From positions 62,001-126,000 of the forward strand of contig NZ_JAHQZR010000004.1 of NCBI RefSeq assembly GCF_019049105.1: a stretch of 64,000 nt of DNA, given 5' to 3'. The notes below the pieces were generated by a model, which saw only the letters and a list, made by a program, of their open reading frames with translations, did not search any database and was not told the DNA's origin. The DNA comes from Leucobacter chinensis (GTDB lineage: Bacteria > Actinomycetota > Actinomycetes > Actinomycetales > Microbacteriaceae). How positions within the stretch are numbered: position 1 is the stretch's first letter; each line of letters opens with the position of its first letter. The translations under genes were made by a program, and so were the position numbers. This document shows, piece by piece, positions 1 through 64,000 of the stretch.

Positions 1-1
1 C

Positions 2-382
2 ACCGGCTTTGGGCTCGTCGATGCGGGCATGCGCGAGTTGTGGGCCACGGGAACGATGCACAACCGGGTGCGCATGACCGCCGCCTCGCTGCTCACGAAA
101 AACCTCGGCATTGACTGGCGCGTGGGCGAGGCCTGGTTCTGGGACACACTCGTCGACGCCGACCAGGCGAGCAACCCGTTCAACTGGCAGTGGGTCGCGG
201 GCAGCGGAGCCGACGCGGCACCATACTTTCGGGTGTTTAACCCCGAGCGGCAGGCCGAACGCTTCGACCCCGACGGCGAGTACGTCGAGCGGTGGGCGCC
301 CGACAGCCTGCTGATCCCACCGATTGTCGACCTGCGCGAGAGCCGCCTTGCCGCTCTTGCGCGCTACGAGGCGCTGTCCTGA
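2..382 (+). CDS. Deoxyribodipyrimidine photolyase/cryptochrome, C-terminal part (partial)
   Basis: The reading frame is open from the window edge. It encodes the last ~126 residues of a photolyase-type FAD-binding domain, the helical domain that holds FAD and uses light to repair pyrimidine dimers. Visible signatures are the run around MHNRVRM, then GIDWRVGE with WFWDTLVDAD, and the block NPFNWQWVAGSG, all typical of the FAD/DNA-contact region of class I enzymes. The N-terminal antenna domain lies outside the window, so photolyase and cryptochrome cannot be separated here. Its stop overlaps the 3' end of the convergent LysR gene by about 19 bases. Confidence 0.9.
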   Translation, partial: TGFGLVDAGMRELWATGTMHNRVRMTAASLLTKNLGIDWRVGEAWFWDTLVDADQASNPFNWQWVAGSGADAAPYFRVFNPERQAERFDPDGEYVERWAPDSLLIPPIVDLRESRLAALARYEALS

Positions 383-1314
383 GCCTTGCTTGTCGTCGTC
401 GTCGCCGTTGTCGCTGTCGCCGTTGTCGCCGCCGCGACGTGCACGAGTTCGGCCGCGAGACCCGTGAGGCGCTGCGGGCCCGCCCACACCGCCGTGAGTG
501 GGCGGCGCACGCCCTCGCCCTCGTGAGCGATGCGCACGAGAGAGCCGTCGTCGAGGTGCCGCTGCAGGGCGAGCTCGCTGAGGGCCGCGGGGCCCGCGCC
601 TGAGAGGGCGGCGACGCGCACGGCGGCGTTGCTGCCGAGCTCCTGCGCGATGGCGTGCTGCGGGTGGCCGGCGAAGAGGGCCTCGAGGGCGTCGCGCGTG
701 CCCGAGCCGGGCTCCCGCACGACGAGCGGGGTGCGGGCAAGGTCGGCGAGCGTGACGGTGCCGCCGTGAGTGGTGAGCTCGTGCCCCGGAGGTGCCGCGA
801 TGACGAGCTCGTCTTCGTGCACGACGTGGGTATTCACGCGCACCGGCACCTCAGGCGTCTCGACGAACCCGAGGTCAATGTGCCCTTGCTGCAGGTCGGC
901 GAGCACGTCGCGCGAGTTCGCGACCTCGATGTGCAGCACCGCGCGGGGCGCTCGCCGCTTCACCTCGGCGATCCAGGCGGGAAGGAGGCTCTCGGCGATC
1001 GTCATGCTCGCGCCCACGCGGCAGGTGCTTGGGCCGGCGTGATGGGCGTGATCGATCCACTCGGTGAGCTCGCTCGCGCCATCGACGAGCGTTCGGGCGC
1101 GGTCGGCGAGGGCGAGGCCGAGCGGGGTGGCGCGCGATCCGCGGGGGTGGCGAACGAGTAGCGGCGATCCGACGCGCGTTTCGAGCTCGGCGATCGCGCG
1201 GCTCGCGTTGGGCTGCGCCATGCCAACGGCGCGCGCGCCCGCGCCGAGGCTGCCGTGCTGCACGACGGCGACAAAGAGTTCGAGCACCTGCAGGTTGGGC
1301 CACGCTTGCTTCAT
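364..1314 (-). CDS. LysR-family transcriptional regulator
   Basis: A 316-residue LysR protein. Residues ~5-65 form the winged helix-turn-helix (LFVAVVQHGSLGAGARAVG, then QPNASRAIAELE), and ~90-290 form a periplasmic-binding-like effector domain. I chose the ATG of MKQAWPNL because upstream ATGs in the frame only add a non-family extension. The C-terminus ends in a low-complexity Ala/Thr tail (~20 residues) encoded by GTC/GTT repeats. It is divergent from a YeiH-family transporter 71 bases away, and LysR/YeiH pairs are a common arrangement, so control of that transporter is the likely job. The inducer is unknown. Confidence 0.9.
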   Translation of the reverse strand: MKQAWPNLQVLELFVAVVQHGSLGAGARAVGMAQPNASRAIAELETRVGSPLLVRHPRGSRATPLGLALADRARTLVDGASELTEWIDHAHHAGPSTCRVGASMTIAESLLPAWIAEVKRRAPRAVLHIEVANSRDVLADLQQGHIDLGFVETPEVPVRVNTHVVHEDELVIAAPPGHELTTHGGTVTLADLARTPLVVREPGSGTRDALEALFAGHPQHAIAQELGSNAAVRVAALSGAGPAALSELALQRHLDDGSLVRIAHEGEGVRRPLTAVWAGPQRLTGLAAELVHVAAATTATATTATTTTSKAQDSAS

Positions 1315-1385
1315 ATCAAAAGCATATGCCGCCATGCTGGATGGCGGGCTACCGGACGGTTTCGCCGCGCACAACAATGGGTGTC

Positions 1386-2423
1386 ATGACCACCAACGCT
1401 CCCAGCCGCTCGCCTGAGCGTGCCGCCCACCTCACCCGCTTCGTGCCCGGCCTCGCGCTCGCCGCGGGGGCCGCCGGCCTCTCGATGCTCGTGAGCGACC
1501 TGCTGCAACGCGTGGGCGTGCCGAGCGTGAGCCCGCTCATCATCGCGATCGTGCTCGGCATCGTGCTCACGAACGTCGTGGCCCTGCCAGAAGCCACGGG
1601 GCCAGGCATCACCTTCGCGGCAAAGAAACTGCTTCGCGCGGGCATCGTGCTGCTCGGTCTGCAGCTCGTCATGGGCGACATTCTCTCGCTCGGTGCGCCG
1701 ATGCTCGTCGTCATCGTGGTCGTGGTCGCGGGCGGGGTCTTTGCGACGCTCGGCATGGGGCGGCTGCTCGGCATGAAACCGGCCCAGACCCTGCTCATCG
1801 CGTGCGGCTTCTCGATTTGCGGGGCCGCGGCCGTTGCGGGCGTCGAGGGGGTCACCGACGCCGACGAAGAAGAGGTCGTGACGGCGGTCGCCCTCGTCGT
1901 GATTTTTGGCACCCTCATGATCGCGGTGATCCCCTTTCTCTCCTCGCTCTTCGGCCTCGGGCCCGAGCTCGCGGGCATGTGGGCCGGTGCCTCGATTCAC
2001 GAGATCGCTCAGGTGGTCGCAGCGGGCGGACTCATCGGGGGTGGGGCACTCGCGGTCGCCGTCGTCGTGAAGCTCGCGCGCGTGCTGCTGCTCGCCCCCA
2101 TTGTCGCCGTGCTCAGCATCAGGCAGCGCCGCCTCGGAACGCTCGCTCCCGGCGCCAAACGCCCGCCCATCGTGCCGCTCTTCATCATCGGGTTTCTCGC
2201 GATGGTTGCCCTGCGGTCGAGCGGTTGGCTGCCAGAGGGCATCGTGCAAGCGGGCGGCATCGCCCAAACCGCGCTCCTCTCGGCCGCAATGTTCGGCCTC
2301 GGCTGCGGGGTCAAGGTGCGTTCGCTCATGAGCGTCGGCGCGAAGCCCTTCGTGCTCGCGACCGGCTCAACGCTCGTCGTCGCGAGTCTCTCGCTCGCGG
2401 GCATTCTGCTCGTGCACCCCTGA
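1386..2423 (+). CDS. YeiH/UPF0324-family putative sulfate exporter
   Basis: A 345-residue membrane protein with about ten hydrophobic helices. It matches the YeiH (UPF0324) family: GLALAAGAAGLSMLVSDLL at the start, PLIIAIVLGIVLTN, the motif CGFSICGAAAVAG near residue 140, and GASIHEIAQVVAAGG further on. Members are annotated as putative sulfate exporters, with only weak experimental support in general. The start at MTTNAPSRS follows the usual length; the longer frame upstream runs into the regulator promoter. It is divergent from the LysR gene, which probably controls it. Confidence 0.85.
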   Translation: MTTNAPSRSPERAAHLTRFVPGLALAAGAAGLSMLVSDLLQRVGVPSVSPLIIAIVLGIVLTNVVALPEATGPGITFAAKKLLRAGIVLLGLQLVMGDILSLGAPMLVVIVVVVAGGVFATLGMGRLLGMKPAQTLLIACGFSICGAAAVAGVEGVTDADEEEVVTAVALVVIFGTLMIAVIPFLSSLFGLGPELAGMWAGASIHEIAQVVAAGGLIGGGALAVAVVVKLARVLLLAPIVAVLSIRQRRLGTLAPGAKRPPIVPLFIIGFLAMVALRSSGWLPEGIVQAGGIAQTALLSAAMFGLGCGVKVRSLMSVGAKPFVLATGSTLVVASLSLAGILLVHP

Positions 2424-2455
2424 GCCGCGGATCGGCGCGAGCTCGTCGAGAAAAG

Positions 2456-2812
2456 CTACTCGACGCGGCGCTCGTTCATCGCCTGCAGGTGCGCGGGCGT
2501 CGCCTTGACGACGTGCTCGGCGTATTCGGGGTGCTTCGGCAACCAGGCGACGACGTAGGGGCAAATGGGCACGATGAGGTGGCCCTGCGAGACGATGTCG
2601 TCGATCACCTGGCGCACGAGAAATGAAGCGAGGCCCTGGCCGCCGTATTCTTCGCTCACGCCCGTGTGCACGAGCATGCGGTGCGTGCGGCCATCGACCT
2701 CGAGGTCGATGTAGCCCTCCTGGCCGACCTCGCGGTCGCCCTCGGCGGTATCAATGAGCGCGTAACGCTGCTCGTCGGGCAGGTGGCGTACAACAAAGTG
2801 ATCGTGGCTCAT
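2456..2812 (-). CDS. GNAT-like small N-acetyltransferase family protein
   Basis: A 118-residue protein of the short GCN5-related family (NATD1/YidJ type). It has the beta-strand pattern of the core (RYALIDT, then GQEGYIDLEV) and the acetyl-CoA loop EEYGGQGLASFLVRQVID near residues 54-72, followed by PICPYVVAWLPKHPEY, a typical C-terminal block of this family. Substrates are mostly unknown. It stands alone between the 3' ends of its neighbours, 38 bases upstream of the sensor kinase gene terminus on the same strand. Confidence 0.85.
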   Translation of the reverse strand: MSHDHFVVRHLPDEQRYALIDTAEGDREVGQEGYIDLEVDGRTHRMLVHTGVSEEYGGQGLASFLVRQVIDDIVSQGHLIVPICPYVVAWLPKHPEYAEHVVKATPAHLQAMNERRVE

Positions 2813-2849
2813 GGCCCCTCCTGTTCACCGGTGACGTGGTGCCCCCAGG

Positions 2850-3974
2850 CTACGCGCCCTGGCTTGGAACACAAGGGGCAAAGTCAACGACCACCCGCGC
2901 GCCGCCCTCTGACAGGAGGGTGAAGTTGAGCGTGCCGCCGTGCACGCGCACGATGTTGCGCACGATGCTGAGGCCGAGGCCCGCGCCCGCGTGATCGTCG
3001 TCGGTGCCGCGAACGCGCCCCGCGGCACGTTGAAACGGCTCGAGCAGCACGTCGGCCGTGGCTCCGCTCACGGGCGTCCCCGTGTTCACGACCGTGAGGC
3101 GAGCACCGTGAGGGGTGTCGTGGGTCTTAACGGTGACGCTGCCGCCGCCACTCGGGCGGTTGTGCACGATGGCGTTGTGCACGAGATTCAGCACGAGGGG
3201 TTGCAGAAGCGACTCGGCACCGAGCACGAGCGCCTTTTCGCCCACAACCTCGAGCGAGATGCCCCGCTTCTCGGCGAGCGGCAGGAGGCTCTCGGCTGCC
3301 TCTTCGACGAGCAGTGACACGTCAACGGGTGAGGGGTTCGTGAGGCGGTGGCTCGACGAGTGCAGCAGGAGCAGCGCGTCGGCCAGATCGATCGCCCTCG
3401 AATTGACGAGGTGCAGGCTCTCGAGCAGCGCCCGCAGGTCGGCATGCTCATCTTCGCGCGCGACCTCGATCATGGTGCGCGTGATCGCGAGCGGCGTGCG
3501 CAGCTCGTGCGAGGCGGCCGCCGTGAAGCGCTCTTGCTCGGCGACGTGCGTTTCGATCTCGGCGAGCATCTCGTCGAAGGTATCGGCGAGGTCGCGAAAC
3601 TCGTCTCTTGGCCCGGGCATCGCGATGCGGTGCGTGAGCGATCCGCCGCTTGCGAGCTTCGCGGCCTCGGTGATCTGGGTGAGGGGCGCGAGCATGCGGC
3701 CCGCGAGCCACCAGCCGCCAACGAGGCCGAAAGCGATGATGCCGAGCAGCGCCCAGATGATTTTCGGGGCGAAGGCCCGCTCGAGGTCGGTGCGGTTGGG
3801 CACGTGCATGCCGTCGGCAAAAATGGGGGCGTCGGGCACGTACCGCAAGAGAAAGAGCCACACCACCGCGAGCAGCAGCGCGCTCGCGATCGTGAGAAAT
3901 CCCGCGTAGCTGAGCGTGAGCTTGACCCGCGCGCTGAGGCCAGGCCTGCGTGCCTCTCGCGTCTCGCTATGCAC
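2850..3974 (-). CDS. Sensor histidine kinase of an OmpR-type two-component pair
   Basis: A 374-residue membrane sensor kinase. The GTG start (VHSETREARR) overlaps the end of the response regulator gene by 8 bases, implying translational coupling. Two membrane helices (ASALLLAVVWLFLLRYV and IIWALLGIIAFGLVGGWWLA) frame a short extracellular loop. Then come a HAMP segment, the DHp block with the phospho-accepting His in AASHELRTPLAITR, and the ATPase domain (LVHNAIVHNRPSG N box, GAGLGLSIVRNIV G2 box). The cognate gene set with a D,D-carboxypeptidase suggests a VanS-like cell-wall sensor. The ligand is unknown. Confidence 0.92.
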   Translation of the reverse strand: MHSETREARRPGLSARVKLTLSYAGFLTIASALLLAVVWLFLLRYVPDAPIFADGMHVPNRTDLERAFAPKIIWALLGIIAFGLVGGWWLAGRMLAPLTQITEAAKLASGGSLTHRIAMPGPRDEFRDLADTFDEMLAEIETHVAEQERFTAAASHELRTPLAITRTMIEVAREDEHADLRALLESLHLVNSRAIDLADALLLLHSSSHRLTNPSPVDVSLLVEEAAESLLPLAEKRGISLEVVGEKALVLGAESLLQPLVLNLVHNAIVHNRPSGGGSVTVKTHDTPHGARLTVVNTGTPVSGATADVLLEPFQRAAGRVRGTDDDHAGAGLGLSIVRNIVRVHGGTLNFTLLSEGGARVVVDFAPCVPSQGA

Positions 3975-4644
3975 GGCCGGGCTCTCCCGTGTCGATGCGG
4001 TAGCCAACCCCCGCGACCGTCGCGATGGCCCAGGGCTCGCCGAGCCGCTTGCGCAGCGTCGAGACCGTGATGCGCACGGCGTTCGTGAAGGGGTCGGCAT
4101 TCTCGTCCCACGCCCGCTCGAGCAGCTGCTCAGCACTCACAACACCGCCCGCCGCCTCGACGAGCACCTCGAGCACCGCGAACTGCTTGCGGGTGAGCGC
4201 GATGTAGCGCCCGTCACGGTACACCTCGCGGCGAAACGGGTCGAGCGTGATGCCCGCGATCTCGCGCACGGGAGGCTCTGCCCGGGAGCGCCTACGATCG
4301 AGCGCTCGAATGCGCATGACGAGCTCGCGAAACTCGAACGGCTTCGTGAGGTAGTCGTCGGCGCCCAGCTCAAAGCCGCTCGCCTTGTCGTCGATGCGAT
4401 TCGCCGCCGTGAGCATGATGATCGGGGTGCCCGTGCCGCCCGCGACAATGTGCTGGGCAACCTCGTCGCCAGAGGGGCCGGGAACGTCGCGGTCGAGTAC
4501 CGCCATGTCGTAGTCGTTGATGCTGAGCAGTTCGAGGGCGGTATCGCCGTCGCCGGCAATGTCGGCCGCGATCGCTTCGAGACGCAGCCCGTCTTTGATC
4601 GCCGCTGCGAGCAGGGGCTCATCTTCAAGAATCAGCACGCGCAT
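3967..4644 (-). CDS. OmpR/VanR-type response regulator
   Basis: A 225-residue response regulator. The receiver domain has acidic residues in LILEDEP, the phospho-acceptor Asp in AVLDRDVPG, and Lys in YLTKPF. The C-terminal winged helix runs from ALTRKQFAVLEVL to TVAGVGYRIDTG. The start is placed at MRVLILED, since the extra upstream codons would read through the promoter palindromes. It is divergent from a VanY-like D,D-carboxypeptidase with 86 bases between the two starts, and is followed by its kinase. The arrangement resembles vanR-vanS beside vanY, so control of the peptidase is likely but inferred. Confidence 0.92.
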   Translation of the reverse strand: MRVLILEDEPLLAAAIKDGLRLEAIAADIAGDGDTALELLSINDYDMAVLDRDVPGPSGDEVAQHIVAGGTGTPIIMLTAANRIDDKASGFELGADDYLTKPFEFRELVMRIRALDRRRSRAEPPVREIAGITLDPFRREVYRDGRYIALTRKQFAVLEVLVEAAGGVVSAEQLLERAWDENADPFTNAVRITVSTLRKRLGEPWAIATVAGVGYRIDTGEPGRA

Positions 4645-4657
4645 ACTGTGATCGTAC

Positions 4658-4715
4658 ACACCCGGGTGTATCGAAAACATATGCAAATTTCGATACGCCC
4701 TGGCAACGCGTTGCC
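4658..4715. promoter_or_regulatory. Divergent control region with three inverted repeats
   Basis: Three symmetrical sequences fill the gap between the response regulator and the carboxypeptidase: a perfect 12-bp palindrome ACACCCGGGTGT (4658-4669), an inverted repeat TATCGAAA/TTTCGATA spaced by 11 bases (4669-4676, 4688-4695), and a perfect 14-bp palindrome GGCAACGCGTTGCC (4702-4715). They are probable operators for the regulator or for a second protein. Which binds which is not visible. Confidence 0.6.
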
Positions 4716-4730
4716 TGGTGTTCTTGAGGC

Positions 4731-5393
4731 ATGAACGAACAACGCAACGACACTCAGCACGACTACCGCCTGCGCAGGGCCGGCCTCATGATCGTGCTCG
4801 CGGTCATCGCAACGCTCATCGCCATGCTCGCCGCCCATGGCATTCAGGCGGCCGCAGGCATGGTGCTCGCGCCGTTTCGAGGGAGCGGCGACGCGGCCTT
4901 CACGAGCTCTGACGAGGTCATGGGCGGCCCAGGGGCGACCTCGGGTGAAACGGGTGAGGTCGATGAGAACCGTCGCCCCTCGGTGTTTGACGAGCAGCAC
5001 CCCGCGGTCGCGCACTTGGACCCGGAGCTTCTCGCTGCGATTCAGTACGCGGCGAGCGATGCGCGGGCCGAGGGCATCGAGTTCTTCGTGAACTCGGGCT
5101 GGCGATCGGTCGGCCTGCAGGAGCGCCTCATCGACGATGCGATTGCCACCTATGGCTCGCGTGAAGAGGCGCAGCGTTGGGTCGCCCCCGCCGAAACCTC
5201 GTCACACGTTTCGGGCCAGGCCGTCGATATCGGCGACTTCGAGGCGACCTCCTGGTTGCAGCGGGAGGGCTCCGCCTACGGCCTCTGCCAAACGTATGCG
5301 AATGAGGCGTGGCACTTCGAGCTCGTGCCCGAAGCGGTCGCCGAGGGATGCCCTGAGCCGTACCGGGACCCGACCTATGATCCGCGGCTCTAA
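4731..5393 (+). CDS. Membrane-anchored VanY-type D-alanyl-D-alanine carboxypeptidase
   Basis: A 220-residue M15-family peptidase. One N-terminal membrane helix (LMIVLAVIATLIAMLAAHG, ~19-37) leaves the catalytic domain outside the cell. The zinc and catalytic signature is complete: SSHVSGQAVDIGD gives His159 and Asp166, and NEAWHFEL gives Glu192 and His195. NSGWRSVGLQERL is the usual substrate-side strand. Such enzymes trim the terminal D-Ala from peptidoglycan precursors, and in Van systems they remove residual glycopeptide targets. The divergent two-component system is the likely regulator. A housekeeping wall role is equally possible. Confidence 0.9.
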   Translation: MNEQRNDTQHDYRLRRAGLMIVLAVIATLIAMLAAHGIQAAAGMVLAPFRGSGDAAFTSSDEVMGGPGATSGETGEVDENRRPSVFDEQHPAVAHLDPELLAAIQYAASDARAEGIEFFVNSGWRSVGLQERLIDDAIATYGSREEAQRWVAPAETSSHVSGQAVDIGDFEATSWLQREGSAYGLCQTYANEAWHFELVPEAVAEGCPEPYRDPTYDPRL

Positions 5394-5400
5394 TGCTCGC

Positions 5401-5709
5401 TTAGGCGAGTGAGAGAAAGAGCTTCTCGAGCTCTTGAGGGTCGGTGTTCTCGGCATTGTCGGGGTCGGCGATGCACTCTTGCAGGGCGCTCGAGATGACG
5501 AGAAAGCCCGCGCGGTCGAGCGCCTTCGAGACGGCCGAGAGCTGCTGCACGACGTCGCGGCAGTGCGCGTCGTCTTCAACCGCCGTGATGACGGCGGCGA
5601 GCTGACCGTGGGCCCTGCGCAGTCGGTTGACGACCTTGCGCTTTGCGTCGGCATCGCGCGGCGATGCGGCGTTCGTGGTGCCGGCCTCGGTGGGGTGTGC
5701 TTCGGTCAT
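5401..5709 (-). CDS. CsoR-family repressor, probable CstR-type persulfide sensor
   Basis: A 102-residue all-helical DUF156/CsoR protein. Two conserved Cys are present (Cys50 in AHCRDVV, Cys79 in LQECI), but the position four residues before the second Cys, His in copper-sensing CsoR, is Ala75. Loss of that His is characteristic of CstR, which senses persulfides through a Cys pair. The start at MTEAHPT is supported by an AGAAAGG ribosome site. An in-frame ATG 33 bases upstream would place the start inside the -35 region of the divergent promoter. It is divergent from a Cys-rich protein and a persulfide dioxygenase/rhodanese, matching the CstR regulon. Confidence 0.88.
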   Translation of the reverse strand: MTEAHPTEAGTTNAASPRDADAKRKVVNRLRRAHGQLAAVITAVEDDAHCRDVVQQLSAVSKALDRAGFLVISSALQECIADPDNAENTDPQELEKLFLSLA

Positions 5710-5735
5710 GCCTTGGGCCTTTCTCGGGTTCGTGC

Positions 5736-5766
5736 TTGACATCGATCATACCCCCTGGGGTATAGT
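5736..5766 (+). promoter_or_regulatory. Promoter with 19-bp spacer holding a CsoR/CstR operator
   Basis: TTGACA (5736-5741) and TATAGT (5761-5766) form near-consensus -35 and -10 boxes reading toward the sulfur operon, with a long 19-base spacer. The spacer carries the pseudo-palindrome ATACCCCCTGGGGTAT (5748-5763), the G/C-tract form expected for CsoR/CstR operators. Confidence 0.75.
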
Positions 5767-5774
5767 TGCTCAAG

Positions 5775-5792
5775 AATACCCCCGGGGGTATT
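5775..5792. promoter_or_regulatory. Second CsoR/CstR operator, perfect palindrome
   Basis: AATACCCCCGGGGGTATT is a perfect 18-bp palindrome with the same ATACCCCC/GGGGGTAT core as the site 27 bases upstream. It lies just after the predicted transcription start of the sulfur operon, well placed for repression. Confidence 0.8.
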
Positions 5793-5834
5793 TCTAAACG
5801 CGTCAAACCGATGACCCACGACAGGAGACGAATC

Positions 5835-6023
5835 ATGTGTCGACCAGCAAAGTGCCGCACCTGCGGCAAGACCACCTGGGCAGGCTGCGGCCAGCACGTT
5901 GCGATGGTGAAGGCCACGGTGCCGAGCGGTGAATGGTGCGGGGGCAAGCACTCGCAGGCTGAGATGCAGGCGGCAAAAGAGACCTCCGGCGGTGGCTTCT
6001 TTGCGCGGCTGTTTGGGCGCTAG
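5835..6023 (+). CDS. Small Cys-rich protein of the sulfur operon
   Basis: A 62-residue protein with Cys2, Cys7, Cys10, Cys18, His21, Cys35 and His39. The pattern C-x2-C followed by C-x2-H suggests a small zinc or persulfide-binding ribbon. The AGGAG site (5823-5827) sets the ATG; a longer in-frame ATG lies inside the operator. The C-terminus ends in a short basic, aromatic tail (FFARLFGR). I recall similar small proteins beside CsoR and MBL-rhodanese genes in actinobacteria but know of no assigned function. It is the first gene of the operon, 14 bases before the dioxygenase-rhodanese gene. A persulfide carrier role is only inference. Confidence 0.75.
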   Translation: MCRPAKCRTCGKTTWAGCGQHVAMVKATVPSGEWCGGKHSQAEMQAAKETSGGGFFARLFGR

Positions 6024-6037
6024 GGGCGGGGTCGCAC

Positions 6038-7453
6038 ATGCTTCTCGAACGTATCTATGACGAAGATCTCGCACAGGCGAGTTACCTCATCGGCTGCCAG
6101 GCGCAGGGCGAGGCGATTGTCGTTGACGCCCGGCGCGACACCGGGGTGTACGAGCGCATTGCCTCGGCAAACGGCATGACCATTGTCGCCGTCACCGAGA
6201 CGCACATTCACGCCGACTACCTCTCGGGCACCCGCGAGCTCGCGGCCAAGACGGGCGCTCGCGTGTACGTCTCTGACGAGGGCGGGCCCGAATGGACCTA
6301 CGGCGAGCGGTTTGACGGGGCCGTGCGCATGAAGCACGGGCACCGCATCGAGCTCGGCAACATCTCGCTTGAGGCGGTGCACACGCCGGGGCACACCCCA
6401 GAGCACCTCTCGTTTCTCGTGACCGACGGCGCGCAGTCGCCCGAGCCGGGGTTCATGCTCACGGGAGACTTCGTGTTCGTTGGTGACCTTGGCAGGCCCG
6501 ACTTGCTCGACGAGGCCGCGGGCTTCACCGACACCCGCTTTGCGGGCGCGGCGCAACTTTTCGAGAGTCTCAAACGGCACTTTGTGACGTTGCCCGACTA
6601 CGTGCAGGTGCTGCCGGGGCACGGCTCTGGCTCGGCCTGCGGCAAGGCCCTCGGCTCGATCGCCGCCACGACGGTGGGCTACGAGCGCAACTTTTCGTGG
6701 TGGGCCGAGTACCTGCGCGAAGACGACGAGCAGGGTTTTGTCGCGGCATTGCTCGACGGGCAGCCAGACGCCCACGCCTACTTTGAGCGCATGAAACGGC
6801 AGAACAAGCTCGGCCCCGAGGTGATGGGCGAGCGGCCACCGCTTCGCGAGTACGAGGCCCGTGAGCTCGCGCAGCTCATCAAGCGCGACGAGGTGGTCGT
6901 GATTGACACCCGCCACCACGCGGCCGTGCACGAGGGAACCCTCGCGGGAGCGCTCGCCGTGCCAGGCTCAGCGAAGGCTGCGAGCTACGGAGCCTGGGTT
7001 GTGAACCCAGAGGCCGAGCGGCGACCCCTCGTCGTGCTTGCCGAGTCGCGTGAGGCCGCCGAGCAGTTTGGCGACCATCTCGTTCGGGTGGGCATCGACA
7101 CGCTCGCTGGCTTTGTTACCTCGTTCGAGGGGCTCCCGCTCGTGCAGCCGGCCGTCGTGAAGCCGGGTGAGGCTCGGGGGTTCCTGCTCGACGTGCGCAA
7201 CAAGACCGAGTTTGCGGCGGGTCACCTGCCGGGCGCCCAGCAGCTCTCGAGTGGAAGGCTCCTGTGGCACCTCGACGAACTGCCAGCGCCCGAGGCCGGC
7301 CCCGTCGTGATGTACTGCCGCAGCGGGGTGCGAAGCGCGGTCGCGGCGAGCGGGCTTCGTCTCGCCGGCTACGATGTGGCCGAGGTCGAGGGCGGCTACA
7401 TGGCATGGGCGGCGCTTCCTGGCAGCCAGCCACAACGCGACCCTGCAAAGTAG
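6038..7453 (+). CDS. Metallo-beta-lactamase-fold persulfide dioxygenase/rhodanese fusion (CstB-like)
   Basis: A 471-residue fusion. Residues ~1-240 are an MBL-fold domain with THIHADYLSG (His56, His58, Asp60), His119 in HTPGHTPEH and Asp144 in LTGDFVFVGD. His56, His119 and Asp144 match the iron ligands of ETHE1/CstB persulfide dioxygenases. A Tyr replaces the second His of the hydrolytic HxHxDH motif. Residues ~275-360 are a rhodanese domain without a catalytic Cys, and ~365-465 a second one with Cys427 in YCRSGVRS. The expected job is oxidation of low-molecular-weight persulfide to sulfite and sulfur transfer to thiosulfate. It is under the CstR-like repressor. Confidence 0.9.
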   Translation: MLLERIYDEDLAQASYLIGCQAQGEAIVVDARRDTGVYERIASANGMTIVAVTETHIHADYLSGTRELAAKTGARVYVSDEGGPEWTYGERFDGAVRMKHGHRIELGNISLEAVHTPGHTPEHLSFLVTDGAQSPEPGFMLTGDFVFVGDLGRPDLLDEAAGFTDTRFAGAAQLFESLKRHFVTLPDYVQVLPGHGSGSACGKALGSIAATTVGYERNFSWWAEYLREDDEQGFVAALLDGQPDAHAYFERMKRQNKLGPEVMGERPPLREYEARELAQLIKRDEVVVIDTRHHAAVHEGTLAGALAVPGSAKAASYGAWVVNPEAERRPLVVLAESREAAEQFGDHLVRVGIDTLAGFVTSFEGLPLVQPAVVKPGEARGFLLDVRNKTEFAAGHLPGAQQLSSGRLLWHLDELPAPEAGPVVMYCRSGVRSAVAASGLRLAGYDVAEVEGGYMAWAALPGSQPQRDPAK

Positions 7454-7467
7454 CCAGCCCGGCTACT
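7449..7467. terminator. Short hairpin shared by two convergent stop codons
   Basis: AGTAGCC (7449-7455) and GGCTACT (7461-7467) form a perfect 7-bp stem with a 5-base loop. The TAG stop of the dioxygenase lies in the left arm, and the TAG stop of the convergent MarR gene is read from the right arm. There is no U-tract, so termination is plausible but not certain. Confidence 0.45.
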
Positions 7468-7999
7468 CGGCCGCGGCCTCCCGGTGGCCCTGCGCGCAGC
7501 GGGTCGCCGGGCCGTCGTTGGGTGGCACGGTGCCCGCGTTGAAGCGGTGCAGGGCGTCGCGCAAGACGAGCAGCTCGCTCGCGTTCCACCCCTCGAATCG
7601 CTCGTGGTACGAGTGGGCCCAGCGGGTGCGCACCTCGGCCATGATCTCTTCTGACTCGGCCGTGCCGGTGAGCAGCTGCACGCGGCGGTCGTCGGGTGCG
7701 GGGCGTGCCTCGACGAGGTTGAACTCGCGAAGCCTAGCGATTTGCCTGCTCACGAGCGCCTTGTCCATGTCGAGTACCTGGCTGATGCCCGTGGCGGTGA
7801 CGGGTCCCTTGCGCAAGATGAACTGCAGCACCATGAGCCCGCCGCCGCTCAGCTCGGGGTGCACCGTCTCGGCGTACCGCGACCAGTTGGTGCGCGCCGA
7901 GGCGAACACCTCAGAGAATTCGCTGATGATGTCGGTGATGTATGCAGCGATGCTTCCCTCGGGGTGTTCGTGGCGCGGTGCGTGCTGTTCTTCGTGCAT
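7463..7999 (-). CDS. MarR-family repressor of the exporter operon
   Basis: A 178-residue MarR protein with the winged helix at ~65-135 (GPVTATGISQVLDMDKALVS recognition region, then RPAPDDRRVQLL as the beta wing). Flanking helices give the dimer interface. It lies 8 bases downstream of a DHA2-type exporter gene on the same strand, so the two form one transcript, and it probably represses its own operon. A pair of symmetrical sites in the operon promoter fits a MarR dimer. The C-terminal ~20 residues are loosely structured. The ligand is unknown. Confidence 0.9.
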   Translation of the reverse strand: MHEEQHAPRHEHPEGSIAAYITDIISEFSEVFASARTNWSRYAETVHPELSGGGLMVLQFILRKGPVTATGISQVLDMDKALVSRQIARLREFNLVEARPAPDDRRVQLLTGTAESEEIMAEVRTRWAHSYHERFEGWNASELLVLRDALHRFNAGTVPPNDGPATRCAQGHREAAAE

Positions 8000-8007
8000 G
8001 GGGGTAC

Positions 8008-9699
8008 CTAGGCGGTCGGTGTCTCGCTCGAGCCACGGCGGTGGCTCGTCGGAAGGGTGATGGGGCCCGTCGGGTCAATCATGACACGATCGGCTGCGCG
8101 TTCTTGCAGGTGCGCCGCAGGGCCTCCCGCTGCCTCTTCGGCCTCGAGCTCGGCCATGCGTTCGGCGTTGCTCTTCGTGCTGAGCGGAATGTTCGGCAGG
8201 AAGATAATCGCGATGAGTGCGACGACCGCAATCGGCGAGGCGACCAAGAAGATATTGCCGATCGCGTGCCCGTAGGCCGATTCGACGACATCGCGGATCG
8301 GGCCAGGCAAGTCGGCAATCTTTGGAACCTGGCCGCCCGCGAGAGCCTCGGCCCCCGCGCGCTGCTTGAGCGGCAGTTTTTCGATGCCCTCGACGATGTA
8401 GTCGGCGACCTGCGAGGCGAGCATGGCTCCCATGACCGAGATGCCAGCGGTGCCGCCGATGGTGCGAAAGAAGGTGACGCCCGATGAGGCAACGCCCATC
8501 TCGGTTGGTTCGACGGTGTTTTGCACGACGAGCACGAGGTTTTGCATGGTCATGCCCACGCCGGTGCCCATAATGGCCATTGAGATGCCCACGTACCAGT
8601 ATTCGGTGTCGTAGCGTAGCTGGCCCATCATGATCATGCCGACGATGAGGGCGAGTGCGCCCGCGACGAGGTAGCGCTTCCACTTGCCCGTGCGGGTAAT
8701 GATCTGGCCCACGATGGTTGAAGCGATGAGCACGCCCGCCATCATGGGCAGGGTGAGCAGGCTCGATTCGATGACCGAACGGCCGCGAGCGAGCTGCATG
8801 TACTGGCCGAGAAACACGGCGGTGCCCATCATGGCGAGGCCAACGGCGATCGAGGCGATCGAGGCCATCGTGAAGGTGCGGTTGAGAAAGAGGGTGAGGG
8901 GAATGAGCGGTTCTTCGACCTTGAGTTCGATGAACACGGCGATGACGAGGGCCGCGATGCCGCCGCCCACCATTGCCGCGGTCTCCCACGACCACCAGTC
9001 AAAGTTCTGGCCCGCAAGGGTCACCCAAATGAGCAGGCTCGAGAAGCCGAGCGAGATGAACGCGGTGCCCCAGTAGTCAATCGTGATTTTCTGCTTGCGC
9101 ACGGGCAGGTGCAGGGTGCGCTGCAGCATGATGATCGCGACGATCGCGATGGGGGCAGCGACATAGAAGTTCCAGCGCCAGCCGACGGTATCGGTGAGCA
9201 GACCGCCGAGCAGCGGGCCGCCCACGGTTGCGACGGCCATGATGGCGCCGAGAATGCCCATGTACTTGCCGCGCTCAAGGGGGCTGACGATCTCGGCGAG
9301 CACGATCTGGCCGAGGGCGCCGAGGCCGCCGACGCCGATGCCCTGGAAGATGCGGCAGGTGATGAGCCAGGTTGGGTCTTGCGCGAAGCCAGCGAGCGCC
9401 GAGGCGAGAATAAACACGATGAGGGCGATTTGCAGCAGCGCCTTCTTGCTCGTGAGGTCGGCGAGCTTGCCCCATACCGGGGTTGAGATGGCACTCGCGA
9501 GCATGGTCGCGGTAACAACCCAGGTGAAGGCGGCCTGGGTGCCGCCGATGTCGGCGATGATGATGGGCATCGAGGTGCCCACCACGTTCATGGCGAGCAT
9601 CGAGACAAAGTTCGCGAGAAAGAGGCCTGCGAGCGCCATGTTTTTGGCGCGGCCGGTGAGCACCCCTGGTTGTGTGCTCGATTGCGGGGTTTGAGACAT
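8008..9699 (-). CDS. MFS drug exporter, DHA2 (14-helix, EmrB/QacA) family
   Basis: A 563-residue permease with about 14 hydrophobic helices, the usual DHA2 layout. Signatures are the motif A-like loop GKLADLTSKKALLQ after helix 2, RIFQGIGVGGLGALGQI (motif B), and the antiporter motif C run TVGGPLLGGLLTDTVGWRWNF. The C-terminal ~65 residues are hydrophilic and cytoplasmic. It should expel amphipathic drugs in exchange for protons. The first gene of a two-gene operon with the MarR regulator, its ATG follows a GAAAG ribosome site. A 5' leader of ~150 bases separates it from the predicted promoter. Confidence 0.92.
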   Translation of the reverse strand: MSQTPQSSTQPGVLTGRAKNMALAGLFLANFVSMLAMNVVGTSMPIIIADIGGTQAAFTWVVTATMLASAISTPVWGKLADLTSKKALLQIALIVFILASALAGFAQDPTWLITCRIFQGIGVGGLGALGQIVLAEIVSPLERGKYMGILGAIMAVATVGGPLLGGLLTDTVGWRWNFYVAAPIAIVAIIMLQRTLHLPVRKQKITIDYWGTAFISLGFSSLLIWVTLAGQNFDWWSWETAAMVGGGIAALVIAVFIELKVEEPLIPLTLFLNRTFTMASIASIAVGLAMMGTAVFLGQYMQLARGRSVIESSLLTLPMMAGVLIASTIVGQIITRTGKWKRYLVAGALALIVGMIMMGQLRYDTEYWYVGISMAIMGTGVGMTMQNLVLVVQNTVEPTEMGVASSGVTFFRTIGGTAGISVMGAMLASQVADYIVEGIEKLPLKQRAGAEALAGGQVPKIADLPGPIRDVVESAYGHAIGNIFLVASPIAVVALIAIIFLPNIPLSTKSNAERMAELEAEEAAGGPAAHLQERAADRVMIDPTGPITLPTSHRRGSSETPTA

Positions 9700-9842
9700 T
9701 CGGGTCTTTCAGACGTTGTGAGCGGTGTATTGCGCGCGTCAGGGTGAGGTGGCCCGGGAGCACTCGATATCTCGGTATCGGGCTGGCCGTGAGCTGGCTT
9801 CGAAGCGGGCCGCGTGAAGAACCAGAGCCCTGGCACGCAATG

Positions 9843-9886
9843 GTTGACGAACATCAACTGTATTGCAATGGTTGATGATAGTCAAC
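9843..9886 (-). promoter_or_regulatory. Exporter operon promoter with two identical-form operators
   Basis: On the minus strand, TTGACT (9885-9880) and TACAGT (9862-9857) sit 17 bases apart. Two symmetrical sites of the form GTTGA-N6-TCAAC overlay them: 9843-9858 on the -10 side and 9871-9886 over the -35. This is the expected placement for MarR repression. The rest of 9700-9992 holds the exporter leader and the upstream region of the GntR gene. Confidence 0.78.
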
Positions 9887-9943
9887 TACATTCAGCATTT
9901 TTTCACCGTGTCACCATTCGGCCAGCGATTATTCACGTTTTGG

Positions 9944-9957
9944 CTACCTTTCGGTAG
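9944..9957. promoter_or_regulatory. Inverted repeat upstream of the GntR gene
   Basis: CTACC-TTTC-GGTAG lies 35 bases before the GntR start codon. It is a candidate autoregulatory operator. The link is positional only. Confidence 0.4.
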
Positions 9958-9992
9958 GCCTGCGGTGTGGGTTCGCGGGGTACTCTCACAGC

Positions 9993-10787
9993 ATGAACCA
10001 GACGCCACCGCTTCACGTGCAGCTGTATGAGGAGATGATTCGACGCATCAGAACGGGCGAGTGGCGTGCCGGTGACAAGGTGCCGAGCGAGAAGTCGCTC
10101 ACCGAAGAGTTCGGCACCTCGCGCGGCCCCGTGCGCCAGGCCTTTGCCGCGCTTCGGGCCGAGGGCATGATCATTGGCGGCAGGGGAGCGCCGCCCAGGG
10201 TGCAGCACACGGCGCCCGCGCAGTCGTTCGACACCTTCATGTCGTTCACCGAGTGGGCGAGGCATCTTGGCTACGACCCGGGCCAGAGGCTGCTGCACCT
10301 CGACACCATTCAGGCGACCGAGGCGCAGGCGCGTGAGCTGCAGGTGCTGCCTGACGCGCCACTCGTGCAGGTCATTCGGTTGCGCCTGCTCGACGAGCGC
10401 CCCGCGATGCTCGAGCGCTCGCTCTACCCCTATGAGTCGGGCAAAGACCTGCTGGGCGCCGACCTGCACAACAATACGATTTACCAGACGCTCGGGGCGT
10501 TCGGCTGGGCACCGGTTCGCGCCCGCCACGTCATTGACGCGATCGCGGCGCCGGCCCTCGAGGCTGAGCAACTACAGGTATCGCTCGGCACGCCGCTGCT
10601 GCGCGTGCGTCGCCTCGCGTACGACGAACACGGCACTGTGCTCGAGACCGCCGACGATCGCTACCTGCCGAGCATGTCGTCGTTCGTGGTCGAGAACACC
10701 GCGGCAACGCACCGAGGCCCCTTCCGTTCGCAGGGCCTCGGTGTCTCGCCAGCGTTCTCGCCAAAACCCACCCTCGTGGGCCGCTAG
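9993..10787 (+). CDS. GntR-family regulator with UTRA domain (HutC/FarR type)
   Basis: A 264-residue regulator. The N-terminal winged helix (~5-70) carries QLYEEMIRRIRTGEWRAGDKV and the recognition helix in FGTSRGPVRQAFAALRAEG. Residues ~85-240 form a UTRA chorismate-lyase-like ligand domain (PLVQVIRLRLLDERPAMLERS, then LLRVRRLAYDEHGTVLE). The last ~25 residues are an extra Pro/Ser tail whose DNA contains a strong hairpin (10711-10742). No obvious metabolic target gene is adjacent, so the regulated pathway is unknown. It is divergent from the exporter operon, 293 bases apart. Confidence 0.88.
   Translation: MNQTPPLHVQLYEEMIRRIRTGEWRAGDKVPSEKSLTEEFGTSRGPVRQAFAALRAEGMIIGGRGAPPRVQHTAPAQSFDTFMSFTEWARHLGYDPGQRLLHLDTIQATEAQARELQVLPDAPLVQVIRLRLLDERPAMLERSLYPYESGKDLLGADLHNNTIYQTLGAFGWAPVRARHVIDAIAAPALEAEQLQVSLGTPLLRVRRLAYDEHGTVLETADDRYLPSMSSFVVENTAATHRGPFRSQGLGVSPAFSPKPTLVGR
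10711..10742 (+). terminator. Strong hairpin inside the 3' end of the GntR gene
   Basis: ACCGAGGCCC (10711-10720) and GGGCCTCGGT (10733-10742) give a perfect 10-bp stem with a 12-base loop, 45 bases before the stop codon. No T-tract follows. It may be a transcription pause or terminator positioned within the coding tail. Confidence 0.4.
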
Positions 10788-10814
10788 ATCGCGCGAGCGT
10801 GGTGGGCGGGAGGC

Positions 10815-11249
10815 CTACCGCTCGTGTCGCGCAGAAGTGGGCGCTTCGGGGCTACGCTTGCCGCGCATGGCGACTGAGACCCCGACGATGAGCAGCAGCG
10901 CACCGAGGCCGAGCACGGTGAGCGCGATCCACAATCCTGTTTGCACGATGTCGGGAAAGAGCGCGCGCTGCGTGACCCACGCGCAAAAGGCGAGCATGAG
11001 CGTGCCCCAGACGATGGGGCCGCTGCGGGGTCGCGACTTGGCGGGCGGCTGTGGTGCTGGTGCCGGCGTTGGTGCAGGCGCCGTTGGCTGCGATGCCGCT
11101 GGTGCCGGCTGTGGCTGCGCTGGCGGCGGAGGCGTGACGCCCGCCTGCGCGCTCCCCGGCTGCGGATCGAACGCGTTCGTCTCAAGCGGCATCGTCTCGA
11201 AGCCTTCGGTTTCGAGGGGCTGCTGATCGTCGTTGGGAGTGATATTCAT
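10815..11249 (-). CDS. Small membrane protein partnered with the PspC gene
   Basis: A 144-residue protein whose ATG overlaps the PspC gene stop (ATGA), so it is coupled to it. The first ~80 residues are Pro/Ala/Gln-rich and hydrophilic. Two hydrophobic helices follow (IVWGTLMLAFCAWVTQRALF and GLWIALTVLGLGALLLIVGV), then a short basic tail. No enzymatic motif is present and I do not recognise a named family. The same operon and similar Pro-rich linker as the PspC protein suggest a shared envelope-stress role, which is inference. Confidence 0.75.
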   Translation of the reverse strand: MNITPNDDQQPLETEGFETMPLETNAFDPQPGSAQAGVTPPPPAQPQPAPAASQPTAPAPTPAPAPQPPAKSRPRSGPIVWGTLMLAFCAWVTQRALFPDIVQTGLWIALTVLGLGALLLIVGVSVAMRGKRSPEAPTSARHER

Positions 11250-12799
11250 CGCGTGATCTCCAGGGGTTTCAGGCTGCGTTCTGAGCTCGACGGGCTGATC
11301 GAAGCGTCGCCCGCCCCGACCGTCACGGTCACGTTCACCGGGGTGCCCGGGTTGTCGCCGTTCACGAGAAAGGTGCGGTGGGCGAAGAGGCCCGAGTCGC
11401 GGGTCACCTCGCGGGCCGAGCCCTGTGCGCGCGGCTGCAGCTCGGTGATCTTGCCAGCGCCAACCCTCACGGTCAGCTCGATCGGGCGGGTGCGGGGCAG
11501 GTCGACCGTCACGTTGCCGATGGCCTGCGTGACCGTGAACTCTGTGGTGTGCGGCGCTGAGTCGAGGTCGCCGAGGTCGACGTTGGTGGTGCCGATCGCG
11601 GCGACGACACCGGTCGATTCGACGCCCACGTCCTGCGTGCCAATGAAGAAGTAGCGTGACCCCCACGGCAGCACCGCGATCACGAGCAGCGACGCGACGC
11701 CGAGAAACCCGAGAAAGCCGATGCCGCCCGTGTGCTTGCCGCGCACGCCAGCGATGATGATCGAGATGGCGAGGGTCACGGTTGCCGCGATGATCGCGAT
11801 GAGGAGCGCGCCAGAACCTTCCCACGGCAGCGGTGGGTTCGGTACGGCATTGCCCGTTGCGGCCCACAGGAGTGCGCCGCCAGAAGCGAGCAGCATCATC
11901 GCGAGGGTGATGATCTTTTGCCCGGTGGGCATGCGGGTCTTCTCGTAGTGCTCGGCGTACTGGCTGCTCCAGGTGCCGGTCGTGTCAGCGACCGTCTGGC
12001 CCCACTCGGTGGCCTTCGACGACACCTTCTGGCCGAACTCGCCGGCCTGCGCCGAGACGGTGTTGCCGAGGGTGCGCATGCTCTCTTCAAACGAGGGCTC
12101 GGTGCTGTGAGGCTCCTGGCCTTGGGCGTGCCCGGCAGGCGGGGTCTCGTGAAAGGCCGCGCTCTGGTGCGCGCTTGGCTGGGCGCCCGGCTGGGCACCC
12201 GGCTGTGGCGGAGTGCCCGGCTGTGCCGCAGCGCCGCCCTGGGCCGCTTGGTCGTAACCTGGCGTTCCGGCCGGTGGCTGCTTCGTCCCACGGGCCTTGC
12301 CGTGGCGCACGATGAGGCGCTGCACGACGATAATCGCGACCACGGTGAAGGCGATCCAGAAGAGCACCGTGAAGGTGACGCTGATCCAGTTCGGCACGCC
12401 TGCGACGCGCCAGAGGTCCCAGTGCGAGAAGGGTGAGACGCCCCCGAAGAGCCCGATGACAAGCCACACGGCGAGAATGACCGCCGCGATCGTTACACCG
12501 GGCGTTGATCGCCCCCGCAACAGCTCCTCAACGTGAATCTTGCCGCGCACGTCGGGCAAGAAGAGCCAGCCGATGATGTAGAGCAGAATGCCCGGGCCGC
12601 CGAGCACCGCGAGCACGACGAACACGGCACGAATAACGAGCGGATCGACGCGAGCTCGTCGCGCAATACCCGAGGCGACACCCGCGAACCAGCGGTTGTT
12701 GGGGTCGCGCACGACGCCCAAGCCTCGGACCCACGGGAAAAACCCGCCGGGGTTGCCGGGCGCCTCGGGCCCTGGCTGCTGAGATGATGATTCGTTCAT
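11246..12799 (-). CDS. PspC-domain membrane protein
   Basis: A 517-residue membrane protein. Residues ~25-85 are a PspC domain (NNRWFAGVASGIARRARVD followed by a membrane helix ending in GWLFLP). Two or three further membrane segments, a long Pro/Gln/Ala linker (~170-240), a helical stretch near MRTLGNTVSAQAGEFGQKV, and four more membrane helices follow. The C-terminal ~150 residues form an extracellular beta-rich domain resembling LiaF-type sensors. It is divergent from a PspC-containing kinase and its regulator, forming an envelope-stress module. It probably restrains or informs the kinase. Confidence 0.85.
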   Translation of the reverse strand: MNESSSQQPGPEAPGNPGGFFPWVRGLGVVRDPNNRWFAGVASGIARRARVDPLVIRAVFVVLAVLGGPGILLYIIGWLFLPDVRGKIHVEELLRGRSTPGVTIAAVILAVWLVIGLFGGVSPFSHWDLWRVAGVPNWISVTFTVLFWIAFTVVAIIVVQRLIVRHGKARGTKQPPAGTPGYDQAAQGGAAAQPGTPPQPGAQPGAQPSAHQSAAFHETPPAGHAQGQEPHSTEPSFEESMRTLGNTVSAQAGEFGQKVSSKATEWGQTVADTTGTWSSQYAEHYEKTRMPTGQKIITLAMMLLASGGALLWAATGNAVPNPPLPWEGSGALLIAIIAATVTLAISIIIAGVRGKHTGGIGFLGFLGVASLLVIAVLPWGSRYFFIGTQDVGVESTGVVAAIGTTNVDLGDLDSAPHTTEFTVTQAIGNVTVDLPRTRPIELTVRVGAGKITELQPRAQGSAREVTRDSGLFAHRTFLVNGDNPGTPVNVTVTVGAGDASISPSSSERSLKPLEITR

Positions 12800-12835
12800 G
12801 CTTCTACCTTGCCGCGGGTGGGTGCGGCCCCGCCA

Positions 12836-12851
12836 TCAGGGTTTGCCCTGA
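12836..12851. promoter_or_regulatory. Inverted repeat between the PspC gene and the kinase
   Basis: TCAGGG-TTTG-CCCTGA is a perfect 6-bp repeat with a 4-base spacer in the divergent gap, and a related CCCCTGAACG follows at ~12880-12890. It is a candidate binding site for the NarL-type regulator of this module. Confidence 0.5.
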
Positions 12852-12914
12852 ACGAACCCCGAGAGACCCCCTGCGGTGTTCCCCTGAACGCCCGGCAGGT
12901 GCTTGGATAGAGGT

Positions 12915-14363
12915 ATGTCGAGCCCCGAACCCCGCCCGCCCCTCATGCGGCCCCGCAGTGAGCGCATGCTCATGGGGGTGTGCGCTGGGCTCGCGCAGCA
13001 CCTCGGGCTGCCCCTCTTCTGGGTGCGGGTCGGCATGGTGCTCTTTGCCGGGATCGGCGGTGCGGGGGTGGTCGTGTACGTGTTTCTCGCGCTCACGGTT
13101 CCCGAAGAGGGCGAGTCGCGGGGGGTTGCTCCGCTTCGCAGCGCGCTCACGGCGCCCGGGGAAGCATCGCAAGCCGCCGAGGGCGATCCGCGATCCGCGG
13201 GCCTCGGTCGGTGGTTCGGGGGTGGCGGCCCCGAGCACCCGAGGGAGCCAAAACCGCGCGTGCGTGAGCAGCGCGAACGGCGTGCCTCACGGGAAACCGG
13301 TGAGCAGCACCGCGAGGGCGAAACCCCGCAGACTGAGCAGGGCAGCAGGTGGCCGATCGCCGAACTCTTACTTGGAGGCGTGCTGCTGCTCGCGGGCATC
13401 GCGCTCGTGCTCGTGCAGCTCGGCGTGCAGCTGCGCCTCAACACGATTTTGCCCGCGCTTGCCGTGCTCGGCGGTGTCGGCCTCACGTGGTGGCTCATCG
13501 CCGATCGGGATCGCCCAGAGAAGCATCAGCTGCCCCGCGTGCTCGCGGCGCTCGCGCTCGTCGCGGTCGGCGTGCTCATGTTCTTCATCACGGCCCGCGA
13601 GCCGAGCGTGCTCACCGTCATTGGTGCGGCGCTCGCCGTACTCGCGGGCGTTGGCCTCGCGGTCGCGCCCTGGCTGCTGCGACAAAACCGGCAGCTTGGC
13701 GCCGAACGAGCGGCCCGCGCGCGGGAGGCCGAGCGAGCCGATATCGCGGCCCACCTGCACGACTCGGTTTTGCAAACGCTCGCGCTCATTCAGCAGCAGT
13801 CGACCCCCGGCTCAGACGTCGCTCGGCTCGCGAGGGGCCAGGAGCGGGAGCTGCGGGAATGGCTCTTTCGCGCGGCCGACGGGGCGCCGGTGCCCGACCG
13901 CGAGACCGCCGAGGCCGAGCTGAGCGCTCACGCCGCGAGCCTCGAGGCCAACCACCAGGTGCGCTTTGACGTCGTGGTGGTGGGCGAGCGCGTTGTTGGC
14001 CCCGAAGCGCTCATCGCGGCGGCGCGCGAGGCCATGCTGAACGCCGCGAGGCACGCCGGCGGCGAGGTGACCGTGTATCTTGAAACCACGCCAGAGCTCA
14101 TGCGCGTCGAGATTAACGACCGTGGCCCGGGCTTCGACCTCGAGCGCATCGGCGAGCAGCGACTCGGCGTGCGCGAGTCGATCATTGGCCGCATGGAACG
14201 AGCCGGTGCAAGCGCGCGCATCGTGCCAGGCCCCGGTGGCCGTGGCACCTCGGTGCGGCTCGAACAGGCGCGCGCAGGGCAGGCCCCGGCGCCCGAGAAC
14301 AGCAACGATCAGGCGGCAGCCCAGGCCGCACCCGAACCCCCGAAGGCGGCAGAAACCCCATGA
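12915..14363 (+). CDS. PspC-domain sensor histidine kinase (NarX/LiaS type)
   Basis: A 482-residue kinase. An N-terminal PspC domain (SERMLMGVCAGLAQHLGLPL with helix to VFLALTVPEEG) precedes a charged linker (~75-140), four membrane helices, and a cytoplasmic kinase core. The HisKA_3-like motif AAHLHDSVLQTLALIQQQ carries the phospho-accepting His; EAMLNAARHAGGEVTVY is the N box, and INDRGPGFD the G1 box. The start at MSSPEPRP replaces an upstream in-frame TTG. The gene overlaps its response regulator by ATGA. It is a likely LiaS-like envelope-stress sensor. Confidence 0.9.
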   Translation: MSSPEPRPPLMRPRSERMLMGVCAGLAQHLGLPLFWVRVGMVLFAGIGGAGVVVYVFLALTVPEEGESRGVAPLRSALTAPGEASQAAEGDPRSAGLGRWFGGGGPEHPREPKPRVREQRERRASRETGEQHREGETPQTEQGSRWPIAELLLGGVLLLAGIALVLVQLGVQLRLNTILPALAVLGGVGLTWWLIADRDRPEKHQLPRVLAALALVAVGVLMFFITAREPSVLTVIGAALAVLAGVGLAVAPWLLRQNRQLGAERAARAREAERADIAAHLHDSVLQTLALIQQQSTPGSDVARLARGQERELREWLFRAADGAPVPDRETAEAELSAHAASLEANHQVRFDVVVVGERVVGPEALIAAAREAMLNAARHAGGEVTVYLETTPELMRVEINDRGPGFDLERIGEQRLGVRESIIGRMERAGASARIVPGPGGRGTSVRLEQARAGQAPAPENSNDQAAAQAAPEPPKAAETP

Positions 14364-15040
14364 CGAACACGGTAGGCGAGCAGCGCGGCATCACGGTCGT
14401 GATTGTCGACGACCACGAGATCTTTCGCGCGGGGTTGCGCTCGTCGCTCGGCCCCGAACTGCGCGTGCTCGGCGAGGCGGCGACGGTCGATGAAGCGGTC
14501 GAACTCATTCGGCGTGAAGCACCCGACGTGGTGTTGCTCGACGTGCACCTGCCCGGTGGCGCTGGCGGCGGCGGAGCCGAGGTTGCCCGCACCGTACTCG
14601 GCCTGCCCGAGTGTGCGGCGACCCGCGTGCTGGCCCTCAGCGTTTCAGACGCGGCCGACGACGTCGTGAGCGTTATTCGTGCCGGAGCCAGGGGCTACCT
14701 CACGAAAACCTCGTCGGGTGCCGAGGTTACGAACGCGGCCCTGCGCGTGCACGAGGGCGACGCGGTGTTCTCACCAAAGCTCGCGGGGTTTGTGCTCGAC
14801 GCCTTTGGGGCAGGCGGCGGCGAGACGGCCGATCATGACGACGAGCTCGACCGGCTGAGCGCCCGCGAGCAAGAGGTCATGCGCATGATCGCCCGCGGCT
14901 ACGCCTACAAAGAGGTGGCGGCCGAGCTGTTTCTCTCGGTCAAGACGATCGAGACGCACGTGTCGAACGTGCTGCGAAAGCTGCAGCTCTCGAACCGCCA
15001 CGAGCTCACCGCGTGGGCGCTGTCGCGACGGCTCTTGTAG
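14360..15040 (+). CDS. NarL/LuxR-type response regulator
   Basis: A 226-residue regulator translationally coupled to the upstream kinase. The receiver domain has VIVDDHEIFRAGLRSSL with the acidic pair, the phospho-acceptor Asp in VVLLDVHLPGG and Lys in YLTKTSSG. A LuxR-type helix-turn-helix covers ~155-220 (RLSAREQEVMRMIARGYAYK, then LFLSVKTIETHVSNVLRKL). By analogy with LiaR it should activate the divergent PspC operon. The inverted repeat at 12836-12851 is a candidate target. Confidence 0.92.
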   Translation: MTNTVGEQRGITVVIVDDHEIFRAGLRSSLGPELRVLGEAATVDEAVELIRREAPDVVLLDVHLPGGAGGGGAEVARTVLGLPECAATRVLALSVSDAADDVVSVIRAGARGYLTKTSSGAEVTNAALRVHEGDAVFSPKLAGFVLDAFGAGGGETADHDDELDRLSAREQEVMRMIARGYAYKEVAAELFLSVKTIETHVSNVLRKLQLSNRHELTAWALSRRLL

Positions 15041-15050
15041 AGTTTTGACC

Positions 15051-15461
15051 ATGACTGATGTTCGTTACACCGTGCGCAAGTGGGTTAAGCCCGAAGACCT
15101 CAACCAGCACGGGGCCCTGTTCGGTGGCCGGCTGCTGCAGTGGGTCGATGAAGAGGCCGCGATCATCGCGATCACGCAGCTTGGCACGACCGACCTCGTG
15201 ACGCGCCACATGTCTGAGATCAACTTTCTCTCGCGCGCCGACCGCGGTGACCTGCTCGAGATCGTCTACGGCGTGAATGCCTTTGGCCGCACTTCGATCA
15301 CCCTCGACTGCCGGGTCACCAACTCGGTCACTGGCGCCGACATTCTCACGCTCGACAGCATCATCTTCGTGTCGGTCGACGAACACGGCACCGCGACGCC
15401 GCACGGCCAGACGGTGGCGACGCCCACGACCGAGCGCGTGCGGCTCGACCACTTGCGCTAA
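15051..15461 (+). CDS. Hotdog-fold acyl-CoA thioesterase
   Basis: A 136-residue single-hotdog thioesterase of the YciA/BACH type, hydrolysing acyl-CoA to free acid and CoA. The signature NQHGALFGGRLLQWVDEEAA contains the catalytic Asp, and RHMSEINFLSRADRGDLLEI follows as in this family. The usual length of the family is met. The start is ATG at 15051, eleven bases after the response regulator stop. No partner gene indicates a specific acyl chain. Confidence 0.9.
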   Translation: MTDVRYTVRKWVKPEDLNQHGALFGGRLLQWVDEEAAIIAITQLGTTDLVTRHMSEINFLSRADRGDLLEIVYGVNAFGRTSITLDCRVTNSVTGADILTLDSIIFVSVDEHGTATPHGQTVATPTTERVRLDHLR

Positions 15462-15594
15462 CCGGGGTCAAAAACCCGACGGGCAGGCTCTCACGCGACT
15501 TGGTGTTGCACTGTCGAGTGCTAGCCGCTGTGCAGCGTGACCTACGGCACCCGCAGCTCTCGAATAGGGTCCCTTTTCGGCGGAATGAAATCCC
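15462..15594. other. Gene-free edge of a lower-GC patch
   Basis: No open frame of interest was found. From about 15480 the GC content falls visibly below that of the neighbours and stays low to about 16690, marking a probable acquired or degraded segment. Confidence 0.5.
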
Positions 15595-16278
15595 CTAGAA
15601 TGGGGCATCCTCCAGCGGCGGGAGGTTAAATTCCTTGCTGCACTCTTTGAAGTCGCTGTCAAGCCAACTGAGCACGAGAGCACTGAAACTATACGGATCG
15701 TCCGCATGGTCGAGGTCGAAGGTTTCACTGTGAACACCTGTGAAGGCCTGCCAGAAAGCGGGTGACTGGAACTCAAGATCAACAGAATCCCACTTCACAT
15801 CAAGTCGAGCGTTATAGGCAACAGCCCCGGGAATGCTGTTCTTGAGCTCATAGGTGCCTGTCCAAATATTATGGTTAACCCGCGTGAGTGTCCAGCGCGG
15901 CAGCGGCGCAGGAAGATTGGAGAGCCGTGAACTCTTTGAAGCATCTGAGAGCGTGGACTGGTCCTCGGCTTTCCTGCGCTCATAGCCGACCTGTTCGAGC
16001 GTCGCTCGCTGTTGAGCCGTGAGTAGCCGCAGGCCTCGCAGGAACTTGAATGGCTCCACCCACATCATCTCTCGAAGGCGCCTTCTCGTCAAAGAGAGGA
16101 GGAGGAAAACTCCCGCGGCGGCAATGGCTGTGCTCCCCAGGATCCAAGCAGGAGGGATTTCCCCCAGCTGTTTGACGAGCCAATTGGTGAGCGAACCAAC
16201 TACAGCGGCAATAATACCGTTGACGGTGATGATACCTGGCGTAGTCTCCGCCCAGGCCTTGGACTGAGGCTCTTTCAT
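15595..16278 (-). CDS. Membrane protein of unknown function in a low-GC patch
   Basis: A 227-residue protein I do not recognise. Two hydrophobic segments lie near residues 16-36 (TPGIITVNGIIAAVVGSLTN) and 44-62 (AWILGSTAIAAAGVFLLLSL), followed by a basic cytoplasmic stretch RRRLREMMW. The remaining ~150 residues look soluble, Trp-rich and acidic at the C-terminus, with no catalytic motif. Codon usage has many more A/T third positions than flanking genes, so recent transfer is likely. It stands alone between convergent or unrelated genes. Confidence 0.65.
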   Translation of the reverse strand: MKEPQSKAWAETTPGIITVNGIIAAVVGSLTNWLVKQLGEIPPAWILGSTAIAAAGVFLLLSLTRRRLREMMWVEPFKFLRGLRLLTAQQRATLEQVGYERRKAEDQSTLSDASKSSRLSNLPAPLPRWTLTRVNHNIWTGTYELKNSIPGAVAYNARLDVKWDSVDLEFQSPAFWQAFTGVHSETFDLDHADDPYSFSALVLSWLDSDFKECSKEFNLPPLEDAPF

Positions 16279-16693
16279 AGTCCAAGGCTATCGATAGTTT
16301 CTCGCTGAGGTGGTAATTACTTCTGCTTCGTCGGAGGATCACTGGGGTTTACTGTAGGAATTGGTGACACTTAATGCGTCACGCTGCGAGAGCGACAGAC
16401 GTGTTCATGATGACCTCGGACTTTACCGGTGTCAATCTCCTCAAACCTAACTGCTACAGGCTCCGAGGATTGCTTCGTTCGATACCGGTCCCGTTTGCGA
16501 TCCGTAACTCTTTACGAGTGGCCCACCCGCGTAGATCGAGTACAACTTGGTTGCCAATAAAATTCGAGTCCGCTAAATCTCCAGAAAGCTTCCTAAAGCA
16601 TTGTTTTGTCAGCTTTGTGCTTCCTCGATACACCGTATTTTGGAACTAAAGGATAGGTGTGTGTTCGTGCAACATTGGGTTACTGAGCAATGC
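16279..16693. other. Gene-poor low-GC stretch
   Basis: About 415 bases without a convincing gene. One 91-codon frame (16374-16649, plus strand) lacks a ribosome site, a recognisable domain and family-like composition. A weak inverted repeat GTGAC/GTCAC surrounds the start of that frame (~16361-16382). The stretch is probably the upstream region of the membrane protein plus degraded sequence. Confidence 0.45.
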
Positions 16694-17827
16694 TCACTGC
16701 CCCCGCAGCCCGCACACAACCGCATCGATGCACTCGGTGAGTCTCCGCACGTCATCGGGCTCGACCGAGACGTAGGTGGCAATGCGCAGCTGGTTCTGGC
16801 CGATGCCACTGTAAGCGTCAACATCAACGATGCCGTGCGCGCGAAGCTGACGCGAGAGCTCGTGTGCGCCGACGTTGCCCGCGAATTCAATGGTTGCGTT
16901 GACGGGCGAGCGGTGCGCGGGGTCGACCACGAAAGGCGTCGCGTAGTCGCTGCGCTCGGCCCAACGGTACAGCATCTCCGAGCTCTCGCGGGCGCGAGAC
17001 TCGGCCCAGGCGAGGCCGCCGCTCGCGATGATCCACTGGAGTTGTGTCTCGAGCAGGGCCAGGGTGACGAGCGACGGGGTGTTGACGGTTTGCTGCGATC
17101 TCGAGTTCGTGATCGCGAGATGCAGGTTGAGCGAGTCGGGAATGTGGCGGCCGCTTGCCGCGATGCGCTCGGCGCGCTCGATTGCCGCCGGTGAGAGCAG
17201 CGCGACCCAGAGGCCGCCGTCAGAGCCGAGGTTCTTTTGGGGCGCGAAGTAGTAGACGTCGGCGTTTGCCGCGTCGAAGGTGATGCCGCCCGCGGCGCTC
17301 GTCGCGTCGATGAGGGTGAGCGCCTCGCTCGCGGGAACGACGCGTTCGACGGGTGCGACGACGCCGGTCGAGGTGTCGTTGTGGGGCCACGCGTACACGT
17401 CGATTCCGGCCTCGGCGACGGGGGCGGCGAGAGTTCCGTGCGGCGCGCTTCGCACCGACGGGGTCTCGAGCCAGGGGGCACCCGCGGCACGCGCAAACTT
17501 CTTGCCGAAGGCGCCAAAGTTCAGGCACTGGGCGCGGTGTTCGATGAGGCTCGCTGCCGCAACGTCCCAGAACATGGCAGCGCCGCCGTTGCCCATGACC
17601 ACCTCGTAGCCGTCAGGGGCATCGAAGAGGTCGAGCAGTTGGCGCTGCACCGAGCCGACGAGCGCTTTGACGGGAGCCTGCCGGTGCGAGGTGCCGAGCA
17701 GGTCACGATAGGTCGTCGTGAGGCTCGTGAGCTGTTCGGGGCGAAGGCGCGACGGCCCGCTCCCAAACCTGCCGTCAGAGGGCAGCATCTCGGCGGCAAG
17801 GGTGACGATGGGGGTTGCGGTGTTCAC
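16694..17827 (-). CDS. serC: Phosphoserine aminotransferase, actinobacterial type
   Basis: A 377-residue class V PLP aminotransferase close to the mycobacterial SerC pattern: GRFGSGPSRLRPEQL near the start, LLGTSHRQAPVKALVG, the PLP-binding stretch ATSAAGGITFDAANADVYYF, and the Schiff-base Lys in APQKNLGSDGG. The reaction is 3-phosphohydroxypyruvate plus glutamate to phosphoserine, and SerC-type enzymes can also act in the DXP route to vitamin B6. The GTG start overlaps the pyridoxal kinase stop (GTGA), so it is the second gene of a kinase-serC operon with a shared operator. Confidence 0.92.
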   Translation of the reverse strand: MNTATPIVTLAAEMLPSDGRFGSGPSRLRPEQLTSLTTTYRDLLGTSHRQAPVKALVGSVQRQLLDLFDAPDGYEVVMGNGGAAMFWDVAAASLIEHRAQCLNFGAFGKKFARAAGAPWLETPSVRSAPHGTLAAPVAEAGIDVYAWPHNDTSTGVVAPVERVVPASEALTLIDATSAAGGITFDAANADVYYFAPQKNLGSDGGLWVALLSPAAIERAERIAASGRHIPDSLNLHLAITNSRSQQTVNTPSLVTLALLETQLQWIIASGGLAWAESRARESSEMLYRWAERSDYATPFVVDPAHRSPVNATIEFAGNVGAHELSRQLRAHGIVDVDAYSGIGQNQLRIATYVSVEPDDVRRLTECIDAVVCGLRGQ

Positions 17828-18729
17828 TGGGCGCTCCTCGCGAGTGACTGGGGTGATGCGGTGTGGTTGAGCTGGGTCAGGGTGGTGCGCACGCGTGCTC
17901 CGGCTGCCGAGACGGCGTCTTTGAGGCGTGCTCCGCCCAGCAGAGCCGCGTTGAGCTCGGCAGTAAACATGTCGCCGAGCCCTTTGGCCTCGGTAGGCAC
18001 CGCCGGGTGCCGGTGCACGTGCGTTTCGCGCTGCGTCACGAGCATCTCGGCGATGTGGGGCCTGCCGCGGTGGGATTCGCTCGTGACTCCGGTGACGATG
18101 ATCCACTCGGTATTGGGGGTCATGAGCGACCTCGCGGCGCGCTCGATCGCCGCGGTCGAGCTGAGCGCGTCGAGAGGCGTTTCGGTGAGCGTCGCGAGTT
18201 CGAAGAGGTTCGGGGTGAGACCCGTGGCGAGCGGCACGAGCTCGTCGCGCATGGGGCGGGTGACCGCGGGGTTCGTATAGAAGCCGAGTTCGACATCGCC
18301 GAGGGTGGGGTCGAGTACCAGGGGTACCGAGTGCGCAGCGCACCAGGAAGCGATGGGGGTGACCTGCTCGGGGGCGGCGAGATAGCCAGAGGTCACGAGC
18401 TGGAGGCCGCCGAGGGCGCCCGCCGCGTCGAGGTCGGTGAGCGCCTCGCTGAGGTACTCGGGCGGCACGTCGAGGTGGTGCGAGCGGGGGTAGTGCGGCA
18501 TGACGCTCAGCATGATCGTGGCGATGCCGATGGCCGCGATGTCGTGCTCGGCGTACACGCGTTCAGAACCATTGAGCCCGACCGAGCCGTACAGGAGCCG
18601 CGACCCGAAGCCGAGAATGCGGGGTCTGGGGGTGGCGAGCTCAAGGCGCGCGGCACCCGCCACCTCGCGGGCGATGCGGCCGACGGGTGCTTCTGAAGCA
18701 GGTGTGTCATTGCTGGTTCTTATTGACAT
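17824..18729 (-). CDS. Pyridoxal kinase (PdxK/PdxY type)
   Basis: A 301-residue ribokinase-fold kinase that phosphorylates pyridoxal. Motifs: RILGFGSRLLYGSVGLNGSE (substrate entry), LVLDPTLGD, GLTPNLFELATLT (family signature), ESHRGRPHIAEM, and the ATP/anion-hole GLGDMFTAELNAALL with the catalytic Asp. The kinase core begins near residue 37, so the N-terminus is ~35 residues longer than in E. coli PdxY. The ATG at 18729 is still favoured because a -10 box TAGCAT ends exactly 7 bases before it, the same layout as yggS, which implies a leaderless mRNA. Confidence 0.87.
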   Translation of the reverse strand: MSIRTSNDTPASEAPVGRIAREVAGAARLELATPRPRILGFGSRLLYGSVGLNGSERVYAEHDIAAIGIATIMLSVMPHYPRSHHLDVPPEYLSEALTDLDAAGALGGLQLVTSGYLAAPEQVTPIASWCAAHSVPLVLDPTLGDVELGFYTNPAVTRPMRDELVPLATGLTPNLFELATLTETPLDALSSTAAIERAARSLMTPNTEWIIVTGVTSESHRGRPHIAEMLVTQRETHVHRHPAVPTEAKGLGDMFTAELNAALLGGARLKDAVSAAGARVRTTLTQLNHTASPQSLARSAQ

Positions 18730-18742
18730 AGGTCAAATGCTA
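18723..18742 (-). promoter_or_regulatory. PLP-locus operator 1 over the pyridoxal kinase start codon
   Basis: TTGAC-ATAG-GTCAA (18723-18736) is an inverted repeat whose left arm contains the kinase start codon in complement (18727-18729). On the minus strand a -10 box TAGCAT (18742-18737) stands 7 bases before the ATG. The same 15 bases recur at 24843-24857. It also serves the divergent aminotransferase gene. Confidence 0.8.
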
Positions 18743-18798
18743 GCATGGTTGATGTTGGAACAGTTCGAGCGGCTCAACCGGGCCGAGAAGCGACAGAT

Positions 18799-19917
18799 AT
18801 GAACGAGCAATACGAGATGATTCCCTCGGCAAAGCCACTCATCGGGCACGAAGAACGAAGCGCGGTTGATCGGGTGCTCGCCTCGGGCGGCCTGGCCCAG
18901 GGCCCAGAGGTCGCCGCGTTCGAAGCGGAGTTTTCGCGGCAACTCGTGGGCGGCAGGCCCACCGTCGCCGTGAACTCAGGCACGAGCGGGCAGCACCTCG
19001 GTTTGCTCGCGAGCGGGGTCGGGCCGGGCGACGAGATCATCGTGCCCTCGTTTACCTTCGCCGCGGTCGCGAACTCGGTCGTGCTCGCGGGGGCAACCCC
19101 GGTGTTCGTCGATATCGAGCCGCGCTACTTCACGCTAAACCCTGCCAAGGTGGCTCAGGCAGTGACCGAGCGTACGAAGGGCATCATGCCCGTGCACCTC
19201 TACGGGCATCCCTTCAAGGCCGACGCTATGCTCTCTGTTGCCAAAGAATACGAGCTCACGGTGTACGAAGACGCGGCCCAGGCGCACGGCGCGACGTGGC
19301 AGGGTGAACCCGTCGGCACCTTCGGTGAGTTCGCGATGTTTAGCCTGTACCCGACGAAAAACATGACCGCGATCGAGGGCGGCATGGTGGCCTGCCGCAC
19401 CGAAGCGATCGCGCGGGGCGTGAGGCTCCTGCGCAACCAGGGCATGGAGACGCAGTATGCGAACGAGATCGTTGGCTTCAACGCCCGCATGAGCGACGTG
19501 CACGCTGCGGTCGGTCGGGTGCAGCTCGGCAGGCTTGAAGCGTGGACTGAGACGAGGCAGCGCAACGCCGCGTTCTACGAGCGTGAGCTTGGCTCGCTCG
19601 CGGGCCTTCGCACCCCGCAGACCTCGCCGCTTGCGACCCACGTGTACCACCAGTACACCGTGCGGGTTGATGGGGCCGAGCGCGACCGCATTCGCGAGGC
19701 GCTTCGTGAGGAGTGGGGCATCATGACCGGGGTGTATTACCCGACGCCGTGCCACCGGCTGCCCTCGCTCACCCGCTATGCCGAGGGGGTTCACCTGCCC
19801 GAGACCGATCTCGCGGCGGTCGAGGTGATGTCGCTGCCCGTGCACCCGTCGCTCAGCGAGGCCGATCTTGAGCGCATCGTGCGCGGGGTGACGAGCGTTG
19901 TGGGAGCGGGTGCGTGA
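18799..19917 (+). CDS. DegT/DnrJ/EryC1-family PLP aminotransferase
   Basis: A 372-residue fold-type I enzyme of the sugar-aminotransferase family. Key blocks: AVNSGTSGQHLGLLASGVG (cofactor phosphate), PSFTFAAVANSVVLAGATPVFVD, YEDAAQAHGA with Asp158, and the Schiff-base Lys187 in SLYPTKNMTAIEGG. Later blocks GFNARMSDVHAAVGRVQL and YHQYTVRV are also standard. Members aminate keto-sugars of nucleotide sugars or antibiotics, yet no sugar genes are near. Instead the gene leads an operon with MoxR and VWA genes, opposite pyridoxal kinase. Its substrate is unknown. Confidence 0.88.
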   Translation: MNEQYEMIPSAKPLIGHEERSAVDRVLASGGLAQGPEVAAFEAEFSRQLVGGRPTVAVNSGTSGQHLGLLASGVGPGDEIIVPSFTFAAVANSVVLAGATPVFVDIEPRYFTLNPAKVAQAVTERTKGIMPVHLYGHPFKADAMLSVAKEYELTVYEDAAQAHGATWQGEPVGTFGEFAMFSLYPTKNMTAIEGGMVACRTEAIARGVRLLRNQGMETQYANEIVGFNARMSDVHAAVGRVQLGRLEAWTETRQRNAAFYERELGSLAGLRTPQTSPLATHVYHQYTVRVDGAERDRIREALREEWGIMTGVYYPTPCHRLPSLTRYAEGVHLPETDLAAVEVMSLPVHPSLSEADLERIVRGVTSVVGAGA

Positions 19918-21380
19918 TGAGTGATACGGGAGGGCTCGGGTTGCTTGAGCACCCTGCGACTCGGGCGGCAGAGGGCGTGGCGAGGGCCGAGGCCGTTCGT
20001 CGTGAGCTGCGGCACGCACGCCGTGCGCTCGCGGCCGACCTGGCATGTGGCGGTGAGCCCGTGGGTCATGCGAGGCTCGCGGCCGAGAGCGTGAGCCGGC
20101 TCGAACGGGAGCTCGACGCGTTGCTCGCCGACCCCGAGGTTCTGGAAGGCGCGTGCCGGGCACTCGACGAGCGGGCGGCGGTGCTTCGCGTCGCGATCAC
20201 CGCGCACCGCTTTGAGGCCGAGGCGCGGAGGCGCTGGGAAGAAGGCGACGAGCTCATCGCCCACGCGGCTGCCACGGGGCGAAGGCTCACCGACGACGAG
20301 CGCCGTTTTCTTGAGGTCACACCAGAGCGCGCCGAGACCGCTCTCGAGCGTGCCCTGCCAGAGGCGGCCTCGGCCACCCTCGTGACCGGAGCTGCCGAGG
20401 CACTCGCCGCCATGCGGGTGCGCGAAACCCGTGCGCAACTTCAGGAGGGGCTCTGGGTCTCGCCGCAAATGCGGGGGGTCATTCGCGCCGCGCTCCCGGC
20501 GCTCGCCGCGGGCGCACCGCTGCTGCTCATCGGCGAGACGGGTGGGGCCAAGACGGCGCTTGCCGAGCACCTCGCCGCCAGGGTGGCGCCCGAGGCCGAG
20601 TTCGTTTCGGGCTACGGCGACATTACTTCGGCGCAGCTCGTCGGAACCCACGAGCTGCGGGCCGAGGGCGGGGCCACCGTGACGGCGTTTGAGCCAGGGC
20701 CGCTGTTGCGGGCGATGACCGAGGGCAAGCCGCTCATTCTCGACGAGGTGAACGCGATGCCTCCCGAGTTCTTGAAGCGGCTCAACCGCATCTTGCAGCT
20801 GCGCCCCGGCGCCAGGTTCGCGGTGCAAGAGCAGGCCGGGCTCACCGTCACGATCGCCCGAGGCTTCTCGATCATCGCGACGGCAAACGAGCACGCGCCC
20901 GGCAGGTATCGCGGTATCGAGCCGTTGAGCGCCGAGCTGAGTAACCGCTTCGGCGCCAACGTGCACCGGGTGCACTATCCCGATGAGCACGTCGCATACG
21001 ACGATTACCCGCACGAGAACATGCTGCTTGCCGCGGCCTCGCTCGCCGACGAGAGCGGAGAGCTGCCGGGAACGATCACGCTCGCCGACCTCGAGCCCGT
21101 GGCCCGGGCGGCCTTTGTGAGCCAGCAGGTGTTCTCAGGTAACTACGGCGAGGGCTTTCGCGGCTTCGTGACGAGCGATCGCGAGTACGATCGCGAGCCG
21201 GGCCTCATCGAGACGGTGATCGCACCGCGCACCCTGGCGGCGATACTCGAACAGGTCGCCCTCACGGCGACCACGCGGTCACTGCACGAGGCCCTTGCGC
21301 GCTTTCTTGACGGGGTCATGAACGCCCACGACCGGAGGGTGCTCGCGCTCATCTTCGAGGGCCAGGGCATCGCGTTATGA
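19917..21380 (+). CDS. MoxR/CobS-type AAA+ ATPase
   Basis: A 487-residue AAA+ protein. The first ~170 residues are charged, Ala/Arg/Glu-rich and probably coiled-coil, an unusual extension. The ATPase core follows: Walker A GETGGAKTALAEH at residue 206, Walker B PLILDEVNAMPPEF at ~272, and a sensor 1 region FSIIATANEHAPGRYRGIE. The start at the ATG gives a one-base overlap with the aminotransferase stop; an in-frame GTG one codon earlier is possible. MoxR ATPases work with VWA partners to remodel or insert cofactors into client proteins, and the VWA gene follows with an ATGA overlap. Confidence 0.88.
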   Translation: MSDTGGLGLLEHPATRAAEGVARAEAVRRELRHARRALAADLACGGEPVGHARLAAESVSRLERELDALLADPEVLEGACRALDERAAVLRVAITAHRFEAEARRRWEEGDELIAHAAATGRRLTDDERRFLEVTPERAETALERALPEAASATLVTGAAEALAAMRVRETRAQLQEGLWVSPQMRGVIRAALPALAAGAPLLLIGETGGAKTALAEHLAARVAPEAEFVSGYGDITSAQLVGTHELRAEGGATVTAFEPGPLLRAMTEGKPLILDEVNAMPPEFLKRLNRILQLRPGARFAVQEQAGLTVTIARGFSIIATANEHAPGRYRGIEPLSAELSNRFGANVHRVHYPDEHVAYDDYPHENMLLAAASLADESGELPGTITLADLEPVARAAFVSQQVFSGNYGEGFRGFVTSDREYDREPGLIETVIAPRTLAAILEQVALTATTRSLHEALARFLDGVMNAHDRRVLALIFEGQGIAL

Positions 21381-23305
21381 CGGGCGCCGGCGACGATCGC
21401 CTTGCCGAGCAGCTGACGAGCCTCGGTCGGCTGCTCGGCATCACGGTGGTCGTCACCGATGAGAGCGAGTGGATCATTGCCCCCGAAAGCGTGCGCGTAG
21501 GCCTCGGCTTTTATCGCGACCGGGGCATCGCTGAGGGCGACGTCATGGCTCTTGCCCTGCGCGACTTCTGGGTCGGTGTTCGCCTGCCGCTCCTTGAACC
21601 GGGCCGCGCCTACCGGCGTGAGGCGATCGAGGCCGCGCAGCCCGAGCTCGCGCCGCTGCTCGCCACGGCCGATCGGCTCGATGCGATGGCGGCGATCGAG
21701 GTGGCGCTGCCCGGCATCGCAAGCGACCTGCGGCAAGCGACCGCGCGCAGCATTGCCGACGACGTGAGCGAGCTCTCCCTCGAGGCTCAGTGGCTCGCGG
21801 CGGTCACGAGGAGTTTTTCGGGCGCAGCCCTGCCCGTTGTCGCGCCGCAGGTTCGTCGCCAGCTCGGCGGTTTTGCGATGCTGCTCGAGCGTGCGGCGCA
21901 CTGTGGGCCGCTGCATGACGCCTGCAACGCGCTCGCCTTTCGTGAGGCAAGCGCGCCTACGGGGGTCGACCGCCTTGACCGGGTGCTCGCGCTCATCGCG
22001 CCGCCCTATCTCGAGCTGCTTCGCGGTGCGGGGCAGGGGCTTGCGACCCCGGGGGCGTCGCTGCACGCAAGGCCTGCCGATGGCGACGATGAGGGGCTCG
22101 GGGGCGACGAGGGGCGCGGCCCTCGAAGCGGCGAGAGCGACGATGGCACTGACGCCGAGGCGCAGGGCAGCGGTGCCTCGCAGGTGCAGGCGCTCGATAC
22201 AGCGGCGCCTCAAGATGCCGAGGGCGGTGACGAGCCGAGTGTCGACGAGCGGCTGCTCGTCGAGTCGCAGTCGGCGGTTGCCCCTACGGCGTTTCTTGAG
22301 ACCCCACTCTCGGCGACTCGTGCGAGTCTCGCACCGCTCGACGTGCCAGGAGACGAGTCGAGGCCGCTCAGCGAAGCAGATCACGAGCGCGTGGCACGTG
22401 ACGACCCGCGGGGCCCCCGGCTGGCACCAGCGCCGCACCCGGGGGTGCAGCGCGCGGCGGTTGCCGAGTATCGTGCCCGCCTCGAGCGCTACCGCCGAGA
22501 GGTCACAGCCACGCGCGAGGTGTGGCGCCTCGCGGTGAGTGAGCAGCTGCGGCTGCGGCAGATCGGGCTGCAGCGCGGGGCGGTCGAGGGAGCAGAGCTG
22601 TTTCGTGAGCGACTCGCTGCAACCGTCACCGAGGTCGCCGCTGGAGTTCCCAGGCCCGCCGCGTATCAGCAGTATGAGCGCCGGCCTCGCCACGGTGACG
22701 GGCTGCGCAGCACCGACTACGTGCTGCTGCTCGACCGCTCTGGCTCGATGCAGGGTGCCGCGGCCGAGCTCTGCGCCGACGCGGCGATGGTCATGGTTGA
22801 GTCGCTCGCGGCCGTGTCCCGCGATCTGCAAGGCCGTGACGAACGGGCCGCGCGGGCGCTCGACGTGCGATTGCGCGCGGGTATCATCGCGTTCGGTGAC
22901 GAACCCGTCGTCGTGAAGGGGCTGGACACCCCGGTCGATGACGAGGTACGGGCCTCGCTGCACGCTGCGGTGCGCGGCGCGCGAGGGTCGACGAGGGGTG
23001 CCGCCGCGCTCGACGCAGCGGCCGCGCTCTTCGGGCCCGAGGCGCAGGGCGAACGGCCCCGCCGCGTCGTGCTCTGCGTGACCGATGGTGACCTTGACGA
23101 CGTGGCCTCGCTCAAGGGGGCGATCGCGGGCCTCGACGCGCTCGGCGCCGAGGTGCACGCGATTGGGGTGGGGCGCTCACCCGGCATCGAGGTGTTTGCC
23201 CCGGCCTTCGAACGCATCGACACCCTGCGTGAGCTGCCAGGGCTGCTCGCCCGGGTCGTCGCCGCCGACGCTCAGGCGACGCTCGCGGGCCGAATGCCCA
23301 CGTGA
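21377..23305 (+). CDS. VWA-domain (CobT-like) partner of the MoxR ATPase
   Basis: A 642-residue protein with an N-terminal helical half, an acidic low-complexity middle (~235-290, Asp/Glu/Gly-rich), and a C-terminal von Willebrand A domain. The MIDAS motif DRSGSMQ begins at Asp453, with later metal-site elements RGSTRGAAAL and VVLCVTDGDLDD. This helical/acidic/VWA order is the CobT-type layout found with MoxR or CobS ATPases. It overlaps the ATPase gene by ATGA, so the two are co-translated. The client could be the adjacent PLP enzyme, which is inference. Confidence 0.88.
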   Translation: MTGAGDDRLAEQLTSLGRLLGITVVVTDESEWIIAPESVRVGLGFYRDRGIAEGDVMALALRDFWVGVRLPLLEPGRAYRREAIEAAQPELAPLLATADRLDAMAAIEVALPGIASDLRQATARSIADDVSELSLEAQWLAAVTRSFSGAALPVVAPQVRRQLGGFAMLLERAAHCGPLHDACNALAFREASAPTGVDRLDRVLALIAPPYLELLRGAGQGLATPGASLHARPADGDDEGLGGDEGRGPRSGESDDGTDAEAQGSGASQVQALDTAAPQDAEGGDEPSVDERLLVESQSAVAPTAFLETPLSATRASLAPLDVPGDESRPLSEADHERVARDDPRGPRLAPAPHPGVQRAAVAEYRARLERYRREVTATREVWRLAVSEQLRLRQIGLQRGAVEGAELFRERLAATVTEVAAGVPRPAAYQQYERRPRHGDGLRSTDYVLLLDRSGSMQGAAAELCADAAMVMVESLAAVSRDLQGRDERAARALDVRLRAGIIAFGDEPVVVKGLDTPVDDEVRASLHAAVRGARGSTRGAAALDAAAALFGPEAQGERPRRVVLCVTDGDLDDVASLKGAIAGLDALGAEVHAIGVGRSPGIEVFAPAFERIDTLRELPGLLARVVAADAQATLAGRMPT

Positions 23306-24054
23306 CGGCCGCGATCGGCCCGAACACGGGTGCCCACCCGAATGGTGTTGCAGGGGGCGTCAAAGGTGTAGCGGGCGGCGAGGGCCGGGCCGGGCAGGGT
23401 GCCCGCGATCCACGTGAAATGGTGTTGGTCGAGCTGCGGCGCGCCAGTAGCCGCGGCCCTCACGGCGAGCGTCAGCAGCTCTGCGATGCTCGGGTGGCTC
23501 GTCGCGGCAGAATGCTCGACGTCGACGAGCGGGGGAGCGGCCGCCGCGGGCAACCAGCGCAGGCTCCAGTCGACACGGCCGTGGCGCTCGCGCACCGTGA
23601 CGGTCTCGCCAGGCCTGCCGGGCGCCACATCGAGCGCCGCGAACCAGCGCTCGGCCTCGGTCGAGCACTCGAGCGCGAGTGGGGCCTCGGCGCTGCTCGC
23701 CGCGAGCACGCGCCGCCACCTCGCGAGGCCGAGGCCGTGCGGGGCGAGCACGGGAACGAGCGGGCCCATGTCGCCGTCATTGGGGGCGGCAGGGCTGAGC
23801 CCCGCGGCAAAGAAGCGCTCTGGCTCTGGCACGCCGATGCCCAGCACGCGCGCGATCGTCTCGGCCCCGGCGAGCGAGACGTTCAGCCGCGCGCCAGGGT
23901 CTTCGGCGAAGCGGGCGAAGGCCGACGAGTAGTGGCCGTCACGCATCAAGAGCACGCGGTCGGCGAGCGGATCGCGTTTCGCGGCCTCGCTCGACGCCCG
24001 CGCGTGACGCACCTGCCTCGCAAGGTCAGGAAAGAGCGTCTCGTGGCCGCGCAC
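23272..24054 (-). CDS. Protein of unknown function coupled to yggS
   Basis: A 260-residue protein I do not recognise. The GTG start lies three bases after the yggS stop, so it is probably translated by coupling. It overlaps the end of the convergent VWA gene by 34 bases. It is soluble, with no signal or membrane helix. Notable runs are RVLLMRDGHYSSAFARFAED, GETVTVRERHGRVDWSLRWL and a His-rich patch (QLDQHHFTWIAG). No nucleotide-binding or catalytic motif was seen. Its place inside the PLP locus suggests a related function. Confidence 0.65.
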   Translation of the reverse strand: MRGHETLFPDLARQVRHARASSEAAKRDPLADRVLLMRDGHYSSAFARFAEDPGARLNVSLAGAETIARVLGIGVPEPERFFAAGLSPAAPNDGDMGPLVPVLAPHGLGLARWRRVLAASSAEAPLALECSTEAERWFAALDVAPGRPGETVTVRERHGRVDWSLRWLPAAAAPPLVDVEHSAATSHPSIAELLTLAVRAAATGAPQLDQHHFTWIAGTLPGPALAARYTFDAPCNTIRVGTRVRADRGRHVGIRPASVA

Positions 24055-24057
24055 GGG

Positions 24058-24849
24058 TCACGCCTCAGGAAACGCCGAGGGCCAGTAGTGGCTGTCGGGC
24101 ACCTGCCGTGCCCCGAAGATGGCCTGACCCACGCGCACGCAGGTGGCTCCCTCTTCGATCGCGACCTCGTAGTCGCCAGACATGCCCATCGAGAGCCCGC
24201 CGTCGCCCACGAGTTCGGGGTCGGTGTCGCGCAGCTGATCGCGCAGGGTGCGCAGCAGGGTGAAGCAGGTGCGCACGCGGGGAATATCGCTGCTGAAAAT
24301 GGCGAGCGTCATGAGCCCACGCACCTGCAGCGACTGGAAGTTTGGCATTTCGCGCAAGAAGGCCTCGAGCTCTTCGGGCGGCAGGCCGTACTTTTGCGGC
24401 TCAGCCGAGGTGTTGACCTGCACGTACACGTCGAGCGATCGGCCCGCGGCCTGCAGCCTGCGGTCGAGCGCGGCGGCCGCACGAAGGTTGTCGAGCGCCT
24501 GAAACTCGCTCGCGAAGGCGGCGACGTCGCGCGCCTTGTTCGTTTGCAGGTGGCCGATGACCGACCACTCGACGCCGAGGTCGGCGAGGTTTTCAGATTT
24601 GCGCTTGGCCTCTTGCACCTTGTTCTCGCCGAGCTGGTGGCAGCCCGCGGCGACGGCGAGGCGCACGCGATCTTCGGGCACCGTCTTGCTCACGGGCAAG
24701 AGCCGCACGTCGGCGGGGTCTCGGTCGACGCTTCTCGCGGCCGCGTCGATCTTCGCGCGCACGTCGTGAATATTGCGCTCAAACTCGGCGACAGAGGTCG
24801 CGGTGGGGAAGTCGTGGATGGGGAGTTCGGGTTCGACTTGATTTGACAT
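24058..24849 (-). CDS. yggS: YggS/PROSC-family PLP homeostasis protein
   Basis: A 263-residue fold-type III TIM-barrel protein. PLP-binding Lys lies in LLPVSKTVPEDR. Later family blocks are LGENKVQEAKRK, WSVIGHLQTNKAR, VQVNTSAEPQKYGL and GLSMGMSGDYEVAIEEG with VRVGQAIFG. These proteins carry no known catalysis and buffer or deliver PLP. The usual actinobacterial copy sits near ftsZ, so this one may be a paralogue dedicated to the locus. The ATG lies within the second operator, 7 bases after a -10 box TACACT, so the mRNA is probably leaderless. Confidence 0.9.
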   Translation of the reverse strand: MSNQVEPELPIHDFPTATSVAEFERNIHDVRAKIDAAARSVDRDPADVRLLPVSKTVPEDRVRLAVAAGCHQLGENKVQEAKRKSENLADLGVEWSVIGHLQTNKARDVAAFASEFQALDNLRAAAALDRRLQAAGRSLDVYVQVNTSAEPQKYGLPPEELEAFLREMPNFQSLQVRGLMTLAIFSSDIPRVRTCFTLLRTLRDQLRDTDPELVGDGGLSMGMSGDYEVAIEEGATCVRVGQAIFGARQVPDSHYWPSAFPEA

Positions 24850-24862
24850 AGGTCAAAGTGTA
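24843..24862 (-). promoter_or_regulatory. PLP-locus operator 2 over the yggS start codon
   Basis: TTGAC-ATAG-GTCAA (24843-24856) repeats operator 1 base for base and again contains the complement of a start codon (24847-24849). A minus-strand -10 box TACACT (24862-24857) is 7 bases before the yggS ATG. The next bases, CATG with TGATG and GG, are also conserved between the copies. Confidence 0.8.
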
Positions 24863-24927
24863 CCATGAATGATGTCGGCCCCAACAGGCCAGATACACTC
24901 AGTGAGAAACCAGAAAGGAGACACGGT

Positions 24928-26298
24928 ATGACTGACCAAAACCAAGGCATGAATGTCAGCGATCGCATCTCTGGAAGTACCGCTGAAGAGATCGTGGGCA
25001 GCATTCGCGCCCTCATTCACGACGGGTCGCTGAAGGCCGGCGATACGCTGCCGCCATACCGCGCGCTTGCCGAGCGGCTCGGGGTCAACCGCAACACCGC
25101 GATGACGGCCTACCGCCTGCTCGTGCAGGTGAACATCGCCGAGAGCCGCGGCCGGGCTGGCACCGTGATCGCCGACCCGTACCATGAGTTTGCCGAAGAG
25201 GGCTTCGCGAGAGACAGCGTGCTGCTCGACGTCGGCGACGGCAACCCCGCGCCAGAGCTTTTGCCCGACCCGAGCGAGGTAACGCTCGGCCGAGTCACCC
25301 CGACGCTGTACGGCGAGCCCACGATTGACCCTGATCTTGCCCAGTGGGCAACGAGGTGGATCGAAGAGCACCAAGACCGCCCCTTCAGGCTCACGGTTAC
25401 CGCGGGTGCGGTCGACGCGATCGAGCGGCTGCTCTCGCAGGCGCTCACGCGTGGCGATCAGGTCGCGCTCGAAGATCCCTGCTTCTTGACGAGCATCAGC
25501 ACGATGCACCAGAACGGTTTTCAGCCGGTTCCGGTCGCGATGGACTCAGAGGGCATGGTGCCCGAGAGCCTGCGTGAAGCACTCGAGGCGGGTGTGCGTG
25601 CCGTCGTGTGTACGCCCCGCGCCCACAACCCGACCGGCGTGAGCCTCACGCCCGAGCGCGCCGCACAGTTGCGCGGGGTGCTCGCCGACTACCCGCAGGT
25701 CATGGTCATCGAAGACGACCACTTCGCCCTGCTCGCAACGAACGAGTACTCGACCATCATTAGCCCCGAGCGTGAACGCTGGGCGCTCGTTCGCTCGATG
25801 TCGAAGGCCCTCGGCCCCGACATGCGCATCGCCTTCGTGGCGAGTGACGCGACGACGGCCGAGCGGCTCGCGGCCCGCATCAGCGGCGGTATCACCTGGG
25901 TGAGCCACCTCTTGCAGCGCATCACGCACGCGATGCTCTCGTCGAGCGACGCGATGCAGCAGATTCACGAGGCGAGCGCCCACTACGCGGCGCGCAACGC
26001 CGCCTTCGTCGCCGAGCTGCGCGATGCCGGGTTCGCCTCGCCGAGCCACGACGGCCTGAACATCTGGGTCGACACCGGCGCGAGTGCGAAGGCCGTGCTC
26101 GCAGCCCTCATGACGAGGGGGTGGATCGCGCGCGACGGCGCGGCCTTCGCCCTCGCCGGCGACCACGAACACTGCCTGCGCTTCACCGTTCACGAGCTGA
26201 GCGACAGCGAGATGCGCCGGCTCGTGGGTGACCTTGCCGAGTCCAGCCAGGAGGCTGCCCTCGCGGCAGCGAAGCCCGGCAGTCTGAGCCGCAGGTAG
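24928..26298 (+). CDS. MocR-family regulator (GntR helix plus aminotransferase domain)
   Basis: A 456-residue MocR protein. Residues ~10-80 are the GntR winged helix (LPPYRALAERLGVNRNTAMT). Residues ~110-440 are a fold-type I aminotransferase domain (LTVTAGAVDAIERLLSQAL, CTPRAHNPTGVSLTPERA, VIEDDHFALLA) with the PLP Lys in SMSKALGPDMRIAF. The ATG follows an AGAAAGGAG site; an earlier ATG lies in the operator. GabR and PdxR are the known relatives, sensing GABA plus PLP or PLP alone. Placement between yggS and gabT makes it the probable regulator of the whole locus. Confidence 0.9.
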   Translation: MTDQNQGMNVSDRISGSTAEEIVGSIRALIHDGSLKAGDTLPPYRALAERLGVNRNTAMTAYRLLVQVNIAESRGRAGTVIADPYHEFAEEGFARDSVLLDVGDGNPAPELLPDPSEVTLGRVTPTLYGEPTIDPDLAQWATRWIEEHQDRPFRLTVTAGAVDAIERLLSQALTRGDQVALEDPCFLTSISTMHQNGFQPVPVAMDSEGMVPESLREALEAGVRAVVCTPRAHNPTGVSLTPERAAQLRGVLADYPQVMVIEDDHFALLATNEYSTIISPERERWALVRSMSKALGPDMRIAFVASDATTAERLAARISGGITWVSHLLQRITHAMLSSSDAMQQIHEASAHYAARNAAFVAELRDAGFASPSHDGLNIWVDTGASAKAVLAALMTRGWIARDGAAFALAGDHEHCLRFTVHELSDSEMRRLVGDLAESSQEAALAAAKPGSLSRR

Positions 26299-26358
26299 AG
26301 CACCCGCTGTCAGGCCCCATAGCTCCCACCACCTGAATATCCATCGAAGGGAATGAAC

Positions 26359-27711
26359 ATGTCGATCACCGCACCAACCGCCGCCCCCGCGACGCTGCAG
26401 CGACCAGAGCTGCGCACCGCGATTCCCGGCCCCGCGAGCCTCGCGATCCAGGCGCGCCGAGAGCAGGTCATTCCCCGAGGGGTGGGCTGTGCCCTGCCGA
26501 TCTACGTCGATCACGCCGACGGCGCGTGGATCACCGACGTCGACGGCAACCGCCTACTCGACCTGGGCTCGGGCATCGGGGTCACGACCCTCGGCCACAC
26601 GCAGCCAGCCGTGGTGCAGGCCGCGAAAGACCAGCTCGACAAACTGAGCCACACGCTCTTCACGGTGACGCCCTACGAGAACTACGTGCGCCTCGCCGAG
26701 CGGCTCGCCGAGCACACGCCGGGCAACCACCAGAAGAAGACCTTCTTCGTGAACTCTGGCGCTGAGGCCGTTGAGAACGCCGTGAAGATTGCGAGGGCCT
26801 ACACCGGCCGCCGCGTCGTCGCAGCCCTCGATCACGCCTTCCACGGCCGCACGAGCCTCACGATGGCGATGAACCACCGGGTCGCGCCCTACGGCACGAA
26901 CTTCGGCCCCTTCGCGCCCGATGTGCAGCGCGTGCCCAACTCGTACCCGCTGCGCGACGGCTTGACCGGTGCGCAGGCCGCAGCCCGCACGATCGAGTAC
27001 CTTGAGCAGCGCATCGGCGCGAGCGACCTGGCCGCGATCATCGCCGAGCCGATTCAGGGTGAGGGCGGCTTCGTCGTGCCGGCCGAGGGTTACCTCCCGG
27101 CGCTCCAGGAGTGGGCGACCGCCAACGGCGTCGTCTTCATCGCCGACGAGATCCAGTCGGGCCTCGGCCGCACCGGTACCTGGTTCGCGAGCGAGATCTT
27201 CGGCCTCGTGCCCGACCTCGTGCTCACCGCGAAGGGCATCGCCGACGGCCTGCCGCTCGCTGGCGTCACGGGCCGCGCCGAGATCATGGACGGTGCTCAC
27301 CCCGGCGGCCTCGGCGGCACCTTCGGCGGCAACCCCGTCTCGATCGCGGCGGCGCACGCCGTGTTCGACCTGCTCGAGACCGGCCAGCCCTTCGCCGAGG
27401 CGGCACGCATCGAAGCCGCCCTCAAGCGTGGCCTCGAAGAACTCGCCAACGATCAGGCCGTCATCGGCGACATTCGCGGGCACGGAGCGATGGTGGCCTT
27501 TGAGCTGCTCGACCCGGCTACCGGCGATCCGCTGAATGGCCTCGCGAGCGAGATCGCGGCCAAGGCTGCCGAGAGCGGCGTGCTGCTGCTCACCGCGGGC
27601 AGCTACGGAAACGTCATTCGATTCCTGCCGTCACTCACGGTCACGAATGAACAGCTTGAATTTGCCCTCGGGGTGATTCGAGAGGCGCTCGCTTCGCGCG
27701 ACGCCAACTAG
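26359..27711 (+). CDS. gabT: 4-aminobutyrate aminotransferase (class III)
   Basis: A 450-residue class III PLP aminotransferase. Motifs: FFVNSGAEAVENAVKIAR, AFHGRTSLTMAMN, AEPIQGEGGFVVPA, FIADEIQSGLGRTG with the cofactor Asp, and Lys in VLTAKGIADGLPLAGV, then GGTFGGNPVSIAAA. The reaction is GABA plus 2-oxoglutarate to succinate semialdehyde and glutamate, though related omega-amino acids are possible. The start at the second ATG has better spacing from GAAGGGA. It follows the MocR gene by 60 bases, as in GabR-gabT systems. No succinate-semialdehyde dehydrogenase is adjacent. Confidence 0.88.
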   Translation: MSITAPTAAPATLQRPELRTAIPGPASLAIQARREQVIPRGVGCALPIYVDHADGAWITDVDGNRLLDLGSGIGVTTLGHTQPAVVQAAKDQLDKLSHTLFTVTPYENYVRLAERLAEHTPGNHQKKTFFVNSGAEAVENAVKIARAYTGRRVVAALDHAFHGRTSLTMAMNHRVAPYGTNFGPFAPDVQRVPNSYPLRDGLTGAQAAARTIEYLEQRIGASDLAAIIAEPIQGEGGFVVPAEGYLPALQEWATANGVVFIADEIQSGLGRTGTWFASEIFGLVPDLVLTAKGIADGLPLAGVTGRAEIMDGAHPGGLGGTFGGNPVSIAAAHAVFDLLETGQPFAEAARIEAALKRGLEELANDQAVIGDIRGHGAMVAFELLDPATGDPLNGLASEIAAKAAESGVLLLTAGSYGNVIRFLPSLTVTNEQLEFALGVIREALASRDAN

Positions 27712-27752
27712 CGGCTCAGGCCGCGGGCTGCCGGGGGAGCGGCGGCCCACCC

Positions 27753-27823
27753 GGTGGGGTGACCGAAAGGCGAGGTCACAGTGCGCAACGCTGTGTATGC
27801 AGGTTCGAATCCTGCCCCCACCT
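27753..27823 (+). tRNA. tRNA-Cys (GCA) with unusual anticodon loop
   Basis: A 71-base cloverleaf without encoded CCA. The acceptor stem GGTGGGG/CCCCACC is perfect, the D arm is the short actinobacterial tRNA-Cys form (ACC/GGT with loop GAAAGGCGA), and the T arm GCAGG-TTCGAAT-CCTGC is perfect with T as the discriminator. The anticodon stem ACAGT/GCTGT encloses GCGCAAC, reading anticodon GCA. Position 33, almost always U, is C, and G32 can pair with C38. It could be a functional variant, a second copy or a decaying gene. Confidence 0.75.
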
Positions 27824-27845
27824 CTACAGCGCGAGAAGGAGAACG

Positions 27846-29363
27846 ATGAGTGCGATGCTCGCGGCGCTGCCGCTCGTCGCGGTCGTCGCGGGCCTTGTGC
27901 TCGGCCGTTCGAGCCGCACCGCAGCCCTCATCGGCATCGGCGTTGCCGTCGCCCTCATACTCACGCGCTTCGCGACCCCCGCGAGCGAGCTCGGCGCCTC
28001 GGCCATCGAGTGGGCGCCCGTGATGCTGAACGTCATGCTCATTCTCGCCGGCGGCATCGCCTTCGCCGAGGCGGGCAGGCTCACCGGCAACCAAGACACG
28101 ATCGCGACGTGGATCACCCGCTCGCTCGGCCAGGGCATCGTCCCGGTGCTCGCTATCGTGCACGGCTTCACCCCACTCACCGAGTCACTCACGGGCTACG
28201 GCATCGGTGCCGCCCTCGCGATCCCGCTCCTGCTCGGCCTCGGGCTGCCGGGCCGCAAGGCCGCCGCCCTCGGGCTGCTCGGCCTGTGCGCCGTGCCCTG
28301 GGGGTCAATGGGCCCCGGAACCCTCATCGCCTCACACCTCACCGGCGTCGGCTTCGACGAACTCGGCGTCGCGACGGCCCTCTTCAACGGCGTCGTGGTC
28401 GCAGGCGTTGGCGTTGCCGCCGCCCTCATCGCCTCGCCCCCTGGCCGCCGCCTCCGCGCGGTCGCCGCTGGCCTCGCCTCGGCCCTCGTGCTCTTTGCCG
28501 GCGTGCTCGGTACGAACCTGCTCATCGGAACCGCCCCCGCCGGAGCCATGGGCGGCGCCCTCGTGCTCATCGTTCACCTCGCCGCCCGCCGCCTGCGCGG
28601 CCACCCCCTCACCTTCCCGGCTCCCGTCGCCCGCGCCCTGCTGCCCTACGCCTTCGTGCTCGCGGGCATGCTCGCCGCGACGCTGCTCGTGGCGCCGCTG
28701 GCGGCTGGCCCGGCGGCGGCTGACCCGGCGGCGGCTGGCACGGCGGCGGCTGGCCCGGTCGCCTCGGCTGATACGGCTGGCGGTGCCTCGGCTGCCGCGG
28801 CGGATCCCGGCCCCGCGATCCGCACCCTTGTCGCCTGCCTCACCTCGCCGGCCTTCTGGCTCTTCGCCGCGACCATCGTGCTGCTCGTCGTACACCGTGG
28901 CCATGCCCGCACAGTCACCGCGCGCGCCCTCGAAACGTGGCTACAGACCGCTCCCTCGACGGCACTCTTCATCGCGCTCGGTGCGCTCATGGGCGTCAGC
29001 GGAATGTCCCAGGAAGTCGCTCAGCAGCTCGCCCACCTCGGCTCGGGCTACTTCTTCGCGCTGCCCGTCTTCTCGACCCTCATCGGCTTCATCACCGGCT
29101 CAAACTCGGGCGCCAACGCCCTCGCCGCCGGGGCCCAGGCCGATGTCGCCAGGCTGCTCGGAGCCGACGTGACGCTCGCGGTCGGCGTGCATAACGCCGC
29201 AAGCGCCGCCGCCATGATGTCGGCCCCCGCTCGCGTCGAGCTCGCCGCGCGCCTCGCGCTCGTGCCCGGCGAGGCGCGCGCGCTGCAGGGCACGATGCTC
29301 GTCATCGTCGGCGCGGTGAGCCTGGTGCTCGGCGCGGTGAGCTGCTGCGTGCTGCTCGGGTGA
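27846..29363 (+). CDS. LctP-type lactate permease family transporter
   Basis: A 505-residue permease with about 13 hydrophobic helices. It resembles the L-lactate permease (LctP/LldP) family: GFTPLTESLTGYGIGAALAI, CAVPWGSMGPGTLIASHL, and the C-terminal FITGSNSGANALAAGAQADV and GVHNAASAAAMMSAPARVE. The substrate is probably a short carboxylate taken up with protons. The ATG follows GAAGGAG, 22 bases after the tRNA; an earlier in-frame start would run through the tRNA. A loop after helix 9 carries an Ala/Gly/Pro repeat encoded by tandem DNA repeats. Confidence 0.82.
   Translation: MSAMLAALPLVAVVAGLVLGRSSRTAALIGIGVAVALILTRFATPASELGASAIEWAPVMLNVMLILAGGIAFAEAGRLTGNQDTIATWITRSLGQGIVPVLAIVHGFTPLTESLTGYGIGAALAIPLLLGLGLPGRKAAALGLLGLCAVPWGSMGPGTLIASHLTGVGFDELGVATALFNGVVVAGVGVAAALIASPPGRRLRAVAAGLASALVLFAGVLGTNLLIGTAPAGAMGGALVLIVHLAARRLRGHPLTFPAPVARALLPYAFVLAGMLAATLLVAPLAAGPAAADPAAAGTAAAGPVASADTAGGASAAAADPGPAIRTLVACLTSPAFWLFAATIVLLVVHRGHARTVTARALETWLQTAPSTALFIALGALMGVSGMSQEVAQQLAHLGSGYFFALPVFSTLIGFITGSNSGANALAAGAQADVARLLGADVTLAVGVHNAASAAAMMSAPARVELAARLALVPGEARALQGTMLVIVGAVSLVLGAVSCCVLLG
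28701..28760 (+). repeat. Four tandem 15-base repeats within the LctP-type gene
   Basis: Four consecutive units of the form GCGGCTGGCCCGGCG, with one or two changes each, encode AAGPA, AADPA, AAGTA and AAGPV. They lie in a hydrophilic loop, keep frame, and could vary in copy number between strains. Confidence 0.85.
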
Positions 29364-29679
29364 GGGCGCGCGCTGCTGGTGTGCGGCTGCTGGCGCGCGG
29401 CTGCTTACGTTGCTGGCGTGCGGCTGCTTGGGTCGCTGTCTCGGTCGCGGCCTCGCTGCTGCACGCCGTTGCACGCCGAATTCGCGTCTACTTGACGAAA
29501 AGCAGGGTGTTTTCGCGTCAACACCCTGCTTTTCGTCAAGTAAACCCCCGCGCGACCGAAACCCGACCCCCGAAACCGCCACCCCCGCCCAACACCAAAA
29601 AGAGGGGCGGCAGCCCAGACCATGGGCCACCACCCCTCATCCACACGAGAGTAATCAGCTGTTCAGAATGGGCGGCTCG
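29364..29679. other. Intergenic stretch with repeated hairpin element
   Basis: This gap between convergent genes starts with imperfect copies of a GTGCGGCTGCT motif (29376-29440), contains the first hairpin element (29489-29542), and ends in C-rich sequence. No gene was seen. Confidence 0.6.
29489..29542. repeat. Repeated hairpin element, copy 1
   Basis: Two 23-base arms, 29489-29511 (from TACTTGACGAAAAGC to GGGTGTT) and 29520-29542, are perfect inverse copies with an 8-base loop. The same arms recur at 46229-46288 and 57784-57840. No long T-tract follows, so it is more than a simple terminator. Confidence 0.85.
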
Positions 29680-30219
29680 CTACTGTTCGAACTGGACCGC
29701 GGGAAAATCGACGGGAACGTCGAGCGCGATGTTGATGTAGTTCGTAAAGAGGTTGAGGCCGACCTGGGCGATGGTTTCGACGATTTGCTCGTCGCTCCAT
29801 CCGTGCTCGCGAAGCGCCGGGATGGCGTCGTCGCCCACCTCGCCTTGGTTTGCGACGAGTGTGTGCACGAACTGCAGCAGTGCGTCGACGCGGGGTTCAT
29901 CGGAGTGTGCCCGCTGCGCCGTTTTGAGCTGCTCTTCGGTGAGACCGGCCTGCGTGCCGAGGGCGGTGTGGGCCGCGAGGCAGTAGCTGCAGCTGTTGCG
30001 GTTGGCCACTGCGACGGCGATCTGCTCGGTGAGGGCAGCGCCGAGCGAGCCGGTCGAGAAGGCTCCGAATGAGCCCCACATCGACTGCAGGGCGGCGGGT
30101 GAGTTGGCGACAACGCCGAACATATTCGGAACCGTCCCGAACGCCCCCTCGATCTTCGTAAGGTTTGACTTGACCGCGGCGCTCGCCTCGGCCACTGGAA
30201 CAACGGGTATTCGTGCCAT
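29680..30219 (-). CDS. Carboxymuconolactone decarboxylase/AhpD-like protein
   Basis: A 179-residue all-helical AhpD-fold protein. The redox motif is complete: Glu65 in LTEQIAVAVA, then Cys77 and Cys80 in SCSYCLAAH with His84. Such proteins reduce peroxides as partners of peroxiredoxins or act as general thiol reductases. The start at MARIPVVP follows an AAGGAG site. It is divergent from an AraC regulator 129 bases away, the probable activator. It is the uncharacterised peroxidase-related type rather than a true decarboxylase. Confidence 0.88.
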   Translation of the reverse strand: MARIPVVPVAEASAAVKSNLTKIEGAFGTVPNMFGVVANSPAALQSMWGSFGAFSTGSLGAALTEQIAVAVANRNSCSYCLAAHTALGTQAGLTEEQLKTAQRAHSDEPRVDALLQFVHTLVANQGEVGDDAIPALREHGWSDEQIVETIAQVGLNLFTNYINIALDVPVDFPAVQFEQ

Positions 30220-30313
30220 TGCTTCTCCTTCATGACGTGAACACCGCTTTTGCAGCGGTGACTCCAGTCTCACAGCCCCGCGTGGATGATTCGTGTCATA
30301 TCACCCGTATTTC

Positions 30314-30342
30314 TTGCCCGATCGTCTCGATGTGGGTATTCT
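30314..30342 (+). promoter_or_regulatory. Leaderless promoter of the AraC gene
   Basis: TTGCCC (30314-30319), a 17-base spacer and TATTCT (30337-30342) are followed by only 6 bases before the ATG at 30349. The transcript should start at or next to the start codon. Confidence 0.6.
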
Positions 30343-30348
30343 GGTCAC

Positions 30349-31374
30349 ATGCGCCCGCCCCTTGCCCCCAATGCGGATCATCCCAGCCCGCCACAGCCAG
30401 CCGCGATCCCTCGCCCGGCTGCCGAGCTGGGCCGGGCCTCCGCGCCAAGCCCCGCCGGGCAACGCATCGCCGCCCCGCGCATCGCCGCCCCAGGCCTGGC
30501 CCCCGCCTCCGAGCCCAGCGGCGAGCAACCGATCGATCGCCTCGACGCCATGCTTCGGCGCTTCTCGGTTCGGGCGCAGCAGTTTCACGTGGGGCCGATG
30601 TGGGGCACTCGCCGGTTCGATCCGCGGCCGGGGCAGGGGTTTTTGCATGTGCTGCGAGCCGGGCAGCTGACGCTCGTCGACGGGTCTGGCCGCGAGGCGC
30701 GCACGATCACCGAGCCGACCTTGCTCTTCTACCCGCGGGCGCATGAACACACGTTCGTCTCGCGAGAGCCTGGCGGGGTCGATCTCGCCTGCGCGACGCT
30801 CGAGTTCGACGGAGCTTCCACCCACCCGCTCGTCGCCACCATGCCCCCTCTCGTCACGGTGCCCACCGCTGAGGTGCAGGGCCTCGAGCTCTCGCTCGAG
30901 CTGCTCTCACAAGAGGCCGGCGAGGTGAAGTGCGGTCACCGCCACGTCGTCGACCGGGTGTTCGAGATCGTGCTGCTGAAACTGCTGCGCCACCTGCTCG
31001 ACCAGCCAGAGCTCGCCGAGGCCCCGGTCGGTCTCATACGAGGGTTTTCCGACCCCCAGATCGCCCGCGCCCTCACCGCCGTGCATGAGCAGCCCGGCGC
31101 CGAGTGGAGTCTCGATTCCCTCGCCGAGACCGCCCACATGTCGCGCAGCGCCTTCTCGGCCAGGTTCCGCGAGCTTGTCGCTGTGCCTCCGCACGACTAC
31201 CTCATCGACTGGCGCATGACGGTGGGCAAGCAGTTGCTCATGCGCGACTACTCGGTGGCACAGGTCGCCGCCGAGGTGGGCTACACGGGCAGCTCTTTCT
31301 CTAGGGTCTTCGCCCAGCGCGAGGGTCAGTCGCCGCGCGCCTGGCTCGACTCGCGTCGCGCACTCCTGCCCTAA
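30349..31374 (+). CDS. AraC-family regulator with cupin domain
   Basis: A 341-residue regulator. The first ~65 residues are a Pro/Ala-rich extension. A cupin-like sensory domain (~70-220) includes RAGQLTLVDGSGREAR and YPRAHEHTFVSREPGG. The double helix-turn-helix lies at ~245-335 (SLDSLAETAHMSRSAFSARF and SVAQVAAEVGYTGSSFSRVF). The ATG is the first codon after a -10 box, implying a leaderless mRNA, although a later start at MLRRFSV would still give the full domains. It is divergent from the AhpD-like gene, its probable target. Confidence 0.87.
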   Translation: MRPPLAPNADHPSPPQPAAIPRPAAELGRASAPSPAGQRIAAPRIAAPGLAPASEPSGEQPIDRLDAMLRRFSVRAQQFHVGPMWGTRRFDPRPGQGFLHVLRAGQLTLVDGSGREARTITEPTLLFYPRAHEHTFVSREPGGVDLACATLEFDGASTHPLVATMPPLVTVPTAEVQGLELSLELLSQEAGEVKCGHRHVVDRVFEIVLLKLLRHLLDQPELAEAPVGLIRGFSDPQIARALTAVHEQPGAEWSLDSLAETAHMSRSAFSARFRELVAVPPHDYLIDWRMTVGKQLLMRDYSVAQVAAEVGYTGSSFSRVFAQREGQSPRAWLDSRRALLP

Positions 31375-31435
31375 CCGGGTGCGGATCGGCCGGCCTGCCG
31401 GCCCGGTTCCCGCCGGCCCGCGCGCTCACCTCACC

Positions 31436-31497
31436 CAAATTGTTTGCACTTTTCGGCCATTTTGGGTGCTTTTAGCCCCAAAAGTGCAAACAATTTG
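31436..31497. repeat. Large inverted repeat, different from the three-copy element
   Basis: CAAATTGTTTGCACTTTT (31436-31453) and its exact complement (31480-31497) form an 18-bp stem around a 26-base loop. It lies between convergent AraC and cupin genes and may be a two-way terminator. Confidence 0.75.
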
Positions 31498-31500
31498 CCC

Positions 31501-31535
31501 CCGGAACCCCCGGAACCCCCGGAACTCCCGGAACC
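31501..31535. repeat. Four tandem copies of a 9-base CCGGAACCC unit
   Basis: Three full and one partial unit of CCGGAACCC, one base altered in the third, run into the end of the cupin gene. It is probably a slippage-prone repeat. Confidence 0.75.
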
Positions 31536-31828
31536 TACGCCCCTGGCTTTTTCTCAACCTCGACGAACACGATCGTGTCGGTCGCCCCGCGGTTTTCGAC
31601 ACGGTGGCGCGAGCCGGCCGGGCGCGTGTACGAGACACCCTCAACGAGCTGCGCAACGAGCTCCTGGCCGTCAGCCTGCACGACGTGCATCGATGCCGTG
31701 ACGAGCGGAACCACCACGTACTCGTACTCGTGCGTGTGCATGTCGATCACTCCGCCGGGCTCAATGGTCCACTTGATGACCCTGAAGTGCTCGTTGTCGA
31801 GTTGCGTTTCGCCGTGCGTCGTTGCCAT
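31535..31828 (-). CDS. Small cupin-domain protein
   Basis: A 97-residue single cupin. The metal-binding first motif is visible as PGGVIDMHTHEYEYVVVPL (His, His, Glu), and the second as GVSYTRPAGSRHRVENRG with a His. Single cupins of this length bind a metal and act as isomerases, dioxygenases or sensors, and no partner indicates which. The start at MATTHGE sets the usual length. A DUF308 membrane protein is 14 bases upstream on the same strand, so they may be co-transcribed. Confidence 0.85.
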   Translation of the reverse strand: MATTHGETQLDNEHFRVIKWTIEPGGVIDMHTHEYEYVVVPLVTASMHVVQADGQELVAQLVEGVSYTRPAGSRHRVENRGATDTIVFVEVEKKPGA

Positions 31829-31842
31829 GGAACGTGATACTC

Positions 31843-32412
31843 CTAAATGCTCGTGATCGTGAGTGGTTGTTTGCGCAGCGCGAAGGCCTGCACGATGGTG
31901 AAGACGCCGATCGCGAAGAGCACGAGGCCGATGAACACGGCCACGACCGTGAGCGCGACCGTGGGCCAGACGAGAGTGACGACGCCAGCGGCGATCGTAA
32001 CGATTGAGGGCAGCAGCACCACGGCCGATCCGCCCGCTCGCACCGCGATGAGTAGGCCGAGGGCGCCCATGAAGAGCAGGCCGAAGCCCAAAATGTTGAC
32101 GATCACGGCGCTCGTGAACTGAGCGAAGACGATCGAGAGCACGCCGCCCACGACGAGCAGCAGGCCGCCGATGGTGCCGGCCGGGCCGCGCTGCAAGAGA
32201 AACGCGCTCGCACCAGACGCGATGAAGCTCGCGCCGATGATGAAAGCGAGCAGGTTCACCGGTGCCCACGGGAACGCCATGAGGCCGACCGCGGTGAGAC
32301 AGCAGAGAATGCCGACCACGAGAAAGATCCACCACGAGACCTGACGCACTGCGATGCGGGGGCCTGGCATGCCAGACGGATCACCCGCGGGAAAAATTGG
32401 GCCTTGAGACAT
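31843..32412 (-). CDS. HdeD/DUF308-family membrane protein
   Basis: A 189-residue protein with six membrane helices in three pairs, for example QVSWWIFLVVGILCCLTAV, LLAFIIGASFIASGASAFLL and VALTVVAVFIGLVLFAIGV. This is the DUF308 pattern of HdeD, an acid-resistance membrane protein of enteric bacteria. The function in actinobacteria is not known. It is followed by the small cupin gene. An AGGAGG site precedes the ATG. Confidence 0.85.
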   Translation of the reverse strand: MSQGPIFPAGDPSGMPGPRIAVRQVSWWIFLVVGILCCLTAVGLMAFPWAPVNLLAFIIGASFIASGASAFLLQRGPAGTIGGLLLVVGGVLSIVFAQFTSAVIVNILGFGLLFMGALGLLIAVRAGGSAVVLLPSIVTIAAGVVTLVWPTVALTVVAVFIGLVLFAIGVFTIVQAFALRKQPLTITSI

Positions 32413-32456
32413 GGTTTCCTCCTCAACGTGCTCCCTCTATGGTAGCGCGCCCGGGC

Positions 32457-33149
32457 TTAGCGAATGAAGAGCAGCAGGCCCGCAACCGCGATGAAGAGGG
32501 TGCCGAACACGCGGTTCATGGTGCGCTCGCCACGGGCGGTGCGGCTGAAGCGCTGAAAGGGCTGTGCGGCCCCGGCGAAGAATCCCCACATGACGACGGT
32601 GTCGATCGCCATGACGGTCGTGATAAGAAAGAGGTACTGGCGTGCGATCGGTTCGCCGGGCACGATGAACTGCGGCAGGAACGCGAGAAAGAAGAGAATC
32701 GCTTTCGGGTTCAGCATATTGACCCAGAAGCCGCGGCTGATCATGCCCGCGGGCGAGCTGGCCGGTGCGGCGGGAGCTGGCACGGGGGTATCGGCGGTGA
32801 TTTCATGCGGATCGGCCCCGGCCGCACCCGCGGGAACCGGCACGGGCTGCTCGGCCTTCACGGGCGCGAAGAACATGCGCAGGCCGAGGTAGGCGAGGTA
32901 GGCCGCGCCCGCATAGCGAATGATTTCGAAGATGAGCGGCGATCGTTGCACGATGACGCCGACGCCAGCGGCAACGATGATGACGTGGGCGACGAGTGCG
33001 AGCTGCTGCCCGAGCACGCCCCAGCCTGAGCGGCGCCAGCCCACGGCGAGCGAGTTCGACATGGTGTTGATCGCACCGGCGCCGGGCGTCAGGCTAATGA
33101 CGAGGCAGGCGGTAACGAGCGAGATCCAGAGACTCAGGGGCACCACCAT
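32457..33149 (-). CDS. LysE/RhtB-family amino-acid exporter
   Basis: A 230-residue exporter with about six helices. LVISLTPGAGAINTMSNSLAVGWRRS is the family N-terminal signature, and GFWVNMLNPKAILFFLAFLPQF is the conserved central block. A 40-residue Pro/Ala-rich insert (~105-145) in the cytoplasmic loop is longer than usual. It should expel amino acids or derivatives to prevent overload. No regulator is adjacent. Confidence 0.88.
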   Translation of the reverse strand: MVVPLSLWISLVTACLVISLTPGAGAINTMSNSLAVGWRRSGWGVLGQQLALVAHVIIVAAGVGVIVQRSPLIFEIIRYAGAAYLAYLGLRMFFAPVKAEQPVPVPAGAAGADPHEITADTPVPAPAAPASSPAGMISRGFWVNMLNPKAILFFLAFLPQFIVPGEPIARQYLFLITTVMAIDTVVMWGFFAGAAQPFQRFSRTARGERTMNRVFGTLFIAVAGLLLFIR

Positions 33150-33184
33150 ATTCTACGGTGCCGGGCGGCCTTCCTCGCGCCTGG

Positions 33185-34372
33185 TTACAGTACGAGCGGC
33201 AGGTTGCCGACTCCCGTGAACTCGAGGTGTTCGAGGCCCTGCCACGCGGCGGCGCGGCGAAGCAGCGTGACCGCGGCCTCTGGCGTGCGTTTCGGGGCGC
33301 GGGGCTCTTGCCATGCGGCCTGCACCATGAGGGTGCTGCGGGCGCGGTCGGCCTTGAGGTCGATGCGGCCCGCGAGCCTGCCGCCCACCATGAGTGGCAG
33401 GCAGTAGTAGCCGTACTGCCGTTTCTCTTTGGGGGTGTAAATCTCGATGCGGTAGTGAAAGTCGAAGAGGCGTTCGGCGCGCGGTCGAAACCAGCTGAGC
33501 GGATCGAACGGGGTGAGCAACGCATCTGGCGCAATGCGCCCCACCGGCTGGGTGTCGCGGTGCATCCAGGCGGCGATTGGCTTGTCGCGTGAGTCGATCC
33601 ACCCATCGACCGTGGCGGGTACGAGCGTGCCCTCGGCCTCGAGACGGGCGACAGCGGCGCGAGCGTCTTTGAGTGGCAGGCGGTGATAATCGGCGAGGTC
33701 GGCGAGCGTGCCGACGCCGAGGGCCCGCGAGGCGATCTCGACGAGCTCGGTCTGTGCATCGTCACGCGGGGTCTCTGCGAGGGCGTGGGTCGGCAGCTGT
33801 TCGCTCGCGAGCGCGTAGCGGCGCATGAAGCGCTCGCGGCCGGCGCTCACCACCTCGCCTGTGGCAAAGAGCATCTCGACGGCCTGCTTGGTTTCTGACC
33901 AGTCCCACCACTCGCCGCGGTTCGCGCGGCCCTGGGGCTCGAGTTCGTTCACGAGTAAGGGGCCCTCGGCGGTGAGGCGCTCCCGCACGAAGTCGGCGCT
34001 CGCCGCGAGCGAGTCCAGCCGGCCGCGGGTGTGAAAGCGTTCGCGAAAGTCGTGCATGCGCCACGCGAAGAGGTGGCGGTCGGCGACGGGAATGAAGGCG
34101 GCCTCGTGCGCCCAGTACTCGGTGAAGTCGTCGTCGCGCCAGAGCCGCTGGTCGAGGGTGTCGTGTGAATAGACGCCGAGCCTTGAGAACGCCGGCATGT
34201 AGTGGCTGCGCGAGAAGACGTTGACCGAGTCGATCTGCAGCACGTGCAGGTGGCCCATGACGTCGTCGAGCGATCTCGTGCGGCCCCGGCCGAAGCCCTG
34301 GGCTGCGAGGGCGAGTGCGCGGGCCTCGGGCAGCGACAGGCTCGTGGGGGAGCGGTGCGGTCCCGGCGTCAT
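33185..34372 (-). CDS. YcaQ/AlkX-type winged-helix DNA glycosylase
   Basis: A 395-residue HTH_42-family protein. The catalytic QxD motif characteristic of the AlkX/YcaQ branch lies in VLQIDSVNVF (Gln46, Asp48), followed by SRSHYMPAFSRLG. Three winged-helix units make up the rest, with TEYWAHEAAFIP and LLTPFDPLSWFRPRAERLFDF as typical later blocks. E. coli YcaQ opens interstrand crosslinks made by nitrogen mustards. The start at MTPGPHRS overlaps the thioesterase stop by ATGA. Confidence 0.87.
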   Translation of the reverse strand: MTPGPHRSPTSLSLPEARALALAAQGFGRGRTRSLDDVMGHLHVLQIDSVNVFSRSHYMPAFSRLGVYSHDTLDQRLWRDDDFTEYWAHEAAFIPVADRHLFAWRMHDFRERFHTRGRLDSLAASADFVRERLTAEGPLLVNELEPQGRANRGEWWDWSETKQAVEMLFATGEVVSAGRERFMRRYALASEQLPTHALAETPRDDAQTELVEIASRALGVGTLADLADYHRLPLKDARAAVARLEAEGTLVPATVDGWIDSRDKPIAAWMHRDTQPVGRIAPDALLTPFDPLSWFRPRAERLFDFHYRIEIYTPKEKRQYGYYCLPLMVGGRLAGRIDLKADRARSTLMVQAAWQEPRAPKRTPEAAVTLLRRAAAWQGLEHLEFTGVGNLPLVL

Positions 34373-35154
34373 TGCGGCATCGGCCGCACGGTGAGGGTCT
34401 GCGATACCTGGCCTATGGGGCCCGCCTCGTCGTGCAGAATCGTCTGGGTGAGGCCGCGGCCGCCCGCGCCAAAGGTGACCCTCGTGTCGTAGCCGGCCCA
34501 CTCGCTCACGGGCTCGCGAACGAGGCTCACGGTGAGGTCGAGGTTCGGGAACATGACGGCTGCGGGGTCTTCACGCGGGGTGAGCCCGTTCGCGGTGTCG
34601 ATAACGCCGAGCATTCTCGCTGTGAACGACGAAGGTTCTGAGTCAAGAATCGCAAAGCCTGCACGCGCCCAGCCCCTCGCGCGACCGGGTTCTTCCTGGT
34701 CGCGGTAGGTCTCGATTGACCGCACGAACTCGCCCTTCCAATCGTTCGAGTAGGCCCAGGGCTCCATGGTGTCGCGCCCCGGCAGCGCATCGAGCGCGGT
34801 GCCCTCGAGCGCGCTCGTGTCGCTCGCCGAGAGCATCCAGGCCCTGGCGACGAGCGCGGCGCGGCCCCCGTGCGAGAGGGTCGCCTCGACGAGTTCGATG
34901 GTGCGGCCCGGGCGCACGACGCGCACGTCGACCTCGCAGACGTCGAGGGGGATCACGCCGAGAATGTCGTAGGTCACCCGCGAGAGAGCGAGCGAGCCGC
35001 CGCGCCTCGCGTGATCCTGCTCGATGAGGTGGGCGAGGAGGCCCATGGGGGCTGCGATGTGCTGCTCGTCTGACTTCCATGCGCCGCCAACGAGTGGTGT
35101 TGCGGCGAACTCACGGTCTGAGACTCTCGTGAAATAACTCTGTGCTTCGGGCAC
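34369..35154 (-). CDS. Double-hotdog acyl-CoA thioesterase-like protein
   Basis: A 261-residue protein with the layout of TesB-like acyl-CoA thioesterases (4HBT_3). The N-terminal hotdog contains GGAWKSDEQHIAAPMGLLAH, VTYDILGVIPLD and VRPGRTIELVEATL. The C-terminal one contains FPNLDLTVSLVREP and AGYDTRVTFGAGGRGLTQT. It should hydrolyse or bind acyl-CoA. It precedes the glycosylase gene with overlap, an unrelated partner in function as far as can be seen. Confidence 0.82.
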   Translation of the reverse strand: MPEAQSYFTRVSDREFAATPLVGGAWKSDEQHIAAPMGLLAHLIEQDHARRGGSLALSRVTYDILGVIPLDVCEVDVRVVRPGRTIELVEATLSHGGRAALVARAWMLSASDTSALEGTALDALPGRDTMEPWAYSNDWKGEFVRSIETYRDQEEPGRARGWARAGFAILDSEPSSFTARMLGVIDTANGLTPREDPAAVMFPNLDLTVSLVREPVSEWAGYDTRVTFGAGGRGLTQTILHDEAGPIGQVSQTLTVRPMPQ

Positions 35155-35179
35155 GCTACCCCCTTTGGTGATTCAGGTT

Positions 35180-35935
35180 CTAGCGTAGCGGAGCAGGCCA
35201 GCCCCTCACGAAGCGTTCAATCGTCGCTTTCTCGGCTGGGTCGAGATCGAAGTGCGACTCCAGGGCAGCGTCGCTCCAGAAACGGTCGAGCGGCAGGTCT
35301 GGTACGAATCGAAACACCGACGGGGTATTGCGCTGCGTGACTCGTCGCCGAGCCACGAGAAAGCGAAAGAAGCGTGTTCGCATGTACGTCACGAGGGCGC
35401 GTGCCTCGGCCGCTGAATCGCAGAGTGCTGCGACGAGGTAGCTCCCGGTGCAGGCTTCGCCGGGTGGCGAGACGAAGGGGCCGGGGTCGCTCCAGATCAG
35501 GCGCGGCAACCAGCGATCGCCGCCGCTTGTTGCCTGGATGAGTACCTTCCAGCGGTCGATCCACCCGGAGTGCGCGTTGACCTCGTCTCGCGCGATCCAC
35601 GCGACACCGAGCGAGCTGTGCAGCACGATCGGGTGTTCGGGCCCCGGTTCTGGTTCGCCGAGGTAGTCGGCTGCGAGGCCGAAGGGGTTGAGCGGGCTGA
35701 CGCGGTGCTCGAATGAGGGGTAGGGCAACGTGAGGGTTTTCTGCACGATATTTTGAGTGCAGGGGTCGTTCATGATGGCGGCGAACTCGGTGAGGCGGCG
35801 CTGTTCGGCCCCGTGGGCTGAGGTGACCTGGGCCACGCGGGTGGTCGTGCAGTGGTTTGGCTGGGGTGCATTCCACAGCATATGGACCAGGCTTGCCGGG
35901 GGCATTGCGCTCGGGTCTTGGCTGGAGCAAATCAT
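35180..35935 (-). CDS. Truncated Eco57I-type restriction-modification protein, C-terminal fragment
   Basis: A 251-residue protein that, from memory of the family, matches only the C-terminal part of Eco57I-like methylase-endonucleases. Shared blocks are WIDRWKVLIQATSGGD, PGEACTGSYLVAAL, LVTYMRTRFFRFLVARRRVTQ, FRFVPDLPLDRFW and DAALESHFDLDPAEKATIERF. SLVHMLWNAPQPNHC resembles the point where the adenine-methylase domain normally hands over. No catalytic methylase motif remains. It is probably the remnant of a lost system, or a stand-alone DNA-recognition piece. An XRE gene is divergent. Confidence 0.65.
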   Translation of the reverse strand: MICSSQDPSAMPPASLVHMLWNAPQPNHCTTTRVAQVTSAHGAEQRRLTEFAAIMNDPCTQNIVQKTLTLPYPSFEHRVSPLNPFGLAADYLGEPEPGPEHPIVLHSSLGVAWIARDEVNAHSGWIDRWKVLIQATSGGDRWLPRLIWSDPGPFVSPPGEACTGSYLVAALCDSAAEARALVTYMRTRFFRFLVARRRVTQRNTPSVFRFVPDLPLDRFWSDAALESHFDLDPAEKATIERFVRGWPAPLR

Positions 35936-35963
35936 GGCGTTCTTTCTCGGGTCATCGGCGACT

Positions 35964-36039
35964 AGACATACCGATAGTGTACTGGTACCCGGTGTCTAAC
36001 ACCCTGGCTCAAGTATCCGGGTGCCGAGACACTGTTAGG
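35964..36039. promoter_or_regulatory. Symmetrical sites between the R-M fragment and the XRE gene
   Basis: TAGACA and TGTCTA (about 35964 and 35994) and CTAACA and TGTTAG (about 35997 and 36034) are nested inverted pairs before the XRE start codon. This resembles the control boxes of restriction controller proteins. Positions may be off by one base. Confidence 0.45.
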
Positions 36040-36040
36040 T

Positions 36041-36325
36041 ATGCCCAGGGTTCCTTCACGCGCTGCCGAGCACATCGGTCAGCTGATGCTCGAACAACGG
36101 CGCATGCGGGGCATGACTCAAGACGAGGTTGCGTCCGTGAGTGGCATTGACTCATCGAACATTCGCGCCTACGAGCGTGGCCGTTCGATGCCGAATGTGC
36201 AGTCTCTCGTTCGTGTTGCCGATGCGCTCGATGTGCACCCCGGCGTGCTGCTCGAGGGGCTTACCCCGGCGGTCTTTCGCGAACCACGTTCGACCGATGC
36301 CGTCACGCCACGCCGCGCATCCTGA
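36041..36325 (+). CDS. XRE-family helix-turn-helix protein (controller-like)
   Basis: A 94-residue protein with one Cro/C1-type helix-turn-helix at ~12-65: LMLEQRRMRGMTQDEVASVS, then DSSNIRAYERGRSMPNVQSL. Its size and divergence from the R-M fragment match controller (C) proteins, which time endonuclease expression. It could equally be a general regulator left behind. The C-terminal 25 residues look disordered. Confidence 0.78.
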   Translation: MPRVPSRAAEHIGQLMLEQRRMRGMTQDEVASVSGIDSSNIRAYERGRSMPNVQSLVRVADALDVHPGVLLEGLTPAVFREPRSTDAVTPRRAS

Positions 36326-36429
36326 GTGTTTGCCTTGTATACGATCGCTTACTGAGTTCGCGATCTGGGGCTAAGCGTGTCACGCTTAGTGGCGAGTGCG
36401 AGCGACCTGCTCGTGAGAGAGGGTTCAGC

Positions 36430-37041
36430 ATGGGTGTTTGGGTTCGGCGTCAGGTCGCGAGAATCTTTTGGCTCTTCTCGCGGTGGCGTCTCGTGCCAGA
36501 GGCAAACCCGCACCATGGCCCGAGGCTGATGCTCGGCGCACCCCACACCTCGAACTTCGATTTTGTGCTCATGCTCGCAATCGCTTGGCGGGCAGGCCTC
36601 AAGGTTCGCTGGCTCGGTAAACAAGAACTCTTTAAGGGCATTGCTGGCCCGATCATGCGTGGTCTCGGCGGCATTCCCGTCGACCGCTCGCGCCCCGAGG
36701 GGATCGTGGGCGAGGTCGTCGCGCTCGCGAAGGGCGACGCCGAGTTCGCCCTCGTCGTGACTCCCGAGGGCACCCGAAGCGGATCGTCGTGGCGCAGCGG
36801 CTTTTATCGCATCGCGTATCGCGCCGGTCTTCCCGTGACGATGGGCTTCGCCGATGGGGCGACTCGCAGCGCAGGCCTCGGCCCGACCATCGGGCTCACG
36901 GGAGATGTCGAGGCAGACATGTCGACCATTCGTGAGTTTTACGCCGATAAGACCGGCGTGAAGCCCGAGCTTCGCACCGAGCCTCGACTGCAAGATGAGG
37001 CTCGGTTGACGGCGTACCTGCGTGAGTCGCGAAACAACTGA
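36430..37041 (+). CDS. PlsC-family 1-acylglycerol-3-phosphate acyltransferase
   Basis: A 203-residue acyltransferase. The catalytic HxxxxD motif is APHTSNFD (His39, Asp44), and the substrate-phosphate motif is VVTPEGTRSGSSWRSGFYRIA. It should transfer an acyl chain to lysophosphatidic acid or a related lysolipid at the inner membrane face. It is shorter than full PlsC proteins and lacks a clear N-terminal membrane helix, as in many actinobacterial homologues. It stands alone. Confidence 0.87.
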   Translation: MGVWVRRQVARIFWLFSRWRLVPEANPHHGPRLMLGAPHTSNFDFVLMLAIAWRAGLKVRWLGKQELFKGIAGPIMRGLGGIPVDRSRPEGIVGEVVALAKGDAEFALVVTPEGTRSGSSWRSGFYRIAYRAGLPVTMGFADGATRSAGLGPTIGLTGDVEADMSTIREFYADKTGVKPELRTEPRLQDEARLTAYLRESRNN

Positions 37042-37090
37042 TTCCGTAGCAAATAATCAATTTGACAACGGAATGGGTTGTCTTGATACA
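37041..37090 (+). promoter_or_regulatory. PACE gene promoter with overlapping inverted repeats
   Basis: TTGACA (37062-37067), 17 bases and GATACA (37085-37090) form a good promoter. ATTCCGT/ACGGAAT (37041-37047, 37068-37074) and GACAAC/GTTGTC (37064-37069, 37077-37082) are inverted repeats around the -35 box. They are operator candidates. Confidence 0.6.
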
Positions 37091-37165
37091 CTTTTGCCTA
37101 TGTAATGCGTAGATTGAAGGCCATTACGAGAGCCTTCCGCGGTACAGTTCAAACGGAGTGATAAC

Positions 37166-37663
37166 GTGTCCATCTCGGGCCACACCGCTAACATCGCCTT
37201 ACCCGCTCTTCAGCCGCGCTATTTCGAGCTGCACCCGACGCTTCGTCGGGTCACGTTCGTCGCCGGCTACGAGGGCCTGGGCGTGCTCTTCACCACCGTC
37301 GTGCTCTCTGGCCTGCTCGGCCACGGCGGCGGCTCATCGTTCACCACTGCGATTCTCGTGTCGACCGCAGCGACCATCTGGAACTACCTGTGGAACACCA
37401 TCTTCGAGAGCATCGAACGCCGCCGCGGGGCCACCTCGCGCGGGGTGCTCTCGCGTACGATCCACGCTATTGGTTATGAGGGCGGGGTGCTGTTCTTGAC
37501 CGTTCCGATCGTCGCACTCATGCTGCACGTCTCATTCCTCGAGGCGCTCGCTATTGAGGCCAGCCTGCTCGTCTTTTTTCTCGTGTTCACGGTCGTTTAC
37601 ACTTGGATGTTTGACGCAATCTTTGGTTTGCCCGCGTCGGTCACCGGCACACGGGCGGAGTAG
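37166..37663 (+). CDS. PACE-family small multidrug efflux protein
   Basis: A 165-residue protein with four membrane helices in two repeated pairs, the bacterial transmembrane pair layout of PACE transporters such as AceI. Typical features are LRRVTFVAGYEGLGVLFTTV in the first repeat, NYLWNTIFESIERRR before the second, and RTIHAIGYEGGVLFLTVPIV. PACE proteins expel biocides such as chlorhexidine or polyamines using protons. The GTG start follows a GGAG site. The promoter region carries nested operator-like repeats but no adjacent LysR gene is present. Confidence 0.85.
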   Translation: MSISGHTANIALPALQPRYFELHPTLRRVTFVAGYEGLGVLFTTVVLSGLLGHGGGSSFTTAILVSTAATIWNYLWNTIFESIERRRGATSRGVLSRTIHAIGYEGGVLFLTVPIVALMLHVSFLEALAIEASLLVFFLVFTVVYTWMFDAIFGLPASVTGTRAE

Positions 37664-37698
37664 CCGGCGAAAGGCCGCTCAGCCGCTACCATCAAGGT

Positions 37699-39576
37699 AT
37701 GACGTTTGGTGGTAGGGGCGGTGGTGGCGGGGGCGGCCGCATCTCGTCGGCCGATGTCGCCAAGCAGAAGTCACTGAACGAAGACGCCCCAGAGATTCCG
37801 GGCCTCGGCTCGCATATTGCGGCGCTCTTCAGGCCCTACAAGTCACAGCTCATTGTTATCGCGGTGCTTGTGCTCGTGACCGCGGCGCTCGGTATTGTGC
37901 CACCGCTCATCACGCAGCGCATCTTCGATGACGCGCTGTTTCCGGCCGGCGGCAACCCGAGCCTCACGCTGCTCACCTGGCTCGTCGTCGCGATGATCGC
38001 TATATTTGTCGTCTCGAGCGCCCTCGGGATCGTGCAAACGATCATCACCGCGAAGGTCGGCAACCGTGTCATGGGCGACCTGCGCGTGAAGCTCTTCACG
38101 CACCTGCAGGCCATGGAGCTTGGCTTCTTCACCCGCACGAAAACCGGCGTCATTCAGTCGCGCCTACAAAACGATGTCGGCGGTGTCGCCAACGTGCTCA
38201 CGAACACCGTCTCAAACGTCGTCGGCAACACCGTCACCGTGATTGCCGCCTTCGTCGCGATGCTGCTGCTCAGCTGGCAGCTCACCCTCATCGCGGTGCT
38301 CATCATGCCCGTGCTCGTCGTCGCGCAGCGCCGCGTTGGTCAGGTGCGTGCGCGCATCGCGGCCCGCACGCAGGAGTCGCTCAGTGAAATGACAGCGATC
38401 ACGCAAGAGACGCTCTCGATCTCGGGCGTGCTACTCGCGAAGACGTTCTCGCAGCAGGGTGCTGAAACCGAGCGCTACTCAACCGAGAACGATCGCCAGA
38501 TCGGCTTGCAGGTGAAGCTCACGATGAGCGGCCAGGTGTTCTTCGCCCTCGTGCAGGTCTTTATGTCGGCGGTACCCGCCATCGTCTACCTCGTCTCGGG
38601 CTTCCTCATTGCCCACGCGCAGGGCCAGGGCTTCGACGCGGGCATCACCGCCGGAACGATCGTTGCCTTCACCACCGTGCAGTCGCGGCTGCTCTTTCCG
38701 ATGATGGCGCTCATGCGCATCGCCCTCGACCTGCAAACGTCAAAAGCGCTCTTCGCACGCATCTTCGAGTACCTGAACCTCACGCCGCGCATTGTCGAGG
38801 CAGAGGGTGCGACGGCCCCCGACATGAGCCCACCCCACGGCGGATCGGTCGAGTTCGACCACGTCACCTTTCGCTACGACGACACGAACCCGACCGAGCG
38901 CCCCACGCTCGATGATGTCTCGTTTACGGTTGAGCCTGGCGAGTTCGTCGCGATCGTCGGCCCCTCGGGGTCGGGCAAGACAACGATTGGCTCGCTCGTG
39001 CCGAGACTCTACGACGTGAGTGGCGGTGCCGTGCGCTTCAGCGGAACCGACGTGCGTGACCTCACCCTCTCGGGCCTCATGGATCAGATCGGCATGGTCA
39101 CCCAGGAGTCCTACCTCTTTCACGGCACCATCGCTGAGAACCTGCGCTACGCGAAGCCTGAGGCCACCCAAGCCGAACTCGAGGCCGCCGCGCGCATGGC
39201 CAATATTCACGACGCCATCGTCTCGTTCTCGGGCGGCTACGACACGGTCGTGGGCGAGCGCGGCTACCGCCTCTCGGGAGGCGAGAAGCAGCGCCTCGCG
39301 ATCGCCCGAGTACTGCTCAAAAACCCGCCGGTGCTCATTCTCGACGAGGCAACGAGCGCCCTCGACACCGTGAGCGAGCGAATCGTGCAGGGCGCCCTCG
39401 ACGGTGCCCGCGAGGGCCGCACCACGATCGCCATCGCGCACCGCCTCTCGACCATCATTGACGCCGACCGCATTCTCGTCATCGACCGCGGCCGTCTCAT
39501 CGAGCAGGGCACGCACGAGCAGTTGCTCGCAACCGGCGGCGCCTACGCTGAGCTCTTCTCGCAGCAGGCGAGGTAG
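37699..39576 (+). CDS. ABC exporter, fused membrane and ATPase domains
   Basis: A 625-residue type IV half-transporter. Residues ~40-345 form six membrane helices, with the usual ELGFFTRTKTGVIQSRLQND coupling region. The ATPase domain has Walker A GPSGSGKTTIGSL, Q-loop MVTQESYLFHG, signature YRLSGGEKQRLAIARVLL, Walker B LILDEATSALD and the H-loop IAIAHRLST. It should act as a homodimer exporting lipids or drugs. The N-terminus begins with a Gly-rich stretch. It ends close to the convergent Lrp gene. Confidence 0.92.
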   Translation: MTFGGRGGGGGGGRISSADVAKQKSLNEDAPEIPGLGSHIAALFRPYKSQLIVIAVLVLVTAALGIVPPLITQRIFDDALFPAGGNPSLTLLTWLVVAMIAIFVVSSALGIVQTIITAKVGNRVMGDLRVKLFTHLQAMELGFFTRTKTGVIQSRLQNDVGGVANVLTNTVSNVVGNTVTVIAAFVAMLLLSWQLTLIAVLIMPVLVVAQRRVGQVRARIAARTQESLSEMTAITQETLSISGVLLAKTFSQQGAETERYSTENDRQIGLQVKLTMSGQVFFALVQVFMSAVPAIVYLVSGFLIAHAQGQGFDAGITAGTIVAFTTVQSRLLFPMMALMRIALDLQTSKALFARIFEYLNLTPRIVEAEGATAPDMSPPHGGSVEFDHVTFRYDDTNPTERPTLDDVSFTVEPGEFVAIVGPSGSGKTTIGSLVPRLYDVSGGAVRFSGTDVRDLTLSGLMDQIGMVTQESYLFHGTIAENLRYAKPEATQAELEAAARMANIHDAIVSFSGGYDTVVGERGYRLSGGEKQRLAIARVLLKNPPVLILDEATSALDTVSERIVQGALDGAREGRTTIAIAHRLSTIIDADRILVIDRGRLIEQGTHEQLLATGGAYAELFSQQAR

Positions 39577-39580
39577 AGCC

Positions 39581-40636
39581 CTAGGCGTCTCGGCGAACGA
39601 TCTGTTCGACCTGTGACCCAAGGAGCCCGTTGTCACGGTCGACCCAGTGGCGGCGCAGCTCGTGCAGGTTGATGGTCGTGCGAACCTGCGTGATGCCCTC
39701 GAAGCTTGCGAGGTCTCTTTGCAAGAAATCGGCGAACTCCCGAGGCCCTTGATATTGGCCGAAGAACGAGATGGTCGACGAGCCAGAGACGGTACTCAAC
39801 ATGCGGGTGCTTGGGTGCACGCTGAGCTCACGCAGAATTGTTGTCACGTGGCGTGGATCGGCGCTGATGGCCACGGCGCCCATCATCGGGTAGCCGACCG
39901 TCGTCGGCGCGACCTCCACCCGGGGAGTCACCGCTCCTGAACCGAGTAAGCGGCCAACTGTGCGGAAGGCGGTCGATGATGAGATGCCGAGTTTGCGAGC
40001 GACCTCTGCCGACGAGACTCGGCCGTTGACCCGAAGCATTTTGAGAGCCTCGAATTCGACAGAGCTGAGGTCTGTGACTGAGGTGATCGGCGCTTCTTCG
40101 TCGTGTTCAGTCAGTGCTGTGAGCGCGAGTTCTTGCTCGGCGGTGAGACGACGGAGTCGCCATGAGGTGCCGACAAATTCCGAGTGCAGAATGAGGTTGC
40201 TTTCGACCGCGACGATCCCGTCGAGTTGAGGAATCGTACGAGAGAGTAGCTCATAATAATCGGTGCCGTGCAGCGGCACGATCGTCGCGAAAACGTCGGC
40301 TGAGCCGGTTGCTTGCATGACAAACTGCGCCTCTGGAAACTGGAGCAGGCTCTGCGCGACGGACAGGCTCTCTCCTGGGCGCGTCCTAATCCATAGTTCG
40401 AATGGGTTGTACGACGACACGATAGGCCAGGAGACTCTGCCGATAACGCTCATGACGCGCTGCTCCTGAAGATTTTGCACTCGTTTGCCGAGCGTTGCCG
40501 AGGTGGTGTCGAGAATCTCGGCGAGCGCGGTGAACGACGCTCGAGGTGCCAGCTGCAGGGCGGCGATGATATCGAGGTCGGTGTCAGAAAGAGTGACCGC
40601 GCCCTGCGTGCGCTGGGTAAAAGGGGGCACATGCAT
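39581..40636 (-). CDS. Double-domain Lrp/AsnC-family regulator
   Basis: A 351-residue regulator made of two Lrp/AsnC units in tandem. The first helix-turn-helix is DTDLDIIAALQLAPRASFTA with LDTTSATLGKRVQNL, and the second is EFEALKMLRVNGRVSSAEVA with LGISSSTAFRTVGRLL. Each is followed by a RAM-like ligand domain. The start at MHVPPFTQ excludes an upstream stretch. It is divergent from a five-gene catabolic operon 171 bases away, which it probably controls, with an amide or amino-acid-like inducer. Confidence 0.88.
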   Translation of the reverse strand: MHVPPFTQRTQGAVTLSDTDLDIIAALQLAPRASFTALAEILDTTSATLGKRVQNLQEQRVMSVIGRVSWPIVSSYNPFELWIRTRPGESLSVAQSLLQFPEAQFVMQATGSADVFATIVPLHGTDYYELLSRTIPQLDGIVAVESNLILHSEFVGTSWRLRRLTAEQELALTALTEHDEEAPITSVTDLSSVEFEALKMLRVNGRVSSAEVARKLGISSSTAFRTVGRLLGSGAVTPRVEVAPTTVGYPMMGAVAISADPRHVTTILRELSVHPSTRMLSTVSGSSTISFFGQYQGPREFADFLQRDLASFEGITQVRTTINLHELRRHWVDRDNGLLGSQVEQIVRRDA

Positions 40637-40723
40637 ACGTTTAGGATAACGCGCGGTGTCAGCTGTGAAACAACACCTCGCCAACGTGACCCCAAGTGAA
40701 AGATTTCAAAATAGAAATAGACA

Positions 40724-40790
40724 AATATGAACGATCATATTATTCTTGCAACAATCGCTGAAAGATAACGAGTTGCACGGTGGCGTGCAA
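40724..40790 (+). promoter_or_regulatory. Inverted repeats in the catabolic operon promoter region
   Basis: AATATGA-ACGA-TCATATT (40724-40741) and TTGCAC-GGTGGC-GTGCAA (40773-40790) are perfect inverted repeats in an AT-rich gap. The second adjoins the GGAGG ribosome site of the first gene. The former is a candidate Lrp-type operator. Confidence 0.6.
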
Positions 40791-40807
40791 GGAGGGCAAG
40801 GGAGCCG

Positions 40808-41707
40808 ATGTCGGTGAACCAAGAACCATGGCAGTGGCCCGAACCGGTGTGGCGCGGTCACATTAACCGCGTTCGAGCGGGGCGTCGCCTCGTCGCCGAG
40901 GTGCCTGAAGAACGCTGGCCGGGTGGCGCAGAAGCCGCCGTGCTTATTTCATTCGACTCCGACCACGAGACTCCCTTTCTCCGTGACGGGAATGTGACTC
41001 CTGCGGCCATGGGAATGGGGGAGTACGGGGCACGGGTCGCAGTGCCGCGCATCCTGGCCTTACTTGAGCGTCACGCCGTGCCGGCATCGTTCTTCATTCC
41101 AGCGGTCTGCGCGTTGCAACGCCCAGATGAGGTGCCTGGTTACGTCGAACGCGGCCACGAGGTCGGAGTGCACGGGTGGATCCACGAGCGCAACTCGTTG
41201 CTCCCGCGTGAGGCCGAGCGCGATTTGCTCGCCCGCGCGGCCGACGTGCTCGAGATGCAGGCGGGCGTTCGCCCGGTAGGGATCCGCACCCCTTCGTGGG
41301 ACTTCTCACCGCACACCCTCGACATCATTCGAGAACTTGGGTTTCACTATGACTCGTCGCTCATGGCTGACGATGAGCCCTACGAGCTGCTTGCCGAGGG
41401 CGAGCAGACGGGCATCATCGAGATTCCCGTTGAGTGGATTCGCGACGACGCACCATTTCTCATGATGGATCGCTTTGGCGGGCTACGGCCCACGTACACC
41501 CCAAGGGAACTGCTCCAGGTGTGGAAAGACGAGTTTGACGGTGCGCTTGCCGAAGGTGGAGTGTTCAACCTCACGCTGCACCCGCACATCATTGGCCATC
41601 GCTCGCGGCTTTTCGTACTCGATGAGCTGCTCAGCTACATCTCACAGCATCGCGTTTGGTATGCGACCCACGCGCAGCTCGCTTCACACGTCGCACCACT
41701 CATTTGA
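40808..41707 (+). CDS. NodB-like polysaccharide-deacetylase-family hydrolase
   Basis: A 299-residue NodB-fold metal hydrolase. The metal-binding motif is AVLISFDSDHETPF, the zinc His pair is in EVGVHGWIHERN, and GIRTPSWDFSPHTLDIIREL is the family block around the catalytic pocket. It has no signal peptide, so it works inside the cell, and it resembles the PuuE/cyclic-imide-hydrolase branch more than wall deacetylases. With an importer and an M20 hydrolase in the same operon, it may open a ring amide or imide. The substrate is unknown. Confidence 0.82.
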   Translation: MSVNQEPWQWPEPVWRGHINRVRAGRRLVAEVPEERWPGGAEAAVLISFDSDHETPFLRDGNVTPAAMGMGEYGARVAVPRILALLERHAVPASFFIPAVCALQRPDEVPGYVERGHEVGVHGWIHERNSLLPREAERDLLARAADVLEMQAGVRPVGIRTPSWDFSPHTLDIIRELGFHYDSSLMADDEPYELLAEGEQTGIIEIPVEWIRDDAPFLMMDRFGGLRPTYTPRELLQVWKDEFDGALAEGGVFNLTLHPHIIGHRSRLFVLDELLSYISQHRVWYATHAQLASHVAPLI

Positions 41708-41749
41708 CGCGAAGACGCGTCACTCACCCGTACCGAGAAACGAGACACT

Positions 41750-43060
41750 ATGACCACGCAAACGACTGAATCAGTCGATCGCACAAAGCTCACCGCGAGG
41801 GGTAAGAAAGCCCTCATCGCTGGTTCCATTGGAAACGCCGTCGAATGGGTTGACTGGGCGGTCTACACGACCTTCGCAGCCGTGTTCGCCCACCACTTCT
41901 TCCCCGAAGGCAATGAACTCGCGGCGCTTCTTTCAACCATGGCCATCTTCGCGGTTGGCTTCATCATGCGCCCGATCGGCGCAGCAGTAATGGGCTCATA
42001 CGCCGACCGTTTCGGGCGTAAAAAAGGCCTCGTGCTCACGATCAGCATGATGGCAGCCGCGACACTGCTCATTGGCCTCGCTCCGACCTACAACCAGATC
42101 GGCCTTCTCGCACCGATCATTCTCGTCTTTGCGAGGCTTGTTCAGGGCTTCGCAGCCGGAGGCGAATTCGGCTCATCGTCGGCGTTTCTCATTGAGTCAG
42201 CAGCGCCAGAGCGACGGGCATTCGCTGGCTCATGGCAGCAGGTCTCGGTGGGTGCTGGCGTGCTCATTGCCTCGGGCATGGGAACGGTTATCACCACGAC
42301 ACTTTCGCCTGAAGCGCTCGATGGCTGGGGCTGGCGCCTTGCCTTCATTATTGCTGCCTCGCTCGGCCTCGTTGGGCTCTGGCTGCGTCGCTCAGTTGAA
42401 GAGACCGAGTCGTTCGAGCGCGTCGCCGAGCAAGATGAGAAGGCCACGAAGAAGCGCCGTTGGGCCATGTTTGATATGTTCCGCTATCACCCGGCAGCGA
42501 CCCTGCGCGTCTTCGGCATCACGATCGCGGGCACACTGCTCTATTACATGTGGGTGAGCTACATGCCCACCTATGCGCACATCACAACGGGTATTCCTTT
42601 GAATCAGGCGTTGCTCGCAAACTTCATTGGCATGATCTTCTTCCTGTGCCTGCTGCCTTTCGGCGGCCTGCTTTCAGACAAGATCGGCCGTAAGCCCACC
42701 ATGGCTGGCTTTGCTGCTGGCTTTCTCGTCATCTCATACCCCGCATTTGCGCTGCTACAGGCCAACTTTTGGGTGCTGCTCGCGATTGAACTCATCGGCC
42801 TTTTCTTCCTTGTCGGCTACTCGGCAAACTGTGCCGTGATCATGGCCGAGCAGTTTCCCGCCGAGGTGCGTGCGACTGGAATTGGCCTACCGTACGCCCT
42901 CGCGGTCGCTGTGTTTGGCGGTACGGCACCGTACATCACGACCTGGATGAATCAGAATGGATACGGGCACCTCGTGTGGGTGTACTGTTCAATCGCTGCG
43001 CTCATCGGGCTCGCGGTATACCTCACGATGCCCGAGACCAAGGGTAAGGAGCTCGACTAA
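41750..43060 (+). CDS. MFS transporter, metabolite:H+ symporter (MHS) family
   Basis: A 436-residue, 12-helix importer of the MHS branch (ProP, ShiA, KgtP). Family marks: GSIGNAVEWVDWAVYTTFAA in helix 1, PIGAAVMGSYADRFGRKKGL, RLVQGFAAGGEFGSSSAFLI and GLLSDKIGRKPTMAG. It carries organic acids, betaines or related solutes with protons. It overlaps the next gene by TAATG and is the second gene of the operon. It therefore probably imports the pathway substrate. Confidence 0.92.
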   Translation: MTTQTTESVDRTKLTARGKKALIAGSIGNAVEWVDWAVYTTFAAVFAHHFFPEGNELAALLSTMAIFAVGFIMRPIGAAVMGSYADRFGRKKGLVLTISMMAAATLLIGLAPTYNQIGLLAPIILVFARLVQGFAAGGEFGSSSAFLIESAAPERRAFAGSWQQVSVGAGVLIASGMGTVITTTLSPEALDGWGWRLAFIIAASLGLVGLWLRRSVEETESFERVAEQDEKATKKRRWAMFDMFRYHPAATLRVFGITIAGTLLYYMWVSYMPTYAHITTGIPLNQALLANFIGMIFFLCLLPFGGLLSDKIGRKPTMAGFAAGFLVISYPAFALLQANFWVLLAIELIGLFFLVGYSANCAVIMAEQFPAEVRATGIGLPYALAVAVFGGTAPYITTWMNQNGYGHLVWVYCSIAALIGLAVYLTMPETKGKELD

Positions 43061-43851
43061 TGCGGCACGCTGTCGTGACCGGCGCAGCTGCCGGTATTGG
43101 AAAAGCAATTGCCGCGAGCTTTGCCGCCGACGGCTTCCGAGTGACCCTCGTCGATCGCGATACCGCAGGTCTCGAGGCTCACGCCGCTGAGCTTGCGGGA
43201 TCGACCGGAATGGTGCACCAGGTGGTTGCCGACCTTCGTGAAGATGGCGCTGCCGAACGGGTTATCGCGGCGGCGTGGAGTAACGCTCCCATCGATGTGC
43301 TCGTGTGCGCCGCTGGCGTGTACCCGGCGACGCCGTTTCTTGAGCTTGACTCGGCAACGTGGAACCTCGTGCAAGACCTCAACACCCGAGCGCCCATCAT
43401 GCTCACGGTCGAACTTGCCAAGCGTGCGATCTCAGAGGGCACGAAGCCGAACGTGGTGACGATCTCATCGGGTGCCGCACTGCGAGCTCGGCCAGGAGCA
43501 GCGCCGTACTCGACGTCGAAGGCCGCGCTTGAATCGGCGTCGAAGGCCGCGGCGCTTGAGCTTGGTGAGTACGGGATAAGGGTGAACGTTGTCGCCCCTG
43601 GCTTCATCGTTGTCGAGGGGCAAGCAAACCCACTGAGCGATGAGTACGTCGAAGCGGTCTCGGTGAACCCGCTTGGGCGCAAGGGGCAGCCGAGCGATAT
43701 CGCTCAGGCGGTTCGATGGCTTGCGAGCGACGCTGCTGAGTGGGTCACCGGCGCCGTGATCCGCGTTGACGGTGGCGCATCGACCGGGACAAACCAACTC
43801 CCGCTGCACTGGCACGAGCCGGTGATCACGGGCACACGAGAGGAATCATGA
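43060..43851 (+). CDS. SDR-family NAD(P)-dependent oxidoreductase
   Basis: A 263-residue classical short-chain dehydrogenase. The nucleotide-binding motif is TGAAAGIGKAIA, then CAAGVYPATPF, the catalytic Ser in VTISSGAALRARPG, and the Tyr/Lys pair in PYSTSKAALESASK. FIVVEGQANP follows the active site and the C-terminus has AEWVTGAVIRVDGGAS. It reversibly oxidises a hydroxyl group. It is the third gene of the operon, starting in the stop codon of the transporter. Confidence 0.92.
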   Translation: MRHAVVTGAAAGIGKAIAASFAADGFRVTLVDRDTAGLEAHAAELAGSTGMVHQVVADLREDGAAERVIAAAWSNAPIDVLVCAAGVYPATPFLELDSATWNLVQDLNTRAPIMLTVELAKRAISEGTKPNVVTISSGAALRARPGAAPYSTSKAALESASKAAALELGEYGIRVNVVAPGFIVVEGQANPLSDEYVEAVSVNPLGRKGQPSDIAQAVRWLASDAAEWVTGAVIRVDGGASTGTNQLPLHWHEPVITGTREES

Positions 43852-44852
43852 TGAACGCATACACGATCGTCGGTGGCGGGGCCATCGGTGGCACTCTTGC
43901 CGCGTACCTCGTCGAGGGCGGTGCTGAGGTCGTGATTATCGACGCCGACCACGACCACGTTGCGGCGTTGCGAGAGCGGGGCATTACGATTCAACGCCCA
44001 GACGGTGAGCTTGTTGTTCGCGTTACGGCGTACCACCTCGATGAGGCGCCAGAGCGTCTCGAGGCCGTGATTCTCGCGGTGAAAGCGCAGGCGACCGACA
44101 GCGCAGCCGCGTGGATCGCTCCGCGGCTCAGTGACCATGGCTGGGTTGTTTCTGCCCAGAATGGGCTCAACGAGGCGACGATCGCGAAGCACGTGGGTGC
44201 CGAACGTACCGTAGCCTGCTTTGTTGACCTTTTCGCCGACGTCATCGCTCCCGGAGTCATTCAAGACGGAGGCATCGGCGCCATGGCCATCGGGGAATAC
44301 ACGGGTGGATCGAGCGAGCGTATCGAGTCCCTCGTTCACGACCTTCGGCTCTGGGGCACGCCAGTCATCTCTGACAACGTCGAGGGTTTCCTCTGGTCGA
44401 AGCTCGCCTTTGGCAGCATGCTCATCGCGACCGCGCTCGCTGATGAAGATATGTCGGTGCTCATTGATCGACACCGTGGCCTCATGGCAGAACTCGCGGC
44501 AGAGGTACTCGAGCTGACTGACGCTATGGGCATTCATCCCGAGCCCTTTGACGCGTTTGTGCCCTCGGCCTACCGAGCAACGGCCGATCAGGCCGAAACC
44601 GACGCGGCGACCGACGGTCTCGTCGCGTGGCTCGCAACGCAAACCAAAACCCGCTCTGGTATTTGGCGAGACCTTGCCGTACGGAAACGCCCAACCGAGG
44701 TGCCAGCACAGTTTCGGGCGATGCTGGCTTTTGGCGAACAGCACAGCATGAGGATGCCTAAGATCAGGCGACTGATGGAGCTCATTCAGGCGATTGAGCA
44801 GGGCGAACCAATGGCTGAGACCCACATCGAAGAACTAGCAAAGGTGAAATAA
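43851..44852 (+). CDS. Ketopantoate-reductase-family 2-keto acid reductase
   Basis: A 333-residue ApbA/PanE-family enzyme. The N-terminal Rossmann motif is YTIVGGGAIGGTLAAYL and the central signature LAVKAQAT has Lys. SAQNGLNEATIAKHVG and the later FLWSKLAFGS with catalytic Lys belong to the family. It reduces or oxidises a 2-keto/2-hydroxy acid pair. Pantothenate biosynthesis is unlikely here because the neighbours are catabolic. The start chosen is the second of two adjacent ATGs, with better spacing from AGAGGA. Confidence 0.88.
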   Translation: MNAYTIVGGGAIGGTLAAYLVEGGAEVVIIDADHDHVAALRERGITIQRPDGELVVRVTAYHLDEAPERLEAVILAVKAQATDSAAAWIAPRLSDHGWVVSAQNGLNEATIAKHVGAERTVACFVDLFADVIAPGVIQDGGIGAMAIGEYTGGSSERIESLVHDLRLWGTPVISDNVEGFLWSKLAFGSMLIATALADEDMSVLIDRHRGLMAELAAEVLELTDAMGIHPEPFDAFVPSAYRATADQAETDAATDGLVAWLATQTKTRSGIWRDLAVRKRPTEVPAQFRAMLAFGEQHSMRMPKIRRLMELIQAIEQGEPMAETHIEELAKVK

Positions 44853-45998
44853 ATGAGTGACGAGAACGTGACCCTTGAAACCGCACGGGAAACCATGGTG
44901 GCAGACCTGACCGCGTACATCGAGCAGGAGACGCCCTCTGACGACCTCGAGCTTTTGCGCCGTGGTTTCGACTGGGTGCAAGACTTTCTCGAGTCGCGGC
45001 TCGGGGCCCCCGAGATGTCGGAGCGTCACGAAGATGATGTGCATGGCCCCGTCGGGGTGAACGTCTACGGCGCTCGGAACGGGGCGACGGGGAACGTTGC
45101 CGTGCTGTGCCACTACGACACCGTATGGCCTGCAGGAACGCTCTCGAACTGGCCCGTCACCATCGAGGGTGATCGCCTCACCGGGCCCGGGTGCTTCGAT
45201 ATGAAAGCGGGCCTCGTGCAGTTCGTGTGGGGTCTCAAGACCGCGTACGAGAGCGGCCTCCCCGTGCCACGAGTGAGTCTCGTGCTGAACGGTGACGAAG
45301 AGATCGGATCGCCCGCTTCCCGGCCGATCATTGAACAAGTCGCTCGCGAGGCCGACGCTGTTCTCGTGTTCGAGGCAAGCGCTGATGCCGCCGTGAAGAC
45401 CGCACGCAAGGGCGTCGGCATGTTTCGTGTTGAGGTCGCTGGTGTTGAGAGCCACGCAGGGCTTGATCCGGAGCGAGGAGTGAGCGCTATCGACGAGGTA
45501 TCGAGAGTGGTGCGTAGTCTGCACGACGCCGCTGATCTCAACGCTGGTACAAGCGTTAATGTGGGGCTTATCTCGGGTGGTAGCCGTTCGAACGTGACTG
45601 CTGGGCATGCCGAGGGGCAGGTCGATGTTCGCGTCTCGACACAAGCCGAGGCCGACCGCATTGACGCGCTGCTCGAGGGGTTGGAGCCTCATAACCCTGC
45701 CGCGAGCATTCACGTCACGGGAGAGTGGAACCGGCCCGTTATGCCGCGTACCGAGGGTAACGCGCGGCTCTACACGCTTGCCCGTGAAGAGGCAGGAGCG
45801 CTGGGCTTCGACCTCGCTGAGATTAGCGTTGGCGGTGCGAGCGACGGCAACTTTGCTTCGGCTCTTGGCTTGCCGGTGCTTGACGGCCTCGGTGCTGTCG
45901 GCGAGGGCGCTCACGCTCGTCACGAGTGGGTGAGCGTTGATGGCATGGTGCAGCGTGCTGCCCTCGCGGCCAGGATGCTGCTGCGTCTCGCGCAGTAA
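44853..45998 (+). CDS. M20-family metallohydrolase (CPG2-like)
   Basis: A 381-residue M20 aminoacylase/carboxypeptidase. Metal ligands are seen in AVLCHYDTVWPAG (His, Asp), GPGCFDMKAGLVQF (Asp), SLVLNGDEEIGSP (Glu-Glu) and later ARHEWVSVDGM (His). The dimerisation insert includes GVESHAGLDPERGVSA. It cleaves an amide between an acyl group and an amino acid. It starts right after the previous stop and ends the operon. Confidence 0.9.
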   Translation: MSDENVTLETARETMVADLTAYIEQETPSDDLELLRRGFDWVQDFLESRLGAPEMSERHEDDVHGPVGVNVYGARNGATGNVAVLCHYDTVWPAGTLSNWPVTIEGDRLTGPGCFDMKAGLVQFVWGLKTAYESGLPVPRVSLVLNGDEEIGSPASRPIIEQVAREADAVLVFEASADAAVKTARKGVGMFRVEVAGVESHAGLDPERGVSAIDEVSRVVRSLHDAADLNAGTSVNVGLISGGSRSNVTAGHAEGQVDVRVSTQAEADRIDALLEGLEPHNPAASIHVTGEWNRPVMPRTEGNARLYTLAREEAGALGFDLAEISVGGASDGNFASALGLPVLDGLGAVGEGAHARHEWVSVDGMVQRAALAARMLLRLAQ

Positions 45999-46228
45999 CA
46001 GCCGCCTGGCGTGGGGGCGCGGCACACCGGCGTGCTGTGCGCCCCACGCCGGGCTCCGCAGCGCGCTGCGCGCTCGCTGCTGCGCTCCCGCTGCCGCGCT
46101 CCCGCCTCCCGCGCTCCCGCTGCCGCGCTCCCGCGCTCCCGCTCCCGGCTCCCGCTGCCGCGCTCCCGCGGCGGCACCCCTCCGCCGCGCCGCTCCCGCT
46201 CCCGTCTCACGCTGCTTGCGGTTTTTCG

Positions 46229-46288
46229 GTTTACTTGACGAAAAGCAGGGTGAAATAGGCCAAACACCCTGCTTTTCGTCAAGTAAAC
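46229..46288. repeat. Repeated hairpin element, copy 2
   Basis: Perfect 24-bp arms (46229-46252 and 46265-46288) carry the same ACTTGACGAAAAGCAGGGTG core as copies 1 and 3, with a 12-base loop of unrelated sequence. The preceding bases GCGGTTTTTC are also shared with copy 3. Confidence 0.85.
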
Positions 46289-46464
46289 GACCGTAACCCC
46301 GGGAAAAGCGAGCGCCAACTCGGGCACAGTGGCAGCACGTGCAAAAGCACTGAGGTTTCTGCGCCGGGCGGCGTTCACTCCCGAAAAGAGACTCCCGAAT
46401 ATGAGGGGTTCACTCCCGAATATGGGTACTCTCTGTGAACGTAGGGCAGCCACCGCAAGCCGTG

Positions 46465-46567
46465 TTGACGCTTCAAATTAGGCGTGCCTATGATTGAAGT
46501 ACCAATTAAAGGCAATTAGGTTGCTGTGTAATTTGGCGAAGCATATAACCAGCAGCTGACCTGCTGG
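46465..46567 (+). promoter_or_regulatory. Promoter and structured leader of the butanediol dehydrogenase gene
   Basis: TTGACG (46465-46470), 18 bases and TATGAT (46489-46494) form a promoter, with the palindrome TAGGC-GT-GCCTA (46479-46490) in the spacer. The ~130-base leader folds a perfect stem CCAGCAG/CTGCTGG (46549-46555, 46561-46567). A regulatory leader is possible. Confidence 0.55.
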
Positions 46568-46629
46568 TGCTGAACTCACAAGGCTCGGTGCCTCTCGATC
46601 AGTTGCGCTGTGAAAGAGGGTTTAACACC

Positions 46630-47706
46630 ATGAAAGCTGCACGCTACTACGGTCGCGAAGATATTCGCATTGAAGACATTGAGCCCCAACCACTCGAAGC
46701 CGGTACGGTTCGTATTGACGTAGCCTGGACCGGCATTTGCGGTACCGATCTTCACGAGTACCTTGACGGCCCCATCTTCGTTCCCGAGCACGGGCACCCG
46801 CACCCCATCTCTGGCGAGTCGGCTCCCGTGACGCTCGGTCACGAGTTCTCGGGCGTCATTTCAGAGGTCGGCGAGGGCGTTTCAGACCTCGCTGTTGGCG
46901 ATCACGTTGTCGTCGAGCCGTACATCATTCGTGACGATGTCAACACCGGTCCCGATTCGAACGACTACCACCTCTCTGACGACATGAACTTCATCGGCCT
47001 CGGTGGCCGCGGCGGTGGCCTCGCAGAGAACATCGTTGTGAAAGAGCGCTGGGTGCACAAGATCGATTCGTCGGTTGCCCTCGACGAGGCTGCCCTCATC
47101 GAGCCGCTTTCGGTCGCATACCACGCCGTCAAGCGTTCGGGCGTGACCGCTGGCCAGACCGCACTCGTTGGTGGCGCCGGTCCCATCGGTCTGCTCACCG
47201 CAGCGGTACTGAACGCACTCGGCGTGAAGGTTATCGTCTCAGAGCTCTCATCGCTTCGCCGCCAGAAGGCACTCGACGCGGGTGTCGCCGACATCGCGCT
47301 GAACCCCGCCGAGGTCGACGTTGTTGCTGAGGTCAAGAAGCTCACCGATGGTAAGGGCGCTGACGTTGCGTTCGAGGCCACCTCGGTTCAGGTTGTTTTC
47401 GACACGCTCATGGACGCCGTGCGCCCAACCGGCGTCATTGTCGTCATCTCGATCTGGGGCAAGCCTGCAACCTTCGACATGCACAAGCTCGTCATGAAGG
47501 AGATCGACGTTCGCGGCACGATCGGGTACGTGAACTCGCACCCCGACACCATCGCGCTTGTCGAGTCGGGCAAGATCGACCTCAAGCCGTTCATCACCGG
47601 CAAGATCGCGCTCGAAGGCCTCGTTGACGAGGGCTTCAACACCCTCATCAACCACAACGAGACCGCAGTGAAGATTCTCGTTTCACCAACGGGCAAGGGT
47701 CTCTAG
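46630..47706 (+). CDS. Zinc-dependent 2,3-butanediol dehydrogenase-like enzyme
   Basis: A 358-residue medium-chain dehydrogenase. Catalytic zinc ligands are Cys37 in TGICGTDLHEY and His71-Glu72 in LGHEFSG; the long loop PEHGHPHPISG is typical of (R,R)-butanediol dehydrogenases. The NAD site is ALVGGAGPIGLLTAAVL near residue 178. It interconverts acetoin or diacetyl and 2,3-butanediol. It is preceded by a long structured leader and followed by a clear terminator, so it is a single-gene unit. Confidence 0.87.
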   Translation: MKAARYYGREDIRIEDIEPQPLEAGTVRIDVAWTGICGTDLHEYLDGPIFVPEHGHPHPISGESAPVTLGHEFSGVISEVGEGVSDLAVGDHVVVEPYIIRDDVNTGPDSNDYHLSDDMNFIGLGGRGGGLAENIVVKERWVHKIDSSVALDEAALIEPLSVAYHAVKRSGVTAGQTALVGGAGPIGLLTAAVLNALGVKVIVSELSSLRRQKALDAGVADIALNPAEVDVVAEVKKLTDGKGADVAFEATSVQVVFDTLMDAVRPTGVIVVISIWGKPATFDMHKLVMKEIDVRGTIGYVNSHPDTIALVESGKIDLKPFITGKIALEGLVDEGFNTLINHNETAVKILVSPTGKGL

Positions 47707-47717
47707 ACCGCACGTAC

Positions 47718-47760
47718 AAAGCAGGGCCGGGGGTGAACCTCGGCCCTGCTTTTCGTTTTC
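47718..47760 (+). terminator. Rho-independent terminator of the dehydrogenase gene
   Basis: AAAGCAGGGCCG (47718-47729) and CGGCCCTGCTTT (47741-47752) form a 12-bp stem followed by TTTCGTTTT. It is the clearest intrinsic terminator in the window. Confidence 0.88.
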
Positions 47761-47781
47761 TGTGAGCGTTCGCCGCGCCAA

Positions 47782-47878
47782 GCCGCCGCGCAGCACTCGG
47801 TCATGCTGACCCGCCGCGCAACACCCGGTCCTGCTCAGCCGCCGCGCAACGCCCGGTCGCGCCAAGCCGCCGCAGCGC
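47782..47878. repeat. 28-base tandem repeat, three and a half units
   Basis: Units starting at 47782, 47810, 47838 and 47866 share the core CCGCCGCGCA and differ at a few positions. The period is exactly 28 bases. It ends 5 bases before the stop of the MntR-like gene. Confidence 0.78.
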
Positions 47879-47883
47879 CGCGA

Positions 47884-48594
47884 CTACTCGCCGGTTTCGC
47901 CCTGTCCGGGTTGCGAGACGTAGATGGCGTCGGTCGCGGGCCTGCCGAGCGTGATGGTTTCGCCGTATTCCTCGCCGTCTTCGCCGACGTGTGTGACGGT
48001 GATGGTGCTCGAGTAAGGAGCGCCCTCGGCCACACGCAGGAGCGAGCCCACCGTGATCTTGCACTCGTCGCAGTGCAGGAGCAGTGCGGGGTCGTCGTCG
48101 GCGATGCGCTCGACGCACACGGTCGCAGGCAGCGGAACGATGCTGAGCTGCGTCGCCTGCGGCATGAGCAGCTTGCCGTCGGCCGTGGGAATAGGATCAC
48201 CGTGCGGATCCCTCACGGGATGCCCGAGCAGCACGTCGATCCGCTCGATCATGAGGTCGCTCACCGCATGCTCGAGGTGTTCGGCTTCGTCGTGAACTTC
48301 GTCCCAGCCGTACCCGAGAACTTGCACGAGAAAGGTCTCGATGAGTCGATGCCTGCGCACCATTTGGAGGGCGTAGGCGTGGCCGAGTTCGGTGAGCTGC
48401 ACCGAGCCGTAAGGGGTGTGGTTCACGAGCCCCTGGGCGGCGAGTTTTCGAATGCCCTCGCTGACGGTCGACATGCGAAGGCCGAGGCGTTCTGCAATCA
48501 CAGACGCGGTAATGGGCGCGTCTGACCATTCGGCACTCGCCCACACGACCTTGAGATAGTTTTGAGCACTGGTGGTGAGCTCTGAAAGTGTCAT
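47884..48594 (-). CDS. DtxR/MntR-family metal-dependent regulator
   Basis: A 236-residue regulator with an N-terminal winged helix (ASVIAERLGLRMSTVSEGIR), a dimerisation and metal domain (~70-130), and a C-terminal SH3-like FeoA domain. Metal ligands: His82 in RRHRLIETF, and Glu105, Glu108 and His109 in DEAEHLEHA. DtxR/IdeR have Cys where Glu105 stands, while manganese-sensing MntR has Glu, so manganese is the likelier co-repressor. Asn12 replaces Met/Asp at another ligand position. It is divergent from an amino-acid ABC importer. Confidence 0.88.
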   Translation of the reverse strand: MTLSELTTSAQNYLKVVWASAEWSDAPITASVIAERLGLRMSTVSEGIRKLAAQGLVNHTPYGSVQLTELGHAYALQMVRRHRLIETFLVQVLGYGWDEVHDEAEHLEHAVSDLMIERIDVLLGHPVRDPHGDPIPTADGKLLMPQATQLSIVPLPATVCVERIADDDPALLLHCDECKITVGSLLRVAEGAPYSSTITVTHVGEDGEEYGETITLGRPATDAIYVSQPGQGETGE

Positions 48595-48722
48595 GCTCCC
48601 TATTGTTACAGACCGGTTGCATTCTCACACGGGGCGATACAAACGGGGCAAGAACTTCTATGATGAAAGTCACACGTGAGAAGGGTGAGGATGCCCTTTT
48701 CGGGTCGAAAGGACGACGATCA

Positions 48723-49613
48723 ATGAAGATTCGCTACGCACTCCCAGCGATCACCGCCGCACTGCTACTCACCCTCACGGGCTGCGTTAACAACGCTGAA
48801 GGTGAGGGCGAAGAGAAAGCCCCGCAGGCCGAGGGCATCCAGCCAGACAAGGCAGCGGTTGAGCTGCTGCCAGACGACGTGAAAGACTCGGGCGTGCTGA
48901 CGATCGGCACCGACGCCGAGTACCCGCCAAACGAGTACAAGGACGCCCAGGGTAAGCCCACGGGCTGGGGCGTTGACCTCGCGAACGCGGTCGCGGCGAA
49001 GCTCGGCCTTGAGCCTGAGTGGGAGATGCTCGGGTTCGACAGCATCATTCCTCGTATTCAGGAGGGCGCGCTGAACCTCGGTTCTTCGTCGTTCACCGAT
49101 ACGCTCGAGCGCCAGAAGTCAGTTGACTTTGTGAACTATCTCGATGCCGGTAGCCAGTGGGCTGCGCCGGTTGACTCTGACGTTGATCCTGAGAACGCGT
49201 GCGGTCTCACCGTCGCGGTTCAGAGCGGAACGGTACAGCACCTCACCGAGCTCGTTGAGCGTAATGAGCAGTGCAAGGCCGACGGCAAAGATCCGATCGA
49301 GGTGCTGCCCTACGACGGTCAGCCCGAGGTGACCCAGGCCGTGATCAACGGCCAGGCTGACGCTTTCTCGGCTGACTCACCCGTGACGGGTAACGCTGTT
49401 GCGAAGAGCGATGGCGCGCTTGAACTCGTTGGCGAGCTCTTTGACGCGGCACCGTACGGCTTCGCGACGCAGATCGACAGCGACATGACGAAGGCGGTTC
49501 AGGCCGCGCTGCAGTCACTCATTGATGACGGCACGTACCTGAAGATTCTGACCAACGCCGGTATTGAGTCGGGAGCCCGTGACGAGGCGACCGTTAACGC
49601 CGGCAACGAGTAG
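48723..49613 (+). CDS. Polar amino-acid ABC transporter, lipoprotein binding subunit
   Basis: A 296-residue lipoprotein. The signal peptide ends in the lipobox LTLTGC, so Cys is lipidated. The mature domain is an SBP_bac_3 receptor with GVLTIGTDAEYPPNEYKDAQG, GWGVDLANAVAAKLGLEPEW and the conserved RQKSVDFVNY. It binds a polar amino acid outside the cell. The start at MKIRYALP is set by the signal peptide; the ORF upstream is longer. Permease and ATPase follow. Confidence 0.92.
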   Translation: MKIRYALPAITAALLLTLTGCVNNAEGEGEEKAPQAEGIQPDKAAVELLPDDVKDSGVLTIGTDAEYPPNEYKDAQGKPTGWGVDLANAVAAKLGLEPEWEMLGFDSIIPRIQEGALNLGSSSFTDTLERQKSVDFVNYLDAGSQWAAPVDSDVDPENACGLTVAVQSGTVQHLTELVERNEQCKADGKDPIEVLPYDGQPEVTQAVINGQADAFSADSPVTGNAVAKSDGALELVGELFDAAPYGFATQIDSDMTKAVQAALQSLIDDGTYLKILTNAGIESGARDEATVNAGNE

Positions 49614-49635
49614 GCCGAAGAGGCCCTAGGCAACC

Positions 49636-50632
49636 ATGTCTGACTCGACTCCTCGGGCTGCGGGACGAGCGGTCTCGCAGCCCGACGAAATCCCCATGGC
49701 CGAACCGATCGAAGCGATCAAGCTGAAGCACCCGTGGCGCAACGTGTTTGCGGTCGTGCTTGTGATCATCGTCGGGCTGTTCATCTACGATGCGGCGTTT
49801 AACCGGCCCGTGTATAACTGGCCAGAGGTCGGCAAGTACCTCTTTGATACCCGAGTCGTCTCGGCGATCGGCTATACGCTGCAGCTCACGATCTACTCGA
49901 TGATCATCGCGATCGTGCTTGGTGTGAGCCTCGCCGTGATGCGTATGTCGCCAAACCCCGTCGTGAAGTCGGTGGCGTGGGTGTATCTCTGGATTTTCCG
50001 CGGTACACCGGTGTACGTGCAGCTGACGTTCTGGGGCATGATCGGCGTCATCTACAAGACGATTGACATCGGCATTCCCTTTACCGAGCCGCTCGCGCAG
50101 ATCGTGACGAAAGACCTGCTGAGCTACTTCACCCTCGCGGTGATTGGGCTCGCGCTGAACGAAGCGGCGTATATGGCCGAGATCGTTCGCGCTGGCCTGC
50201 TCGCGGTCGATAAGGGACAAGAGGAAGCCTCGACCGCACTTGGACTGGGGTGGTGGCACACGATGACTCGCGTCATTTTGCCCCAGGCAATGCGCGTCAT
50301 CATTCCGCCCACGGGCAATGAGGTGATCTCAATGCTCAAGACCACCTCGCTCGTGACGGCGGTGCCCTTCACCCTCGAACTGTACACCCGCACCCGAGAC
50401 ATCGCGGGCGTCACGTATCAGCCGGTGCCCATGCTCATCGTGGCCTCGGTGTGGTACCTCGTGATCACCTCGGTGCTCATGGTTGGTCAGTACTTCCTCG
50501 AGAGGCACTATTCGAAGGGGCACGGCGTGCGCCAGGAGGTCATGAAGCCGACGGTTGAGACGCAGACCATCACGGTGGCCGGCATCGAAGACTCGGCAGG
50601 CCCGAAGCACGGTGAGAGAGAAGGTGGCGATC

Positions 50633-50640
<8 letters not shown>
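49636..50640 (+). CDS. Polar amino-acid ABC transporter, permease
   Basis: A 334-residue permease of the His/Glu/Gln family. It has about six hydrophobic helices, the family entry [33 protein letters not shown], and the EAA loop [25 protein letters not shown]- and C-terminal extensions of ~40 residues are hydrophilic and variable. It lies 22 bases after the binding protein gene and overlaps the ATPase gene by 8 bases. Confidence 0.92.
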
Positions 50641-51412
<772 letters not shown>

Positions 51413-51426
51413 CGGGCAATAACGAG

Positions 51427-51480
51427 CGAGAGGCGGATCGCGCTGGCCTGATGGCCGCGTGATCCGCCTCTCGTCTGTTT
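51427..51480 (+). terminator. Hairpin terminator after the amino-acid importer
   Basis: CGAGAGGCGGATC (51427-51439) and GATCCGCCTCTCG (51461-51473) form a perfect 13-bp stem, with extra pairing in the loop (TGGCC/GGCCG region), followed by TCTGTTT. It may also serve the convergent cytidylyltransferase gene. Confidence 0.8.
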
Positions 51481-51501
51481 CGGCGCCCGAAGCCGAACGC
51501 G

Positions 51502-51900
51502 CTAGGAGTTCACTCCGAGATCGCGCTTGATCTTCGTAGTCGAGATGCCCTCGGTGCGATCGAGGTACATGACGTCGCAGTAGTCGGTGAGAATCTCGAA
51601 GCGGGGGTCGCCCTCCCAGTCGCCACCCATGACGACCATGTCGATCTCGTACTTTTGCACGTCGTTGATCTTCTGATCCCATGCGTCTTCGGGAATCACA
51701 AGGTCGACGTAGCGCACTGCCTCGAGCATTGCCTTGCGCGTTTCGAAGTCGTGGTAGGTGCGCTTGCCCTTGCCTTCATTGAACTCTTCGGTTGAGAGGG
51801 CCACGACCAGGTAGTCGCCCTGAGCTTTTGCGCGCTGCAGCAGCCTGATGTGACCCCAGTGCAGTAGATCGTAGGTGCCGTAGGTGAGAACTCGTTTCAT
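51502..51900 (-). CDS. Glycerol-3-phosphate cytidylyltransferase-like protein (TagD type)
   Basis: A 132-residue nucleotidyltransferase. The HxGH motif is DLLHWGHIRLL (His14, His17), and the C-terminal signature RTEGISTTKIKRDL is present. The reaction is CTP plus glycerol 3-phosphate to CDP-glycerol, a precursor of teichoic acids or other glycerophosphate polymers. The start at MKRVLTYGTYD matches the family length. No tag operon is adjacent. Confidence 0.9.
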   Translation of the reverse strand: MKRVLTYGTYDLLHWGHIRLLQRAKAQGDYLVVALSTEEFNEGKGKRTYHDFETRKAMLEAVRYVDLVIPEDAWDQKINDVQKYEIDMVVMGGDWEGDPRFEILTDYCDVMYLDRTEGISTTKIKRDLGVNS

Positions 51901-51968
51901 GGCCTCTAGTGTAAGCGTTTTCGCTGACAAAACCGGTGAACGGGCAAGAAGTGCCGGGTGAGACCTTG

Positions 51969-52442
51969 CTACTTGAGGCTTTCGAGCAGTTCGGGGGTCA
52001 TCTCGTCACCGTCGATGAGGCGCTCAATGTACTTGCGCAAAATGACGAGCTCGTCGGGGCCGGGGTTAATTTGTGCGGCAATAAAGCGGTCGGTGCGAAT
52101 CATGCGCAGCGCCTCGAGTGCGGGGGTGAGCACGCCCTTCGGGTCGACGCCCTTGCGACCGCTCGACGGGGCCTGGGCCAGGCGCAGCGCCTCCATTGAG
52201 GTGAAGAGCGGCAGCACAAGCTGGCCTTTGGTCGATCGGGTCGTGCGAATACGAATGCCCTGCTTCTTCGAGTTCTTCGGAGCACCGGTCACATCGACGA
52301 AGAGGTAGCCCTCGCGAAGTGTGTTGAGGAAGGCCGCGAGACGGTCATAATTGGGTGCTTCGATGAGCGTCGCGTGCGCGGTTTCGACGGGCTCGTTGAC
52401 GTAGTCGGCCGAGACGTCGTCGGGCAGTTCTGGTGCAGACAT
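51969..52442 (-). CDS. SseB-like protein
   Basis: A 157-residue soluble protein resembling the SseB N-terminal family. It shows the pattern NYDRLAAFLNTLREGYLFV, GQLVLPLFTSMEALRLAQ and ALEALRMIRTDRFIAAQIN. No catalytic motif is visible and the family has no settled role in actinobacteria. It stands alone between TagD and the biotin importer. Confidence 0.75.
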   Translation of the reverse strand: MSAPELPDDVSADYVNEPVETAHATLIEAPNYDRLAAFLNTLREGYLFVDVTGAPKNSKKQGIRIRTTRSTKGQLVLPLFTSMEALRLAQAPSSGRKGVDPKGVLTPALEALRMIRTDRFIAAQINPGPDELVILRKYIERLIDGDEMTPELLESLK

Positions 52443-52495
52443 GGGGTCTAGCTTAGTCGTTGCCGCTGACGTCGTCGAAGTTGTTCACACTGGGG

Positions 52496-53119
52496 CTAAT
52501 CTCGGGCCGCGGGCTCGTCGATTCCGCGGGCCTCGAGCGCCTCGCCGAGCAGCCTCGCGTGCAATACCGAGCGGATCACGAGTGGGGTCGCGTACGCCCG
52601 CAGGTTGCGTTCGAGGCCGCGCGCGCGGGCAGCCGCCCGGGTCTCGTGGGCGATCTCGAAGAGGGTGGGAATGGCCCGCAGCGTGAGAGAAAAGGCGAGG
52701 GCGATGCGCTCGGGGTTAACCCCGAGCGGGGTGAGTGGGGTGAGCGCCCAGGTAATCGTTGCAACCATGTCGTCTGACCGGGTGGTCTGGGTGACGATGG
52801 TGCTCGCGATGATGAGCGCGATGAGGGAACCCACCACCGTGAAAGCCTCTTCGACGCCGCGCTGCCAGGTATTGAAGGCGAACAGGAGCACGGCAACGAT
52901 GGCAAAGCCGCGAATGGTGCGCATGAAGTCAACGAAGAGCAGCCGTGCGACCACGATGAGCGCGATCATGAGCGCGAGGGCAGCTGCCGTGGCCCATGCG
53001 TTGTGAAGCAGCATGAGCGCGACCGCGAGCACGATGAGTGAGAGCAGCTTCGCCCCGGGGCGCATGCGGTGCAGCGGCGAGGTTCCGGGGTGGTAAACGC
53101 CGATGGGGCTCCAGGTCAC
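52496..53119 (-). CDS. bioN: Biotin ECF importer, membrane component T
   Basis: A 207-residue T component with about five membrane helices. The family motif GVYHPGTSPLHRMRPGAKLLSL opens the protein, and the coupling helices carry ETRAAARARGLERNLRAY (the Ala-Arg-Gly signature). It links the ATPase to the substrate protein. The ATG overlaps the BioM stop by 4 bases (53116-53119). Together with BioM and BioY it forms a complete BioMNY transporter. Confidence 0.9.
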   Translation of the reverse strand: MTWSPIGVYHPGTSPLHRMRPGAKLLSLIVLAVALMLLHNAWATAAALALMIALIVVARLLFVDFMRTIRGFAIVAVLLFAFNTWQRGVEEAFTVVGSLIALIIASTIVTQTTRSDDMVATITWALTPLTPLGVNPERIALAFSLTLRAIPTLFEIAHETRAAARARGLERNLRAYATPLVIRSVLHARLLGEALEARGIDEPAARD

Positions 53120-53820
53120 GACTCTGCCTCGTCGATGCTCGCGCGGTAGAAATCAATTGCCTCGGCCGGGGCGCCGTCGAAAGCGACCCTGCCCGAATCA
53201 ATGACGAGGGTGCGCTCGCAGCGCGCCGCGAGTTCGAGCTCGTGGGTGGCGACGATGACCTGCTGGTCGAGGTTCATGAGGCGGTTGCCGATGAGCCTGC
53301 TGTTGCGCAGATCAAGCAAGGTTGTGGGTTCGTCTGCGACGAGAACTTTTGGGCCTGACGCGAGTACGCTCGCGAGTGCGAGCAGCTGCTGCTGGCCGCC
53401 AGAGAGGGTGTGTACGCTCTGTTCTTCGCGACCGGAAAGGCCGTAATCGTCGAGCACTCGCGAGACCGCTGCGGCGCGCTCGGCCTTGCGCGGGATGACC
53501 CGCTTGAGTGAGAGGGCGATGTCTTCGGCGACGGTTGGCATGACGATCTGTGCGCGGGGGTCGGTAAACATGAACCCCACGCGGCTGCGCACCGCACGGC
53601 CATCGGCCACGGTTTCGAAGGTTCCCTCGTTGGTGGTGAGCGTCACGGTTCCGCTCGTGGGCATCACGAGTCCGTTGATGAGGCGCGCGATGGTCGACTT
53701 GCCTGAGCCGTTGGCTCCGATGAGTGAGACTCGCTGCTCGCTGAGTGTGAGTGACAACGGGTGCACGATGACTTTTTCATCACCATGCACCCGCACCGTC
53801 ACGTTGTCGAACGTAATCAC
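53116..53820 (-). CDS. bioM: Biotin ECF importer, ATPase component
   Basis: A 234-residue ECF-type ATPase. Walker A GANGSGKSTIARLING, Q-loop MFTDPRAQIVMPTVAED, signature TLSGGQQQLLALASVLASGP, Walker B VLVADEPTTLLDL and H-loop VIVATHELELAA are all present. It has one gene only, consistent with BioM in group I ECF systems. It lies 9 bases after the BioY gene. Confidence 0.92.
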   Translation of the reverse strand: MITFDNVTVRVHGDEKVIVHPLSLTLSEQRVSLIGANGSGKSTIARLINGLVMPTSGTVTLTTNEGTFETVADGRAVRSRVGFMFTDPRAQIVMPTVAEDIALSLKRVIPRKAERAAAVSRVLDDYGLSGREEQSVHTLSGGQQQLLALASVLASGPKVLVADEPTTLLDLRNSRLIGNRLMNLDQQVIVATHELELAARCERTLVIDSGRVAFDGAPAEAIDFYRASIDEAES

Positions 53821-53829
53821 GCGGTAAGG

Positions 53830-54501
53830 CTACTCGGTTTCGGCCGTTGCGCGGGTCGCCTTTGCGGCGCGGGGAGTGCGCTTGCCCCTCGCGAGGTCTG
53901 GGAAGGCGCGCAGAACCGCGGTCGCGACGAAGGCGGCGAGCACGGTTTTGATGATGTCGCCGGGGGTGAAGGTGAGGTTCAGCATGAATGCTTCGGGAAC
54001 CGTCATGCCTGCTCGCCACGCGAGGCCAGCGATGCCGAGCGGGTACATGAAGACGATGTTGGCGATCATGCCAGAGGCTGTGATCCACGCGACCTGCGCG
54101 GCAACCTTCTTCTGCGAGAAGCGGTGCACGAGGTAGCCCGTGAGCGCCGCTGCAAAGGGCATCGCGACGAGGTAGCCGGCCGATGCGCCGGCGAAGGGTG
54201 CGAGACCGGCAGAACCGTTGGCAAACACGGGAATGCCGATAGCGCCGACCATGAGGTAGAGCAGTACGGTGAGGAAGCCGCGCTTTGCGCCGAGAACGGC
54301 GCCCGCGAGCAGTACGCCGAAGGTCTGCAGGGTGATGGGTACGAGGCCGCCGATGGTGATGGCCGGCAGAATTGCGCACACCGAGATGAGCGCCGCGAAG
54401 GTCGCGATGAGAGCGATGTCGGCGGTTGTGGTGGCGCCTTTTCGTGCGGCAGCTCGTGCGCTGGTGGGCGACGGGTTGCTACCCGCTTCACTGTGGGTCA
54501 T
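53830..54501 (-). CDS. bioY: Biotin transporter substrate-binding protein BioY
   Basis: A 223-residue S component with six hydrophobic helices. The family signature is present: PAITIGGLVPITLQTFGVLLAG, LYLMVGAIGIPVFANG, GPFAGASAGYLVAMP-like GLAPFAGASAGYLVAMPFAA, and FTPGDIIKTVLAAFVAT. The start MTHSEAGS replaces a longer upstream frame. It is the first gene of bioY-bioM-bioN. No BirA or BioQ binding site could be identified with confidence upstream. Confidence 0.92.
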   Translation of the reverse strand: MTHSEAGSNPSPTSARAAARKGATTTADIALIATFAALISVCAILPAITIGGLVPITLQTFGVLLAGAVLGAKRGFLTVLLYLMVGAIGIPVFANGSAGLAPFAGASAGYLVAMPFAAALTGYLVHRFSQKKVAAQVAWITASGMIANIVFMYPLGIAGLAWRAGMTVPEAFMLNLTFTPGDIIKTVLAAFVATAVLRAFPDLARGKRTPRAAKATRATAETE

Positions 54502-54582
54502 GAGTTCTCCATTGCTGTTGGCGAAGAGCAGGGCCGGGTGGGCGCCTGTCACAAGAGTACAGATTATGCGAGATCGCCCCAC

Positions 54583-54690
54583 ACATATATGTATCTTTCG
54601 TTAACGGTTTTCTGGAAATTGATGTGGGAAGTGCACTAAGGTGGCGGCGAAACCCGACAACATATACGATTTATCTGGAGTGTGACACAC
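54583..54690. promoter_or_regulatory. Symmetrical sites between bioY and the hydratase gene
   Basis: The palindromes ACATATATGT (54583-54592) and GTGTG-A-CACAC (54680-54690) lie in this 225-base divergent gap. They are possible operators. Neither matches a biotin operator that I recognise. Confidence 0.4.
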
Positions 54691-54726
54691 GCCAAACCCC
54701 CGCGAGCAGCATAAAGGAGCGCCGCC

Positions 54727-55512
54727 GTGCTTGACGATAAGACCATTGAAGCAATTGCCGATGAACTCGCCGAGGCTGATCGAAGCCGGGAGGTGGTTCC
54801 GCTGCTCACTTCGCGTTATGCGGGCATGACGATTGAAGATTCGTATGCGATTCAGAAGTGCTGGTCTGATCGCCGCATCGCTGAGGGAGCCAGGCTCGTG
54901 GGTCACAAAATTGGCCTCACGTCAAAAGTTATGCAGGTGGCAACGGGCATCACCGAACCCGACTACGGCGTGATCCACGACGATATGGTCTTTGAATCGG
55001 GCGCTGTGCTGCCCTTCGACCGCTTCTCGAATGTTCGCATCGAGGTTGAACTCGCATTCGTGCTTGGCGAGCGGCTTGAAGGGCCGAACGTCACGATCTT
55101 CGACGTGCTCAACGCAACCGACTACGTCGTTCCCGCTCTCGAGGTGCTCAACTCGCACATTGAGATGCAAGGGCGCACGATCGTCGACACGATCAGTGAT
55201 AACGCCGCGATGGGAGCCATGGTGCTCGGCGGCCGTCCCGTGAAAGTTGATGCCCATGACCTGCGCTGGGCCGCGGCACTCCTGTATCGCAACGAAACGA
55301 TTGAAGAATCTGGTGTCGCTGGGGCGGTGCTCGGCCACCCGGCCATGGGCGTCGCCTGGCTTGCGAACAAGCTTGCCCACCACGGCCAGTCGCTTGAGGC
55401 GGGCGAGATCATTCTTGCGGGCTCCTTCACGCGGCCCATGTGGGTTGAGCGCGGTGATACGGTGCACGCCGATTACGGTGAGCTGGGGTCGATCACCTGC
55501 CGTTTCGAATGA
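54727..55512 (+). CDS. 2-oxo-hept-4-ene-1,7-dioate hydratase-like protein (HpaH family)
   Basis: A 261-residue fumarylacetoacetase-fold enzyme. The family blocks are EDSYAIQKCWSDRRIAEGAR, GHKIGLTSKVMQVATGITEP, RIEVELAFVLGERLEG with metal ligands, and NAAMGAMVLGGRPV. HpaH adds water in 4-hydroxyphenylacetate breakdown, and related hydratases act in other meta-cleavage pathways. The GTG start follows AAAGGAG. No other ring-cleavage gene is near, so the substrate is uncertain. Confidence 0.85.
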   Translation: MLDDKTIEAIADELAEADRSREVVPLLTSRYAGMTIEDSYAIQKCWSDRRIAEGARLVGHKIGLTSKVMQVATGITEPDYGVIHDDMVFESGAVLPFDRFSNVRIEVELAFVLGERLEGPNVTIFDVLNATDYVVPALEVLNSHIEMQGRTIVDTISDNAAMGAMVLGGRPVKVDAHDLRWAAALLYRNETIEESGVAGAVLGHPAMGVAWLANKLAHHGQSLEAGEIILAGSFTRPMWVERGDTVHADYGELGSITCRFE

Positions 55513-55607
55513 GGCGACCTCGGTGAGGCGAGTGGAAATGGCGACAGACCTGGCCAAACTGCGCGATAATCCTCGGCTGAAGCGTAGTGAGGCGGTAGGA
55601 TTCCCCC

Positions 55608-57314
55608 ATGAGTGAAACCGCACGAGCGCAGACAGCTATTGACGCGATTGCAGAGCAGTGGGTTGAAACCCTCGTCGAGCACGACCCGACGACCGGCACC
55701 TACATCGGTCGTTGGGAGGCCGATGCCTTTCTGCCTGACTATTCACCCGAGGGCGCCGCAGCGTTTCTTGACGCACAGCGCGAAACCCTCTCGGCGCTCA
55801 GAGCTGAGCAGCCGGTAGACGCGGTCGATCGCGTCACGAAGGCCGACCTCAGCGCCGAGCTTGAACTCTCAATCGCCGAGGGTGAGGCGGGCGAACACCT
55901 GCGCGACCTCAACGTGATCGAGTCACCGTCGCAAGGCATTCGCGACATTTTCGACCTCATGGCCACCGAAACCCCAGAGCAGTGGGAAGCGGTTCGCGAG
56001 CGTCTCAGGGCGATTCCCGAGGCGCTCGCCGGTTACCAGGAGACGCTGCGCGAGGGCGTGCGGCAGGAGCAGGTCGCAGCGATCCGCCAGGTGACCGAGG
56101 TCGCCGCCCAGGCCCATCGCACCGCGGGAACGGGGCTCGAGGCGGGCGAGGGCTTCTTCGCGCAGTTCGTGACGAAGCAGCCAAAGGGGCTCGCTGACGA
56201 CCTGCAGGTCGAGCTCGGCGAGGCCGCCTGCGCCGCGTCGGCCGCCTACATGCAGTTCGCCGAGTTTCTCGAGACCGAGATTGCGCCGAAAGCGCCGAGC
56301 GAAGACGCCTTCGGGCGGGAACGCTACGAACGCGCCTCAGAGGGCTTCCTGGGCGCCCGCGTCGATCTCGACGAGACCTACGAGTGGGGCATCGAAGAGC
56401 TTGCCCGCATGCGCGATGAGCAGGAGCGGATCGCCGCCGAGATTCTCGGAACAAGCGTGCACCCCGGCATCGTGCAGGAGGCCATCGCGCACCTCGAACA
56501 GGACGCCCAGCGCAAGCTGCACGGCACCGACGCCCTCAAAGCGTGGATGCAAGAGACGAGCGACCGCGCCGTGCGCGAGCTCGGCGAGACCCAGTTCGAC
56601 ATTCCCGAAGAGATTCGCACCCTCGAGTGCATGATCGCGCCCACGCAAGAGGGTGGCATTTACTACACCGGCCCGAGCGACGACTTCTCGCGGCCGGGGC
56701 GCATGTGGTGGTCGGTTCCGCAGGGCGTGACCGAGTTTGATACCTGGCGCGAGCTCACGACCGTGTACCACGAGGGCGTTCCCGGGCACCACTTGCAGAT
56801 CGGTCAGGCCGTCGTCAACCGCGGCACCCTGAACGAGTGGCGCCGCCAGCTCGCGGGCACCTCGGGCCATGCCGAGGGCTGGGCGCTCTACGCCGAGCGC
56901 CTCATGGAAGAGCTCGGTTACCTCGATGACCCCGCCGACCGCTTCGGCATGCTCGACGGCCAGCGCATGCGCGCGGCCCGCGTCGTGCTCGACATCGGCG
57001 TGCACCTCGGCAAGCAGCGCCCCGACGGCGGCGGAGTGTGGGATGGCGATTACGCCTTCTCGTTCATGCGCGACAACGTCAACATGAACGACGGCTTCGT
57101 GCGCTTCGAAGTGCTGCGCTACCTCGGCTGGGGCGGCCAGGCGCCGTCATACAAGGTCGGTCAGCGCATCTGGGAAGAGCTGCGTGACGAGGCCCGCACC
57201 CGTGCCGAACGCTCGGGCCGCGACTTTGACGTGCGCGACTTTCACCGCGACGCGCTCGCCCTCGGCGGCGTGCGCCTCGACACCCTGCAGCAGGCGCTTC
57301 GCGGGGAGCTCTAG
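55608..57314 (+). CDS. DUF885-family metallopeptidase-like protein
   Basis: A 568-residue protein of the DUF885 family. Most of it is helical; the zinc-peptidase motif HEGVPGH lies at His388-Glu389 and His394 in TTVYHEGVPGHHLQIG, followed by the conserved GTSGHAEGWALYAERLM. GGIYYTGPSDDFSRPGRMWW is another family block. There is no signal peptide. It probably cleaves small peptides in the cytoplasm. A YchJ-like gene follows two bases later. Confidence 0.87.
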   Translation: MSETARAQTAIDAIAEQWVETLVEHDPTTGTYIGRWEADAFLPDYSPEGAAAFLDAQRETLSALRAEQPVDAVDRVTKADLSAELELSIAEGEAGEHLRDLNVIESPSQGIRDIFDLMATETPEQWEAVRERLRAIPEALAGYQETLREGVRQEQVAAIRQVTEVAAQAHRTAGTGLEAGEGFFAQFVTKQPKGLADDLQVELGEAACAASAAYMQFAEFLETEIAPKAPSEDAFGRERYERASEGFLGARVDLDETYEWGIEELARMRDEQERIAAEILGTSVHPGIVQEAIAHLEQDAQRKLHGTDALKAWMQETSDRAVRELGETQFDIPEEIRTLECMIAPTQEGGIYYTGPSDDFSRPGRMWWSVPQGVTEFDTWRELTTVYHEGVPGHHLQIGQAVVNRGTLNEWRRQLAGTSGHAEGWALYAERLMEELGYLDDPADRFGMLDGQRMRAARVVLDIGVHLGKQRPDGGGVWDGDYAFSFMRDNVNMNDGFVRFEVLRYLGWGGQAPSYKVGQRIWEELRDEARTRAERSGRDFDVRDFHRDALALGGVRLDTLQQALRGEL

Positions 57315-57316
57315 CG

Positions 57317-57748
57317 GTGACCCGGTGCCCCTGCGGCAGCGGATCACCCTACAGCTCGTGCTGCGAACCCATTCACGGCGGATCGCCCGCTCCCACCGCC
57401 GAGCGCCTGATGCGCTCGCGCTATAGCGCCTTCACGCTCGGCCTCGTCGACTACCTGCTCCATTCGTGGCACCCCGACACGGTGCCCGACGACTTCGGCG
57501 CCGATGACGTGCGCCTCGAGGAGGGCTACCGCTGGGTGCGCCTCGCGGTCGAGCAGACCGAGGCTGGCGGCCCCTTCGACACCGAGGGCTACGTGACCTT
57601 CACCGCGGTCGCTCGGGGCCCCGAGGGCCGCATCGCGCAGCGCGAGCGCAGCCGTTTCGTGCGCCTGCCGGCGGCGGCTGCCGGTGCTGCCGGTGGCGTC
57701 ACCGCGCGCCGCTGGGTCTACGTCGACGGGCAACAGCTCGAAGCGTAA
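57317..57748 (+). CDS. YchJ-family protein with SEC-C-like zinc motif
   Basis: A 143-residue protein. The N-terminal zinc motif CPCGSGSPYSSCCEPIHGG (C-x-C-x8-CC) matches SEC-C/YchJ, and SRYSAFTLGLVDYLLHSWHP is the second conserved block of the UPF0225 family. The function is not established. It is nearly contiguous with the DUF885 gene and probably co-transcribed. Hairpin copy 3 lies 36 bases after its stop. Confidence 0.88.
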   Translation: MTRCPCGSGSPYSSCCEPIHGGSPAPTAERLMRSRYSAFTLGLVDYLLHSWHPDTVPDDFGADDVRLEEGYRWVRLAVEQTEAGGPFDTEGYVTFTAVARGPEGRIAQRERSRFVRLPAAAAGAAGGVTARRWVYVDGQQLEA

Positions 57749-58156
57749 TGTGCCGTTTTGCGTGCGCCTGGCGGTTTTTCTCGTTACCTGACGAAAAGCA
57801 GGGTGTTCACCGCCCAAACACCCTGCTTTTCGTCAAGTAAAGGCGGCTCTGCCTCTCATCCTGTGTAGGGAAGGGCAGAGCGGGATTTGTTGTGTGGGGT
57901 GTTGCTTCGGCTCTCAAAGCTCATCGTGAGCGAGCCGGGTGCGGTGTCGCATTTTGTCTAGGGTAGCCACACCCTTCGTTACCAAGGTGTTATTTAAGCA
58001 GTGTGTTGTCTTACTAAACATCTGTATACTGCTGTCAAGCATTCGGTGCGTCAAGCCTTGTTTTGGTGCAACGCTGCTTAGTGACAACGGTGTTACCTAA
58101 CGTGGGCAGCGCCTCAACACATAGGGTCATCAGCTTCGGCTGGTGTGGAGGAAACA
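57749..58156. other. Intergenic region upstream of the peptide importer
   Basis: No gene was seen. It contains hairpin copy 3, then a region of falling GC content. GGTGTTATTTAA (57986-57997) and GGTGTTACCTAA (58089-58100) are direct repeats around a possible promoter with -10 box TATACT near 58025. They may be regulator sites for the importer operon. Confidence 0.55.
57784..57840. repeat. Repeated hairpin element, copy 3
   Basis: Arms of 24 bases (57784-57807 and 57817-57840) pair except for one C/A mismatch. The right arm is identical in its core to copies 1 and 2. The flank GCGGTTTTTC is shared with copy 2. Confidence 0.85.
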
Positions 58157-59839
58157 ATGAAGTTACGTACCGGTTTGAGCGCCGTTGCAGTGACGCTTGT
58201 TGCGTCGCTTGCAATGACGGCTTGTGCGCAGTCTCAGCGTGATTCGCAACATAGCGGTGGGGCTGACGCAGCGAATGCAGATGCAGTCTTTACTTTTGGC
58301 ATGGCGGGCTCGCCAAAAATGTTTGATCCCTTTTATGCCTCTGACGGCGAGACCTTTCGCGTCACAGATGCAATGTACGAGGGGCTCCTCAGTGTGAAGC
58401 CAGGCTCGGTCGAGGTCGAAGCGGGCTTGGCCACAGAGTGGGAATCTCGGGAGTCTGGAACCCAGTGGGACTTTACACTTCGTGATGGAGTCACGTTCCA
58501 TGACGGAACAGCGTTTACCGCAGAGGCGGTATGTGCAAACTTTGAGCGCTGGTTTCAGCAGACCGGAGTGAATCAAAGCTCGGGGGTTAGCTACTCCTGG
58601 ATCAATGACTTTGGTGGGTTCGCCGACCAAAAAGATGTGCCAACGCTATACGAGGGTTGCGACGTAACCGATGAACTTAAAATGACGTTGCGGCTGACTC
58701 GTGCGTCATCGCACATGCCTGACGTACTGGCGTACTCTTCTTTCGCTTTTTCAAGCCCGGAAGCGCTTGAAAAATATGATGCAGATGCGGTTGAAGCAGA
58801 CGGTGATGGGTTCTCGTGGCCTGAATACGCGACGGCGCACCCTACAGGCACCGGCCCGTTCGTGTTCGATTCTTATGACACCGCAAATGGTGTTGTGACG
58901 CTCACTCGAAATGACGACTACTGGGGTGAGAAGGCTGGCGTCGCAAAGCTGGTGTTTAAGGTGATCCCTGGCGAGGGAGAGCGTCGACAGGAACTCGAGT
59001 CAGGCAGCATCGATGGGTATGATCTCCCGAACCCGGTTGACTGGGCCGACCTTGAAGCGCAGGGGCATCAGGTCCTTATTCGAGACGCGTTCAACATCAT
59101 GTTCCTAGCCTTGAATGCTCAAGAAAACGATGCGCTTCTCGATCTGCGCGTGCGTCAAGCCCTCTTGTATGCAATTAACCGTGAGCAGCTTGTTGAGACT
59201 CAGCTTCCTGAAGGCGCTTATGTTGCAAGTCAGCTCCTGCCCAAGACGATTACGGGATACAACCCTGACCTTGAGCCTTACCCCTATGACACCGCAAAAG
59301 CGCAAGCACTGCTGAAAGAAGCAGGGCACGAGGGCCTTGAAATTGAGCTGTGGTACCCGACAGAGGTTTCGCGCCCGTATATGCCAGACCCATCACGCGT
59401 TTTCGAGGCGATTCGCAGCGATTGGGAAGCGGCCGGGATCAAGGTTGTGCCAGTAAGCCACCCCTGGAACGGTGGGTACATTGATGGCGTCTACGCAAAT
59501 AAGGCTCCGGCATTCTTGCTTGGTGGCACGGGACACTACGATTCGCCAGATCCGTTCATGGGTGCATACTTTGGCAACTCTGAGACCTTCTTCCAGACCG
59601 GCCTCCTCGGGTTTGGCGACCAGCTCGCCGCAGATGTGCGTGGTGCAGATGAAGAAGGCGACCCTGCGACTCGTGAAAAGAAGTATCAGGAAATTGAGCG
59701 CCAGCTTATGCAGGAATACCTGCCGATGTTGCCTCTTGCGCACACGCCTCCCGCCCTCGTCGTCGGAGAGCATGTGCAGGGGATCATTCCAAGTCCCGTC
59801 ACGCACGAGGACTTCTCGAAGATCACGATAACTCGGTAA
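58157..59839 (+). CDS. Peptide/nickel-type ABC transporter, lipoprotein binding subunit
   Basis: A 560-residue SBP_bac_5 receptor. The signal peptide ends in the lipobox MTAC, so Cys is lipidated. Family blocks: AMYEGLLSVKPGSVEVEAGL, ATEWESRESGTQWDFTLRDG, VTFHDGTAFTAEAV, and GTGPFVFDSYD near residue 235. It should bind oligopeptides or similar cargo. The start is the second Met, MKLRTGLS, four codons into the frame, after GGAGG. Codon use is clearly poorer in G/C at third positions than in upstream genes. Confidence 0.9.
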   Translation: MKLRTGLSAVAVTLVASLAMTACAQSQRDSQHSGGADAANADAVFTFGMAGSPKMFDPFYASDGETFRVTDAMYEGLLSVKPGSVEVEAGLATEWESRESGTQWDFTLRDGVTFHDGTAFTAEAVCANFERWFQQTGVNQSSGVSYSWINDFGGFADQKDVPTLYEGCDVTDELKMTLRLTRASSHMPDVLAYSSFAFSSPEALEKYDADAVEADGDGFSWPEYATAHPTGTGPFVFDSYDTANGVVTLTRNDDYWGEKAGVAKLVFKVIPGEGERRQELESGSIDGYDLPNPVDWADLEAQGHQVLIRDAFNIMFLALNAQENDALLDLRVRQALLYAINREQLVETQLPEGAYVASQLLPKTITGYNPDLEPYPYDTAKAQALLKEAGHEGLEIELWYPTEVSRPYMPDPSRVFEAIRSDWEAAGIKVVPVSHPWNGGYIDGVYANKAPAFLLGGTGHYDSPDPFMGAYFGNSETFFQTGLLGFGDQLAADVRGADEEGDPATREKKYQEIERQLMQEYLPMLPLAHTPPALVVGEHVQGIIPSPVTHEDFSKITITR

Positions 59840-59910
59840 ATGGCTGATCGGCTGGCCGTTGCTCTCTTGCGCGGCCAGCCGAGATCCACTCCTATTGCAA
59901 GGAAAAACCA

Positions 59911-60921
59911 GTGGTTGATTTTCTCGTGAAGCGCCTTTCTCAGGCGCTGATAACACTTTTCGCGCTGAGCATTGTGCTCTTTGCTTGGCTGCGGTCGCTC
60001 CCGGGAGGGCCCGTTTCGGCGCTTGTCGGTGAGAATGCTTCGGTCGAGGAGCGTCAAGAGATGGAACGCATTCTTGGCCTCCAAGACCCCCTCATTGTGC
60101 AGTACTGGCGGTTCTTGACGCGTGCCGTACAAGGGCAGTTCGGTAAGTCAACAGGCGTGCAGAGCGGGCAAGATTCAATGTCGCTCTTTCTTGAGCGCTT
60201 TCCTGCCACTCTCGAGTTGGGTTTCGTTGCCCTCATCATCGCACTGCTCATCGGCATACCGCTTGGGTATATCGCTGCGAAGCGTAGCGGGAGTCTGCTC
60301 GACACCGGATCAATCATGGTGTCGCTCGTGGGTGTTGCCGTTCCGGTCTTCTTTTTGGCGTTCTTACTGAAATATATTTTTGCGATCAAGCTGGGCGTTC
60401 TTCCTGTCTCGGGCCGACAATCTGTCGGTATCGATAGCACGACAATTACTGGATTTGTTGTTCTTGACGGCGTGATGACGAGGGAATGGGACGCGGTGCT
60501 CGACGGTTTGAAGCACCTTGTTTTGCCAGCGATTGCCCTCTCATCGATACCAATGGCAGTGATTTTTCGCATCACGAGGGCCTCGGTCATTTCGGTGATG
60601 GACGAAGACTATGTACGCACTGCTGAAGCGAAAGGTCTCACACCCCGGGTGATCCGTGGTCGTCACGTTCTGCGTAACGGGCTTATTCCCGTAATAACCG
60701 TTACCGGCTTACAGGTTGGGGTGCTTCTCGGTGGCGCGGTGCTCACTGAGAAGGTCTTTACTTTTAGGGGAGTCGGTCATGCACTTGCTCAAGGGTTTGA
60801 GACGCGTGATTATGCAGTGTTGCAGGTGCTCATTCTGATGTCGGCACTGGTCTACATCGTTGTGAATCTCATCGTCGATATGGCGTACGGGGCAATTGAC
60901 CCACGCGCAAGGGTGAGTTGA
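59911..60921 (+). CDS. Peptide/nickel-type ABC transporter, permease 1 (DppB type)
   Basis: A 336-residue permease with an N-terminal helix (ALITLFALSIVLFAWLRSLPG) and five further hydrophobic segments. SVEERQEMERILGLQDPLIVQYW is the DppB-type periplasmic block, and the EAA loop is DEDYVRTAEAKGLTPRVIRG. The GTG start follows GCAAGGAAAA. It lies 71 bases after the binding protein and overlaps its partner permease region closely. Confidence 0.92.
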   Translation: MVDFLVKRLSQALITLFALSIVLFAWLRSLPGGPVSALVGENASVEERQEMERILGLQDPLIVQYWRFLTRAVQGQFGKSTGVQSGQDSMSLFLERFPATLELGFVALIIALLIGIPLGYIAAKRSGSLLDTGSIMVSLVGVAVPVFFLAFLLKYIFAIKLGVLPVSGRQSVGIDSTTITGFVVLDGVMTREWDAVLDGLKHLVLPAIALSSIPMAVIFRITRASVISVMDEDYVRTAEAKGLTPRVIRGRHVLRNGLIPVITVTGLQVGVLLGGAVLTEKVFTFRGVGHALAQGFETRDYAVLQVLILMSALVYIVVNLIVDMAYGAIDPRARVS

Positions 60922-60929
60922 GGGGTCTT

Positions 60930-61862
60930 ATGCTGACACGAAAGAAAGAGCGCATTGACAGCCTCGCAGCGGTCAACGCAGAAACTGATGATGGTGTGAG
61001 CCAGGCTCAGGTGATTTGGCGACGCCTGCGCCGCGACAAGATGTTCCTTGCGGGGGCATTGATCATCGCAGTTTTTGTGATCGTCGCGATTTTTGGGCCC
61101 ATCCTCGCCCCAAATGCTCCAGAAGCACGGTTGCTTATTGACCAGGTGCGGCCACAGTCAAATCCTGTTCCGGGCCCGCAACCAGGGTTTCCTCTAGGAG
61201 CCGACTGGGCCGGGCGAGATCTACTGTCACGGTTATTGGTCGGTGCCAGACAAACGCTCATTGTTGGCGTGCTTGCAACGCTTGGCGGACTCTTTGGGGG
61301 TGTGGTGCTCGGCACGCTTGCTGGTGCATTTGGAGGCTGGGTTGATGCCGCTGTAATGCGTGTTGTCGACGTGATGCTCTCGATACCGTCGCTTCTCACC
61401 GCATTTACCATTGCTTCGTTATTTGCGCATCCCTCGCAGATGACGGTGATTCTTGCAATTGCGATCGTTCAGGTGCCTATTTTTGCTCGATTATTGCGTG
61501 GGTCGATGATGGTTGAACGTCGGAGCGATCACGTACTCGCGGCCAAGGCTATGGGGGTTAAACAGCGGTCGATCATCTTTCGACACATGCTCCCCAATTC
61601 GATGAGCCCGGTTATCGTGCAAGCGACCATTGCGCTTGCTACATCAATTATCGATGCTGCTGCGCTGTCATTTCTGGGGCTCGGAAACCCAGATGATCGG
61701 GTGCCTGAGTGGGGGCAGATGCTTGGGGCATCAGAGCGCTATTTCAATTCTTTTCCACACCTCGCGTTCTTGCCCGCAGCTTGCATTATTGTCGCAGCGC
61801 TCGGTTTCACGTTCATGGGTGAATCTGCAAGACAAGCAATCGACCCGAAATCGAGGAGGTAG
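60930..61862 (+). CDS. Peptide/nickel-type ABC transporter, permease 2 (DppC type)
   Basis: A 310-residue permease. The N-terminal motif LIIAVFVIVAIFGPILAPNAP, the family block GFPLGADWAGRDLLSRLLVGAR and the EAA loop RSDHVLAAKAMGVKQRSIIF are present. The C-terminus has WGQMLGASERYF. The ATG chosen follows GAGGGG by 4 bases; a TTG overlapping the DppB stop is an alternative start 12 bases upstream. Confidence 0.9.
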   Translation: MLTRKKERIDSLAAVNAETDDGVSQAQVIWRRLRRDKMFLAGALIIAVFVIVAIFGPILAPNAPEARLLIDQVRPQSNPVPGPQPGFPLGADWAGRDLLSRLLVGARQTLIVGVLATLGGLFGGVVLGTLAGAFGGWVDAAVMRVVDVMLSIPSLLTAFTIASLFAHPSQMTVILAIAIVQVPIFARLLRGSMMVERRSDHVLAAKAMGVKQRSIIFRHMLPNSMSPVIVQATIALATSIIDAAALSFLGLGNPDDRVPEWGQMLGASERYFNSFPHLAFLPAACIIVAALGFTFMGESARQAIDPKSRR

Positions 61863-61864
61863 TC

Positions 61865-62881
61865 GTGGTGAATGACATTCACCTTCACCGTGGAAGCGGT
61901 GATGCATTGCTCGAAGTTGAAAATTTGCGAGTCTCTTTTGGGCTCGAAGATGGCGGCACATTCACTGCGGTTGATGGCCTTACTTTCTCTGTGCCCGCGG
62001 GCAAAGCGGTTGGGCTTGTCGGTGAATCAGGCTGTGGCAAATCAGTGACATCGCTCGCAATCATGGGGTTATTGCCGCAACGGTCACACGAGAGTAGCGG
62101 ATCGATCCGCTTTGCTGGTGAAGAGCTTCTTGGGGCACGTGACCAACGTTTGCGGGATCTTCGTGGTGAAGACATGACGATGGTTTTTCAAGACCCGTTG
62201 AGTTCGCTTAACCCAGTCATTCCTATTGGGGTGCAGGTGCGTGAGGTTCTCGAGCGACACAAGGGCATGTCTCGAAGAGTAGCTGCGAAACGGGCTGAAG
62301 AACTCTTAGCCGAGGTCGGAATACCCGACCCAAGGCGGCGCATGCGCGAGTATCCTCATGAACTCTCCGGTGGCATGCGTCAGAGAGTCCTGATCGCAAT
62401 TGCCCTCGCTTGTGAGCCCAAACTCCTTATCGCAGATGAGCCCACGACGGCGCTCGACGTGACGATCCAAGCGCAGATTTTAGAGCTGTTGCAACGCCTC
62501 GTGACCGATAACGGTACCGCGTTGCTCCTGATCACGCACGATCTTGGGGTTGTTGCGGGAATGTGTGACGAGGTCAACGTGCTCTACGGAGGGAAGATGG
62601 TCGAGCACGCTCAGTGCCACGATCTGTTCGCTACACCGAGGCACCCGTACACTCAGGGACTGCTCGACTCTTTGCCTCGGCTCAGCGACGATCGCAGTGA
62701 TCGGTTGCGGCCGATACCAGGCTCGGTCGCCGATAACCTCCCGTGGGCGAATGCGTGCGCCTTTGCTCCCCGATGTGCCAATGCAACCGAGGCATGTCGC
62801 TTGAACAGTCCTGAAACAACGGTCTGGTCTGAAGACCACCTTTTTCGGTGCTTTAACCCGGTCGCAGAGGAGGCATCATGA
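61865..62881 (+). CDS. Peptide/nickel-type ABC transporter, ATPase 1 (DppD type)
   Basis: A 338-residue ATPase. Walker A GESGCGKSVTSLAIMG, Q-loop MVFQDPLSSLNPVIPIG, signature ELSGGMRQRVLIAIALACEP and Walker B LLIADEPTTALDVTIQ are present. The C-terminal oligopeptide-transporter tail contains four Cys in the NACAFAPRCANATEAC region and a final FRCF, the usual iron-sulfur-type motif. The start is a GTG; one codon later is possible. Confidence 0.92.
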   Translation: MVNDIHLHRGSGDALLEVENLRVSFGLEDGGTFTAVDGLTFSVPAGKAVGLVGESGCGKSVTSLAIMGLLPQRSHESSGSIRFAGEELLGARDQRLRDLRGEDMTMVFQDPLSSLNPVIPIGVQVREVLERHKGMSRRVAAKRAEELLAEVGIPDPRRRMREYPHELSGGMRQRVLIAIALACEPKLLIADEPTTALDVTIQAQILELLQRLVTDNGTALLLITHDLGVVAGMCDEVNVLYGGKMVEHAQCHDLFATPRHPYTQGLLDSLPRLSDDRSDRLRPIPGSVADNLPWANACAFAPRCANATEACRLNSPETTVWSEDHLFRCFNPVAEEAS

Positions 62882-63948
62882 ACATTGATACGGCAAAACC
62901 GTACCTCGTTGAAGCCGAGGGCGTGAGTGTGAGGTACCCAATTCGTAAGGGTGCTTTGGTGAAAAGAGCCGTTGGATATGTGCATGCAGTTGATGATCTC
63001 AGCTTGCGAATTCGACGCGGTGAAACGTACGGACTCGTAGGAGAGTCAGGATGCGGTAAATCGACGTTTGGTCGTGCCCTGTTGAACCTTGAGGATCGCG
63101 CTGAGGGTGTGATTCGTTTCGACGGCGAAGACATTTCGTCGTTAAAAGGTGAAGCGATGCGTCAAGCAAGATCACGGATGCAAATGGTTTTTCAGGACCC
63201 GATGGGAAGCCTGGACCCAAGACAGAGCGTTGAGCAGTTGCTTTACGAAGGGATGCGTGCCCACGGGATCACTGGTGATCGTGCAAAGAAACGGCTCTTT
63301 GAACTGCTCGAATCGGTGGGCCTGCCGAAGAGTGCCAGAAAAAAGTACCCGCACGAATTCTCTGGCGGGCAACGGCAGCGTATTGGGATTGCGAGAGCTC
63401 TCTCGGTGAGCCCAGATCTCATTGTTGCCGATGAACCGGTGAGCGCCCTTGATGTTTCTATTCAGGCGCAAGTTATCAACTTGCTCCAGGACTTGCAGCA
63501 TGAGTTTTCGCTCACTTACCTCATTGTGGCTCACGACCTTGCGGTGGTGCGCCACGTGAGCGACACCATCGGTGTGATGTACCTTGGGTCACTTGTTGAG
63601 GAAGCGAGTGCCGACGACCTCTATCGAGAACCGCTGCACCCCTACACGCGTGCGTTGCTCTCTGCGGTGCCCGAACCCGACCCTCATCTGGAGCGCGGCA
63701 AAGAACGCATCGTCTTGCAAGGTGACTTGCCGAGCCCTGCATCACCGCCGTCAGGGTGTCGATTTCGCACGCGCTGCCCATGGGCGCAAGAGGAGCGATG
63801 CTCTACTGAGCGCCCAGAGCTTCGAAACATAGCGACCGGAGCGGGAGACGAGCGGCGCGTAGCGTGCCACTATGCCGAAGAAATTGCCGAGGGGCGGTTG
63901 CGTATGACACGTAATTCGAAGCCCACAACGACAGGAGCAAGAGCATGA
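62878..63948 (+). CDS. Peptide/nickel-type ABC transporter, ATPase 2 (DppF type)
   Basis: A 356-residue ATPase that overlaps DppD by ATGA. Walker A GESGCGKSTFGRALLNLED, Q-loop MVFQDPMGSLDPRQSV, signature EFSGGQRQRIGIARALSVSP and Walker B LIVADEPVSALDVSIQ are visible. The tail has the Cys set in SGCRFRTRCPWAQEERC. It completes a five-gene importer and overlaps the following dehydrogenase gene by ATGA, so the operon goes on. Confidence 0.92.
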   Translation: MNIDTAKPYLVEAEGVSVRYPIRKGALVKRAVGYVHAVDDLSLRIRRGETYGLVGESGCGKSTFGRALLNLEDRAEGVIRFDGEDISSLKGEAMRQARSRMQMVFQDPMGSLDPRQSVEQLLYEGMRAHGITGDRAKKRLFELLESVGLPKSARKKYPHEFSGGQRQRIGIARALSVSPDLIVADEPVSALDVSIQAQVINLLQDLQHEFSLTYLIVAHDLAVVRHVSDTIGVMYLGSLVEEASADDLYREPLHPYTRALLSAVPEPDPHLERGKERIVLQGDLPSPASPPSGCRFRTRCPWAQEERCSTERPELRNIATGAGDERRVACHYAEEIAEGRLRMTRNSKPTTTGARA

Positions 63949-64000
63949 AACAGCGGTTTGCAGACCGTATTGCCGTGGTGACGGGAGGTGGCTCAGGGAT
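63945..64000 (+). CDS. Short-chain dehydrogenase, N-terminus (partial)
   Basis: Only 18 codons lie in the window. They encode MKQRFADRIAVVTGGGSG, with the VTGGGSG start of an SDR nucleotide-binding motif. It overlaps the DppF-type gene by ATGA, so it belongs to the transport operon and probably acts on the imported compound. Confidence 0.8.
   Translation, partial: MKQRFADRIAVVTGGGSG

Follow-up and report, generated by a model that had tools for sequence, protein, structure and literature searches.

We report two identical palindromic sites in a vitamin B6 locus of Leucobacter chinensis that we take, with a probability of nearly 80%, to be operators of a PtsJ-like repressor of the MocR subfamily encoded at 24928-26298, which would shut transcription in both directions at each site and whose action would be strengthened by PLP. 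The sites lie 6.1 kb apart in a stretch of 64,000 nucleotides, the whole of the DNA that was analysed, referred to below as the window and used for all positions.

Two identical sites at divergent junctions

A search of the window located the 15-mer TTGACATAGGTCAAA exactly at 18723-18737 and 24843-24857, the copies being 6120 bases apart, in agreement with the original prediction that identical 15-mers stand at both divergent junctions. Allowing up to three mismatches to TTGACATAGGTCAAA, the window contains six matches against 0.29 expected, a number reached by none of 100 shuffles; four of the six are the two sites read in either direction, and the other two are a weak unrelated pair at 5736 and 46250. 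Across the whole 2.94 Mb genome, searched with up to two mismatches, the matches were the two sites and the reverse reading of site 2, with none besides. The pattern written backwards, used as a genome-wide control with the same tolerance, gave no forward and two inexact reverse matches, so that lone inexact matches mean little and it is the exact pair that counts. A genome search for the 14-base inverted repeat had been proposed with the original prediction, and it returned only two places for the palindrome TTGACNTANGTCAA, both at B6 genes. In the congener, the sole other genome found for the genus, the palindrome likewise occurs at two places, both sites being conserved there, and the control pattern was found in neither genome.

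The predicted operator 1 is the palindrome TTGAC-ATAG-GTCAA at 18723..18736, whose centre is the start of pdxK, and the predicted operator 2 is the palindrome at 24843..24856, between yggS and mocR; neither is assigned to a strand. A weight matrix trained without either Leucobacter genome gave 32.2 bits for operator 1 (over 18722-18748) and 28.5 bits for operator 2 (over 24842-24868), and in the rest of the window it gave 15.0 bits for the reverse reading of site 1 and 6.1 bits for the next best position.

Two genes on the minus strand have their start codons at these sites. The first, pdxK (17824..18729), encodes a PRK08176-like pyridoxal/pyridoxine kinase that scores above the cut-off of PF08543 and, with 183.6 bits, under the cut-off of 342 of NCBIfam NF006034; the second, yggS (24058..24849), encodes the PLP homeostasis protein (TIGR00044, 173.5 bits, cut-off 106.25). 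On the plus strand, the first gene to the right of operator 1 encodes a DegT-family PLP-dependent aminotransferase (18799..19917; PF01041), while mocR (24928..26298) is followed by a gabT-like gene for a class III aminotransferase (26353..27711; TIGR00700, 522.9 bits, cut-off 506.65). The true start of mocR is probably 24928, with AAAGGAG ahead of that codon. After gabT comes a gene for an LctP-family permease (27849-29363, plus strand), and a similar permease of this family, with 30% identity, comes after pdxK in a relative, G308 (L082); the permease is a candidate B6 vitamer transporter.

Promoter elements and start codons

At each site the operator spans the complement of an ATG on the minus strand (CAT at 18727-18729 for pdxK and at 24847-24849 for yggS), and the hexamers TAGCAT (18737..18742) and TACACT (24857..24862), predicted -10 boxes of leaderless pdxK and yggS, end exactly 7 bases ahead of these codons on the same strand, just as originally described. 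Absent from that description were plus-strand -10-like hexamers at both sites, namely TAGCAT at 18741..18746, directed towards the degT operon and fitting the mocR promoter consensus TAGCATGG, and TACCAT at 24861..24866, in the mocR promoter. The plus -10 box shares its TA with the minus -10 box at each of the two sites, and from the position of the plus-strand promoter the degT gene is predicted to be co-regulated.

The pdxK and yggS ATGs each stand directly after TGA-CCT in frame, so that neither frame is able to start further upstream, and no Shine-Dalgarno site is visible by eye ahead of either. This arrangement, a -10 box about 7 nt before the start without a Shine-Dalgarno site, as taken to mark leaderless genes, was found likewise for both genes in the congener and for yggS in G308. 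The earlier suggestion that the two genes are apparently leaderless is supported by the -10 spacing and, for yggS, also by G308, in which the gene has a start at this very position and the protein alignment begins at residue 1; G308 yggS has further in-frame starts, one of them upstream. Between the two Leucobacter genomes, codons 2-25 of yggS differ by three synonymous and no non-synonymous changes, and codons 2-22 of pdxK by one synonymous and six non-synonymous changes, so that no coding constraint is seen in the latter. Alternative starts for pdxK amount to none within 45 codons in the congener and to a single GTG, at codon 23, in L. chinensis. Evidence for the predicted start codon is weaker in pdxK than in yggS.

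Short frames were also observed on the plus strand, with ATGs at 18752 and 24872 (also 24869) located 5 nt past the plus -10 boxes, close to where plus-strand transcription is predicted to begin (near 18752 and 24872); the frames, 18752-18802 and 24869-24931, overlap the starts of degT and mocR by a final ATGA. In the congener GTG is the first codon of frame 1, in which LEQFERL-RAEKRQI is conserved apart from one replaced residue, with four changes that are synonymous, and frame 2 is identical in the two genomes and therefore uninformative. It is possible that these frames encode leaderless leader peptides; by eye, no consistent plus-strand frame for a shared leader peptide was seen in the loci of the relatives inspected.

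Identity of the regulator

The protein encoded by mocR has the architecture of the MocR subfamily, with a GntR winged helix-turn-helix domain (PF00392, residues 18-81) and an aminotransferase domain (PF00155, residues 127-434), each above cut-off. In this subfamily the PLP lysine sits in an SxSK-type motif, and the corresponding SMSKALGP of the present protein aligns to SFSKTLGP of MppQ (8tn2). Its best NCBIfam model is PtsJ (NF012025), with 512 bits; because this is below the curated cut-off of 573, we call the regulator no more than PtsJ-like. Against the PdxR equivalog NF052282 it scores 153.5 bits, the cut-off being 320. In the window genome this mocR is not divergent from pdxS, which lies on a separate contig facing a different MocR gene (L083:3731-4870). 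The latter encodes a PdxR-like protein of 379 aa, shorter than the model, with 316.8 bits against the PdxR cut-off of 320, and no copy of the present operator was found at that pdxS locus. The second gene facing pdxS suggests separate regulators for synthesis and salvage.

The operator in relatives

A protein search at E 1e-70 found the mocR gene in 41 of 398 genomes of the family. Thirty loci from this search, together with one from Microbacterium fluvii, formed a set of 31 mocR loci, and a palindrome with a -10 box was present upstream of mocR in all 31 by a pattern written after inspection of the sequences. In relatives the element reads TTTGRCCTAGGYCAAA, with some positions variable, followed by two or three bases and then TAnCAT or TAnCAC, the consensus form of the extended element being TTTGRCCTAGGYCAAA-N3-TAGCAT. 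As the search expression had been chosen post hoc, the association was put to a test by means of a weight matrix and a covariance model of sequence only, both built from 27 sites, leaving out the two Leucobacter genomes and two loci with shifted spacing.

Run on the 398 family genomes with stricter filters, which lose weak matches, the covariance model returned 45 matches at E values of 0.1 or less, spread over 41 genomes. In 35 of the 41 mocR genomes, among them all 26 that had supplied training sites and 9 of the other 15, a match was located 8-72 nt ahead of the start of mocR as aligned; of the 357 genomes without this mocR, 6 had any match at all. The ten matches elsewhere are site 1 of L. 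chinensis, site 1 of its congener, one extra in G106 and seven more, which fall in six genomes that are small and lack this mocR; the match in one of these genomes, G016, has no -10 box behind it, and by eye the nearest open frames do not resemble B6 genes. The six mocR genomes missed by the model all keep a palindrome upstream, with spacing or arms altered, as judged by eye. The operator was found at none of seven other pdxK-like loci (L075-L081, G308 included), nor at L082 and L084.

The association extends to other families of the order. Among 386 genomes searched order-wide, 51 carry mocR, and 25 of these 51 belong to three other families. Twenty-three of these 25 loci were examined (G742 and G635 were left out), and 20 reached at least 20 bits, the remaining three matching 11 of 12 palindrome bases; one locus, L143, passes the matrix (23.0 bits), and its palindrome is weak, at 8 of 12 bases. 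Ten loci from the family itself were scored alongside, nine of them new: nine gave at least 32.6 bits, and L156 (G650) gave 1.9 bits yet matches 11 of 12 palindrome bases. Letter-shuffled fragments reached 20 bits in 0 of 3600 cases and 11 of 12 palindrome bases in 1 of 3600. The same palindrome and -10 box thus stand upstream of relatives of mocR in four families, which supports the proposal that the MocR protein beside site 2 is the candidate binder; on these sequence grounds the neighbouring PtsJ-like MocR is very probably the binder of both sites.

Dyads of the form TTGAC-N4-GTCAA look like those of other families, and the palindromes might belong to another transcription factor, for instance a CRP/FNR-like protein or another GntR regulator, that controls B6 genes. 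The exact palindrome TTGACNTANGTCAA is held by 28 of the 398 family genomes, and in 26 of these it is not beside homologues of the window's ten proteins, pdxS being outside those ten; only the loci of the two Leucobacter genomes match any of them. The core palindrome alone was for this reason dropped as a diagnostic. We nevertheless consider control by another factor very improbable, as the extended element tracks this mocR in four families and is rare in genomes of the window's own family that lack it. The similarity between the two junctions also continues through the plus -10 box, as in a mere shared or copied promoter segment with no dedicated regulator, but the dyad is kept in G017, G118 and G172 although the standard -10 spacing is not, and L131 and L133 each have two dyads in tandem; we find such an origin hardly credible. 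The two last-named loci, from another family, carry their tandem pair of operator palindromes before mocR.

Architecture of the divergent promoters

Among 46 loci, the gene facing mocR is pdxS in 43 and yggS in three, those of L. chinensis, its congener and G308; at the sensitivity used, pdxK was located on the mocR strand, downstream of mocR, in 35. A Pfam search found no pdxS in G308. In all 31 loci of the set described above, the base 7 nt past the minus -10 position is an A at the dyad centre, where it begins AGG in 22, AAG in three, AGA in two and ATG in four. The ATG at the dyad centre starts yggS in L. chinensis, its congener and G308, so that in these three genomes the predicted first transcribed base appears to have become the A of ATG. 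Where the stretches inspected extend as far as pdxS, they show, as judged by eye, a leader that contains a Shine-Dalgarno-like site. At L059 (G194), around 1417-1443, an ATG in frame with pdxS lies at the predicted pdxS transcription start, with the gene's own Shine-Dalgarno site still there, and this locus is a plausible intermediate between the leadered and the leaderless state.

The minus -10 box conforms to TAnnnT in 29 of 31 mocR loci and the plus -10 box in 24 of 31, the other seven being TAnCAC (five) or shifted by one base (two), and the two boxes have TA in common across the loci. Position A16 is kept in 27 of 27 sites and its mirror T1 in 17 of 27, an asymmetry expected if A16 is at the same time the base that completes the minus -10 box. 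We regard the plus-strand promoters as part of the design.

Relation to known systems

In Salmonella, PtsJ is reported to repress both pdxK and its own gene, an effect that PLP enhances (PMC6071262; PMC13353753; citing Tramonti 2017), and loss of PtsJ raises pdxK about 80-fold (PMC13353753). The present system resembles that pair in having a MocR protein linked to pdxK and PtsJ as its best matching model, the Salmonella protein being autoregulated (PMC6071262, PMC13353753). It differs in that the regulator is actinobacterial and below the equivalog cut-off, the sites are found also at yggS and, in relatives, at pdxS, and the operator lies on predicted leaderless starts.

PdxR regulons with pdxST, pdxK and COG325 (YggS), and with divergons, are already in print, and two inverted repeats are given for 20% of MocR regulons (PMC5320631); our loci share this content and the divergons, and the regulon type is therefore not new. 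A difference is that pdxS of the window genome faces a PdxR-like gene of its own. Another is that characterised PdxR proteins activate pdxST and repress themselves, with PLP acting as an anti-activator (PMC5320631). This activity of PdxR in other bacteria keeps alive a reading in which MocR binds the sites as a switch of that type, the apo-protein repressing mocR and activating the divergent gene and PLP abolishing activation; that relatives of this mocR mostly face pdxS, as counted above, speaks in the same direction. The palindrome, however, lies over the predicted +1 of the divergent gene, just behind its -10 box, where a bound protein should block RNA polymerase, and the regulator scores far higher with the PtsJ than with the PdxR model, both below cut-off. 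We judge activation of this kind unlikely.

Operators at leaderless promoters have precedents: for AcuR of Rhodobacter, a TetR-family repressor, the description is of a palindrome that overlaps a leaderless promoter, not of an ATG-centred one (PMC3017554), and NreA of Mesorhizobium, from the CsoR/RcnR family, has a compact operator within the promoter of a leaderless operon, in the -35/-10 spacer (PMC12724321). Leaderless transcripts are frequent among actinobacteria, at 33% in C. glutamicum (PMC5401885) and almost a quarter in mycobacteria, for which an ATG or GTG at the 5' end is enough (PMC4633059). No description of the present motif was found in the literature searched, which did not extend to the supplements of PMC5320631, and a text search of papers for the literal 14-mer TTGGCCTAGGCCAA gave 0 matches. 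The kind of regulon and the type of regulator are thus known, and what appears as an unusual variant is that site, transcription start and start codon coincide.

Proposed mechanism and significance

In the repressor model that we favour, a MocR dimer would bind the palindrome TTGACNTANGTCAA. On the minus strand it would cover -7 to +7 of the predicted pdxK and yggS mRNA starts, the A of AUG of these leaderless mRNAs being +1 at the dyad centre, and on the plus strand it would occupy the -35/spacer region of the mocR and degT promoters, so that repression is predicted both ways at both junctions. Repression is plausible from the position of the sites and from the precedent of Salmonella PtsJ, by analogy with which PLP would strengthen MocR binding. 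The PLP-loaded regulator would repress pdxK, yggS, itself and probably degT; with plentiful PLP, salvage (pdxK), PLP buffering (yggS) and the regulator would all fall.

More tentatively, and at somewhat less than even odds, the arrangement may be a conserved bidirectional switch, in which a B6-sensing repressor sits on one +1 and on the other -35 region and in which operator, transcription start and first codon have become inseparable in evolution. The -10 boxes, overlapping by TA, would then admit only one polymerase at a time, and the +1 base in the middle of the dyad would, in two genera, have turned into the A of the start codon.

Through the analysis a group of B6-linked MocR proteins, found in four actinobacterial families examined, gains a very probable operator and a predicted regulon. 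The loci suggest a stepwise route from a leadered divergent promoter to a leaderless one whose operator lies over the start codon, and the salvage kinase would be joined with YggS, the PLP homeostasis protein, in a single circuit that presumably senses PLP.
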